Shown piece after piece: positions 1 to 45,144 of a stretch of 45,144 bases of DNA (position 1 is the first letter of the stretch; each line of letters begins with the position of its first letter). Made by a program: the position numbers and the translations under genes. Below the pieces are notes generated by a model. That model was not told the DNA's origin, did not search any database, and worked only from the letters and a program-made list of their open reading frames with translations. Source of the stretch: an uncultured bacterium (GTDB taxonomy: Bacteria > Patescibacteriota > Minisyncoccia > Phycocordibacterales > UBA9973); the NCBI GenBank assembly GCA_903894955.1, contig CAITSA010000004.1, positions 1 to 45,144 on the forward strand, in the 5' to 3' direction.

Positions 1-30
1 AAGCAATTCTTACTTTGTATACACAAATCA

Positions 31-1128
31 ATGCAAAAGAAAAAAGTGAAAAAAGTCGATAAAACAGTAGGTGGAGTTGTGCTCGAAGATACCTTAAAAG
101 CAATTCAAACAAAATTTGGTGAAGGATCTATTATGAAATTCGGTGATTCGCCAAAAGTAGACATCAATACAATACCAACTGGTTCTATTGGTCTTGATAT
201 GGCGCTTGGTGTCGGAGGAATACCGCGTGGTAGAATTATAGAAATTTTTGGTCCAGAATCTTCTGGAAAAACAACTCTTTCTCTGCACATTGTAGCCGAA
301 GCTCAGAAAAAGGGTGGGGTTTGCGCTTATATAGATGCCGAACACGCAATGGATCCAGATTATACAAAAAAGCTTGGAGTCAATATAAATGATTTGCTTA
401 TTTCTCAACCAGATAATGGCGAGCAAGCCCTCGAAATTGTAGAGTCCTTGGTCCGAACTGGAAAAATTGATGTTATCGTCGTAGATTCCGTTGCTGCCTT
501 AACCCCTAAAGATGAAATCGAAGGCGATATGGGAGCATATCATGTTGGTAAACAAGCCCGTCTAATGTCTCAAGCCCTTCGCAAACTGACGGCTATCGTC
601 GCCCGATCTAAAACTGTTGTTATTTTTATAAATCAAATCCGCATGCAAATCGGAGTGATGTTTGGTAATCCAGAAACCACCCCAGGAGGAAAAGCCTTAA
701 AGTTTTATACTTCTGTTCGACTTGATATTCGAAAAATCGCCCAAATAAAAAAGGGAGAAGAAGTGGTGGGCAGTCGTACCCGTGTGAAGGTAGTAAAAAA
801 CAAAGTGGCCGCTCCATTTAAGCAGACAGAGTTTGATATTATTTACAACGAAGGTATTTCCAAAGAAGGTGAGATTATGGCTTTAGGAGAGAAGTTCAAA
901 ATTATAGAAAAGACTGGGAATTCGTATTTCTACCTGCCTGCCGGACAGGCAGGCACGCCAGCTGGCGAGAAAGCACCTGCCCGACACGCTGACGCGAGCC
1001 ATGCGGGCGGGGAAAAAATAAAATTGGGAGTAGGCTATGATTCTACCCGCACCTTCTTGAAAGAAAATAAAAAAACATCAGATCAAATCTTAAAAGAAAT
1101 TCGCAAAAAGTTTGCCGAGGAAGTATAA
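31..1128 (+). CDS. recA: RecA recombinase (with a ~25-aa in-frame insertion near the C-terminus)
   Basis: GPESSGKTT Walker [38 protein letters not shown] and [20 protein letters not shown] are RecA signatures. Confidence 0.98.
933..1012 (+). repeat. GC-rich palindromic element inserted in frame in recA
   Basis: CCTGCCTGCCGGACAGGCAGG hairpin, CGCCAGCTGGCG palindrome, then CCTGCCCGACACGCTGACGCGAGCCATGCGGGCGGG. Encodes [25 protein letters not shown] between the normally adjacent NSYFY and GEKI. Confidence 0.85.
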
Positions 1129-1186
1129 AGATATCTTTTTTTTCTTTTAATTTGATTTAATAAATTAATCTGTTAGTATATTGGTT

Positions 1187-1765
1187 ATGGCTCAATTAGA
1201 ATACAGTGCAATTCGTGAGAAAAAAATAATTATCCATGATGATGAACCATGCGAAGTGGTAGAGTCTCATGTCGCTCGCACCCAACAAAGAAAACCACAA
1301 AATCAAGTAAAATTACGAAGTTTAATATCTGGCAAGGTCTTCCCTGCCACATATCATGTTTCTGACTCTGCAATGGAGGCTGATGTTGCAAAACGTGAAA
1401 TTACTTTTTTATATTCTAATAAGGGTGAATTTTGGTTTTGTGACCCAGAAGATAAAAGTAAAAGATTTAAATTAGCCGAAAACCTTATTGGAAACACTGC
1501 TAAATTTTTAAAACAAAATGGAAATGTCACCGCCCTCGTCTGGGACAATGACGATGAAGAAACAATTATAAAAGTCACTCTACCTATTAAAATGGAATTT
1601 CTTATAAAAGAAGCTCCACCGGCTGTCCGAGGAGATACTTCAAAGGGTGGGATGAAGGTTATTACCTTAGAAAATGGTACAACTCTAAATGCACCGATGT
1701 TTATAAAAGAAGGAGATAAAGTAAGTATCAATACGGAAACTGGAGAATATGTAGAACGAGTATAA
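1187..1765 (+). CDS. efp: Elongation factor P-like protein with non-canonical tip loop
   Basis: EF-P architecture (GxPCEVVESHV..., C-terminal NGTTLNAPMFIKEGDKVSINTETGEYVERV). ATG at 1187 preferred over TTG at 1181. Confidence 0.88.
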   Translation: MAQLEYSAIREKKIIIHDDEPCEVVESHVARTQQRKPQNQVKLRSLISGKVFPATYHVSDSAMEADVAKREITFLYSNKGEFWFCDPEDKSKRFKLAENLIGNTAKFLKQNGNVTALVWDNDDEETIIKVTLPIKMEFLIKEAPPAVRGDTSKGGMKVITLENGTTLNAPMFIKEGDKVSINTETGEYVERV

Positions 1766-1780
1766 TTTTTAACCTATTAT

Positions 1781-2611
1781 TTATTTATAGATAAAACTTT
1801 TTTTAATAGTTCTTGGGTCAAGTAAAGGCAATTCTTTTGGCGCGTCTGATAGTTTACGAAGCCTAAAAGAACTACAATGATCTGCACGATTATCGGCAAA
1901 ACCCGGTACAAAAAACACCTCAATTAAATTGCTATATTCTTTTTCAATTTTTTCTGTCCAAACTTTTAAAAGATTATTGAAAGCAATTGGTGTCTGCACA
2001 AACATAATACCTTCTTCAGCAAGTAATTCATACCAAATTTTTAAAATTTTACTAACGGTATATGGTTCTATAGGAACAAATTCCAGACCTTTTGCCATAC
2101 GGGACACTATAAAGTCCACTTTTTTGCCTTGCAGTAACTTGTTCAGAGATTCATATGTTTTAAGGTCAAAAATATCACTTACTAATGTTTCGTGATTTAT
2201 TTTTTCATCTTTCTTCTGGGATCGAGCTAAATCTTTCCCCTCTCGGTGGTCCACAAGAGTAACTCCTACAGATTTAGCAAAAAACCCTCGTGGAAATGAT
2301 TTAAAAACACTGGAACCAATCCCTCCAAATTCTACCCCAATCGCTTTTCCCTTTTTGGTTTCAAGACATTCTTTGATATAACGTGTCAGGTTCTTATTTG
2401 ACCTCGGTAAAATATAATAAAATGATTCAGCAAAAGGTATTCCTTTAGAAGTAGAATAGTCATCTAAAGAGGAATCTAAGAAACCATAATGTTTATCTTT
2501 TTTTATTTTCTCTTTTCCGTAAATTTTAAAATTCTCAATTTTTTCTTGATTTCTTTTAATAACCTTTTCGCTTTCTTCTTTATTTGTTGGGAATCTTTCA
2601 AAATCACTCAT
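1781..2611 (-). CDS. Putative class I SAM-dependent methyltransferase-like protein
   Basis: GVEFGGIGSS glycine-rich motif, followed by a Rossmann-like pattern; start chosen at MSDFERF. Divergent. Confidence 0.5.
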   Translation of the reverse strand: MSDFERFPTNKEESEKVIKRNQEKIENFKIYGKEKIKKDKHYGFLDSSLDDYSTSKGIPFAESFYYILPRSNKNLTRYIKECLETKKGKAIGVEFGGIGSSVFKSFPRGFFAKSVGVTLVDHREGKDLARSQKKDEKINHETLVSDIFDLKTYESLNKLLQGKKVDFIVSRMAKGLEFVPIEPYTVSKILKIWYELLAEEGIMFVQTPIAFNNLLKVWTEKIEKEYSNLIEVFFVPGFADNRADHCSSFRLRKLSDAPKELPLLDPRTIKKSFIYK

Positions 2612-2645
2612 AAAAATATGATAACACAAAATTGAAAACCTAGCT

Positions 2646-2670
2646 CAAAAAAATCCTCTTCTGAGGATTG
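2646..2670 (-). terminator. Rho-independent terminator after rpsF-ssb-rpsR
   Basis: Minus strand AATCCTC-AGAA-GAGGATT followed by a T run. Confidence 0.8.
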
Positions 2671-2678
2671 TTTTAATT

Positions 2679-2879
2679 TTATTTAACCACGAAAGGCAGT
2701 AAGCCTAGAAATCGTGCATGTTTGATAGCATTCGCAAGTGCACGTTGATTCTTGGAAGTTACGCCTGTGCGTTTATGGCTCACTATTTTACCATTAGGAT
2801 TTAAAAATTTCTTTAAAATTTCAATATCCTTGTAATCTATATATTTTATATTGTTGGCTGAAAAATAATCTTGTTTCAT
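2679..2879 (-). CDS. rpsR: 30S ribosomal protein bS18
   Basis: 66 aa; IDYKDIEILKKFLNPNGKIVSHKRTGVTSKNQRALANAIKHARFLGLLPFV is S18. Confidence 0.97.
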   Translation of the reverse strand: MKQDYFSANNIKYIDYKDIEILKKFLNPNGKIVSHKRTGVTSKNQRALANAIKHARFLGLLPFVVK

Positions 2880-2894
2880 AATTTGGTTTTTTAA

Positions 2895-3350
2895 TTAAAA
2901 TGGAATGTCCTCAGGATTAATGTCTTCTTCTGGGTATTCTATAGAATCTACTTCTCCTCCTTCAGAAGCTGGGGCTTTTGACCCTGCGCTGGATGTTCCA
3001 ACACTTCCTCCTGTATTACCTCCCTTGGGACCAAACTGAGTACGATCAGCGACTATTTCTGTGCGGTATTTCTTCTCACCACTAGTCTTATCATCCCAAC
3101 TTCTAGTCTGCATTCTTCCTTCAATTAATATAGAACTTCCTTTTTTCATATATTGAGCCACTGTCTCTGCTTGGCGTCCGAAAACTACTATATTGTGATA
3201 ATCAGCTGATTCTTGACGTGCTCCATTTTTATCTTTCCAAACACGATTAGTAGCGATAGAAAATGTGCAAACTTTTATACCAGAAGGCAGTGAACGAAGT
3301 TCTGGATCACGAGTAAGATTTCCTATTAATATTGCTTTATTTAAATACAT
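2895..3350 (-). CDS. ssb: Single-stranded DNA-binding protein
   Basis: MYLNKAILIGNLTRDPELRSLPSG; acidic C-terminal tail ending EDIPF. Confidence 0.97.
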   Translation of the reverse strand: MYLNKAILIGNLTRDPELRSLPSGIKVCTFSIATNRVWKDKNGARQESADYHNIVVFGRQAETVAQYMKKGSSILIEGRMQTRSWDDKTSGEKKYRTEIVADRTQFGPKGGNTGGSVGTSSAGSKAPASEGGEVDSIEYPEEDINPEDIPF

Positions 3351-3355
3351 TTGGG

Positions 3356-3411
3356 TTAGGTTTTAGGTTCTAGCTTCTAGTCACTAGCACCTAGTTACTA
3401 ATAATTAGACT
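3356..3411. repeat. Heptanucleotide-periodic TAG/CTAG repeat
   Basis: TTAGGTT TTAGGTT CTAGCTT CTAGTCA CTAGCAC CTAGTTA CTAATAA TTAGACT: TA(G/A) in phase every 7 nt over 8 units, between rpsF and ssb. Confidence 0.85.
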
Positions 3412-3917
3412 GCGACCATCGCTTCTATTTCTTTATCAATTTCTTCTTTGTTGATAGGAACAGCTTTCTCATTTACATTCCTCTCTGTCTTTGTTTTTCT
3501 ATATGTCATCTCTCCGCGCACAAATCTTTTTGCATTGATTGTATTTTTTCTAACTGTTTTTAATATTAAAAATCGAACAAAATTAGGATCGAGGTCAAGG
3601 CGCTTTTTCAATTTCAAAATTTTATCTGAATCCATCGTAAACTTAACCCAACCAAAATACGCTGTTTTAAATTTATTACGTACATTAGCTACAACTTTAA
3701 CCATAGGATAAGCAAGATTTAACATCTTTGGCATTTCGTCAGAGATAGCAATACCATCTAGTGAAGAAATAAGTTCTTTTAAATTACCAACGGTAACTGG
3801 CACATCAAGCTCAGGAAGTGTAGGCACTAAAAGATAGCCAATCTCATAAACCCGAGAATTAGCATCTGTCTCTATTTTATTTTCATCTTTATTTTCCACT
3901 TCTGACATAGGTTTCAT
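3405..3917 (-). CDS. rpsF: 30S ribosomal protein bS6
   Basis: YEIGYLLVPTLPE..., MLNLAYPMVKV, and adjacency to ssb and rpsR. Confidence 0.85.
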   Translation of the reverse strand: MKPMSEVENKDENKIETDANSRVYEIGYLLVPTLPELDVPVTVGNLKELISSLDGIAISDEMPKMLNLAYPMVKVVANVRNKFKTAYFGWVKFTMDSDKILKLKKRLDLDPNFVRFLILKTVRKNTINAKRFVRGEMTYRKTKTERNVNEKAVPINKEEIDKEIEAMVAV

Positions 3918-3965
3918 ACTATCAAAAAGACCTTAAAAAGTAAAGTCTCAATGATTATTTATTAT

Positions 3966-4805
3966 TTAAATTCCAAATATTCGTTTAGCATTTGTGACAA
4001 CAGCTAGGGCAACTTCAGCTTCTCCTAGATTTTTTATCTCAGCAATTTTTCTGACAATTTCTTTCACATAAACAGGCTCATTACGCTTACCGCGATAAGG
4101 TACCGGAGCGACATAAGGAGAATCTGTATCAGTTAGGATCATGTCGAGTGGAATATTTTTAATAACTTCATTGTAGTGAAAGCCTGTTCCGTCCTTTTTA
4201 GGAGGGAAAGTGATAGCACCAGCAAACGAAACCATAAATCCAAAATCTACAAAACCTTTCGCTTCTTCCAATGTACCAGAAAAAAAGTGAACTACACCTT
4301 TTACTTTTGCGTATTCTTTTAAGATGTTTAAGGCATCAACATAGGCATCTCTGATGTGCAACATCAGAGGCTTATTAAGTTCATTGGCAAGTTCTATCTG
4401 TTTAATAAATACTTCCCTTTGTTTTGCGATTAATTCTTTCTCCGCATGATAATAATCTAGCCCACATTCACCAATAGCTACCACTTTTTTATCTTTTATA
4501 AATTCTCTATAAATATTTTTATCGAAAATTTCTCCACGAGAGGTAAATTCTCCTCCCTCTTCCCCTAACTCCTGTTTATCATGATGTGAAGCACTAGTAT
4601 GTATCGGATGCAATCCAATAACTGCATACACGCCCTCTTTGTATTTATTTGCTAGTTCAATCGCCTTTTTGGATGTATCTACTTGTGTACCAACATTTAT
4701 TACCCAAGTATCGTTTTCCAAGGCACGTTTAATTACCTCGTCTCTATCAGCGTCAAAAGCTTTAAAATTTACATGACTATGTATGTCTATATACTTGGGC
4801 ATCAT
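3966..4805 (-). CDS. tatD: TatD family hydrolase
   Basis: YIDIHSHVNF, AIGECGLDYYH, KPLMLHIRDA, VHFFSGT, LTDTDSPYVAP. Confidence 0.95.
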   Translation of the reverse strand: MMPKYIDIHSHVNFKAFDADRDEVIKRALENDTWVINVGTQVDTSKKAIELANKYKEGVYAVIGLHPIHTSASHHDKQELGEEGGEFTSRGEIFDKNIYREFIKDKKVVAIGECGLDYYHAEKELIAKQREVFIKQIELANELNKPLMLHIRDAYVDALNILKEYAKVKGVVHFFSGTLEEAKGFVDFGFMVSFAGAITFPPKKDGTGFHYNEVIKNIPLDMILTDTDSPYVAPVPYRGKRNEPVYVKEIVRKIAEIKNLGEAEVALAVVTNAKRIFGI

Positions 4806-4813
4806 AAATGCAA

Positions 4814-5200
4814 TTATACCCCCACCAGACCTCCCCCTACATTAGGGTGAGGCCCAGATGAAAGTTTCATTTTAATCTTCTTCAACACTTCGTCAATATT
4901 ACCACTTATCTCGCTATTCCAAAAACGCAAAATTTTTATGTCGTTCATCAATAAATAATTATCTCTTTCTTTATCATAGTCTTTATTTTTTAAATGCTGG
5001 GAACCATCTAATTCAATACCTATTCTTTTTTCTGAACAATAAAAATCTAAAATGTAAGGACCAGCAGAATATTGCCGAACAAATTTGAAACCTAGATTTT
5101 TTCTCCGCAAACTATTCCATAGTAATTTTTCTTCTTTGGTTTCATTGTGGCGTAGTTCTTTACGTCTTGGTTTAAATTTTGGATCATTATATAAAAACAT
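4814..5200 (-). CDS. DUF559 / Vsr-like endonuclease domain protein
   Basis: RHNETKEEKLLWNSLRRKNLGFKFVRQYSAGPYILDFYCSEKRIGIELDGSQH matches the DUF559 pattern; C-terminal tail is encoded inside the flanking repeat. Confidence 0.92.
   Translation of the reverse strand: MFLYNDPKFKPRRKELRHNETKEEKLLWNSLRRKNLGFKFVRQYSAGPYILDFYCSEKRIGIELDGSQHLKNKDYDKERDNYLLMNDIKILRFWNSEISGNIDEVLKKIKMKLSSGPHPNVGGGLVGV
4815..4852. repeat. Inverted repeat, DUF559 cassette, left end
   Basis: TATACCCCCACCAGACCTCCCCCTACATTAGGGTGAGG is nearly the reverse complement of 5215..5252. Confidence 0.9.
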
Positions 5201-5214
5201 ATGTATACATTTTC

Positions 5215-5252
5215 CCTCACCCTAAAGTAGGGGGAGGGTTAGGGTGGGGGTA
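5215..5252. repeat. Inverted repeat, DUF559 cassette, right end
   Basis: CCTCACCCTAAAGTAGGGGGAGGGTTAGGGTGGGGGTAT; matches the complement of 4815..4852 with a few mismatches and a 2-nt gap. Confidence 0.9.
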
Positions 5253-5253
5253 T

Positions 5254-6711
5254 TTAATCCTTTCGTAAAAACAAAGGTTTTTCTGGCTTTTTGTTTTCTT
5301 TAATTAATTTCTTTAAAATAATATTTGTCTCTGGCATTATTGGATTTAGCATCCGAGCTATCTCATACAAACAAATAACCATATCGGAAATCAAAACTTT
5401 TCCCTTTTCTTCATCTGTTTTCACCACCTTAAATGGTTCCCGCTCTTGAATAAATTTATCTAACTCCCCTATTTTATTCCAAACATGATCTACTGCTTGT
5501 TTAATATCAAACTTTTCAAAAAAATTAAAATATTCCGCAAAATCAGATTTCTCTGGAATTTCTGGACATTTATCTAAATATTTTTCAGATAAAGTTAAAA
5601 TACGACTGGCTAAATTCCCCAACCCGTTTGCTAATCCAGAATTGTAAGCTTCTTTAAACCTTTCCATTGTAAATGGACTATCCTCAAATGAGGATATTTC
5701 CCGCAAAAGAAAATAACGCAATGCATCAGGCCCATATTCTTTCACAATATCATTCGGATTAATTACATTACCAAGCGATTTTGACATTTTAATTCCTCCT
5801 TCACCAGTAATAAAACCATGATAAACAATCGTATCTGTCGTTGGTAAACCAGCAGACATCAACATCCCTTGCCACATCACAGACTGAAATTTAACCATAT
5901 CTTTACCGGCAGTCTGGACAGTTTTTCCGTCTTGCCAAAATTTTTCAAACTTTCCCTTACTATCGGGCCACCCTAAGGTGGAAATATAATTTATGAAAGC
6001 ACCAAACCAGACATACATAACTTGAGTGTCATCTCCGGGTATTGGTATACCCCAAGAAAAACGTTTTTTATTACGAGAAATTGAAAAATCTTCCATGCCA
6101 TTTTGTACAAAATCAATTGCCTCAATTCTCCTCCACTCTGGAAAAATTACTTTGTCCCCTGCAAGATATTCTAAAAGTTCTTTTTTGTATTTTGTTAATT
6201 TAAAAAAATAATTCTCTTCTTCAACCATCTCTAATTTTTGAGTTGGATGAAGAGAGCAAAAACCATTCATCAAATCTTTCTCAGTAATAAATCTTTCACA
6301 TCCCACACAATAAAGTCCTCTATATATTTTTTTATAGATATCTCCTTTTGCTTCACAAAGACGCCAAAATTCTTGCGCAGCCTTAATGTTTTCTTTGCTA
6401 GTAGTCCGAATAAAATTGTCATTAGAAAGATTTAAGGTTTCTTTTAAGTTCAGAAACTTTTCTGCATAATAATCAACATATTCTTGAACATTCTTGCCCT
6501 CTTTCTGACTTGCTTCCCAGATTTTCTGCCCATATTCATCTGTACCTGTACTAAAAAAAACATCTTTGCTCAAACGTTGATAGCGCGCAATAACATCTGA
6601 TTGCACAAGCTCAAGTGCAAAACCAATATGAGGATCAGCATTTACATAAGGAATAGTCGTCGTAATATAGAAACTTTTTTTATCGGGATTCATCCCGTTA
6701 GAAATTTTCAT
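5254..6711 (-). CDS. metG: Methionyl-tRNA synthetase
   Basis: FYITTTIPYVNADPHIGFALE, GTDEYGQKI, KMSKSLGN. Confidence 0.97.
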   Translation of the reverse strand: MKISNGMNPDKKSFYITTTIPYVNADPHIGFALELVQSDVIARYQRLSKDVFFSTGTDEYGQKIWEASQKEGKNVQEYVDYYAEKFLNLKETLNLSNDNFIRTTSKENIKAAQEFWRLCEAKGDIYKKIYRGLYCVGCERFITEKDLMNGFCSLHPTQKLEMVEEENYFFKLTKYKKELLEYLAGDKVIFPEWRRIEAIDFVQNGMEDFSISRNKKRFSWGIPIPGDDTQVMYVWFGAFINYISTLGWPDSKGKFEKFWQDGKTVQTAGKDMVKFQSVMWQGMLMSAGLPTTDTIVYHGFITGEGGIKMSKSLGNVINPNDIVKEYGPDALRYFLLREISSFEDSPFTMERFKEAYNSGLANGLGNLASRILTLSEKYLDKCPEIPEKSDFAEYFNFFEKFDIKQAVDHVWNKIGELDKFIQEREPFKVVKTDEEKGKVLISDMVICLYEIARMLNPIMPETNIILKKLIKENKKPEKPLFLRKD

Positions 6712-6775
6712 AAATAAAATCTAATAATTTTTTAAAGAATGAAACATGGTTTATATTATTTCTAACGGGATTCAT
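6684..6775. repeat. Palindromic repeat pair spanning the metG start and the upstream gene end
   Basis: CCCGTTAGAAAT (6694-6705) and ATTTCTAACGGG (6758-6769); extra CGGGATTCATCCCG hairpin at 6684-6697. Confidence 0.75.
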
Positions 6776-7844
6776 TTTTAGTTCGAGCTAAAATTTTATT
6801 TTTTTCAACATCACTTAAAAATTCCATCAAAATGACAGCCATCGGAATGGAAAGAATCGCTCCCCAAATTCCACCCAATTCAAAACCAACTACCACCGCT
6901 AGAATAATCACAATTGGAGAAAGACCCACTATCTTTTTTATCAAAAGCGGAGTAAATAGAAATACATCAAATTCATGAACAATGAGATAAGCTCCTAATA
7001 CCATGAAGGCACTACCAAATCCGTTAGAAAGATAAGAAAAAGCAAAAACCGGAATCATTGCTACCAAAATACCATAAGGAACCATCTCCATTATTCCAGT
7101 GATAATAGCGAGCAATAACGCATATTCTATCCCTAAAAGAGAAAGGATTAAATAAATGAGGACCCCAACAACAAAACCGAGAAGCATCTGCCCTTTAACC
7201 CAAAGACCTATTTTACGGCTTGCTCGTGTCCATAAGTCGACTATATAATCATCATATTCGATAGGAACGATGATGTGCAAAAAATTCTCTATCCCTTTTT
7301 CTTGAACTGAAAGATAAAAAGACACCAGAACAATTAAGATGCAATTGAAAATACTACCAAAAGACACAGAAAGAATTTGCACAAACCCACCAGAGAGATT
7401 CAGAACAAAGGCTTTTGACACAGACAAGAGGTTGGCAATTGAAATATGTCCAGAAAGAGCGCTGACAATATTTTTTGCACCGGAAAATGCTTCGTTTTGG
7501 AAAAAACTCAAGAAAGGAGCATCAGGGAAATAGGCTGAAAGAAAAGTGGAGAAATTATAAACTTCTGTTATTAAAAGCGGAGCAAAAAGGTAAAACAGTC
7601 CACCCAAAATAAGCAGGGATATAGCATAAAAAAGAACAATCCCAAAAACTCTATTTTTTATTCCTAGTTTGCGAAAATGCGGAACAGATGAATCTATAAA
7701 AGAAGCGATAACAATAGCGGTTAAAACCACCAAGACTAAATCTCTCAATAAATACAACAAAAATATAAAAAGAGGAACTAGGAAAAATTTTATGATGGTG
7801 CCGGTGGATATAGAAATATGAGAAATGTCACTTTTTTCAGCCAT
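6762..7844 (-). CDS. AI-2E family transporter (PerM-like permease)
   Basis: Multi-TM protein; VGVLIYLILSLLGIEYALLLAIITGIMEMVPYGILVAMIP and GFELGGIWGAILSIPMAVI are typical. Confidence 0.9.
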   Translation of the reverse strand: MAEKSDISHISISTGTIIKFFLVPLFIFLLYLLRDLVLVVLTAIVIASFIDSSVPHFRKLGIKNRVFGIVLFYAISLLILGGLFYLFAPLLITEVYNFSTFLSAYFPDAPFLSFFQNEAFSGAKNIVSALSGHISIANLLSVSKAFVLNLSGGFVQILSVSFGSIFNCILIVLVSFYLSVQEKGIENFLHIIVPIEYDDYIVDLWTRASRKIGLWVKGQMLLGFVVGVLIYLILSLLGIEYALLLAIITGIMEMVPYGILVAMIPVFAFSYLSNGFGSAFMVLGAYLIVHEFDVFLFTPLLIKKIVGLSPIVIILAVVVGFELGGIWGAILSIPMAVILMEFLSDVEKNKILARTKNESR

Positions 7845-7864
7845 AAAAACATAATACCATAAAA

Positions 7865-7902
7865 TATACCCCTCCCCAAATAAAGAGAGGATGCCGTAGT
7901 GG
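7865..7902. repeat. Partial TATACCCC-type repeat (possible remnant of the same family)
   Basis: TATACCCCTCCCCAAATAAAGAGAGGATGCCGTAGTGG resembles the ends at 4815 and 15389. Confidence 0.45.
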
Positions 7903-7953
7903 AAGATGTTAGAACTATGTTTGAAAGATTAAATGATACAAGTATTTATATTC

Positions 7954-9135
7954 TTAATTTAATCTTAAAATAGCAGATTTACTATGAGCATTTAACCCTT
8001 CAACTGATGCAAGGTTGGCGGTAATTTTACATAATTTTTTTGCTCCTGTTTTGGTTATATATTGGTAAGTTTGTATCTTGATGAAATCTTTAACGGATAA
8101 TCCTCCCGTATATTTTGCAGCTTTGCCAGTAGGAAGAACATGATTTGTTCCACTGCAATAATCTCCAAAAGCAACTGCTGAATAACCACCCAAAAATAAA
8201 GAACCATAATTTTTTAGTTTATTCAAAAATCTTTTAGGATTCTTGATTTGCAACTCTAAGTGTTCAGGGGCAAATTCATTTGCTATTTTTATAGTATCTT
8301 CTAACTTTTTGACCTTAATTATCTTTAAATTTTTTAGAGATTGTTTTGCTATGTTTTTAGTCGTTATATTATTTAATTGAGTTTTTAATTCTTTCTTAAC
8401 TTCTCTAATCAATTTTAGAGAATCTGTAACAAAAACAAGTTCTGCATTAAAATCATGTTCTGCTTGTGCTAATAAATCTGCTGCTATAAAAACAGGATTT
8501 GCCCATGCATCAGCTATAATCATAATTTCACTTGGACCAGCCAAAAAATCTATTCCGCAATCTCCATATATCTTTTTCTTTGCCTGAGTTACATAAATAT
8601 TACCAGGACCAACTATTTTATTTACTTTTGGTATAGTTTTAGTTCCATAAGCCATGGCAGCTATTGCTTGAACACCACCGATTTTATAAATTGAACTAGC
8701 CCCTGCAAAATGTGCAGCAACTATTACTTCTGGTTTAATTTTTGGTGAACAAGCAATAATATTTTTTACTCCAGCTATTTTTGCTGGGATTATACACATT
8801 AAAGCTGTTGAAAGTAGCGGGTAACTTCCACCGGGTATATAAACCCCGACTTTCTCAATTGGTATTATTTTTTGACCGAGTATCACCTCGTCTTTTTTAT
8901 ATTCAAAATTTTTAAATTGTTTATATTGTTCTTTTGCAAATCTTTCTATATTTACAGCAGCCAATTTTATTGTTTCTAAAGTTTTTTTATCTATATTTTT
9001 ATATGCTTCTTCTATTTCTTTTCTGCTAACTTTAAAGGACTTAATCTTTTCTCCATCAAAAATTTTCGTGTATTTGTTTACAGCCTTATCGCCATTTTTC
9101 CTCACATCTTCTATTGTAGAACTTACTATTTTCAT
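7954..9135 (-). CDS. hisD: Histidinol dehydrogenase
   Basis: GGVQAIAAMAYGTKTIPKVNKIVGPGNIYVTQAKK, DFLAGPSEIMIIAD, HDFNAELVFVT. Confidence 0.96.
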   Translation of the reverse strand: MKIVSSTIEDVRKNGDKAVNKYTKIFDGEKIKSFKVSRKEIEEAYKNIDKKTLETIKLAAVNIERFAKEQYKQFKNFEYKKDEVILGQKIIPIEKVGVYIPGGSYPLLSTALMCIIPAKIAGVKNIIACSPKIKPEVIVAAHFAGASSIYKIGGVQAIAAMAYGTKTIPKVNKIVGPGNIYVTQAKKKIYGDCGIDFLAGPSEIMIIADAWANPVFIAADLLAQAEHDFNAELVFVTDSLKLIREVKKELKTQLNNITTKNIAKQSLKNLKIIKVKKLEDTIKIANEFAPEHLELQIKNPKRFLNKLKNYGSLFLGGYSAVAFGDYCSGTNHVLPTGKAAKYTGGLSVKDFIKIQTYQYITKTGAKKLCKITANLASVEGLNAHSKSAILRLN

Positions 9136-9221
9136 ATTTTAAAATCATAGCAGAGTAGAACTGAAAAGTCATTATTTTTTATAGATATTTTATAAAATTC
9201 TAATTTAGATGAAAGGTAATA

Positions 9222-10499
9222 TCAGAATTTGAGTATTTTGAGAAATTTGGCTTTTTCAAGATTTTCTTCGAAAGGTCCAATGAGCGCTAAATTGAGTTTG
9301 TTATTTTGGAAAATATCCTTAGCTAAGTTTTGAATTTCGCTGGCTGTTACTTTGCGTATTTTCTCTGCTCTATTTTCCACACTTTTGATTTCACGTTTTA
9401 AAAGTTCTTGTCCTCCAAAAAAATTTGCAATGTCATCACTTGCCTCTAATGAGAGTTTCATATTCCCTATCAAGCATTCCTTTACTTTATTTAATTCTTC
9501 TTCGTCTACTTTTTCTTTTTTTAGAATATTACATTCATGCAGTACGGCCTTGATTACTTCTTCTATCCTTTTATTGTCCACCCCAGCAGAAATTTGAAAA
9601 AATCCATGGTCAGTATAAGTATCATTGTAGGCATGAACATAATAACCAACACCCATCTCTTCACGAAGCTTTTGAAAAAGTCTTGAACTCATTCCCCCTC
9701 CTAAGCACCCTCCCAATACTGTAAGCACAGCACTTTTCTTACTAAATAAATTTAAACTCCGTACTCCTAAAACAAAATGTGTCTGATCTGTTTTTTTGAA
9801 ATTAATTAACACTCTCGGACTTTTTTGTCTTTCTTGTACTTTCACCTTCCCTACTTTTTTGCCCCGTTTTATTTTTCCAAAAATTTTATTTACTTCACTC
9901 ATTACTTGCTTCTCTCCCACTCCCCCAGCTACAACTAAAACTGTAGCCTCTGGTAAATAATGAGCTTTTTTATACGTGACAAAATCATCCCTCTTCATTT
10001 TTAAAATATTTTTTTTCTCGCCAGCGATATTCCAGCCCGCAGGAGTATCCCCATAAAGTAATTTCATAATTAAGTCTTGCACATGTCTTTGAGGCATATC
10101 TTCATACATATTTATCTCTTCTATAATTACCCCTTTTTCTTTTTGCATCTCAACGTCAGGAAAAGTGGAATTTAAATAAATATCTGAAACAATATCAAAA
10201 ATCTTACTAAAATGTTTAGCGTCGGACTTCGCATAATATCCCGTGTATTCTTGAGCGGTAAAAGCATTATATTGGCTACCCAGAGCATCTAATTCTTTGG
10301 AAATATCAATAGCTTTAGGTCTTTTGTTTGTACCCTTAAAACACATATGTTCCAAAAAGTGTGAAATTCCATTCACCTTTTTTGTTTCGTATTTTGAACC
10401 TGCTTCCACCAACACCAACACTGTCGCTGTTCCATTATCTTTCATTGGAACAGTAACAACCCGTAGTCCATTCTTTAAAACTTTTTTTGAAAATTTCAT
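9222..10499 (-). CDS. M16 family zinc peptidase
   Basis: GISHFLEHMCFKGTNKR (HxxEH) plus downstream E, GGGMSSRLFQKLREEMGVGYYVHA. Confidence 0.96.
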   Translation of the reverse strand: MKFSKKVLKNGLRVVTVPMKDNGTATVLVLVEAGSKYETKKVNGISHFLEHMCFKGTNKRPKAIDISKELDALGSQYNAFTAQEYTGYYAKSDAKHFSKIFDIVSDIYLNSTFPDVEMQKEKGVIIEEINMYEDMPQRHVQDLIMKLLYGDTPAGWNIAGEKKNILKMKRDDFVTYKKAHYLPEATVLVVAGGVGEKQVMSEVNKIFGKIKRGKKVGKVKVQERQKSPRVLINFKKTDQTHFVLGVRSLNLFSKKSAVLTVLGGCLGGGMSSRLFQKLREEMGVGYYVHAYNDTYTDHGFFQISAGVDNKRIEEVIKAVLHECNILKKEKVDEEELNKVKECLIGNMKLSLEASDDIANFFGGQELLKREIKSVENRAEKIRKVTASEIQNLAKDIFQNNKLNLALIGPFEENLEKAKFLKILKF

Positions 10500-11837
10500 T
10501 TAATCTATTTTCTCTTTAATGTAATTTTTTAAATCAGTTACTTTTATTCTTTCCTGCTCGCCTGTATCTCTATCTCGCACGGTCACCGTGTCGTCAGAAA
10601 GTGTATCAAAATCAACCACTATACAAAAAGGTGTACCGATTTCATCTTGTCGACGATAACGCTTACCGATATTGCCATTGTCATCCCAAGCTACTCGTCC
10701 AAACTCGGCCTTAAGAGGAGCATAAACTTTTGTATTAGCATATTCCACAAGTTCTGGCTTATTTTTGAGAAGCGGTGAAACAGCACAAATCACCGGCGCA
10801 ATACTAGGTTTAAACTTAAGATAAACTCTCTTTTCTTTTTCACCTGCCCCGTCGGAAGCTTGCTTTCCTTCGGGGTCTTCACTATAAGCAGAAAGTAAAA
10901 CTGCAAGCAAGGCTCTCCCCACTCCAAAAGTCGGCTCAATGACGTGTGGCACTGTTTTTCCTCCTTCTTCTTCATCTATATAATCTAATTTGTGAGTTTT
11001 TAAATCAAAATCTGCGCGATAAGCTAAGCCAAAAAGTTCTTTATTGCCAAAGGGAAAATCAAAATAAAAATCAATAGTTCGGCTGGAATAATGTGCTCTG
11101 TCTTCTTTTGAAACTTCCAGCTCATGCACTTTCCCCATATCAATACCTACTTCTTCCATCCAGTCGAGCATTTCTCCTTTCCAATATTCAAAATATTTTT
11201 CCCAATCTGTTGGTCGAATAAAATATTCTATTTCCATTTGTTCAAATTCGCGAACTCTAAAAATAAAATCACGTGGGGCTATCTCATTTCTAAAAGCTTT
11301 CCCTATTTGCGCCATCCCAAAAGGAATTTTGGGATGAAAAGCATCTACGGTGTTTTTAAAATTTACAAACATCCCTTGGGCTGTTTCTGGTCGCAGATAT
11401 GATATGGAAGTACTTTCTTCGGTAGCGCCAATATGAGTTTTGAACATCATATTAAATTGCTGGACCTCGCCAAAACCCCCTCCACAATCAGGACATTTTT
11501 TCGCATCTTCAATTTGATCAGTACGAAATCGATGATGACATTTTTTACATTCTACTAAAGGATCGTGGAAACCTTCCACGTGCCCAGAGGCTTGCCAGAC
11601 TTCCGGACGCATTAAAATCGCCGCATCGACACCATACATATCGCGCCTGCTATCAACAAATTTTTTCCACCAATTTTGAGTAATATTATTTCTTAAAGCC
11701 ACACCAAAATGTCCTAAATCCCAAGTACCTGCCAAACCACCATAAATCTCCGAACCTTGAAAAATAAACCCGCGTCTTTTACAAAGCGAACTTATTTTTT
11801 CCATTAAATTATCTTCTTGGTTTTTTATTGCTTTCAT
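10500..11837 (-). CDS. glyS: Glycyl-tRNA synthetase (alpha2 class II type)
   Basis: CKRRGFIFQGSEIYGGLAGTWDLGH, QASGHVEGFHDPLVECKKC, RPETAQGMFVNFKN. Confidence 0.96.
   Translation of the reverse strand: MKAIKNQEDNLMEKISSLCKRRGFIFQGSEIYGGLAGTWDLGHFGVALRNNITQNWWKKFVDSRRDMYGVDAAILMRPEVWQASGHVEGFHDPLVECKKCHHRFRTDQIEDAKKCPDCGGGFGEVQQFNMMFKTHIGATEESTSISYLRPETAQGMFVNFKNTVDAFHPKIPFGMAQIGKAFRNEIAPRDFIFRVREFEQMEIEYFIRPTDWEKYFEYWKGEMLDWMEEVGIDMGKVHELEVSKEDRAHYSSRTIDFYFDFPFGNKELFGLAYRADFDLKTHKLDYIDEEEGGKTVPHVIEPTFGVGRALLAVLLSAYSEDPEGKQASDGAGEKEKRVYLKFKPSIAPVICAVSPLLKNKPELVEYANTKVYAPLKAEFGRVAWDDNGNIGKRYRRQDEIGTPFCIVVDFDTLSDDTVTVRDRDTGEQERIKVTDLKNYIKEKID
10843..10877. repeat. Palindromic element (CTTGCCCC...GGGGT family) in frame in glyS
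   Basis: CCTGCCCCGTCGGAAGCTTGCTTTCCTTCGGGGTC; encodes DPEGKQASDGAG. Confidence 0.8.
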
Positions 11838-11846
11838 TTTTTGTAA

Positions 11847-13778
11847 CTAATTAACTACGATACCACCACCCTGAGGCAAAGCTGTGTCATTATCAAGCTT
11901 CGTCGTAAGCCTTATTTTTTTTACTGTTACATCCACATTAGCAAAATCATCATGTCCAGTCAAAACTGCATCATTTATAATAACCGGGAGAGTATCAACT
12001 TGAGAAATTGAAGGCTTAAAAGAAACCTGAAAAGAAACACTGCGGGCAGGAGCTGTAATTCCAGAACCTTTTGGTATTCTGTCTATATTCCAAATTATTT
12101 CTTTAGTAAAAGCATTATAGGTTAAATTTTCATTCTGCGGAGAAATTGGTCCTACAAAGTTCACCCATGAAGGAAGAGTGGTAGTTATCTGCGCTTTGGA
12201 AATACTATTAGCGGTATTAGAAAGAGTCCACACCACGGTGTAAGTTGTCGCTTGGTCAACTTTAGGAGGTATCGGGCCAGTATTCACAAAAGGTCCAGAA
12301 TAATAAAGTGCTTTCCCAGAAAAACCAACATCCGAAATAATTCGAATAATCGCTCCAGTCGAATTATCAAGTTCGTTGACATCAGAACCCTCAACCGCCT
12401 GTTTACCAGAAATACTGACATCTATATTAACAGAAGGATCGGTTAATATTACACCAGCCGTCGAGAACGAAGAAGCTGGAGAAAAAGAAAAGGCCACAGA
12501 ATCTGAGTCACCCGAATTTATTTCTGCCATTTGACTTTTAGAATTTTTATCCCAAGTGATTGTATCACTAGATGAATCATAAAAACCTTGTTGTGCATTT
12601 ATGGTCTTACGATTAAAAGCATTTCCGGAAATTTTTGCCTTTATTTGTAAATCATTTACCTTAGTGTCTAAATTATTAGCATAATGAATTTCTGCGCTTA
12701 TTGAAGTCTTGGCATCTATCGCATATTCTCTTTGATATACACCATTAATAAAAAGATTTGCTTCAATGAAAGGTTTTTTAATTGCTACAATACTTTTGAT
12801 TGAATTAAAAATAACATTAATAATAGATTTATCTGTATCTGACTGTGATCCACTTGAAATATTAAAAGTTTTTTCTTCTCCATCAAAAACATCCACCATC
12901 TTACCAGAGATTGAGATATCATGTTCCACTCCAGGAACAATGTCACCCAGATTCCAAACATTATTACCAAAAGAAGGTGCTGGCACAGAATTTTTAAAAG
13001 TAAATCCCAACGGATAATCAACCTTAACTAATATGTTAGGAGTTGCTTTAGTGGCGTTAAGGGTAGCTTTCACATTGAAGGTAATGTCTTGATTAGGACT
13101 GATGGTAAGTGGGGCATCTACCGAAAGATTGATGGGGGTAGAGCGTATTGTTACTTCATAAGGTTTTTCTTTGACAAAAATAGCATTGGACCCAGCTACT
13201 CGATATTCAATACTTATTTTTATTGGAATAATGCTCCCCTGTTCTCCAAAAAGCACCATTTTTACATTTTCATTTCGGACGGCTCCAGCTGGGATTGTTC
13301 CTAGAGAGATGCGGAGATGTTCTGTGTCAGAAGATAAATCAGTAGCCGAACCTTTTGGGTATTCTAAAACAAGATCAACTAAATCAAGTTCGGAATTATT
13401 TCTGTTCACAATTCCAATAATCAGTGGAAGCTCGTCACCCCCCGCTGTAAAATTATTTCCAAGTATGGAAATATCAATATTATTATTAGAAACAGTATTT
13501 CCTCCAGCAAAAAAAACAAAAGCTGCATAGCCTAAAGTTAAAACAAAGAAAATTACAGAAAAAATAAAAAATTTCTTAAAACCAGATGTTTTCATAAAAA
13601 ATTTCTCTTGAGCATCAAACTCAGTTTCTTCTTTTGTCTCCCAAGAATCAACGATTTCATTTTTAGGAACATAGGAAAAAATATCTCGATGCTCTATTTT
13701 AGTCTGATAATTTTTACTAAAAAGCTTACTTTTTAAATCTTCAAGCCTGTTAAGCTTATTCATATCATCTAACGACAT
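11847..13778 (-). CDS. Membrane-anchored surface protein with DUF11/CARDB-like beta-sandwich repeats
   Basis: N-terminal cytoplasmic segment, TM FKKFFIFSVIFFVLTLGYAAFVFFAG, then repeated beta-rich segments such as ITWD and IPKGSGITAPARSVSFQVSFKPS. Confidence 0.65.
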   Translation of the reverse strand: MSLDDMNKLNRLEDLKSKLFSKNYQTKIEHRDIFSYVPKNEIVDSWETKEETEFDAQEKFFMKTSGFKKFFIFSVIFFVLTLGYAAFVFFAGGNTVSNNNIDISILGNNFTAGGDELPLIIGIVNRNNSELDLVDLVLEYPKGSATDLSSDTEHLRISLGTIPAGAVRNENVKMVLFGEQGSIIPIKISIEYRVAGSNAIFVKEKPYEVTIRSTPINLSVDAPLTISPNQDITFNVKATLNATKATPNILVKVDYPLGFTFKNSVPAPSFGNNVWNLGDIVPGVEHDISISGKMVDVFDGEEKTFNISSGSQSDTDKSIINVIFNSIKSIVAIKKPFIEANLFINGVYQREYAIDAKTSISAEIHYANNLDTKVNDLQIKAKISGNAFNRKTINAQQGFYDSSSDTITWDKNSKSQMAEINSGDSDSVAFSFSPASSFSTAGVILTDPSVNIDVSISGKQAVEGSDVNELDNSTGAIIRIISDVGFSGKALYYSGPFVNTGPIPPKVDQATTYTVVWTLSNTANSISKAQITTTLPSWVNFVGPISPQNENLTYNAFTKEIIWNIDRIPKGSGITAPARSVSFQVSFKPSISQVDTLPVIINDAVLTGHDDFANVDVTVKKIRLTTKLDNDTALPQGGGIVVN

Positions 13779-13798
13779 ACTATGATTATACCATCATT

Positions 13799-14377
13799 TT
13801 ATAAATGCGTCTCTTTAAGAGCTTTATTTATTTGACGTAACACTTGAGACCTTGATTTTGAAAATTCAAATATTAAATTCTCTTCAAATGGAGATTTGAT
13901 TATACTTTGCAAAGCTTTGTCTCCACCAATATAACCCAGATTGTCTAACATTCGCAAAACAATAAGGGCTTCAACGTTACGTAAATGTTCCGCTTTAGCT
14001 TTTTCTAAAACAGTCAAACCATTTATTAAATCAACAAACAAAGCTTCGTTCGGCTCTATCCCCGCAAGTAATCTTTTTAACAATTTAGCAATGTTGAAAA
14101 AAACTTCAAAAGTTCCATGATTTTTTACAATTTGTTCTAACTTGTTTGTCTTTGAAGCGCTAGTTAAACGCCAAAAATCTTTCCCTTGCACAAGGTCTAT
14201 TTTCACATAAGCAAAGTCTTGCAATACAAAACGCAATTTCGAAGACATTTTACGAACCCCTTGCGCTGAGGCATAAACCATACCCAAGTCACGAGTAAAA
14301 ATAGAGTAATATTTTCCAGCTTCACCGTAATTTTTACTCCCTAAAATTAAACCCTGCGTGTGATAAATATGATGCAT
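13799..14377 (-). CDS. recO: DNA repair protein RecO
   Basis: HTQGLILGSKNYGEAGKYYSIFTRDLGMVYASAQGVRKMSSKLRFVLQDF is the RecO N-terminal pattern. Confidence 0.9.
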   Translation of the reverse strand: MHHIYHTQGLILGSKNYGEAGKYYSIFTRDLGMVYASAQGVRKMSSKLRFVLQDFAYVKIDLVQGKDFWRLTSASKTNKLEQIVKNHGTFEVFFNIAKLLKRLLAGIEPNEALFVDLINGLTVLEKAKAEHLRNVEALIVLRMLDNLGYIGGDKALQSIIKSPFEENLIFEFSKSRSQVLRQINKALKETHL

Positions 14378-14383
14378 TTTATT

Positions 14384-17300
14384 CTATTTGATCACGAAAT
14401 TTTTTAATTCTAAGATTATAGGAGCAATAGACTCATTGTTTATATCCTCTGGTTTTATTTTACATTTTGCAAAAATTTGTTTTTCAATTTGTCTTATGGC
14501 ATTTTCAAATGCGTCTCGTTCAGGCGTATTTTCTTTATGATGTGCATAGCGCTTTCTTAAATCCACAAGTCTTTGTTCTATACTTACTACGCCAAAAATC
14601 CCCACGCGTTCATCACAGTAATCAACGATTTTTTTACCCCAATCCATAGCAGAAGAAATATCGGGTGCACCTAGAAAACTAATGGAATTGATTAATTCCA
14701 CTACGCGTTCACTCACGTTTATTTCTTTGGCAATTTTTGAGTGAGCAGAATATTCATTTTTGCCATATTTTTTAATGTACTCATTTTGAACATTTTGCCA
14801 ATATTCTATTCCTTCTGGTTCATTAAGTTCAGAAAAATAATTTAAGTCAAATTTAATAATATTTCCCATATCGTGAAGCAGGCAGGCAGTGATAATTTCT
14901 TCTTTTGGTAACGGCTCGGTAAAATTATCACAAATCAAAGATGCCACTGCCGCCGTTCGGAGCATATGTTCCTGCAAGCTCGGCATGATTTTATATTTTT
15001 TATATATTGTTTCAATAGGAAGAGGCATCTTGTCTCCTGGGTTAAGACCGAGCTTTTTTCTTTGATCTTGAAGCTCTCGCATAAACTCACGATACTCCCC
15101 CTCTGCTTTGAGTGCTGGAGTAATATTTATATCGAGTTCTACTTCTGTTTTTAAATTTTTATTTTCTAAAATATCTTTTACATTTATTTCATCTTTTATC
15201 AGATCAGCAAATTCTTTTCCTAAAACAAAATTCTTAACTTCTAGTTTAGAAAGTGGTTGACGCACTTTTAATCCAGCTTTTTGTCTAGCTTCAAGCCCCA
15301 AAGTTACAATTTTTCTGACTATCTCCATATTGTCTATAACCCCCTCCTTCTCCTCCCCTTTATTAAGGAGGAGGTTGGGTAGGGGTATAATTCCAAAAAG
15401 TTTTAATTGTTTAGCAGGCCAATTTTCCAAATGCACACTTTCTTTATCACTATCTGTTTTTAATTTCAGCCAAATATCTTCTGCTGTAAACGGAGCAAAG
15501 GGAGCCATAATTTTAGTAAGAGTTTTTAGTACAAAATATAAAGTCGCTCTTGCCCCGTCCTCTTTGGCGGGGTTTGTTACCTCTTCTTTAATACGCTCAC
15601 GGGAACGACGTAAATACCAAGTAGAAAGGTCGCCAATAAAATCTTTTATTCCTCTGACGGGTTCCAATAATTTATAATCATCCATTTTCTTTGTAGATTC
15701 ATCAATCAATTCATCTAATCGCGCTAAAATCCATTGGTCAAGCACATTTTTTGACTTGGGTTTATCTCGACTTGCCCCGTAGCGAGCTTGCTCTGCTATG
15801 GGGTAAAGTTCATAAAACGCAAGTACGTTATAGAGCAAAGTAAAAACTTGTTGATGTAGTAAGGAAACAGTTTTTTCATCAAAATTTTTAGATTCACCTG
15901 GTTGATTAACCGAGTACATCCAGAGACGAAGTGTGTCGACACCATATTTATCCATCGCATCCCATGGATCAACAATATTACCGAGAGATTTAGACATTTT
16001 CTTCCCTTTCGCATCTAGTAAATGTCCTAAGCAAATGACATTTTTATAAGCTTTCCCTCGTCCCATCAATACCCCAACAGCATGAAGGGTATAAAACCAT
16101 CCTCGAGTCTGGTCAATCGCTTCAGAGATAAAATCAGCAGGATAACCCACACCGTCTACCCATTTTTTATTCTCAAATGGATAATGATCTTCCGCAAAAG
16201 GCATACAGCCAGAATCTAGCCAGACATCCATCACTTCTTTAGTTCTTACTAAATTTCCACCACAGGAACAAACAAGTTTTACTTCATCAATATATGGTCG
16301 GTGTAAATCAAGTTCATAATCTTCATTATGTGGAAGGGGTACAAAATCAAGTTCTACCACTTTAGCATTAGGAAAATCTATAGTTTTATTTATTAAATGT
16401 TTGGTTGTTTCAGCATCATTTAATCCCTTTATCCCAGCTGAAAGCATATTGGCCGGTCCCTCATGAGTAACAATTAAAATATTTCTATCTTTGTATTTAT
16501 TTTCAATATCATAAAGAAAACTTGTCATTCTTGATTTAACTTCTTTGCAAGATTCCCCATTCTTTGGTACACAAAGATACCAATCTTGTTTGGACTTAAA
16601 ATCAAAGTATTCTTCCCATGTTTTTCCGTTAAAAATTCCAGTATTTATTTCTCTAATTCTCTTATCAAAAATAAAATTGTTATTTTCAATTTCTAATTCT
16701 TTTTTTACAATTTCTGCAGTTTCTTTAGTTCTCGTAAGATCAGAGGAAATTATTAAATCTATTTTTTTATTTTTTATTTCAGAAATGGAATTCAAAACCT
16801 GTTTCTTTCCTGCTTTGGTTAAATGATCTGCACCTCCAACTTCTGAACTTATTATATATTTTACATTGCTTTCTGCCTCACCATGTCTCATCACAAAATA
16901 TTTGTTACCAGATTTTTTTGTTTTTTCTTTTATTTCTTGAATGCTGCCAATAACCTCAACCTTCTTGCAAGTTTCACAAACCCAAACTGGAAGGGGTGTA
17001 CCCCAATATCGTTCACGAGAAATTGCCCAATCTTTTATCTCCTCCAACCATTGTCCAAAACGCCCATCGCGAATATGCGCTGGCTCCCAATTTATTTCTT
17101 TATTCTCCTTAATCATCTTTTCTTTTATTTTTGGATCAGAAACTTTGATATACCAAGAATCTCGAGCATAATAAATAAGCGCTGTTTTACATCTCCAACA
17201 ATGAGGATAAGAGTGTTCATATTTTTCTTTTTTTAACAAAAGTCCTCTATGGGCTAAATCTTTAATAATATCAACGGCTACTTCTTCGTCCCGCACAAAT

Positions 17301-18514
17301 CTACCTTCGAATATTCCCGTTCCGGGTAGAAATTTTCCATCCAAGCCAACCAAATGATGCTTGGGTAAACCAATCTTTGTGCCAAGTTCAAAGTCATCCT
17401 GTCCATACATTACTGCTGTATGCACCACACCCGTACCGTCTTCAGTGGTGACAAAATCCGCTCCGTAAACTTTATAAGCTTTTTCTAGTTTTAGTTTTTC
17501 ACTTTCAGAAATAATATTTTCTAAATATGGATATAATGGTTCGTATTCCAAGCCAACTAAGTCTTTACCTTTTAATTCTTTTATCACCTCATATTCCCCA
17601 TCTATTACAGAAAGCCGATTTTTAGCGAGAATTAAAAATTCGTTTTCCCCGCCCGCCGGCGAGGCAGGTTTTTTTATTTTTACATAATCAATATTTTTTC
17701 CAACCGCTAAAGCCACATTACCAGGTAATGTCCACGGGGTCGTGGTCCAAGCAAGAATGTAGCTATCAGTGGAAATATCGCTCTTGCGGGGTGTCTCGCA
17801 GGCTGACGAGCCGAGAGGCAGCGCTGTGTCAGCAGACACAGACAGCGACCCTGCGGGAGTGATATTTCCACCTACTATTTTAAATTTTATATACACTGAT
17901 AAATCTTTTACATCTTCATAACCCTGCGCAAGCTCATGCGAAGAAAGAGCGGTTCCGCACCTTGGACACCAAGGTACAACTTTATAATCTTTAAAAAGTA
18001 AATTTTGATTATTTATTTTTTTAATAATATTCCAAACAGACTCAATATAATCGTTGTGATATGTCACATACGGATTTTCTTGGTCAGCCCAATAGCCCAT
18101 CCTTTCTGTGAAATTTTTCCATAATCCAATATATTCCCAAACACTGTCTTTGCATAATTTATTGAAATCTGAAATACCATAATTTTCAATATCATTTTTT
18201 GATTTAAACCCAAGCTTTTTTTCTATCTGTAATTCTACTGGTAAACCATGTGTATCCCAGCCCCCTTTGCGACGAACATGAAAGCCACGCATAGTTTTGT
18301 ACCTTGGAATAACATCTTTAAAAGAAAAAGGTACCATCGTATGTAAAACTGGCTTAGAATTTGCTGTAACTGGGCCATCATAGAAAATAAATTCTTTTCT
18401 TCCTTTCGATTGTTCTAAGGATTTTTCAAAAGTTTTATGTTCTTTCCAAAATTCTAAAACACGCTCTTCACGAAGAGCCGCGTCAGATTTTTTATTTGTA
18501 TTTTTTTCTTCCAT
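14384..18514 (-). CDS. ileS: Isoleucyl-tRNA synthetase fused to histidine phosphatase (internal) and HD hydrolase (C-terminal)
   Basis: PRYKTMRGFHVRRKGGWDTHGLPVE, VPWCPRCGTALSSHE, WTTTPWTLPGN, ISRERYWGTPLPVW, WLDSGCMPFAEDHYPFE, GKKMSKSLGNIVDPWDAM. Confidence 0.96.
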   Translation of the reverse strand: MEEKNTNKKSDAALREERVLEFWKEHKTFEKSLEQSKGRKEFIFYDGPVTANSKPVLHTMVPFSFKDVIPRYKTMRGFHVRRKGGWDTHGLPVELQIEKKLGFKSKNDIENYGISDFNKLCKDSVWEYIGLWKNFTERMGYWADQENPYVTYHNDYIESVWNIIKKINNQNLLFKDYKVVPWCPRCGTALSSHELAQGYEDVKDLSVYIKFKIVGGNITPAGSLSVSADTALPLGSSACETPRKSDISTDSYILAWTTTPWTLPGNVALAVGKNIDYVKIKKPASPAGGENEFLILAKNRLSVIDGEYEVIKELKGKDLVGLEYEPLYPYLENIISESEKLKLEKAYKVYGADFVTTEDGTGVVHTAVMYGQDDFELGTKIGLPKHHLVGLDGKFLPGTGIFEGRFVRDEEVAVDIIKDLAHRGLLLKKEKYEHSYPHCWRCKTALIYYARDSWYIKVSDPKIKEKMIKENKEINWEPAHIRDGRFGQWLEEIKDWAISRERYWGTPLPVWVCETCKKVEVIGSIQEIKEKTKKSGNKYFVMRHGEAESNVKYIISSEVGGADHLTKAGKKQVLNSISEIKNKKIDLIISSDLTRTKETAEIVKKELEIENNNFIFDKRIREINTGIFNGKTWEEYFDFKSKQDWYLCVPKNGESCKEVKSRMTSFLYDIENKYKDRNILIVTHEGPANMLSAGIKGLNDAETTKHLINKTIDFPNAKVVELDFVPLPHNEDYELDLHRPYIDEVKLVCSCGGNLVRTKEVMDVWLDSGCMPFAEDHYPFENKKWVDGVGYPADFISEAIDQTRGWFYTLHAVGVLMGRGKAYKNVICLGHLLDAKGKKMSKSLGNIVDPWDAMDKYGVDTLRLWMYSVNQPGESKNFDEKTVSLLHQQVFTLLYNVLAFYELYPIAEQARYGASRDKPKSKNVLDQWILARLDELIDESTKKMDDYKLLEPVRGIKDFIGDLSTWYLRRSRERIKEEVTNPAKEDGARATLYFVLKTLTKIMAPFAPFTAEDIWLKLKTDSDKESVHLENWPAKQLKLFGIIPLPNLLLNKGEEKEGVIDNMEIVRKIVTLGLEARQKAGLKVRQPLSKLEVKNFVLGKEFADLIKDEINVKDILENKNLKTEVELDINITPALKAEGEYREFMRELQDQRKKLGLNPGDKMPLPIETIYKKYKIMPSLQEHMLRTAAVASLICDNFTEPLPKEEIITACLLHDMGNIIKFDLNYFSELNEPEGIEYWQNVQNEYIKKYGKNEYSAHSKIAKEINVSERVVELINSISFLGAPDISSAMDWGKKIVDYCDERVGIFGVVSIEQRLVDLRKRYAHHKENTPERDAFENAIRQIEKQIFAKCKIKPEDINNESIAPIILELKNFVIK
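14387..15005 (-). other. HD-domain phosphohydrolase-like C-terminal extension of IleRS
   Basis: SLQEHMLRTAAVASLICDNF ... EEIITACLLHDMGNIIKFD ... YSAHSKIAKE fits H...HD...H spacing. Confidence 0.85.
15335..15389. repeat. TATACCCC palindromic element in frame in ileS, related to the DUF559 cassette ends
   Basis: TATAACCCCCTCCTTCTCCTCCCCTTTATTAAGGAGGAGGTTGGGTAGGGGTATA; its complement aligns with 4815..4852. Confidence 0.8.
15550..15575. repeat. Short palindromic element in ileS
   Basis: TTGCCCCGTCCTCTTTGGCGGGGTTT; encodes NPAKEDGA. Confidence 0.6.
15771..15808. repeat. Palindromic element (CTTGCCCC...GGGGT family) in frame in ileS
   Basis: CTTGCCCCGTAGCGAGCTTGCTCTGCTATGGGGTAAAG, close to the glyS copy. 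Confidence 0.8.
16345..16910 (-). other. Histidine phosphatase (phosphoglycerate mutase-like) domain inserted in IleRS
   Basis: NKYFVMRHGEAESN ... ISSDLTRTKETAEIV ... REINTGIFNGKTWEEY ... ILIVTHEGPANM: RHG, second Arg, Glu and second His all present. Confidence 0.92.
17645..17668. repeat. Short GC-rich palindromic element in ileS
   Basis: TTCCCCGCCCGCCGGCGAGGCAGG in AT-rich context; encodes PASPAGGE. Confidence 0.6.
17770..17870. repeat. 101-bp imperfect palindrome in frame in ileS
   Basis: TGGAAATATCGCTCTTGCGGGGT ... ACCCTGCGGGAGTGATATTTCCA arms, with inner TGTGTC-AGCA-GACACA hairpin. Confidence 0.85.
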
Positions 18515-18530
18515 ATTTAAAATTAAGCTA

Positions 18531-18582
18531 AATAAAAAGTCCGTCCTCGTGCAACTAAAAAATTAATTGCGCAAGGACGGAC
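18531..18582 (-). terminator. T-box regulated intrinsic terminator
   Basis: Minus strand GTCCGTCCTTGCGCAAT...AGTTGCACGAGGACGGACTTTTTATTT. Confidence 0.88.
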
Positions 18583-18715
18583 TTCGCCGTGGTACCACCT
18601 TGTTTTTTACCCGCTTTTGCCGGGACTTCTCATTACGGCTATAACGGGCTTACCCGTCGGGTTCTACTTATTTTCTTCCCGAAGCTCCGAGGTGATTACC
18701 CCTTCAACGCTTGTG
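18531..18715 (-). promoter_or_regulatory. T-box riboswitch leader of ileS, apparently with very short Stem I and AUC (Ile) specifier
   Basis: Minus strand: GGGGTAATCACCTC (AUC at 18694-18696), AAGTAGAACCCGACGGGTAAGCCCGTTATAG, and AAGGTGGTACCACGG T-box core before a terminator. Confidence 0.85.
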
Positions 18716-18815
18716 TATAAAATATAACATTACAAGAAAAAGAAGACAAGGTAGATGGTCACTTGTTTTCTTAAACCTTGATGTAAAGAGTTAGTATTAA
18801 ATATTAATACCACTT

Positions 18816-18977
18816 CTACCACTTCCCTCTCTTGTGTGCTCTTTTTCGGCGAGGTTTTCTCCTCGGCCGAGACATTAAATTGGAGCATTCTTTCTTGGCG
18901 CAATGAAATCGAATCTTTTCTATTGGAACAGTGGGGTCTTTTTCGCAATAATAATAACGATTACTCTTCAGCTTCAT
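18816..18977 (-). CDS. Putative 53-aa Cys-containing basic small protein
   Basis: MKLKSNRYYYCEKDPTVPIEKIRFHCAKKECSNLMSRPRRKPRRKRAHKRGKW; GAAAGGGG Shine-Dalgarno-like sequence upstream of ATG. Below the size cutoff of the ORF track. Confidence 0.5.
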   Translation of the reverse strand: MKLKSNRYYYCEKDPTVPIEKIRFHCAKKECSNLMSRPRRKPRRKRAHKRGKW

Positions 18978-18992
18978 TTTTTCCCCTTTCTG

Positions 18993-19019
18993 TTTCGTAG
19001 ATATAGTAAATCTACGAAA
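18993..19019. promoter_or_regulatory. Perfect 10-bp inverted repeat upstream of the small ORF
   Basis: TTTCGTAGAT-ATAGTAA-ATCTACGAAA. Confidence 0.55.
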
Positions 19020-19111
19020 ACAAAGTAAGTTAAATTCAAAAAACTTTCCTAATTAATTATAAACTAAAGTTGACTAAATCAGAAACCTTCATTTTTTTCA
19101 GAGCAATGATG

Positions 19112-19153
19112 AAAAAACCTTATTGACTCTAAAGTCTTATAGTAAGAAAGGTT
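19112..19153 (-). terminator. Intrinsic terminator downstream of the 19170..19541 gene
   Basis: Minus strand AACCTTTCTTACTATAAGACTTTAGAGTCAATAAGGTTTTTT. Confidence 0.6.
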
Positions 19154-19169
19154 CTAGTAAGTTATAAAT

Positions 19170-19541
19170 TTACTTAACTAAAGTGGATTGCTTTTTGTTA
19201 AGAAATAATAAAACAATAAAATATATTACAGAGAATAAAGAGGATAAAATTAACGCTGAAGTACTACGGTCATAACATATTATTTGTGAACAGATTGACT
19301 CAATTTGAGACAATATAATAGCATTTATGACAATGAAAATTATTATGGTCAATAGAAATGATTTATATTTGATATTTTTTAAAAAACTAGAAAAAAATAG
19401 CAAAAAGGTTAACGGTAACAAAACTCCAAATGCTGGATGAAACAACTCGGCATTATATGGATTTAAATAATGAAAATTCATGAGGATAACAAATAGCACT
19501 AAAACAAAAAATATTGTTGTAATAATAAATGGTTTTTTCAT
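19170..19541 (-). CDS. Hypothetical multi-TM membrane protein
   Basis: 123 aa with several hydrophobic segments; starts just after the preceding gene's stop. Confidence 0.55.
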   Translation of the reverse strand: MKKPFIITTIFFVLVLFVILMNFHYLNPYNAELFHPAFGVLLPLTFLLFFSSFLKNIKYKSFLLTIIIFIVINAIILSQIESICSQIICYDRSTSALILSSLFSVIYFIVLLFLNKKQSTLVK

Positions 19542-19542
19542 A

Positions 19543-22500
19543 TTAATTTAAATTATCTAATAATTGATTCAACAAGGTAATTAATGTTTGTGCATCAGCT
19601 GGAGCTAATTGTTTTGGTTTTTTGTTTTCTTTGTGTTCTTTTTCATGCTCTCTCTCATTTTTTCTTTCTCTTCCCTGTCTGTCTTTCTCATTTTCTTTTG
19701 GATGTATTGTTAATGCTTTTTTAAATTGTTCTATTTTTAATTTTGCTTTATTTATCTTGCCTTTTTGAATTGCTTTTATTGTATCATCAATTCGTTTTGT
19801 GAGCATATTTTTTTGCTGTTTAGATATATCAAAAGATTCAACTGTCTTTTTCATTATCTGAAGGAAAAGTATCGGATCGAAAGTTGTATTAGGGATAATA
19901 GTAAAATCTGTTACTCCATCTCCTGTCACGTCTAATGCCAACTGTGGAGTTCCAGTGCTCTGATTAAGAGTTATTTCTGCTTGAGTTTGGGTGGTTACTG
20001 GAATATCTACAAAAGAAAAAGTGGTAGATGTGCCGTCTGGTAAAACTTTTTCTGAATCATAAGTAAATGTTCCTATATCTGTTCCTTGAAGTTTAACCTT
20101 AGACATTTGATCTTCTGGAAGATTAATATATTTCCCCTCGCCAAATTCTAAATATGATGAGTTTGGGATATTTTCTTCAGCATAACAAAAATCAGAATCC
20201 GATAGGCAAATTTCCCCCGTATGATTGCCACCTGCATTGTATGCATCAAGAGTAACAGGCGAATGAATCGAAATATGGAAGTGATTAGATGTATCTACTG
20301 GAACAGTTGTGCTTAAGTACGCAGAATTTTCCAATGGTAATTCTTGTATCGTATTTGATATGAAACTTAAAAGAGAATCTACTTCAAAAATATTTCCATG
20401 CGTAATGTTTGCATCAAGCGGAAATTTATCGTTATTCATTTGAAATAAATTCACCCAATACTTCTCCACATTACTATTCACAGAACTCATATATTGAGCA
20501 CTCGGGACAACTACTGTATTGTCTCCGTCAGATGTAAATCGTGGACGCTCATCCAATATAAAACCACATCCAAGTGATTGAGTACATGCTTTTGGATAAT
20601 ATTCAAAACTAGCAACAGTGTCCAACCCCCAGCCTGCCACTTCTATCACCCGCATACCTGTCGGAGGAATCCATGCATCTATGCTGTGATGTAAAATTTC
20701 TGCTTTAGAAAATAAGTCCGGTGATAAACTAATCGGTAGGTTTGGTTCATCTACCAACGGATCTATCCTGCCTTCTGCGCCAAAAAGAAAATCTTTGTAT
20801 TCAGCATATGAACTAATCGCGCTGCCAAAAGTCTGGACAAGTTTTGTCGTAATGTTAGAAGGAATCGCATCATCCACAAAAGTTGCCGGCGAAGCACTCA
20901 CTCTGTTTATGTATTCCTTGCTTGGCAAAAGCCCGTAAGCACCAGGCATATTTCTCCCAAGTTCCCGAGCATTGACTTCATCTACAAGCAACCCCCACAA
21001 CATGCTCTGGTCATACCCGTGCAATATTGCCGGCACGGCACTAGCTGTGCCGATTTCTGGCGACGCTACTAAGATCAGCACATCCACGCTGTTAATCAAA
21101 TTATTTCTTTCTGCAATTTTATCATCTTGTAGTTTTTTTAGTAAAGCTTTAGCTAAAAGTCCACCATTGCTATGCGCAATGATAGTAACTTTTCCATTTT
21201 TATTTTTAGATGAATCAACAAGTGATTGCAGAGTATCAACTAGCGAAACTATACCCGTTTGATATTTCGTTCCATTAGTTACAATATCATCAACACTTTG
21301 CCGCCAATCATAAGCAAAAGGTTTCCATTCACCAATTTTTTTATCACTTACTAATTTATCCATCATCTCGGTAAAACTTTTATAAACATCTTGCGCCGGC
21401 AAGCCCAGTGACATCGGCATATTCGCTTCATTTATAATATCTTTAGTATAAATATTTGGGTCTTGGCTCGTCCCATCTGAATTTAAATATAAACTCGTTA
21501 CCTGTGTGCGACTATGGGGCTCCCAAAGTTGATCTTCTGCAGGAATACCTAAAATAGTTTTTTGTTTATATAACCTACTTGCTTCAATCCCAGGCAAAAA
21601 AAGCACACTGGAACAACATTTAGATTTTCCAAGGGGGTCACTAGTAAGCCATGGATCAAATAACACATTGTCGGAAACTTTGTCACCTGAACCATCTGGA
21701 TTCGAAAAATGCATTGGCCCAGAAGCATCACCCCACCAAGTGTTTTTAAAATCTATGGTGTAAGTATCTTCATCTGCAAATGCTTTCTCTGGTTGAAACA
21801 AGTTAGCAAGCCACAATAACGGCTTTTGCCAGTTGTAACATGGAACAGGACTTCGCATGTCATTCAATACTCCATAATCAGAATTATTATAAATCGAGAG
21901 ACCATTTGTTTGGTAAACAGAACCCGGAGAATAATCTTCCTGATTAAGATGAATACCAATATTATTATTTATAATTTTTGTATTTGAAATAATTACGTGG
22001 GAATTTCCATAATCATAAATCCCCTTACGATTTTTTTCAAAAACAGAATCTTTGATACTAACATCTAGAACTCCACATATAGATAATCCAATGTCTGAAT
22101 AACGAACAACAACATTTTGCAGAGATATGTGGTTCGGAGATGGATTAAAACCATTTGAAACTATTATCCCATACCAAATATTCTGAGAGGTATCTGAAAT
22201 ATCTGGAACACTAGCTGATCCATCTCCATTTGTATCTCCTCCCACTGAATCATCGGCCAAACTAGTAAAATAAATTTTATTATCAGCTGAACCGAGAGCG
22301 TTGAAAAATCCTCCGTTACTCATATCGATTTCAGCATATGGAGCAAATTTTACAATCACCCCTCCCTCAATACTCAGAGACGAACCACTAGAGATATAAC
22401 TATAGTTGTCAATAACATAAGGGCTATTTGCTAAGTTCCAAGTAACGTTTCCGTCGATGCTTCCCGATATATGCGTCTCAGCAAAAACCTTCGGAGTAAA

Positions 22501-22563
22501 AACAAAAAGAGTGCTAAGAAAAAACAAAAACGAAAACAAAATTATCAATTTTCGTTGGTACAT
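19543..22563 (-). CDS. Secreted protein with beta-helix region and LCAT-like alpha/beta-hydrolase domain
   Basis: Signal peptide LIILFSFLFFLSTLFVF; beta-helix-like VVRYSDIGLSICGV...; VLFLPGIEASRLY, FAYDWRQSVDD, VTIIAHSNGGLLAKALLKKL nucleophile elbow; charged C-terminus. Confidence 0.8.
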   Translation of the reverse strand: MYQRKLIILFSFLFFLSTLFVFTPKVFAETHISGSIDGNVTWNLANSPYVIDNYSYISSGSSLSIEGGVIVKFAPYAEIDMSNGGFFNALGSADNKIYFTSLADDSVGGDTNGDGSASVPDISDTSQNIWYGIIVSNGFNPSPNHISLQNVVVRYSDIGLSICGVLDVSIKDSVFEKNRKGIYDYGNSHVIISNTKIINNNIGIHLNQEDYSPGSVYQTNGLSIYNNSDYGVLNDMRSPVPCYNWQKPLLWLANLFQPEKAFADEDTYTIDFKNTWWGDASGPMHFSNPDGSGDKVSDNVLFDPWLTSDPLGKSKCCSSVLFLPGIEASRLYKQKTILGIPAEDQLWEPHSRTQVTSLYLNSDGTSQDPNIYTKDIINEANMPMSLGLPAQDVYKSFTEMMDKLVSDKKIGEWKPFAYDWRQSVDDIVTNGTKYQTGIVSLVDTLQSLVDSSKNKNGKVTIIAHSNGGLLAKALLKKLQDDKIAERNNLINSVDVLILVASPEIGTASAVPAILHGYDQSMLWGLLVDEVNARELGRNMPGAYGLLPSKEYINRVSASPATFVDDAIPSNITTKLVQTFGSAISSYAEYKDFLFGAEGRIDPLVDEPNLPISLSPDLFSKAEILHHSIDAWIPPTGMRVIEVAGWGLDTVASFEYYPKACTQSLGCGFILDERPRFTSDGDNTVVVPSAQYMSSVNSNVEKYWVNLFQMNNDKFPLDANITHGNIFEVDSLLSFISNTIQELPLENSAYLSTTVPVDTSNHFHISIHSPVTLDAYNAGGNHTGEICLSDSDFCYAEENIPNSSYLEFGEGKYINLPEDQMSKVKLQGTDIGTFTYDSEKVLPDGTSTTFSFVDIPVTTQTQAEITLNQSTGTPQLALDVTGDGVTDFTIIPNTTFDPILFLQIMKKTVESFDISKQQKNMLTKRIDDTIKAIQKGKINKAKLKIEQFKKALTIHPKENEKDRQGRERKNEREHEKEHKENKKPKQLAPADAQTLITLLNQLLDNLN

Positions 22564-22649
22564 TTAATTTAAAATTAGTTATATAGTTTAATTTTCCCAC
22601 AAATTACAAACAAAGCTAATATGAGGTGTGGAAAACTTTTTTTTAATAT

Positions 22650-24251
22650 TTATTTTCTTAACCCAAGTTTTTCAAGTCTAGCGGTAATTCCTCCTCTTTT
22701 TCTTCCAAAACTTTTCATTAAGTCAGCTATTTTTATACCAGACACGAATAACTTTTTTAATTCTTCGTCTTGCTCTTTACTCCACGGACGATACGCATTG
22801 GGATGTTTTTCTCGAATTTCAGAAAAAGGTTGGGGGTGCGCCGTACTCGGCGCACCCTTTTTTGTTTCTTTTTTAATTTGTTTTTTTATCTTCCCGCCAC
22901 ACGCAATTATAAAATCACTGTGCATTTTTTTAAGATCCTCCAAAGAGAGTTTTCCAAAAACTTTTTCTGCTTCTTTAGATTTATTTTTAAAATCAATATC
23001 TTTTTCTAAAATTTCTGGATGCACTTTAAGTGCACGCTCGTTTATCCCAAGTAAGTAAAGTCCAGAAAGTCTGCGTACTCGTGAAAGAGCCACATAACCC
23101 TGCCCAAATTCAAAAACTTGGGACAAATCCATGGTCGCTGCATCCATGCTCATCCCCTGACTCTTATGCACGGTTATCGCCCAGGCTAACCGAAGAGGAA
23201 TTTGGGTTATCTGCGCACGAATTTTACCATTTTCTTCTACCGTCCAATCCATCGGCGCAATCTTAATACTGCGTCCGTTTTTGGTTTTAATGATAGGATG
23301 TCCGCTAAATTCTTCAAAACCTGTCACTATACCCAGTGTCCCATTCACAAATCTTTCTTTTTGATTATTTTTTGTGCACATTACCACCGCACCCTTTTTA
23401 AGCTCTAGCTTTTCTGGAGACAAACATCCCTTCTTTAAAGTTTCTACCACCCTATCATTTCCACTCTCGGACATTTTAAATAATTTCATTCCCTCTTCTA
23501 ATTTCGCAAGCTCTCTGTTATTTACTACGTCCACATCCACATTATGTGAGAAAAGTTTTGTAATGTTCAAAGGAGTATCATCTACTTCAATCTGCCGAGA
23601 TAAAATATAATTCAAATTTTCTTTTGAAACATTATTAGCACGTATTGCCGAAAGCACTGAAAGAAAATTGGCATCATCCTGACGATGCTGTTCCATTAAA
23701 TAACAAATAATTGGTCGTGCCCTTTCCCAAGCCCCGCTTCTATAAGCAAAAGTTTCCATAAATCCGATCTCCGGGGAAAGTGTATTTTGTTTATTTTCTT
23801 TTACATCCCTTCTTATAATCGGTGGTAATTGAAAAAAATCACCAACCAGAACAACCTGTATTCCACCAAACGGTTCATCATTCTGTTTTATTTCCCGACA
23901 AACAATATCAAGCATATTGAGCATGTTAGGGGAAAGCATAGAAATTTCATCTATAATCAGCACTCGTGTCCGACGGACACGCTTGCTAACATATTCACTA
24001 CTGGCAATTTTATCTAAATCATATTTGTCTAATTTTGTTTTAATACCGATTCCACTCCAAGAATGAATAGTCATCCCGCCAATGTGCGTTGCGGCAATCC
24101 CCGTGGAAGCGGTAATAGCCGGCTCTATCCCACAAGAGCGCAAATAATTTACAAAATTATTTACGGTGTGCGTCTTTCCTGCCCCAGGTTCACCCGTTAA
24201 GAAAACATTTGCGCCAGTTTTTAAAATATCTAAAGCTTGATCTTGGGTCAC
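22650..24251 (-). CDS. PIF1-like / RecD-type AAA helicase
   Basis: NVFLTGEPGAGKTHTVNNF, TASTGIAATHIGGMTIHSW, VLIIDEISML, LVGDFFQLPPI, WAITVHKSQGMSMDAATMDLSQVFEFGQGYVALSRVR. Confidence 0.95.
   Translation of the reverse strand: MTQDQALDILKTGANVFLTGEPGAGKTHTVNNFVNYLRSCGIEPAITASTGIAATHIGGMTIHSWSGIGIKTKLDKYDLDKIASSEYVSKRVRRTRVLIIDEISMLSPNMLNMLDIVCREIKQNDEPFGGIQVVLVGDFFQLPPIIRRDVKENKQNTLSPEIGFMETFAYRSGAWERARPIICYLMEQHRQDDANFLSVLSAIRANNVSKENLNYILSRQIEVDDTPLNITKLFSHNVDVDVVNNRELAKLEEGMKLFKMSESGNDRVVETLKKGCLSPEKLELKKGAVVMCTKNNQKERFVNGTLGIVTGFEEFSGHPIIKTKNGRSIKIAPMDWTVEENGKIRAQITQIPLRLAWAITVHKSQGMSMDAATMDLSQVFEFGQGYVALSRVRRLSGLYLLGINERALKVHPEILEKDIDFKNKSKEAEKVFGKLSLEDLKKMHSDFIIACGGKIKKQIKKETKKGAPSTAHPQPFSEIREKHPNAYRPWSKEQDEELKKLFVSGIKIADLMKSFGRKRGGITARLEKLGLRK
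22834..22857. repeat. 10-bp-arm GC palindrome in the pif1-like gene
   Basis: GGGTGCGCCGTACTCGGCGCACCC; encodes KGAPSTAHP between helicase core and C-terminal domain. Confidence 0.7.
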
Positions 24252-24293
24252 TGCACCATTCTACTACATTTTCTTTGTATCCACGATGCCTAA

Positions 24294-24333
24294 AGATAAA
24301 TCCACCAAAGCCTTGCTTCGGCTAAATCTTTAA
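24294..24333 (-). terminator. Imperfect stem-loop at end of 24330..25001 gene, possible terminator or repeat
   Basis: AAAGATAAATCCACCAAAGCC-TTGC-TTCGGCTAAATCTTT. Confidence 0.4.
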
Positions 24334-25001
24334 TCAATATTATTCTTATTTTCATTTATTAAAATAGTTGCAATGTGTTGTGCCTCTTGCTCTGTAAATA
24401 TATGCGAAATATGATTGGAATTTTTATTCAATATCCATGTTCTAGAATTTTCTTCATTAAATTTTTCCAGTCCTTTTAGATGTAATTGATTGTAATCTTC
24501 TTGTTCTTTAAATTGCTTTTTAGATTCTGTCCCTGCGGACACACCATCCTTCGCCCACTCAAGAATTAACTCAATAATTTTTTGATCAGAAATATTATTT
24601 TTTTTCAAACACTTAAAAAGATATGGGGCAAAAGTCCAAAACATTTTCGTATCTTGACCCTCACTATTTATTACACAAACAATTTTACTTAATGGTCCTC
24701 CTTTTTTTACTAAAACATCATCTCTGTATTTCAAATAAGCGATAGCAAAATCTCGTTCTGTGTTAGAATGTTTTAACATTCTTAATATATGAAGCCCATC
24801 ACGACTAGTCAATTTGCTTAATTTTTTTGATAAATCATCCGACAAATTACAATCGTGTATAGCTTTTCTCATACCGTCAGGACCATCATAATATGGTTTT
24901 TCAAGGTCAGCAAAAGGTTGTAAAAAATCTTTAATTTCATTATATTGAATTTCTTGTTTTAAACTTTTGTCCTCTCTGTTATTTTTTGATATTTTTTCCA
25001 T
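24330..25001 (-). CDS. Hypothetical protein
   Basis: 223-aa ORF on the coding strand of neighbours; no family recognised. Confidence 0.5.
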   Translation of the reverse strand: MEKISKNNREDKSLKQEIQYNEIKDFLQPFADLEKPYYDGPDGMRKAIHDCNLSDDLSKKLSKLTSRDGLHILRMLKHSNTERDFAIAYLKYRDDVLVKKGGPLSKIVCVINSEGQDTKMFWTFAPYLFKCLKKNNISDQKIIELILEWAKDGVSAGTESKKQFKEQEDYNQLHLKGLEKFNEENSRTWILNKNSNHISHIFTEQEAQHIATILINENKNNID

Positions 25002-25027
25002 AAATATATTAAGGTGATTTTTTATTC

Positions 25028-26770
25028 TTACATTTTTTTAGGAGCTTCTATGCCCAAAAGATACAAGCCATTTTTCATAATAAAAGAAAATGCATAAGTT
25101 AAAGCAATTTTATAAGAAGAAGTTTTATCTTCTTTGTCTACAATCATCGTATTGCCGTAAAAACTATTATAGGCACGTGCAACTTCAATTAAATAATTAG
25201 CAATATAATGTGGTTCATATTCAGAAGTAGACCTCAAGACAACTTCTCCAAATTTATATAATAATTTTTCCACTTCAAAAGTCTCCGATGGAAAAGCATG
25301 CGGGTCCGGCAAAATATTTTCTTTTTGTGCTTTTTCTAGAACAGAATTTGCCCGCGCATAAGAATACTGTAAATACGGTCCGGAATCCCCTTCAAAAGAA
25401 ATAGATTTTTCAAAATCATAAATAATGTCTCCACCGATTCCCTGTTTAAGTATTGAATATTTTATAGCAGACACACCGACGTCTGAAGCAATTTTTTCTT
25501 GCTCTAAGCTGGAAAAATTTCGATCGGTCATTTTTTCTAAAATGCTATCACGAACATCGTTCAAAAGGGTTTCTCCGGCAATTACATTTCCTTTACGAGA
25601 ACCCATTTTGCCAGTGGCAAGGCGCATCATACCATGAGTGATGTGCTTCATTCTATCCCCATATTCAGGATAAATAAGTGAGATAGCTTTCACTACGACC
25701 CGCATATAGTCCATTTGTTCGTTTGCAGTAATCATAATAGATAAATGCATATCCGGATATGTTTTAAATTTTTCTACAGTCAAACCGAGCTCTTTGGTTT
25801 CGTAAGTTGGCAAGCCTTGCGAAGTAATGAAAACCCTAGTATGTAATTTAGGGTCATATTTATCTGCCTTAAATACAATAGCCCCATCAGATTCTTCAAA
25901 AATCTTTTTACCATATTCATGACCTATCTCCTTGCCCAAATTGTCATTTATAATATCTCGCCCAATATCTGTCATTTCACTTTCTAAAAAATAAAGGTCG
26001 AATTTGGTTCCTAGAATTTTATATAAATCTTCGAACGCCTCCATCGTCACCTTAAACCCCCATTCATATATTTCATTTATTTTCTCATCACTTCTTGCGT
26101 AAATCTTTTTATTTATTTCATCAATTTCTTTTTTTGCCTTTTCATCAATTTCATAAGCTTCCGCACCATGTACATAAGCTCGCCCGATATTTGATGCTTG
26201 TAAATTATGTGTTCCTTCTTTACTTTGTAATATCTTGTTTTTCAAAAGTCCATAGATAGCTTTAGCTATATGTAGACCAAGATCTCCTTGATAATTTGCT
26301 CTTTTTGTTTCAGCTCCAGAGAATTCCACTAAACGAGAAATGGATTCCCCAATTGCGTTACTCATCAAATGTCCGATATGAAAAGGCTTGAAAGGATTCG
26401 GGTCAGTATATTCCACCATTATTTTTTTACCTTTAAGTGCGTCGTTTTTCCCAAAGTTTTCAGCTTTATTTAAAATTTCTTCAACACTTCTTGAGAAGAA
26501 TTTGCGAGAAAGATAAAAATTAATAAAACCCGCGCCAGCAATTTCAACCTTTTCTATATTTTTATCTACATTTAGTCTAATTATTTCAGCCACTATTTTT
26601 TCTGCCAATTCTTTTGGATTTCTCTCGACGCTTTTAGCAATAGCTAAGGCAACATTTGTAGAATAATCTCCATTTTTAAAGTCCTCTGGATGCTCAACCA
26701 CAATATCATTAACTTCTATGTCTAGATTTTTTAGAGCATCCTTTATTAAATTTTTTATTTCGTCTTGCAT
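25028..26770 (-). CDS. argS: Arginyl-tRNA synthetase
   Basis: VEYTDPNPFKPFHIGHLMSNAIGESISRL, RANYQGDLGLHIAKA, RMKHITHGMMRLATGKMGSRKGNVI. Confidence 0.97.
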   Translation of the reverse strand: MQDEIKNLIKDALKNLDIEVNDIVVEHPEDFKNGDYSTNVALAIAKSVERNPKELAEKIVAEIIRLNVDKNIEKVEIAGAGFINFYLSRKFFSRSVEEILNKAENFGKNDALKGKKIMVEYTDPNPFKPFHIGHLMSNAIGESISRLVEFSGAETKRANYQGDLGLHIAKAIYGLLKNKILQSKEGTHNLQASNIGRAYVHGAEAYEIDEKAKKEIDEINKKIYARSDEKINEIYEWGFKVTMEAFEDLYKILGTKFDLYFLESEMTDIGRDIINDNLGKEIGHEYGKKIFEESDGAIVFKADKYDPKLHTRVFITSQGLPTYETKELGLTVEKFKTYPDMHLSIMITANEQMDYMRVVVKAISLIYPEYGDRMKHITHGMMRLATGKMGSRKGNVIAGETLLNDVRDSILEKMTDRNFSSLEQEKIASDVGVSAIKYSILKQGIGGDIIYDFEKSISFEGDSGPYLQYSYARANSVLEKAQKENILPDPHAFPSETFEVEKLLYKFGEVVLRSTSEYEPHYIANYLIEVARAYNSFYGNTMIVDKEDKTSSYKIALTYAFSFIMKNGLYLLGIEAPKKM

Positions 26771-26783
26771 GTTAATTTTGTGA

Positions 26784-26871
26784 ATGTTTTGATAAAAATT
26801 TTAAGAAACGTGTGGGTCCCCTGTCCTTATGATTCCGAGGGCGCAGTTTCAGAAATTTTTCATCAAAACAT
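26784..26871. repeat. Long stem-loop element between dut and argS
   Basis: ATGTTTTGATAAAAATTTTAAGAAAC (26784-26809) pairs with GTTTCAGAAATTTTTCATCAAAACAT (26846-26871), GC-rich centre. Confidence 0.8.
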
Positions 26872-26875
26872 GAAC

Positions 26876-27301
26876 CTATTTTTTTCCTGTACTGCCCTCA
26901 CGCCTTTCTCCACGAATAGTCTGAGAAATCTCTGATACTTCTACAATATCACAATGTTCAAATTTTTGAATTACCATTTGAGCTATTTTGTGTTCTTTGG
27001 TTATTAAAACCTCCTTGTTTGAAACATTTAAAAGATTCATAATGATCTCCCCCCTATAACTCGAATCAATTACTCCGCCCATAACCTTTAATCCTAAATT
27101 AAAAGAAATACTTGATTTGTCCCATATCAAGCCGACGTGCCCTTCTGGGATCTCAATGGCCACACCGGTATGCACACGTTCTTGTTTGCCGGGAGGGAAA
27201 ATAACGTCTTCGACACAATAGAAATCCATCCCTGCATCACCAGGATGTCCATGGGTTGGTAATTTTGCATCTTTTCTAAGTTTTTTAACTTTAATTATCA
27301 T
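26876..27301 (-). CDS. dut: dUTP diphosphatase
   Basis: PTHGHPGDAGMDFY, GLIWDKSSISFNLGLKVMGGVIDSSYRGEI, RGERREGSTGKK. Confidence 0.95.
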   Translation of the reverse strand: MIIKVKKLRKDAKLPTHGHPGDAGMDFYCVEDVIFPPGKQERVHTGVAIEIPEGHVGLIWDKSSISFNLGLKVMGGVIDSSYRGEIIMNLLNVSNKEVLITKEHKIAQMVIQKFEHCDIVEVSEISQTIRGERREGSTGKK

Positions 27302-27305
27302 TTTT

Positions 27306-28025
27306 TTATTTTATAACTTTTTTAATCTTTTTATAAATTTCTTGATGAATATTCTCACGATTTTCTAAAATGCCATTTTTTACACATTTAATTTTTGTCC
27401 AACCTTTTTGGGTCTTGGCTAGCCATAAAGCACTCTTCCTTGAATTTTCTAAAAATTTTACATCTTTTTCGTGCACATCTTCTTTTTTGTCTTTCTTTTT
27501 GCCTAAATAATTTCTCTTTTCAACTTTATTTCTTTCGTGAATTAATTTCAAAACGATAGGAATTGGCACACTTAAATAAAATACGGCATCAGGTTTTGGA
27601 ATTTTAAAAATCTCATACTCCATCTCGGCTAGCCATTTTAGAAAACTTTCTCTTTTTTTTGTATTGGCAATCTTCCCACCTTGGTGAATTTGGTTAGCGC
27701 TCGCATATCTATTTGCAATTACAATGTTTCCTATAGAAAGCCATTTCTCAATTTTATTTTTTGATTCAAAACGATCCGCCGCATAAAGAACCGAAGCAAT
27801 TTTAGGATGAACTTTCACAAAATTATAATATTGTTCAGATAAACAATGCCCAATAAATTTACCAAAAAAATTTGAGTAATAATCGGGAAAATCAATGACT
27901 AACACCTTCTTGCCATCTTTTTTCAAATGCTTAACTAAAAGATTAGTCTGAGTAGCTTTCCCGCTCCCATCGGTACCATCTATTACTATCAATTTTCCTC
28001 TCTGTTTCCTTTTAGCCATATACAA
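27306..28025 (-). CDS. tmk: Thymidylate kinase
   Basis: LIVIDGTDGSGKATQTNLLVKHL, DFPDYYSNFFG, ANRYASANQIHQGGKI. Confidence 0.9.
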   Translation of the reverse strand: MYMAKRKQRGKLIVIDGTDGSGKATQTNLLVKHLKKDGKKVLVIDFPDYYSNFFGKFIGHCLSEQYYNFVKVHPKIASVLYAADRFESKNKIEKWLSIGNIVIANRYASANQIHQGGKIANTKKRESFLKWLAEMEYEIFKIPKPDAVFYLSVPIPIVLKLIHERNKVEKRNYLGKKKDKKEDVHEKDVKFLENSRKSALWLAKTQKGWTKIKCVKNGILENRENIHQEIYKKIKKVIK

Positions 28026-28055
28026 AATATAACAGAAAAAGCTTTAAATTGAAAA

Positions 28056-28790
28056 TTATTTTCCTATAGTGTAGCCACCATCGATCAGAAAATCTTGACC
28101 AGTAGCATAGCTTGCTTTGTCGCTTAAGAAAAAGCATATCACTTCAGCAATTTCTTCAGGCTCGGCTATACGACCGAGTAAAACATCAGAATTTTTCTTT
28201 AAAATTTCTGCGTTCCAACTTTTTGCAATATCTGTATTCACTCCTCCCGGAGAAATAGAATTTACACTAATTCCATCTTTGGCATATTCTTTTGCAAGTG
28301 CGGCTGTTAAATTCACAACTGCAGCCTTAGAACAAGAATAAGGCAAGCGAGAAGCAAGCGTACCTTGAGAATGCGCTCTAATTGAAGCGATATTAACTAT
28401 CCGCCCATACTTATACGATTGCATTGATGGAATTATCGCCTGACACATATGGACAGTTCCTAAAACATTTATTGAATAAAAAGAAAGCCAATCTTCATCA
28501 GTTGTTTCTAAAAAAGGTTGCCCTTTTGCTACACCCGCCACATTAGCTAGACAATGAATTTGTATTTTCTTTTCTAAAAGTTTATTAACTTCACGAAATA
28601 CTGCTTCTTTGTCTTGAATATCACAAATTATTTTTTCAACATTAAGTTCTTTAGCAATAGCTTCAAGCTCTGGGGACAATACTCTGTCATGAACAATAAC
28701 ATTCGCACCGTAAGATTTTGCCAATCTCGCTGTCGCTGCACCGATTCCCTTAGAAGAACCGGTTATTAGAATATTTTTACCTTTTAACAT
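28056..28790 (-). CDS. Short-chain dehydrogenase/reductase
   Basis: LITGSSKGIGAATARLA, NVAGVA, YSCSKAAVVNLTAALAKEYA. Confidence 0.92.
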   Translation of the reverse strand: MLKGKNILITGSSKGIGAATARLAKSYGANVIVHDRVLSPELEAIAKELNVEKIICDIQDKEAVFREVNKLLEKKIQIHCLANVAGVAKGQPFLETTDEDWLSFYSINVLGTVHMCQAIIPSMQSYKYGRIVNIASIRAHSQGTLASRLPYSCSKAAVVNLTAALAKEYAKDGISVNSISPGGVNTDIAKSWNAEILKKNSDVLLGRIAEPEEIAEVICFFLSDKASYATGQDFLIDGGYTIGK

Positions 28791-28795
28791 AAATG

Positions 28796-29986
28796 TTATT
28801 TCTTTCCCCTAAGAGCTTTATCCATTTTTCTGGCAATCAAAATCATATCTTTCTCCTTTTTACCTCTAGTAGTTTCAGCCGGAGTACCGATGCGAATACC
28901 AGAAGGATCAAATGGTGAACGAGTTTCACCTGGAATAGTATTTTTATTACAAATAATTCCAGCTTTTTCAAGCTTGACTTCGGCTTCTTTGCCGACGATT
29001 CCTTTTCCATTCATCCAAGTATCAACTAAAATAAGATGTGAATCTGTCCCCCCAGAAACCACTCTCCAGCCTAAACGAGACAGCTCGTCAGTCAATACTT
29101 TGGCATTCTTGATAATCTGTTTTGCGTATTTTTTAAATGCTGGTGAATCATCTTCCTTGAGGGCAACAGCAATTCCAGCAATCTGCCCCATGTGTGGACC
29201 TCCTTGGATTCCTGGGAAAATAGCTTTATCAATCAAAGTTGAAATATCTTTATCTCCTAATTTTTTATCTTTTCTGGAAAAAATCATCGCGCCTCTTGGA
29301 CCACGGAGAGTTTTATGGGTAGTAGTTGTAACGATATCTGCATATAGAAAAGGTGTTGGATAAGCTTCGCCTGCTACCAATCCAGCAAAGTGAGACATGT
29401 CTACCATTAAATAAGCTCCACAAGCGTCAGCCACTTCGCGACACTTTTTGAAATCAACGATTCTAGGATATGCCGTAAAGCCAACAATAATGAGCTGTGG
29501 TTTTTCTCTAATGGCATCTTCTTTCATTTTTTTATAATCAATAAGTTCAGTTTTTGTATTCATCCCAATAGGTATTTGCTCCCATATCTTACCGGTAATG
29601 GAAACTTTCTGGCCATGGGTCAAGTGCCCACCAGAAGAAAGAGGCAATCCCATAACCTTGCCACCCTTTGGTACAAGTGCGAGATAAACAGCTAAATTTG
29701 CTGGTGATCCAGAAAGTGGTTGAACGTTTACATGCCATAAATCTTTTTTTAATTTAAAAAGTTTTAAAGCTCGATCTTGGCAAAGAGTCTCCAGCTCATC
29801 TATATATCTCTGCCCACCATAGTATCGAGCATGTGGATACCCTTCAGCATATTTATTATCGAGAATAGAACCAAGGGCTGTTAAAACATCTTTGGAAACA
29901 TAATTCTCTGAAGGAATAAGATTAATGACACTTTTTTGTCTCTTTGTTTCATTTTTAATAATACTCTCAATTTTTTTGTCTTTCAT
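28796..29986 (-). CDS. glyA: Serine hydroxymethyltransferase
   Basis: LIPSENYVS, NKYAEGYPHARYYGGQRYID, VVTTTTHKTLRGPRGAMIF. Confidence 0.97.
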   Translation of the reverse strand: MKDKKIESIIKNETKRQKSVINLIPSENYVSKDVLTALGSILDNKYAEGYPHARYYGGQRYIDELETLCQDRALKLFKLKKDLWHVNVQPLSGSPANLAVYLALVPKGGKVMGLPLSSGGHLTHGQKVSITGKIWEQIPIGMNTKTELIDYKKMKEDAIREKPQLIIVGFTAYPRIVDFKKCREVADACGAYLMVDMSHFAGLVAGEAYPTPFLYADIVTTTTHKTLRGPRGAMIFSRKDKKLGDKDISTLIDKAIFPGIQGGPHMGQIAGIAVALKEDDSPAFKKYAKQIIKNAKVLTDELSRLGWRVVSGGTDSHLILVDTWMNGKGIVGKEAEVKLEKAGIICNKNTIPGETRSPFDPSGIRIGTPAETTRGKKEKDMILIARKMDKALRGKK

Positions 29987-30014
29987 AAAATGAGTATATC
30001 ATATTTGCTTTTGT

Positions 30015-30896
30015 CTACCTGTGGAAAGAAAAATTGACATTCTGTCCGTCAGATTTCATAACTATACTACCTAGCAAATCAGTGCGAAAAATCTTTGCGC
30101 CAAATTGAGCTAAGGTATCTAGAGTTTCTTGATGTGGATGGCCATATTTATTGTCTTTACCAACTGAAATAAGTGCATAGGAGGGCATGACTGCTTTTAC
30201 GAAACTTGTAGATGAAGAAGTGCGTGAACCATGATGTCCAACTTTTAAAATAGTGCTTGCAAGCTGTGATGGATAATTTTCTTCAAGAATTATTTTTTCT
30301 GTTTTCGCTGTCGCATCGCCGGTCAACATTATTGATGTCTGGCCATAAGAGAGTCTCGCCACGACTCCTCCATCATTCGTCGCCCAAGCAGAGACATCTC
30401 GATCTGGAAACAAAATATTAATGATTACTCCTCCCCCAAGGTCCAACTTCATTCCTCTTTTTACTAAAATATCCGGAATATTTTGTTTTTGCATTTCCTC
30501 TCTAAGATTCTGATAAGTTTTAGAGTCGGTCAAAGTACCTGATTCGAAAACACGGCCTACTTTATAATTTTTTAAAATATCTAGAAATCCACCGATGTGA
30601 TCTGCGTCAGGATTAGTAATAACTAAAGCATCAATACTTTTATCAAAAGGAGACATTGCTCGCGCTAATGGACCTAAAACACTGCGAGGTGGTCCACCGT
30701 CAAACATAATTTGGGTTCCAGTTGGTGATTCTATAAAAAGACTATCGCCCTGACCAACATCTAACATTGCAAAAGTAAATTCTCGATGAGAATTTTGCCA
30801 ATCTGTATAAAAAAGAAAGGCATTAAAAAATACTAAGACAAAAACGAGAATAAACAATCTGTATTTTTTAGTGGATATGTTATGTTGTTCAAGCAT
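30015..30896 (-). CDS. ComEC/Rec2-like metallo-beta-lactamase-fold protein
   Basis: FAMLDVGQGDSLFIESPTGTQIMFDGGP, ITNPDADHIGGF, VGHHGSRTSSS. Confidence 0.93.
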   Translation of the reverse strand: MLEQHNISTKKYRLFILVFVLVFFNAFLFYTDWQNSHREFTFAMLDVGQGDSLFIESPTGTQIMFDGGPPRSVLGPLARAMSPFDKSIDALVITNPDADHIGGFLDILKNYKVGRVFESGTLTDSKTYQNLREEMQKQNIPDILVKRGMKLDLGGGVIINILFPDRDVSAWATNDGGVVARLSYGQTSIMLTGDATAKTEKIILEENYPSQLASTILKVGHHGSRTSSSTSFVKAVMPSYALISVGKDNKYGHPHQETLDTLAQFGAKIFRTDLLGSIVMKSDGQNVNFSFHR

Positions 30897-30926
30897 ATTA
30901 TTTTAATAATAACATGTGGGAAAAAA

Positions 30927-32429
30927 TTAGGAAAAAAAGTTTTTTAGATTTCTGCCAAAAAGTTTATAAATAAAATAAATGTAAATTAAAATTGTTAAAA
31001 TAAGTGGAAAATCTGGAAAAGTAAACGCGGCGAATGGAAGCTTGGAGAAAAAATTTATTACCCCAAGCTCGTAATGTAAAAATAGATATGATAAGTAACC
31101 AAAGGGCACAGCTAATATGTAATAAATAAGCCCGAGAAAACCAGTTATAAATCCGAGCATCATGGTAAAAGGGATAAATGGCAGAATTAAAACATTGGCT
31201 GGCAATGCCACCAGCGAAAAATTACCCATTTTATAAAGGATAAATGGAAAAACAAAAATGTACGCCGCGCAAGTAACTGATATTATATCTCGAAGTTCAA
31301 AATGTTTTGGCACCCATGAAAAATATTTTTCAATTCTAGGGGCAAGAAATATCACCGCAAAGGTAGCAAGAAAAGAAAGCTGAAAAGAAACATCATACAC
31401 CAGTAAAAATGGATTTAGGATTATCATAGCTACGCCAGCCAACAACAATGCTCGTCCGAGATCGTAATTTCTCCCTGTCATTCGAGCGATAAGAGCTAGA
31501 GTCGCCATTATACCTGCACGAATAGCAGTAGAACTTCCGCCAGTCATGATAATAAATAAGATAATGGCAAAAATACCCATTCCAATACCAAAGTTTTTAG
31601 GCACATAGGGTACTTTCTCAAAGAATTTCATCACCCACTGCGCCACTATCGTCACATTGTATCCAGAAAGTGCAATAATATGTATCGTGCCGGTATTAAT
31701 AAAACTTTGCCTAAGATCTTGACTAAAAGAAGCTTTTTCTCCTAAAATCAAACCTCCCATAAACAAACTCTCTGTGCCTGTAATAGCAAAATTCATTTTT
31801 TCTAAAAATTTTTCTTTAACAAAAAATAACGTACTTTGAATTGCATTCCCATTCCCACGTGAAACAATTTCAATTTTTGGATAACTCATTACGTATAAAA
31901 TTCCATCTTTGCGTAAATAATTTACATAATCAAAAACTTTCCCTTGATCGGTTATAAAATTCTCTGGCTTTTTTAAAGTTCCAATAAAATTTATCTCATC
32001 ACCGTACTTATAGTCTGTTTCTAGTCCAGTTGATAATAAAATTTGTGTTTCTGTTTTTTCAAGGACGGTCCTTGGGGAAACTTCTTTAAGGACCGTCCTT
32101 ATTATTAATTGCTGATTATTTTCCTTAATACTCGGTTCGTCTACAATCTCTCCAGACAAAATAACTTTCTGCGCAACTTGATTTTCTAATACAGTAGGAT
32201 TAGGCACATCCACCATATTAAATCTGAAAATTCCAAAACAAAACGTAAGAATGAAAATAGAAAATAAAATCCCAAAATTGTTTTTTGAAATTAGTGTAAA
32301 AAACAAAAACAAAGCAAAAGAAATTATCCCAAGTAAAATTACTAAATATAAATCTACAAAAATAAAAGAGCGCAAAAGCACTCCAAGTAAAAAACCAAAA
32401 CAAATTATATAAAAAACTCTATCTCGCAT
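30927..32429 (-). CDS. comEC: ComEC/Rec2 competence channel (without the metallo-beta-lactamase domain)
   Basis: FINTGTIHIIALSGYNVTIVAQWV, GGSSTAIRAGIMATLALIARMTGR, multiple TM segments. Confidence 0.93.
   Translation of the reverse strand: MRDRVFYIICFGFLLGVLLRSFIFVDLYLVILLGIISFALFLFFTLISKNNFGILFSIFILTFCFGIFRFNMVDVPNPTVLENQVAQKVILSGEIVDEPSIKENNQQLIIRTVLKEVSPRTVLEKTETQILLSTGLETDYKYGDEINFIGTLKKPENFITDQGKVFDYVNYLRKDGILYVMSYPKIEIVSRGNGNAIQSTLFFVKEKFLEKMNFAITGTESLFMGGLILGEKASFSQDLRQSFINTGTIHIIALSGYNVTIVAQWVMKFFEKVPYVPKNFGIGMGIFAIILFIIMTGGSSTAIRAGIMATLALIARMTGRNYDLGRALLLAGVAMIILNPFLLVYDVSFQLSFLATFAVIFLAPRIEKYFSWVPKHFELRDIISVTCAAYIFVFPFILYKMGNFSLVALPANVLILPFIPFTMMLGFITGFLGLIYYILAVPFGYLSYLFLHYELGVINFFSKLPFAAFTFPDFPLILTILIYIYFIYKLFGRNLKNFFS
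32058..32100. repeat. Paired palindromic repeat in frame in comEC
   Basis: AAGGACGGTCCTT (32061-32073) and AAGGACCGTCCTT (32088-32100). Confidence 0.75.
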
Positions 32430-32447
32430 TTAAAATTATTTAGAATC

Positions 32448-32921
32448 TTATTTTTTTAATACCACCGGCTCGCCATCTGCAAAGCTAGTGGCAATAACGT
32501 CCGCTCTTTCGTTGTATTTATCTCCATTATGTCCTTTGACATAAGTCCATTTTATTTTTTGATCTTGGGTAAGTTTATAAAGTTCTTCCCAAAGTTCTTT
32601 ATTTAAAACTGGTTTTTTGGCAGCATTTCGCCAATTATTTTTCTGCCAATTAAAAATCCATTCAGTAATTCCTAAAATCACATACTTCGAATCAGAAACA
32701 ATCTCAATGTCAAAGACCGTCTTTGACATTTTATGTTTTAAATATTTAAGGGCTTCTACCGGCGCGGTCAGTTCCATTTGATTGTTCGTCGCATGATCTA
32801 CCCCACCACCAATTTCAACTATATCTTTTCCAAAAATAAAAACAGCGCCCCAACCCGCACGCCCCGGATTCCCTTTTGCCGCTCCATCGGTATAAATTTT
32901 TACACTATTTTTTTCTTGCAT
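32448..32921 (-). CDS. rnhA: Ribonuclease HI
   Basis: KIYTDGAAKGNPGRAGWGAVFIF, NNQMELTAPVEALKYL, VSDSKYVILGITEWIFNWQKNNW, YVKGHNGDKYNERAD. Confidence 0.96.
   Translation of the reverse strand: MQEKNSVKIYTDGAAKGNPGRAGWGAVFIFGKDIVEIGGGVDHATNNQMELTAPVEALKYLKHKMSKTVFDIEIVSDSKYVILGITEWIFNWQKNNWRNAAKKPVLNKELWEELYKLTQDQKIKWTYVKGHNGDKYNERADVIATSFADGEPVVLKK
32706..32730. repeat. Near-perfect 12-bp-arm palindrome in rnhA
   Basis: AATGTCAAAGAC-C-GTCTTTGACATT. Confidence 0.75.
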
Positions 32922-32925
32922 TTTT

Positions 32926-34611
32926 TTATATTATATCCTCTATTCTCAATCTTAACTCAACTCTTTCTCTAAATCTAGATAAATCAAAAGTAGCCAGTAA
33001 ATTTACCTTCAGTCCTTCTAATAAAGTATTTTCAAAAGAATCAAGATTAGAGAAAAAGGAAATTGCTTTGGCTTTATTCGCACTGGAATCAGAAAACATA
33101 ATTTCTAAATGTTCCCCCGAACCATTTTTTCCAAATTTTTTTATTTTTTCTATCTTCACATTTTCAAAAAGAAAAATAGGTTTTGGATTTCCAAATCCAA
33201 AGGGCATTAATTTTTCTATCTCACGCCAGTTTTTAATATTTACTATACTTAAATCAGATTTAACATCATAAATTATTTTATTTTCTATTTTCCCTCTTTT
33301 TACTTTATTAAAAGTCATAGATAATGCTTCTTCTAAAAAATGAATTTTTTCATTATGAACAGTAAATCCACCGGCTAGTTCATGACCACCAAAATCAATA
33401 AAAGATTCATTGGTTTCAGACATAAGCTCCACGATAGACACTGATCCATCGCTCCGACAAGATCCTTTAATGCAATCATTTTCGTCTTTGCCCCAAACAA
33501 AAACTGGCTTTTGATGTTCATCGCAAATTTTCCCCGCCACCAACCCCAACACGCCCACCCGCCACTTTGGATTGCCTATCACTATCACCTCGCGCAATTC
33601 ATTCACTTCCCGCTTTTCAAAATTTTTATTTACCTCACGCATAATACTCTTCACAATAGTTTTTCTTTCATCATTTATTTTAGACAGATGGTCTGCAAGT
33701 ACGCCGGCCTCTACTTCATCACTTGTAGCGAGAAGCTCGTAAGCTCTCATTGGATCATCCATGCGCGAAGCAGCATTTAGTCTGGGGGTAATCATAAAAC
33801 CAAGATCGTCTTCTGTAAGATATTTTTGATCAATATTCATTTTAGTCAAAAGTTTTTGTAATCCTGGACGAGGAGATTTTTTTAAAACTTTCATCCCAAA
33901 ATATGCCATCGCTCTATTCTCTCCTGAGAGTGGAACCATATCAGAAAGCGTCGCTAAGCCAGCCATATCTAGCATCCATTTCTCTGTACCATCTTTTATT
34001 TTATAAAATTCACTATATTTTTTAAAAAAAGCTTGCACAAATTTAAAAGCAACCCCTGCCCCACATAACATTTTCTCCGGATAGTCATCTACTTTTGGAT
34101 TTAAAATTGCATAAGCGCGAGGGAGATCAAAAGAGGCAAGCCCCACCGAGGCTGGCCGGGGTAAATGATGGTCTATAATAATCACGTCAATTCCATCGAC
34201 TTTTGCTTGAGCCACTTCGGCTACCGCCGTAATCCCAAGATCAATAGTGATTAAAAGTTTTACGGTAGACTTGGCAAATTGTTTTAAAGCTTCTAGATTG
34301 AGTCCATAACCTTCAGAATTTCTTTGGGGAATATAAATTTCATAATTAGTAAAATTTATTTTTTTAAACAAATCTTGCATAATTACTGCTCCTGGAATTC
34401 CATCACAATCGTAATCCGCATAAATAATTATTTTTTCTTTATTTTCTATGGCTTCATATAACCTGACGCAGGCCTTCTCCATATCACGCATTAAAAATGG
34501 ATCATGAAAATCTCGTTCATAATCAGGATTTAAAAAAATATCTGCCTTTTTTTCATCAGTAATACCTCTCTTTTCTAAAAGGGTTCGCAGTAATTCTCCA
34601 TATCTTTGCAT
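32926..34611 (-). CDS. recJ: Single-stranded-DNA exonuclease RecJ
   Basis: IIYADYDCDGIPGAVIM, LITIDLGITAVAE, IIIDHHLP, FGGHELAGGFTV. Confidence 0.96.
   Translation of the reverse strand: MQRYGELLRTLLEKRGITDEKKADIFLNPDYERDFHDPFLMRDMEKACVRLYEAIENKEKIIIYADYDCDGIPGAVIMQDLFKKINFTNYEIYIPQRNSEGYGLNLEALKQFAKSTVKLLITIDLGITAVAEVAQAKVDGIDVIIIDHHLPRPASVGLASFDLPRAYAILNPKVDDYPEKMLCGAGVAFKFVQAFFKKYSEFYKIKDGTEKWMLDMAGLATLSDMVPLSGENRAMAYFGMKVLKKSPRPGLQKLLTKMNIDQKYLTEDDLGFMITPRLNAASRMDDPMRAYELLATSDEVEAGVLADHLSKINDERKTIVKSIMREVNKNFEKREVNELREVIVIGNPKWRVGVLGLVAGKICDEHQKPVFVWGKDENDCIKGSCRSDGSVSIVELMSETNESFIDFGGHELAGGFTVHNEKIHFLEEALSMTFNKVKRGKIENKIIYDVKSDLSIVNIKNWREIEKLMPFGFGNPKPIFLFENVKIEKIKKFGKNGSGEHLEIMFSDSSANKAKAISFFSNLDSFENTLLEGLKVNLLATFDLSRFRERVELRLRIEDII
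34137..34164. repeat. Palindromic element (CAAGCCCC...GGGGTAA) in frame in recJ
   Basis: CAAGCCCCACCGAGGCTGGCCGGGGTAA; encodes PRPASVGLA after DHHLP. Confidence 0.65.
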
Positions 34612-34650
34612 GGATTGAATTTTAGCATAGATAGTATAGAATATATAAAT

Positions 34651-35016
34651 ATGGACACCTGTATTTTTTGTAAAATTATAAAAAAAGAAATACCAGCTAA
34701 GATAGTTTACGAAGATAAAGATTTTTTGGCTTTTTTAGATATCAAACCAATGGGTCCAGGACATACCCAGATAATACCCAAAAAACATTACCGCTGGGTT
34801 TGGGACGTACCTAATGTTGGAGAATATTTTGAAGTTGCTAAAAAAATAGCCTTAGCTCAGAAAAAAGCATTTAATGCAGACCTTATACGTTCACAAATTT
34901 ACGGTGAAGAAATATCTCATGCTCACATTTGGGTCTGGCCAGATACCGTAGGTGACGAAAAAGATTTTGAGGGCAATGCAGAGAAAATTATTTCTTCTCT
35001 TCAATTAATGCCTTAA
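34651..35016 (+). CDS. HIT family protein
   Basis: CIFCKIIKKEIPAKIVYEDKDFLAFLDIKPMGPGHTQIIPKKHY, ISHAHIWVWP. ATG at 34651 preferred over TTG at 34606. Confidence 0.92.
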   Translation: MDTCIFCKIIKKEIPAKIVYEDKDFLAFLDIKPMGPGHTQIIPKKHYRWVWDVPNVGEYFEVAKKIALAQKKAFNADLIRSQIYGEEISHAHIWVWPDTVGDEKDFEGNAEKIISSLQLMP

Positions 35017-36217
35017 GTGCTGGAAGCTCTTTTCCAGCTAAAAATTCTAAGGTTGCCCCTCCCGCTAGACTCACGTGCGAATAGTCCTCTAAGTTTCCAT
35101 ATCTGCAAGCAACGTCAATTGTATCTCCACCAGCAATAATTGTTTTACCTGAAAATTCTTTACTGAGATTTTTCATAGCGTTCAAAACAGCCCTGGATCC
35201 TTGAGCAAATTTTTCGTCTTCAAATTTTCCCATCGGGCCTCCCAGAAAAACAGTTTTAGATTTTTTTATAATGTCTGAAAATAATTTTTGAGTTTTGGGA
35301 CCAATATCTAGAGCCATCCATTGATCTGGCACTCCATCACTTAAAATATCAATAACTTTAACGGAAGTTCCATCAGAAACGACGAGGTCCTCTGGACAAA
35401 CAATTTTATCTTTATGGAATTGTAGTATTTCTTTTGCATAAATAACCCAATCTTTTTTTTCACGTCTTTTTTCGTCTACAAAAACATCCTCAATAAATGA
35501 GGCTCCAAGTTCTCGGCCTTGTGCTTTCAGAAAAACATGAGCTAACGCTCCACCCACCAAAACTTTATCTGCTATTTTTAATAAATTATTTACAGCATCA
35601 ACTTTATCTGAAATTTTTGCTCCACCAATAATGACCGTAAAAGGTCTTGGTGGATTCTCTATTAAATTAGAGAGCATTTCAACTTCATGTTGTAAATAAA
35701 GTCCAGCTACTGAAGGTAAATGTCTTTCAATTCCAGTTGTTGAAGCATGAATTCTCATCGCTTGAGGAAATCCATCAAAAACAATAAGGTCTTTACCCTT
35801 GCAAAGCTGTTTTGCAAAGTCGTCATTGTCGTCTGTCTCTTCTTTGTAAAAGCGAACATTTTCAAGCATTAAAATATCACCCTGTTTCATTTGAGAAATT
35901 TTTTCATCTACTTCTCTCCCGATACAATCATCTACTTTAGTAACTGGATGGTTTAAAAGCAAAGAAAGTCTTTTGGCATGAGGACCCGTGCGAAGATTCT
36001 CTACAATTTGACCATTAGGACGTCCCACATAAGTAAGAATTACAATTTTACAATTTTCTTTTAATAAATATTGGATAGTTGGAAGAGTGGCCTTAATTCG
36101 CATGTCATCTGATAATTCTAAAATACCATTTTTTTCTTCTACATCAATATCATAAGGAGCTCTATATAAAATAGTTTTGTTGCTTAAATTTACACTGTCC
36201 AAGGTTTTGAGTTTCAT
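34988..36217 (-). CDS. pgk: Phosphoglycerate kinase
   Basis: VILTYVGRPNG, LMLENVRFYKEE, FTVIIGGAKISDKV, GGPMGKFE, IIAGGDTIDVA. Start MKLKTLDSVNL preferred. Confidence 0.96.
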   Translation of the reverse strand: MKLKTLDSVNLSNKTILYRAPYDIDVEEKNGILELSDDMRIKATLPTIQYLLKENCKIVILTYVGRPNGQIVENLRTGPHAKRLSLLLNHPVTKVDDCIGREVDEKISQMKQGDILMLENVRFYKEETDDNDDFAKQLCKGKDLIVFDGFPQAMRIHASTTGIERHLPSVAGLYLQHEVEMLSNLIENPPRPFTVIIGGAKISDKVDAVNNLLKIADKVLVGGALAHVFLKAQGRELGASFIEDVFVDEKRREKKDWVIYAKEILQFHKDKIVCPEDLVVSDGTSVKVIDILSDGVPDQWMALDIGPKTQKLFSDIIKKSKTVFLGGPMGKFEDEKFAQGSRAVLNAMKNLSKEFSGKTIIAGGDTIDVACRYGNLEDYSHVSLAGGATLEFLAGKELPALKALIEEKK

Positions 36218-36239
36218 ATTTATTGGTAAAATTTCATTT

Positions 36240-37004
36240 TCATAAATTTTCAGCAATCTTAATAATATTCAAAAACTTTTTTGCATCCAAACTAGCCCGA
36301 CCGGGGAGCAAGCCATCTACTCCTCCGTTTTTCAAAAAATCCTCAGTATCTCTTTCGTTAACTCCTCCACCATAAATAATTCTGACCGTTCCAGCCTCTG
36401 CCCCAAATTTATCAGACAGAATCTTGCGAATAAAAATAACCATCTCTCTAGAATCGGCAGAGGTAGCATCTTTACGATTAAGGGTACTTGAAAGCGCCCA
36501 AACCGGTTCGTAGGCAATAATGACTTTTGAAATTGAATTTTTAGAAATTCCAATCAAACATTCTTCTAACTGTGTTTTAACTAAATTAAAATAACTATGC
36601 TCTTCATCACGGACACTTTCTCCTACGCATAGGATTGGTACGAGACTAGAAGTAAGTGCTCCTTTTATTTTTTTATTTATATCCTGATTGTTTTCTCCAA
36701 TTGTTCGTCTTTCTGAATGACCTAATATGACATATCGAACACCAACATTATAAAGCATCTCTCCAGATACTTCTCCGGTATATGCCCCCACTTCACCCCA
36801 AAATGAATCCTGAGCACCAAGTTTTATTTTACTGGTTCTAATTTTTTTTAATCTCTCTAAATATAAAAAGGGCGGACAAATAACAACTTCTGTTTTTTTA
36901 ATAGAAGACATACCTTTCGCCACACCGCTAAATAACTTTTCCGCTTCTTTGAGCGTAAGCGGATTCATTTTCCAATTTCCGATGATAATTTTCTTATTGA
37001 GCAT
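36240..37004 (-). CDS. tpiA: Triosephosphate isomerase
   Basis: IIGNWKMNP, LGAQDSFWGEVGAYTGEVSGEML, VILGHSERR, VIIAYEPVWAL, IIYGGGVN. Confidence 0.97.
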   Translation of the reverse strand: MLNKKIIIGNWKMNPLTLKEAEKLFSGVAKGMSSIKKTEVVICPPFLYLERLKKIRTSKIKLGAQDSFWGEVGAYTGEVSGEMLYNVGVRYVILGHSERRTIGENNQDINKKIKGALTSSLVPILCVGESVRDEEHSYFNLVKTQLEECLIGISKNSISKVIIAYEPVWALSSTLNRKDATSADSREMVIFIRKILSDKFGAEAGTVRIIYGGGVNERDTEDFLKNGGVDGLLPGRASLDAKKFLNIIKIAENL

Positions 37005-37045
37005 ATAGCAAATTATATCATAATGCGTTAAAATATAAATAACTT

Positions 37046-38368
37046 ATGAAGTATGCTAACCAAAAGGGGTTTACCTTAATTGAAATGTTAGTTGGAAGTG
37101 CTGTCTTCGTTGTTATCGCACTTGCTGCCTATCAAGCTTTTAGTGTATTAATGGCTACCACTTTATATACTCGAATAAAAGTATCCGCTACCGAGTTAGC
37201 AAATGAAAGATTTGAAATTATTCGTAATTTGCCTTATAGCGATGTTGGAATAGTAGGAGGGCTACCTGTAGGTAAAATTGTGCGGGTTCAAAATATTACA
37301 CGAGATAATTATTCTTTTACCGTCCAAACGACAATTAGAAGTGTTGATGACCCTTTTGATGGAACCATCGGGGGTAGTCCTAATGATACTTCACCGGCTG
37401 ATTATAAATTAGTAGATTTAGATATAACATGTTCTAGTTGTAAAAATTTTTCTACCTTAAGTTTCACCACACTAATTGCTCCGCATGCACTAGAAACTGC
37501 CTCTACGAATGGAGCTCTCTATATGAGAGTAATTGACTCAAGTGGTATAGCTGTCCCGTCCGCTTCTTTCCATATAGTCAACACCCACACAAGTCCAGCT
37601 ACTGTTATAGACGAAACCACAGATAACACAGGATGGGTTAAAATAATTGATGCACCACCAGGCACGAATGTTTATAATATCAGCGCCACAAAATCAGGAT
37701 ACACCACAGACCAGACATATCCTATCGGTGGAGCTGCTGGAGCAAATCCTGTAAAACCAGACGCGACTGTTGTAACCAAACAAGTAACTCAAACTAGTTT
37801 TGCAATAGATAGAACTAGTTCACTTACAATTAATACAGTAAACTCTTCATGCGTAGCTTTACCTTCTATTGGATTTTCTTTGACTGGAACAAAATTAATT
37901 GGTACCAATGTCTTTAAATACCCAACACATAATTTCACCACAGATTCTGCTGGTAATTATAGTCTCCCTAGCTTAGAGTGGGATACTTATTCAGCCTTAC
38001 TTACTTCCGCTTCATACGATTTAGCTGGTACAACTCCTCTACCAACTTTTGGAATAAACCCAAACGAAAGTAAAAACCTGCAATTAATAGCCGTTCCTCA
38101 TTTAAATAGAGCCCTGTTGGTTTCTGTCAAAACATCCGCAGGAGTGACCATAGATGGCGCCACTGTTCGTCTGCAAAAGAGTGGATTTGACCAAACGCAA
38201 ACAACAAATTCTGGTTCATGTGCGACCCCAGGGCAAGTTTTTTGGAATGGACTAACAAACGGAACATATACTTTAACTGTTACCAAAACAGGCTATCAAA
38301 CAAACACCATTGCAAGTTATTCTGTCTCCTCTACTTGGCAAAATTTAAATGTAACTTTGACTCCTTAA
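37046..38368 (+). CDS. Type IV prepilin-like protein with carboxypeptidase-regulatory-like repeats
   Basis: QKGFTLIEMLVGSAVFVVIALAAYQ prepilin motif; GVTIDGATVRLQKSGFDQTQTTNSG...TYTLTVTKTGYQT segments. Confidence 0.85.
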   Translation: MKYANQKGFTLIEMLVGSAVFVVIALAAYQAFSVLMATTLYTRIKVSATELANERFEIIRNLPYSDVGIVGGLPVGKIVRVQNITRDNYSFTVQTTIRSVDDPFDGTIGGSPNDTSPADYKLVDLDITCSSCKNFSTLSFTTLIAPHALETASTNGALYMRVIDSSGIAVPSASFHIVNTHTSPATVIDETTDNTGWVKIIDAPPGTNVYNISATKSGYTTDQTYPIGGAAGANPVKPDATVVTKQVTQTSFAIDRTSSLTINTVNSSCVALPSIGFSLTGTKLIGTNVFKYPTHNFTTDSAGNYSLPSLEWDTYSALLTSASYDLAGTTPLPTFGINPNESKNLQLIAVPHLNRALLVSVKTSAGVTIDGATVRLQKSGFDQTQTTNSGSCATPGQVFWNGLTNGTYTLTVTKTGYQTNTIASYSVSSTWQNLNVTLTP

Positions 38369-38370
38369 AC

Positions 38371-38997
38371 ATGAATCATAAAATAAAAAATGATAGAACT
38401 GTCTCATTAAACCAAAGTGGATTTACTATTATCGAAACTCTTATTGGAATAGCAATTTTTATTTTAATAGTTGGAGTACTAACTCTTTTTTCAAAAAATA
38501 TATGGACATACAATTCTATCATAAACTCAGAACTCACTTCTGTGAACACTAACCGAATAGCTTTAAAAACTATGGTGGCAGAAATTCGTACAGCCTCTTC
38601 TGGAAGCAATGGAGCCTACGCTATTAGTCTCGCTAATTCAACAAGTTTTACTTTTTATTCTGATATATATGACAATGGATTAAAAGAAAAAATAAGATAC
38701 TTTTTAAACGGAACAAATTTACAAAAAGGTGTAATAGTTCCAACTGGAAGCCCTCTTGCTTATACCGGAAATGAGGTTATTACTACTATGGTGCCTTATG
38801 TTACCAACTCTTCTATTTTTGATTACTATGATGAAAATTACGATGGCACAACAGCTCCATTAGGAGCACCCGTAGATATATCAGAGATAAGATTAGTAAA
38901 AATAACTGTTACTACTAATAATAATCCTGGCAGATCAGCTTCACCTATAACAATATCTTCACAGGTAACACTCCGAAATATAAAAGATAATTTATGA
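38371..38997 (+). CDS. Type IV prepilin-like (PilW-like) protein
   Basis: QSGFTIIETLIGIAIFILIVGVLTL; start MNHKIKN just after preceding stop. Confidence 0.82.
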   Translation: MNHKIKNDRTVSLNQSGFTIIETLIGIAIFILIVGVLTLFSKNIWTYNSIINSELTSVNTNRIALKTMVAEIRTASSGSNGAYAISLANSTSFTFYSDIYDNGLKEKIRYFLNGTNLQKGVIVPTGSPLAYTGNEVITTMVPYVTNSSIFDYYDENYDGTTAPLGAPVDISEIRLVKITVTTNNNPGRSASPITISSQVTLRNIKDNL

Positions 38998-40445
38998 CAA
39001 ATATTAAAAAAAATAATGGAATAATTATAGAACAAGTATTAGTCTTTGGATCTGTGGCCATGATAGTTATCAGCGCCTTGGCTAGTTTCGCCGCTACTAC
39101 AGTAAGAGCCAGTAGAGAAACTTTCAATCGTGAACAAGCCTTTCAATCAGCTGAAGCTGGGATAGATTATTATCGATGGCATTTGGCGCACGCTTCAACT
39201 GATTTTCAAGACGGTACAGGCACAGCTGGTCCCTATGTTCATTCATTAAAAGATAAAGATGGAAACACGGTTGGACAATTTTCTCTGACGATTACTCCCC
39301 CTACTCAAGGTTACACATTAGTTAAAATAAAATCTTCCGGTTCATCATCTCTAGACCCTACACAGACGAGAACAATCTTAACTCAGGTCGCTAAACCATC
39401 CATTGCCGAACACTCTTTTGCTGGAAATAGCGCAATGCGTTTCGGAACAGGTACAGAAGTTTTCGGATCTATATTTTCAAATGGAGGAATACGTTTTGAT
39501 GGAATTGCGCACAACCTAGTCAGTAGTGGTGTAGCAACTTATACAGACACTGACGGTGATGCTTGTACGACTAGTGATTCCTATGGAGTTCATACTTGCC
39601 TATCTCCCGCTGATCCAACATCACCAACTGCGCTTCCTAATCGTCCAGATGTATTTAATTCTGGACGCCAGATGAGTCAACCAACAATTGATTTTTCAGG
39701 CTTTACTGCTGATATTGGAAGTTTAAAAACAATTGCTCAAGCAACTGGATTCTATAGAGATGCAGCTGGAACTGGTTTTGTTGGTTATCATATAGTTTTA
39801 AAAACAAATGATACTTTTGATTTATATAAAATAAATTCATGGGCAAGCGTAGGTAATTGCGATAACTCAGGTTCTGAAGATTTAAGTTGGAGTATTGGCA
39901 CCCAAACCTTGCAAGGCAATTATGCTTTTCCTATAAATGGAATAATTTTTATCCAAGACCATTTAGTAGTTGATGGACAAATAAATGGGGTCCGACTGAC
40001 TATCACGGCTGCTCTTTTGCCTGAACCATCTGACACAACTAAATTTAAAAATATAATAATAAATAATGATTTATCTTATACCAACTACGATGGCACGGAC
40101 TCTATCGGCCTAGTGGCACAAGGTGGAGTGATGGTTGGAATGATTAGCGATGATAATTTAAAAATAGATGGGGCATTAATGGCTCAACACAACAAGGTCG
40201 GAAGATTTTTTTATTCGGGAAGCGGTTGTACTTATGGACATCGTTCAATTATTTCACTCTATGGAATGATTGCTTCTTATTCCAGATATGGGTTCGCTTT
40301 CGTAGATAGTCATGGAAATTTTTCTTCTGGTTATGTAACCAGAAACATAAATTATGATGCGAATTTGCTTTATGCTCCACCACCTGAATTCCCCCTTACT
40401 TCTGATCAATATCAGATCCTCTCATGGCAAGAAGTCAAAAATTAA
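38994..40445 (+). CDS. PilX-like pilus-assembly/surface protein
   Basis: IIIEQVLVFGSVAMIVISALASFAATTVRAS...EQAFQSAEAGIDYYRWHL; overlaps preceding gene by 4 nt. Confidence 0.65.
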   Translation: MTNIKKNNGIIIEQVLVFGSVAMIVISALASFAATTVRASRETFNREQAFQSAEAGIDYYRWHLAHASTDFQDGTGTAGPYVHSLKDKDGNTVGQFSLTITPPTQGYTLVKIKSSGSSSLDPTQTRTILTQVAKPSIAEHSFAGNSAMRFGTGTEVFGSIFSNGGIRFDGIAHNLVSSGVATYTDTDGDACTTSDSYGVHTCLSPADPTSPTALPNRPDVFNSGRQMSQPTIDFSGFTADIGSLKTIAQATGFYRDAAGTGFVGYHIVLKTNDTFDLYKINSWASVGNCDNSGSEDLSWSIGTQTLQGNYAFPINGIIFIQDHLVVDGQINGVRLTITAALLPEPSDTTKFKNIIINNDLSYTNYDGTDSIGLVAQGGVMVGMISDDNLKIDGALMAQHNKVGRFFYSGSGCTYGHRSIISLYGMIASYSRYGFAFVDSHGNFSSGYVTRNINYDANLLYAPPPEFPLTSDQYQILSWQEVKN

Positions 40446-41659
40446 TTTATACTTCCTAAAATTGAATAAAGTGGCGAAATCATGGAAATAGCAAAAAATC
40501 CAACTCCTGCACCGATAACAATCATCAATAATGGTTCAATAATAGTGGAAAGATTTTTAGTTTTATTTTCAACTTCACCTTCATAAAACAAAGCAATCTC
40601 CAACAACATATCAGACAGTTTTCCGGTCTCTTCTCCAACTTGAATCATTTCTGACATCATGATGGGATACAAATTAACATTAGCTTCAAATGCACTAGAA
40701 AAGGGCTCACCTTTTTCTATCGCTCCCCTTGCTTCATTTAAAACTTTTTTATAATAAGTATTTTGAACCACATCTTGCGTTATTTCGATTGCTCGCGTTA
40801 AAGAAACACCAGAAATCAAAAGTGAAGAGATGGTACGTGCTGTACGAGCAGAATTTAATTCTTTTGTTAAATTATTTACAACTGGAACTTTTAAGACAAT
40901 AAAATCAATATAAGATGCCAACATCTGGGATCGAAAAATGAAATATAAGCCACAACCTATCCCAAACAAAAGTACAAAAGTGAAGACTAAATTATGTGAA
41001 AAGAAATTACCACAAAAAATCAACAGTCTAGTAGAGAAAGGTAGAACAACCCCAAGTTCTTTAAAAGTACTCGCTAAGGTGGGTACCACAAAAGCAAACA
41101 GCAAAACGCCAATAACAATCATGGCTGACATAATTATCCCGGGATAGATAAGCGCTCCTTTTATTTTTTTATTCAAAGAATTCGACTTTTCTAAATTCAA
41201 TCCAATATCCGAGAGAGCACCAGCAAGATTTCCTGACTCTTCTCCGGCTCGGACCATGGAAATAAAAAGTTTTGAAAAAACATCAGGAAATTTTGAAAGG
41301 GCGGAAGAAAAAGTTTCCCCAGAATCTATGTCATTGGCCATCGAAGTTAAAATTTTACCAAGTTTTGGATTTTTTGTTTGTTTTTTTAAAACAGACAAAG
41401 CCCTAGAGAGAGAAAGTCCCGCCTTAATCATTCCACTTAAATTTTTAGTGAAAATAATCAGCTCTGCATTCTTCACTTTTGAAAAAATGCCAGCTAATGC
41501 TGAAAATTTACTAAGAAAATCTTGGTTTTTTTCGGTAATTGATAATGGAACGCAACCCCGAGAACGTAATTCACGAGCCAGAGCATAGCGATCAGTCGCT
41601 TCTAGAATGCTTTCAAAAATTTCTCCTGTCTTTGATTTTGCGCTGTATGTAAAAAGCAT
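40442..41659 (-). CDS. pilC: Type IV pilus / type II secretion inner-membrane platform protein
   Basis: FTKNLSGMIKAGLSLSRALSVLKKQTKNPKL, GEESGNLAGALSDIGLNLEKS, LLISGVSLTRAIEI. Confidence 0.95.
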   Translation of the reverse strand: MLFTYSAKSKTGEIFESILEATDRYALARELRSRGCVPLSITEKNQDFLSKFSALAGIFSKVKNAELIIFTKNLSGMIKAGLSLSRALSVLKKQTKNPKLGKILTSMANDIDSGETFSSALSKFPDVFSKLFISMVRAGEESGNLAGALSDIGLNLEKSNSLNKKIKGALIYPGIIMSAMIVIGVLLFAFVVPTLASTFKELGVVLPFSTRLLIFCGNFFSHNLVFTFVLLFGIGCGLYFIFRSQMLASYIDFIVLKVPVVNNLTKELNSARTARTISSLLISGVSLTRAIEITQDVVQNTYYKKVLNEARGAIEKGEPFSSAFEANVNLYPIMMSEMIQVGEETGKLSDMLLEIALFYEGEVENKTKNLSTIIEPLLMIVIGAGVGFFAISMISPLYSILGSIN

Positions 41660-41661
41660 AA

Positions 41662-41928
41662 TTATTTAACTATCAACTTTAAACCAAGACCATTCGTTAT
41701 TTTTTGAACAAACGAAAGAGTTGGATTAATGTTGCCAGTTTCAAAACGAGCAAGAGCTGATTGGGTTACCCCTATCTTTTGAGCTAATTTTCTCTGGGAC
41801 ATACCTTTTTTATTTCTAGAAATTATAAGGGCTCGAATTATTTGAAATTCTGGTTGCATCTCAGTGTAAGCTTTTCTTACTCCAGGTCTTTTAAATGCTT
41901 CTTTTTTGAATTGTTCTAAAGTTTTCAT
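41662..41928 (-). CDS. XRE-family HTH antitoxin (HigA-like)
   Basis: RNKKGMSQRKLAQKIGVTQSALARFETGNINPTL helix-turn-helix. Confidence 0.88.
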   Translation of the reverse strand: MKTLEQFKKEAFKRPGVRKAYTEMQPEFQIIRALIISRNKKGMSQRKLAQKIGVTQSALARFETGNINPTLSFVQKITNGLGLKLIVK

Positions 41929-41954
41929 ATTTTCATGATATCATATATGCTATC

Positions 41955-42266
41955 TTATTGCAAGTAACTTAACCTATCAATAACTATTCTGAGCTCTTTT
42001 TTAGGTATTTTTTGACTTTTTTTAACAAAAGAATGTAACACCCAAATATTCTCATTATAAAAAGTATAAAATATCCTTATAGATAAATTTGATATTACTC
42101 TTAATTCATAAACATTTTTTGCTATTTTTTTGGATCTAGGAGGTCTGATTTTTTCACCTAATTCATCCAAAAGCTCAAGAGAATTTATAACTTTTGATAC
42201 AGTAGAATCATCAAATGATAATAAAAAAGTTTGAATGTCGTCTTTAATAAATCTTACTCTGTTCAT
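41955..42266 (-). CDS. RelE/HigB (Gp49-like) toxin
   Basis: ELGEKIRPPRSKKIAKNVYELRVISNLSIRIFYTFYNENIWVLHSFVKKSQKIPKKEL; upstream of the HTH gene. Confidence 0.88.
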   Translation of the reverse strand: MNRVRFIKDDIQTFLLSFDDSTVSKVINSLELLDELGEKIRPPRSKKIAKNVYELRVISNLSIRIFYTFYNENIWVLHSFVKKSQKIPKKELRIVIDRLSYLQ

Positions 42267-42292
42267 TTTAATTTCATTTATAATTTTTCAAC

Positions 42293-44086
42293 TTACTCCG
42301 AAACAACTCGAAATACTTCTTCTAAAGTGGTAACACCTAAAACTGCTTGGAAAACCCCGTCTTCAATCATGGTCATCATCCCCTCTTTTTTTGCCTGCAC
42401 TTCTATTTCATCCTGAGAACTTCCTTTGATCATCATTTCCCTTATCGTAGTGGTAACTTTTAATACTTCATGCATTCCAATACGACCTGAATATCCATCT
42501 TCAAATTCAGCACTTTTCACTGCTTTATAAAAAGGAATTTTATCCCAAGTACTATTCAGATCGACAACGTTTTCAGTTTTCAAAAACTCAAATACTCTAT
42601 CTAAATCAACAATTTTCGCAAGATTTTTTATCTCAGCTGATGATAAAAAATACTTTTCTTTATTAGAAATAAGTTTACGTACCAATCTTTGGGCAATAAT
42701 TGTTTTCACGGTGGCTGTTATTAAAAAAGGCTCAACTCCCATGTCCATTAGTCTTGGAATCGCGCCAGCAGCCGAATTAGTGTGAATAGTAGAAAGAACT
42801 AGATGCCCCGTCAGCGACGCATTAACTGCTAGTCCAGCTGTTTCACCATCACGAATTTCTCCCACCATGACAATATCTGGATCTTGACGCAACAATGAAC
42901 GAAGCCCATTAGCAAAAGTTAATCCAATTTCTGGTTTAACTTGTGTTTGATTAACTCTCGGCATTTGATATTCAATAGGATCTTCAACTGTTGAAATATT
43001 AACTTCCGGCCTATTCAAAAGATCCAGTAAGGTATAAAGAGTAGTTGTTTTACCACTTCCGGTCGGACCAGTCGCAAGCACCATACCAGTTTTTTGTTTC
43101 AATGAATTATGTATTCGCTCTAACCCTTCACCATGAAATCCAAGCACTTCTAAAGAAAAACCGTGAGCATTTTCTTTTAAGATTCTAATGACTGTTTTTT
43201 CCCCAAAAAAAGTTGGTAAAGTAGAAACACGAAAAGAAATTTTTTCTCCGTTTTGTTCTATTTTAAAGCGTCCATCTTGAGGTAATCTTTTTTCATCCAA
43301 TTTTAAATTGGACAATACTTTAATACGTGCAGTTATCCCAGAACCAGCATGTTTATCTAAAACCATCGCATCATGCAGAATGCCATCTATTCGATAACGT
43401 ACTGTGAGATCATTCTCCCCAGGCTCAATATGAATATCAGAAGCATTTTGCAAAATCGCGTGAAAAATCAAAGAATCAACTATTTTTATCACTGGCAAAC
43501 CTTCTGCCATTTCTTTTAATTCTAATTCCAATTCTGATTTTTCAGTAAAATTTTCTCCGTCTGTTTGATTCGATAAGTCTTTTTCCGAAGAAAGATTCAG
43601 CTTAGTACTTTCTTTTTGAATAATATCTTGAAATTCAGATTTCAAACTTTGCCGATATTGTACCAAAACAGACCTAATCGAAATAGTATCAGTCAGGCGA
43701 GGTAAAATTTTTAATCCAGAACGTTTTTTTATAAAATCAATCACTGACAAATCATCAACATCCAACATTGCTACTTCTAAAGTATTTTCATTTTTATCAC
43801 CTTTTTTATAAGCAATAATATTATAGTTGCGCGCAATCGGCTCTGGGATCAGAGATAGTACAGAAAAATCTATTTTCTGTTTATCTAAACTAACAAATGG
43901 AATTCCTAAAACAAAAGCCTCCATTCTTTTCAAATCCGTTTCAGATATCTTGCCAAGAGAAAGTAAAACATCACCTATCTTTTGTTTTTTAGTTTTAGCT
44001 TTTTGAAATGCCTCCTCAAGGTCTGTCTTAGACACAAGTTTGCCATCTAAAATAAATTTTTTTAATTGTTCTTCATCGATGGTCAT
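42293..44086 (-). CDS. pilB: Type IV pilus assembly ATPase
   Basis: ATGPTGSGKTTTLYTLLD, DPIEYQMPRVNQTQVKPEIGLTFANGLRSLLRQDPDIVMVGEIRD, TGHLVLSTIHTNSA. Confidence 0.96.
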   Translation of the reverse strand: MTIDEEQLKKFILDGKLVSKTDLEEAFQKAKTKKQKIGDVLLSLGKISETDLKRMEAFVLGIPFVSLDKQKIDFSVLSLIPEPIARNYNIIAYKKGDKNENTLEVAMLDVDDLSVIDFIKKRSGLKILPRLTDTISIRSVLVQYRQSLKSEFQDIIQKESTKLNLSSEKDLSNQTDGENFTEKSELELELKEMAEGLPVIKIVDSLIFHAILQNASDIHIEPGENDLTVRYRIDGILHDAMVLDKHAGSGITARIKVLSNLKLDEKRLPQDGRFKIEQNGEKISFRVSTLPTFFGEKTVIRILKENAHGFSLEVLGFHGEGLERIHNSLKQKTGMVLATGPTGSGKTTTLYTLLDLLNRPEVNISTVEDPIEYQMPRVNQTQVKPEIGLTFANGLRSLLRQDPDIVMVGEIRDGETAGLAVNASLTGHLVLSTIHTNSAAGAIPRLMDMGVEPFLITATVKTIIAQRLVRKLISNKEKYFLSSAEIKNLAKIVDLDRVFEFLKTENVVDLNSTWDKIPFYKAVKSAEFEDGYSGRIGMHEVLKVTTTIREMMIKGSSQDEIEVQAKKEGMMTMIEDGVFQAVLGVTTLEEVFRVVSE

Positions 44087-44098
44087 TAGTTAGATTAT

Positions 44099-44133
44099 AG
44101 CAAAAAAATCTACCGAGGGGTAGATTTTTTTGC
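44099..44133. terminator. Bidirectional intrinsic terminator between the surface gene and pilB
   Basis: AGCAAAAAAATCTACCGAGGGGTAGATTTTTTTGCT. Confidence 0.85.
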
Positions 44134-44153
44134 TAACTTTTATACTACAAAGA

Positions 44154-45144
44154 TTAATTCTCTATCACCCCCGAACTTTTCTTTTCGTAACAAGATGAAG
44201 TTCCGCAAGTCCAAGTATACCTAGAAGCACTAGTTTTTTTATTCGTGCCAGTATCACAAGTATGATCAGTCGGACCACCAGAGCAAACATCACCGTCACA
44301 TTTAAAGTGTTTCATTGGAGGTGTACAAGTTGGGACACTACCAACTGGATTAACTACCACTTGTACTTGTGAAGAAACATCCGTAGTCTCTGACTTTGAA
44401 CAGGTAATAACATAAGTATATGTGCCAGCAGTTAGACCAGTGATAGTTTCAGATGATCCACTAAATAACTTTTGTCCACTCCAAGACCCCGAGGCTATAC
44501 AAATATCTGGAGTGCCAGTGGTTGACCAAGTTAAAGTAGTTGAATTTGTAGGAAATGTCATAGAGGTTGGCGAAGCAGTGAGAATTACGGAAATAGAATT
44601 TGCCAAACATTTTGTCCCATCCCAAGTAGCCCCTGCTGCACAACTTGCAGTAGCAGTAGCAGTAGCAAGTTGTTTAGCATTATTATAAAGATACAATGTT
44701 CTTGCTTGATGGACACCTCCGTTTATGTAAGAGATCACAACATCTGATTTGACTCCTACATCATAAGTACCTACAGTTGGAGGCTTAGCAGGACTTGAAG
44801 TTGAAGAAACAATTGGAAAGTTAGCTGAAGTACTTCCACCATCGTCGGTATTACTAGTTACAGCCGATCCAAGAACAACTTCAGGATTTGTTACAGTCCA
44901 AGACATGCTTGCGTTACAACTACTTGCTCCGGATGAAATAGTACAATTAGAAGCAACTAAGACACCGGACATTCCTGGATTATTTTTACATGTAGCTGTA
45001 GTTCCATCCCAAGTAGTCCCTGCAGCACAGCTCGCGGTCGCTGTAGCCGTGGCAAGTTGTAATGCATTGTTGTAAAGATAGAATGTTCGTCCAGTGTATG
45101 GAACAACTAGAGATTGACTGCCTGATTGAGGAGTAGTTAAGGTA
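44154..45144 (-). CDS. Partial secreted/surface repeat protein (runs off window end)
   Basis: Frame stays open upstream of the listed ATG to the window edge; repeated unit YLYNNA(K/L)QLATATATASCAAG(A/T)TWDGT. Confidence 0.75.
   Translation of the reverse strand, partial: TLTTPQSGSQSLVVPYTGRTFYLYNNALQLATATATASCAAGTTWDGTTATCKNNPGMSGVLVASNCTISSGASSCNASMSWTVTNPEVVLGSAVTSNTDDGGSTSANFPIVSSTSSPAKPPTVGTYDVGVKSDVVISYINGGVHQARTLYLYNNAKQLATATATASCAAGATWDGTKCLANSISVILTASPTSMTFPTNSTTLTWSTTGTPDICIASGSWSGQKLFSGSSETITGLTAGTYTYVITCSKSETTDVSSQVQVVVNPVGSVPTCTPPMKHFKCDGDVCSGGPTDHTCDTGTNKKTSASRYTWTCGTSSCYEKKSSGVIEN

What the first reader, a model, noticed from the sequence alone, without database searches (positions are those of the whole stretch)
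18531..18715. T-box with very short Stem I and AUC specifier upstream of the fused IleRS in a CPR-like genome
The minus-strand leader has the T-box core TGGTACCACGG, an antiterminator/terminator arrangement with a T run, and an AUC triplet in a small GGU-AAUC-ACC loop within a Stem I region of only ~30 nt. This resembles the ultrashort Stem I class known from actinobacterial ileS leaders, but with a transcription terminator. T-boxes are best known from Firmicutes and Actinobacteria, so presence here is notable.
Basis: partly seen in the sequence, partly recalled or inferred. Interest (0 to 1): 0.7.

Follow-up and report, generated by a model that had tools for sequence, protein, structure and literature searches.

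The report
Short-stem T-box before isoleucyl-tRNA synthetase
The RNA leader of an isoleucyl-tRNA synthetase gene in an ultrasmall uncultured bacterium is a real T-box riboswitch that reads isoleucine tRNA with a stripped-down sensor and a transcription stop signal, a pairing that current models regard as unusual and that turns out to be common in this bacterial group.

Summary
Minus strand 18712-18531 is a T-box leader just upstream of ileS. Rfam RF00230 matches end to end (62.3 bits, E 2.5e-13) but below its gathering score of 93, so routine annotation misses it. Stem I is a 31-nt kink-turn hairpin with AUC in a six-base apical loop; stem II, F-box, stem III, an antiterminator with UGGU and an intrinsic terminator follow. 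In 29 related ileS leaders AUC is the only invariant run of Stem I, inside helices that covary; it also holds in 26 of 26 leaders not used for the model. A -10 box sits just upstream of Stem I, so no longer Stem I is hidden. The fourth base of UGGN matches tRNA base 73 for Ile, Thr, Asp and Ser. The architecture is class III (Nocardia ileS type), which mostly controls translation; here all 29 ileS leaders carry terminators. T-boxes occur in 90/297 genomes of the order and 129/381 of the phylum. I found no report of T-boxes in CPR bacteria in the library searched. Function is inferred; nothing was assayed.

The parts
18721..18749 (-). Promoter-like site TTGTCT-17-TATATT; transcription start expected at about 18714, at the foot of Stem I
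   Evidence: 9 of 12 consensus bases; relatives keep the -10 box 6-11 nt before Stem I in 28/28 leaders
18682..18712 (-). Short Stem I: outer helix AAGC/GCUU, kink-turn strands (GUUGA / GGA), hairpin GGGG[UAAUCA]CCUC
   Evidence: 3 of 4 pairs of the upper helix with changes on both sides
18694..18696 (-). Specifier AUC (isoleucine codon)
   Evidence: invariant in 29/29 distinct ileS leaders and 26/26 out-of-sample
18659..18680 (-). Stem II GGG...CCC with S-turn-like AGUAGAA / GAAGAA strands
   Evidence: RF00230 alignment; 5 of 5 pairs change on both sides in relatives
18642..18657 (-). Stem IIA CGGG/CCCG with F-box CCGUUA; pseudoknot partner not established
   Evidence: lost in about a third of relatives
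18607..18630 (-). Stem III CCCG/CGGG flanked by AGAAG (RRRxG) and AA, the purine string of the discriminator
   Evidence: sequence; motif as defined in PMC7583486
18573..18601 (-). Antiterminator: helix A1 AAGG/CCUU, 7-nt bulge UGGUACC, helix A2 ACGG/CCGU
   Evidence: 100% and 96.6% of cells paired
18591..18597 (-). T-box bulge UGGUACC; UGGU pairs with ACCA-3' of tRNA-Ile (A73)
   Evidence: TGGT in all ileS leaders; A73 in tRNA-Ile(GAU) of three same-family genomes
18531..18582 (-). Intrinsic terminator with U tract; its 5' arm GUCCGUCCUU is the 3' strand of the antiterminator
   Evidence: (-33.4 kcal/mol)
14384..18514 (-). Regulated gene: IleRS of 1376 aa with inserted histidine-phosphatase domain and C-terminal HD domain

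Best explanation
A class III (short Stem I) T-box riboswitch that controls transcription of ileS. RNA polymerase starts at about 18714 and makes Stem I at once. The AUC loop pairs with the GAU anticodon of tRNA-Ile, held by the kink-turn and the stem II S-turn rather than by a tRNA-elbow contact. If that tRNA is uncharged, its ACCA end pairs with UGGU, the antiterminator forms, and ileS is transcribed. If it is charged, or no tRNA is bound, the 3' strand of the antiterminator is taken by the terminator hairpin and transcription stops at the U tract around 18531-18538. Shown by sequence and comparison: every element, their covariation, the specifier, the match to tRNA base 73, the promoter position and the terminator. 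Inferred from the known family: tRNA binding, sensing of charging, and the switch itself.
For: RF00230 full-length match. 29 distinct ileS leaders: AUC, UGGU and the antiterminator strands invariant, while Stem I and stem II helices covary (13 pairs with changes on both sides, 0/500 shuffles as high; sliding the partner by one column drops paired cells from 90% to 54%). 26/26 out-of-sample ileS leaders have AUC, UGGU and a terminator. A gene-blind search for the Stem I loop finds the cognate codon in 51 of 55 leaders of ileS, aspS, thrS and serS against a permuted mean of 27 and maximum of 38 in 5000. UGGN versus base 73: Ile U:A73; Thr A:U73, Asp C:G73, Ser C:G73. Terminators in 29/29 ileS leaders and 95/97 leaders overall, against 44/205 control stretches at a loose cut-off. 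Promoter at a near-fixed distance from Stem I.
Against: No experiment. The Rfam score is below the curated gathering threshold. tRNA-Ile(GAU) was not found in this 76.6%-complete genome, only in relatives. The innermost pair of the Stem I hairpin is lost in 10 of 29 relatives, whose loops are 7-9 nt rather than 6. The IIA/B pseudoknot was not demonstrated, and stem IIA is missing in about a third of relatives. The general view is that transcriptional T-boxes need the long Stem I with an elbow-binding motif (PMC7583486).
Confidence: 0.92

Rival explanations
1. The T-box is real but acts mainly on translation, or on both translation and transcription, as in Actinobacteria, and the hairpin with U tract is secondary.
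For: Class III T-boxes mostly control translation initiation (PMC10482949). The hairpin ends only about 24 nt before the ATG.
Against: Terminator hairpins of -21 to -35 kcal/mol with U tracts in 29/29 ileS leaders, whose 5' arm is the antiterminator 3' strand. No obvious Shine-Dalgarno sequence lies between the U tract and the ATG in the window. In some relatives the ORF found starts well over 150 nt beyond the core.
Confidence: 0.05
2. A decayed relic inherited with the gene that no longer senses tRNA.
For: Truncated Stem I compared with class I; stem IIA absent in many relatives; a Stem I-less thrS leader exists in two related genomes.
Against: Strict invariance of AUC and UGGU together with covarying helices across many genera, and agreement with base 73 across four amino acids.
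Confidence: 0.02
3. A constitutive intrinsic attenuator with a chance resemblance to a T-box core.
For: The Rfam gathering score is not reached.
Against: E 9.2e-14 for the whole genome over the full model, plus all the comparative evidence above.
Confidence: 0.005

Closest known systems
Class III T-box riboswitch (Nocardia farcinica / Mycobacterium tuberculosis ileS leaders; PMC10482949, PMC7583486)
   Same: Short Stem I without an elbow-binding motif, specifier in an apical loop (hexaloop here), tRNA-Ile specificity, stem II with S-turn, stem III and UGGN bulge, upstream of ileS.
   Different: Ends in an intrinsic transcription terminator instead of a Shine-Dalgarno sequestrator; in CPR bacteria, not Actinobacteria; the same architecture there also serves aspS (GAC or AAC specifier); some relatives have 7-9 nt loops or lack stem IIA.
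Class I T-box riboswitch (Bacillus subtilis tyrS type; Rfam RF00230)
   Same: Transcriptional antitermination, stem II, F-box, stem III, antiterminator with UGGN, K-turn at the base of Stem I.
   Different: No distal Stem I: about 70 model positions missing between the two strands of the Stem I helix, so no tRNA-elbow platform; the specifier is apical, not in an internal loop.
Class II glycine T-box (B. subtilis glyQS)
   Same: Transcriptional switch and the same discriminator logic.
   Different: Class II has a long Stem I and no stem II; this one is the reverse.

Membership tests
T-box riboswitch | Conserved T-box core with 7-nt bulge UGGNACC in an A1/A2 antiterminator | tested here: met
T-box riboswitch | Specifier triplet that matches the amino acid of the regulated gene | tested here: met
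   AUC upstream of ileS, 29/29 and 26/26; codon-gene agreement 51/55 against permuted maximum 38
T-box riboswitch | UGGN complementary to base 73 of the cognate tRNA | tested here: met
   U with A73 for Ile in three same-family genomes; also Thr, Asp and Ser in the own genome
T-box riboswitch | Rfam RF00230 match at gathering score | tested here: not met
   62.3 bits against 93; the whole apical part of Stem I is missing. This is an annotation threshold, not a biological criterion
T-box riboswitch | Binds uncharged but not charged tRNA and switches | not testable with these tools
   needs in vitro transcription or binding assays
Class III T-box | Short Stem I without elbow-binding motif | tested here: met
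   31-nt Stem I; promoter abuts it
Class III T-box | Specifier in a penta- or hexanucleotide apical loop | tested here: met
   UAAUCA hexaloop in the window; 7-9 nt in some relatives
Class III T-box | K-turn and stem II with S-turn | tested here: met
   sequence motifs and covarying helices; tertiary fold not tested
Class III T-box | Stem IIA/B pseudoknot with F-box | tested here: inconclusive
   stem IIA and CCGUUA present in the window; pseudoknot pairing not shown; absent in about a third of relatives
Class III T-box | Usual (not universal: 'mostly' in PMC10482949) expression platform, translation initiation control | tested here: not met
   intrinsic terminator in 29/29 ileS leaders
Class I T-box | Long Stem I with distal double T-loop platform | tested here: not met

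The most novel reading that the evidence does not exclude
CPR bacteria carry a large, so far unrecorded set of minimal transcriptional T-boxes in which specifier pairing, an S-turn stem and the discriminator suffice for co-transcriptional tRNA sensing without any tRNA-elbow contact, sometimes also without the stem IIA element, and in one genus (thrS leaders) apparently without Stem I at all. This would overturn the rule that transcriptional T-boxes need the long Stem I.
Probability: 0.55. Interest if true: 0.75.

Novelty: new variant of a known kind. Interest (0 to 1): 0.62.

Why it matters
The accepted explanation for long Stem I is kinetic: transcriptional T-boxes must capture tRNA before polymerase passes the terminator, so they need the elbow-binding platform, while short T-boxes can afford slow binding because they act on translation (PMC7583486). 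A whole lineage with short Stem I and terminators makes that explanation directly testable. It also adds tRNA-sensing gene control to genome-reduced, probably host-dependent bacteria whose regulation is almost unknown, and shows that the Rfam cut-off hides these elements (0 of 297 genomes over the cut-off in the order, 90 with clear hits).

Tried and rejected
Rfam at gathering threshold gave nothing; the E-value mode was needed. The consensus terminator scan missed the terminator because of one internal mismatch; folding shows it. A simple 6-nt-loop hairpin search missed about a third of ileS leaders because loop length varies; a flexible, kink-turn-anchored search and alignment fixed this. 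A regex for the out-of-sample set misread three specifiers and returned none for four; reading the sequences gave AUC in all seven. tRNA-Ile(GAU) was sought in the own genome and not found, so base 73 was read from relatives. Literature searches joining T-box with Patescibacteria, CPR, Parcubacteria or Nomurabacteria found no report; the key actinobacterial paper of 2015 is not held. I considered a longer Stem I upstream and rejected it on promoter position. I considered a pseudoknot formed by the stem IIA loop with the F-box UUA and left it open because the linkers look too short.

Full report
What is there. On the minus strand, about 17 nt upstream of an ileS ORF (14384-18514), lies a leader of about 185 nt. 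A covariance search with RF00230 matches it from the first to the last model position with 62.3 bits, E 2.5e-13 over 401 bases and E 9.2e-14 over the 627-kb genome, where it is the only T-box found. The score is below the gathering cut-off of 93, so a default Rfam run reports nothing. The deficit comes from Stem I: about 70 model positions between the two strands of its helix are absent.

Anatomy. Promoter-like TTGTCT-17-TATATT (18749-18721); Stem I AAGC-GUUGA-A-GGGG[UAAUCA]CCUC-GGA-GCUU (18712-18682), that is an outer helix, kink-turn strands and a hairpin with AUC (18696-18694) in a six-base loop; stem II GGG-AAGAAA...AGUAGAA-CCC (18680-18659); stem IIA with F-box CCGUUA (18657-18642); the purine string AGAAG, stem III and AA (18630-18607); the antiterminator AAGG-UGGUACC-ACGG...CCGU-CCUU (18601-18573); and a terminator whose 5' arm GUCCGUCCUU is the antiterminator 3' strand, followed by UUUUUAUU (18582-18531). 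The terminator stem alone folds at about -30 kcal/mol, against -3.7 for the bare antiterminator drawn with its bulge, so without tRNA the OFF state wins.

Comparative test within ileS. IleRS relatives came from Nomurabacteria and other Paceibacterota/Parcubacteria, and T-box hits from 90 of 297 genomes of the same order. Among 97 distinct leaders with the core motif, 29 precede ileS; all have UGGU. In their alignment A18 T19 C20, the specifier, are the only three adjacent invariant columns in Stem I, whereas the helix around them changes in step: GGGG/CCYC, GGAG/CUCC, GAGG/CCUC, AGGG/CCCU, GAAAGA/UCUUUC. For 21 proposed pairs, 13 show changes on both sides (0 of 500 shuffles as high), 90.4% of cells are paired, and sliding one strand by a single base drops that to 54%. 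A model built from these leaders finds matches in 44 of 61 genomes of the family. In 27 loci not used to build it, 26 are ileS and all 26 carry AUC, UGGU and a terminator, and the 27th is aspS with AAC.

Tests that use other genes. In the same order the other large groups are aspS (32 leaders) and thrS (17), with two serS (gene identity by NCBIfam). The Stem I loop holds GAC or AAC for aspS. In thrS leaders ACC lies in a NN-ACC-AA loop in most. A gene-blind loop finder gives the cognate codon in 51 of 55 leaders, against a permuted mean of 27 and maximum of 38. The aspS codon set was allowed to include Asn codons after seeing AAC, which softens but does not explain the excess. The last base of UGGN follows base 73 of the tRNA: U for ileS (A73 in tRNA-Ile(GAU) of three same-family genomes), A for thrS (U73 in tRNA-Thr(GGU) of this genome), C for most aspS and for serS (G73). 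This was not used to find the leaders, so it is an independent check.

No hidden long Stem I. In 28 of 28 ileS leaders scored, a -10-like hexamer ends 6-11 nt before Stem I, 18 of them at exactly 10 nt. With a start about 7 nt after the -10 box, Stem I is at the very 5' end of the RNA.

Expression platform. Hairpins of -21 to -35 kcal/mol with a U tract follow the core in 29/29 ileS leaders, and 95/97 of all leaders pass a loose -10 kcal/mol cut, against 44/205 control stretches.

How it probably works. As in the best explanation: AUC-anticodon pairing, braced by the stem II S-turn as in the class III crystal structures described in PMC10482949 and PMC7583486, then capture of an uncharged ACCA end by UGGU, antitermination and ileS expression. 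CPR bacteria are thought to take amino acids from their surroundings, so a charging sensor on IleRS fits, but that link is inference.

Place among known kinds. The Stem I / stem II architecture meets the class III description, and the terminator departs from the usual translational platform of that class. The review literature states that transcriptional T-boxes generally require the long Stem I and that short forms are mostly translational. A 2008 phylum census listed T-boxes in Firmicutes, Actinobacteria, Chloroflexi, Deinococcus-Thermus and Proteobacteria, and TBDB searched for translational forms only in Actinobacteria plus truncated class I hits. No held paper joins T-boxes with CPR bacteria, but most subscription papers and the TBDB records themselves could not be examined. 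Hence 'new variant of a known kind'.

Breadth. In the phylum 129 of 381 genomes have hits at E <= 1e-3, 13 over the cut-off, several of them long matches. Short-stem forms with terminators also occur outside the order, for example L237 (AUC, UGGU), L248 and L250 (GAC, UGGC). So long and short leaders seem to coexist in CPR, and their order of origin is open.

Noticed in passing
L287 (G106) and L288 (G254), thrS leaders; compare L289-L291: In two of five genomes of one genus the thrS leader consists only of promoter, AAGUG-stem III-AA, antiterminator (UGGA) and terminator, with no Stem I or stem II; the three others keep the Thr stem-loop. Stem III still shows a compensatory change between the two. 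A discriminator-only T-box, or one losing specificity.
   Followed up: partly
thrS leaders L022, L026, L109, L111, L112, L138, L148, L155, L160, L161, L167: Specifier ACC in a 7-nt loop NN-ACC-AA of a hairpin that is enclosed, with other small hairpins, by a closing helix; no recognisable kink-turn or AGUAGA S-turn. This multibranch Stem I does not fit classes I-IV.
   Followed up: partly
window 14384-18514 (IleRS residues 540-705 and 1182-1228): A histidine-phosphatase (branch 1) domain is inserted between the two halves of the IleRS catalytic core. It is present in three of three relatives checked; a C-terminal HD domain is present in only one of them.
   Followed up: partly
aspS leaders such as L018, L021, L027, L123, L131, L151, L154, L156, L159: AAC (Asn codon) instead of GAC before a bacterial-type AspRS, suggesting control by tRNA-Asn, as expected if AspRS also charges tRNA-Asn for later amidation.
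   Followed up: partly
L005, L006, L017, L028, L114, L126, L127, L134, L157: A second, longer leader type with GUGGARAUCCGG-like sequence (UGG codon) and UGGC/UGGU, before a carboxylate-amine ligase-like protein, a tryptophan dehydrogenase-like protein, trpB and unknown genes: probably tryptophan T-boxes.
   Followed up: no
ileS leaders L035, L039, L042, L059, L067, L086, L095: Stem IIA/F-box and stem III hairpin both missing; stem II runs almost straight into AUGAGAAGUAA. L086 packs Stem I to antiterminator into 109 nt, which may be close to a minimal T-box.
   Followed up: partly
L285: An ileS leader in which an extra hairpin sits beside the specifier within Stem I, resembling the intermediate-length class IV form.
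   Followed up: no
window 18977-18816, minus strand: A 53-aa ORF with three Cys and a very basic C end just upstream of the leader, no Pfam match; it looks like a small ribosomal or nucleic-acid-binding protein.
   Followed up: partly
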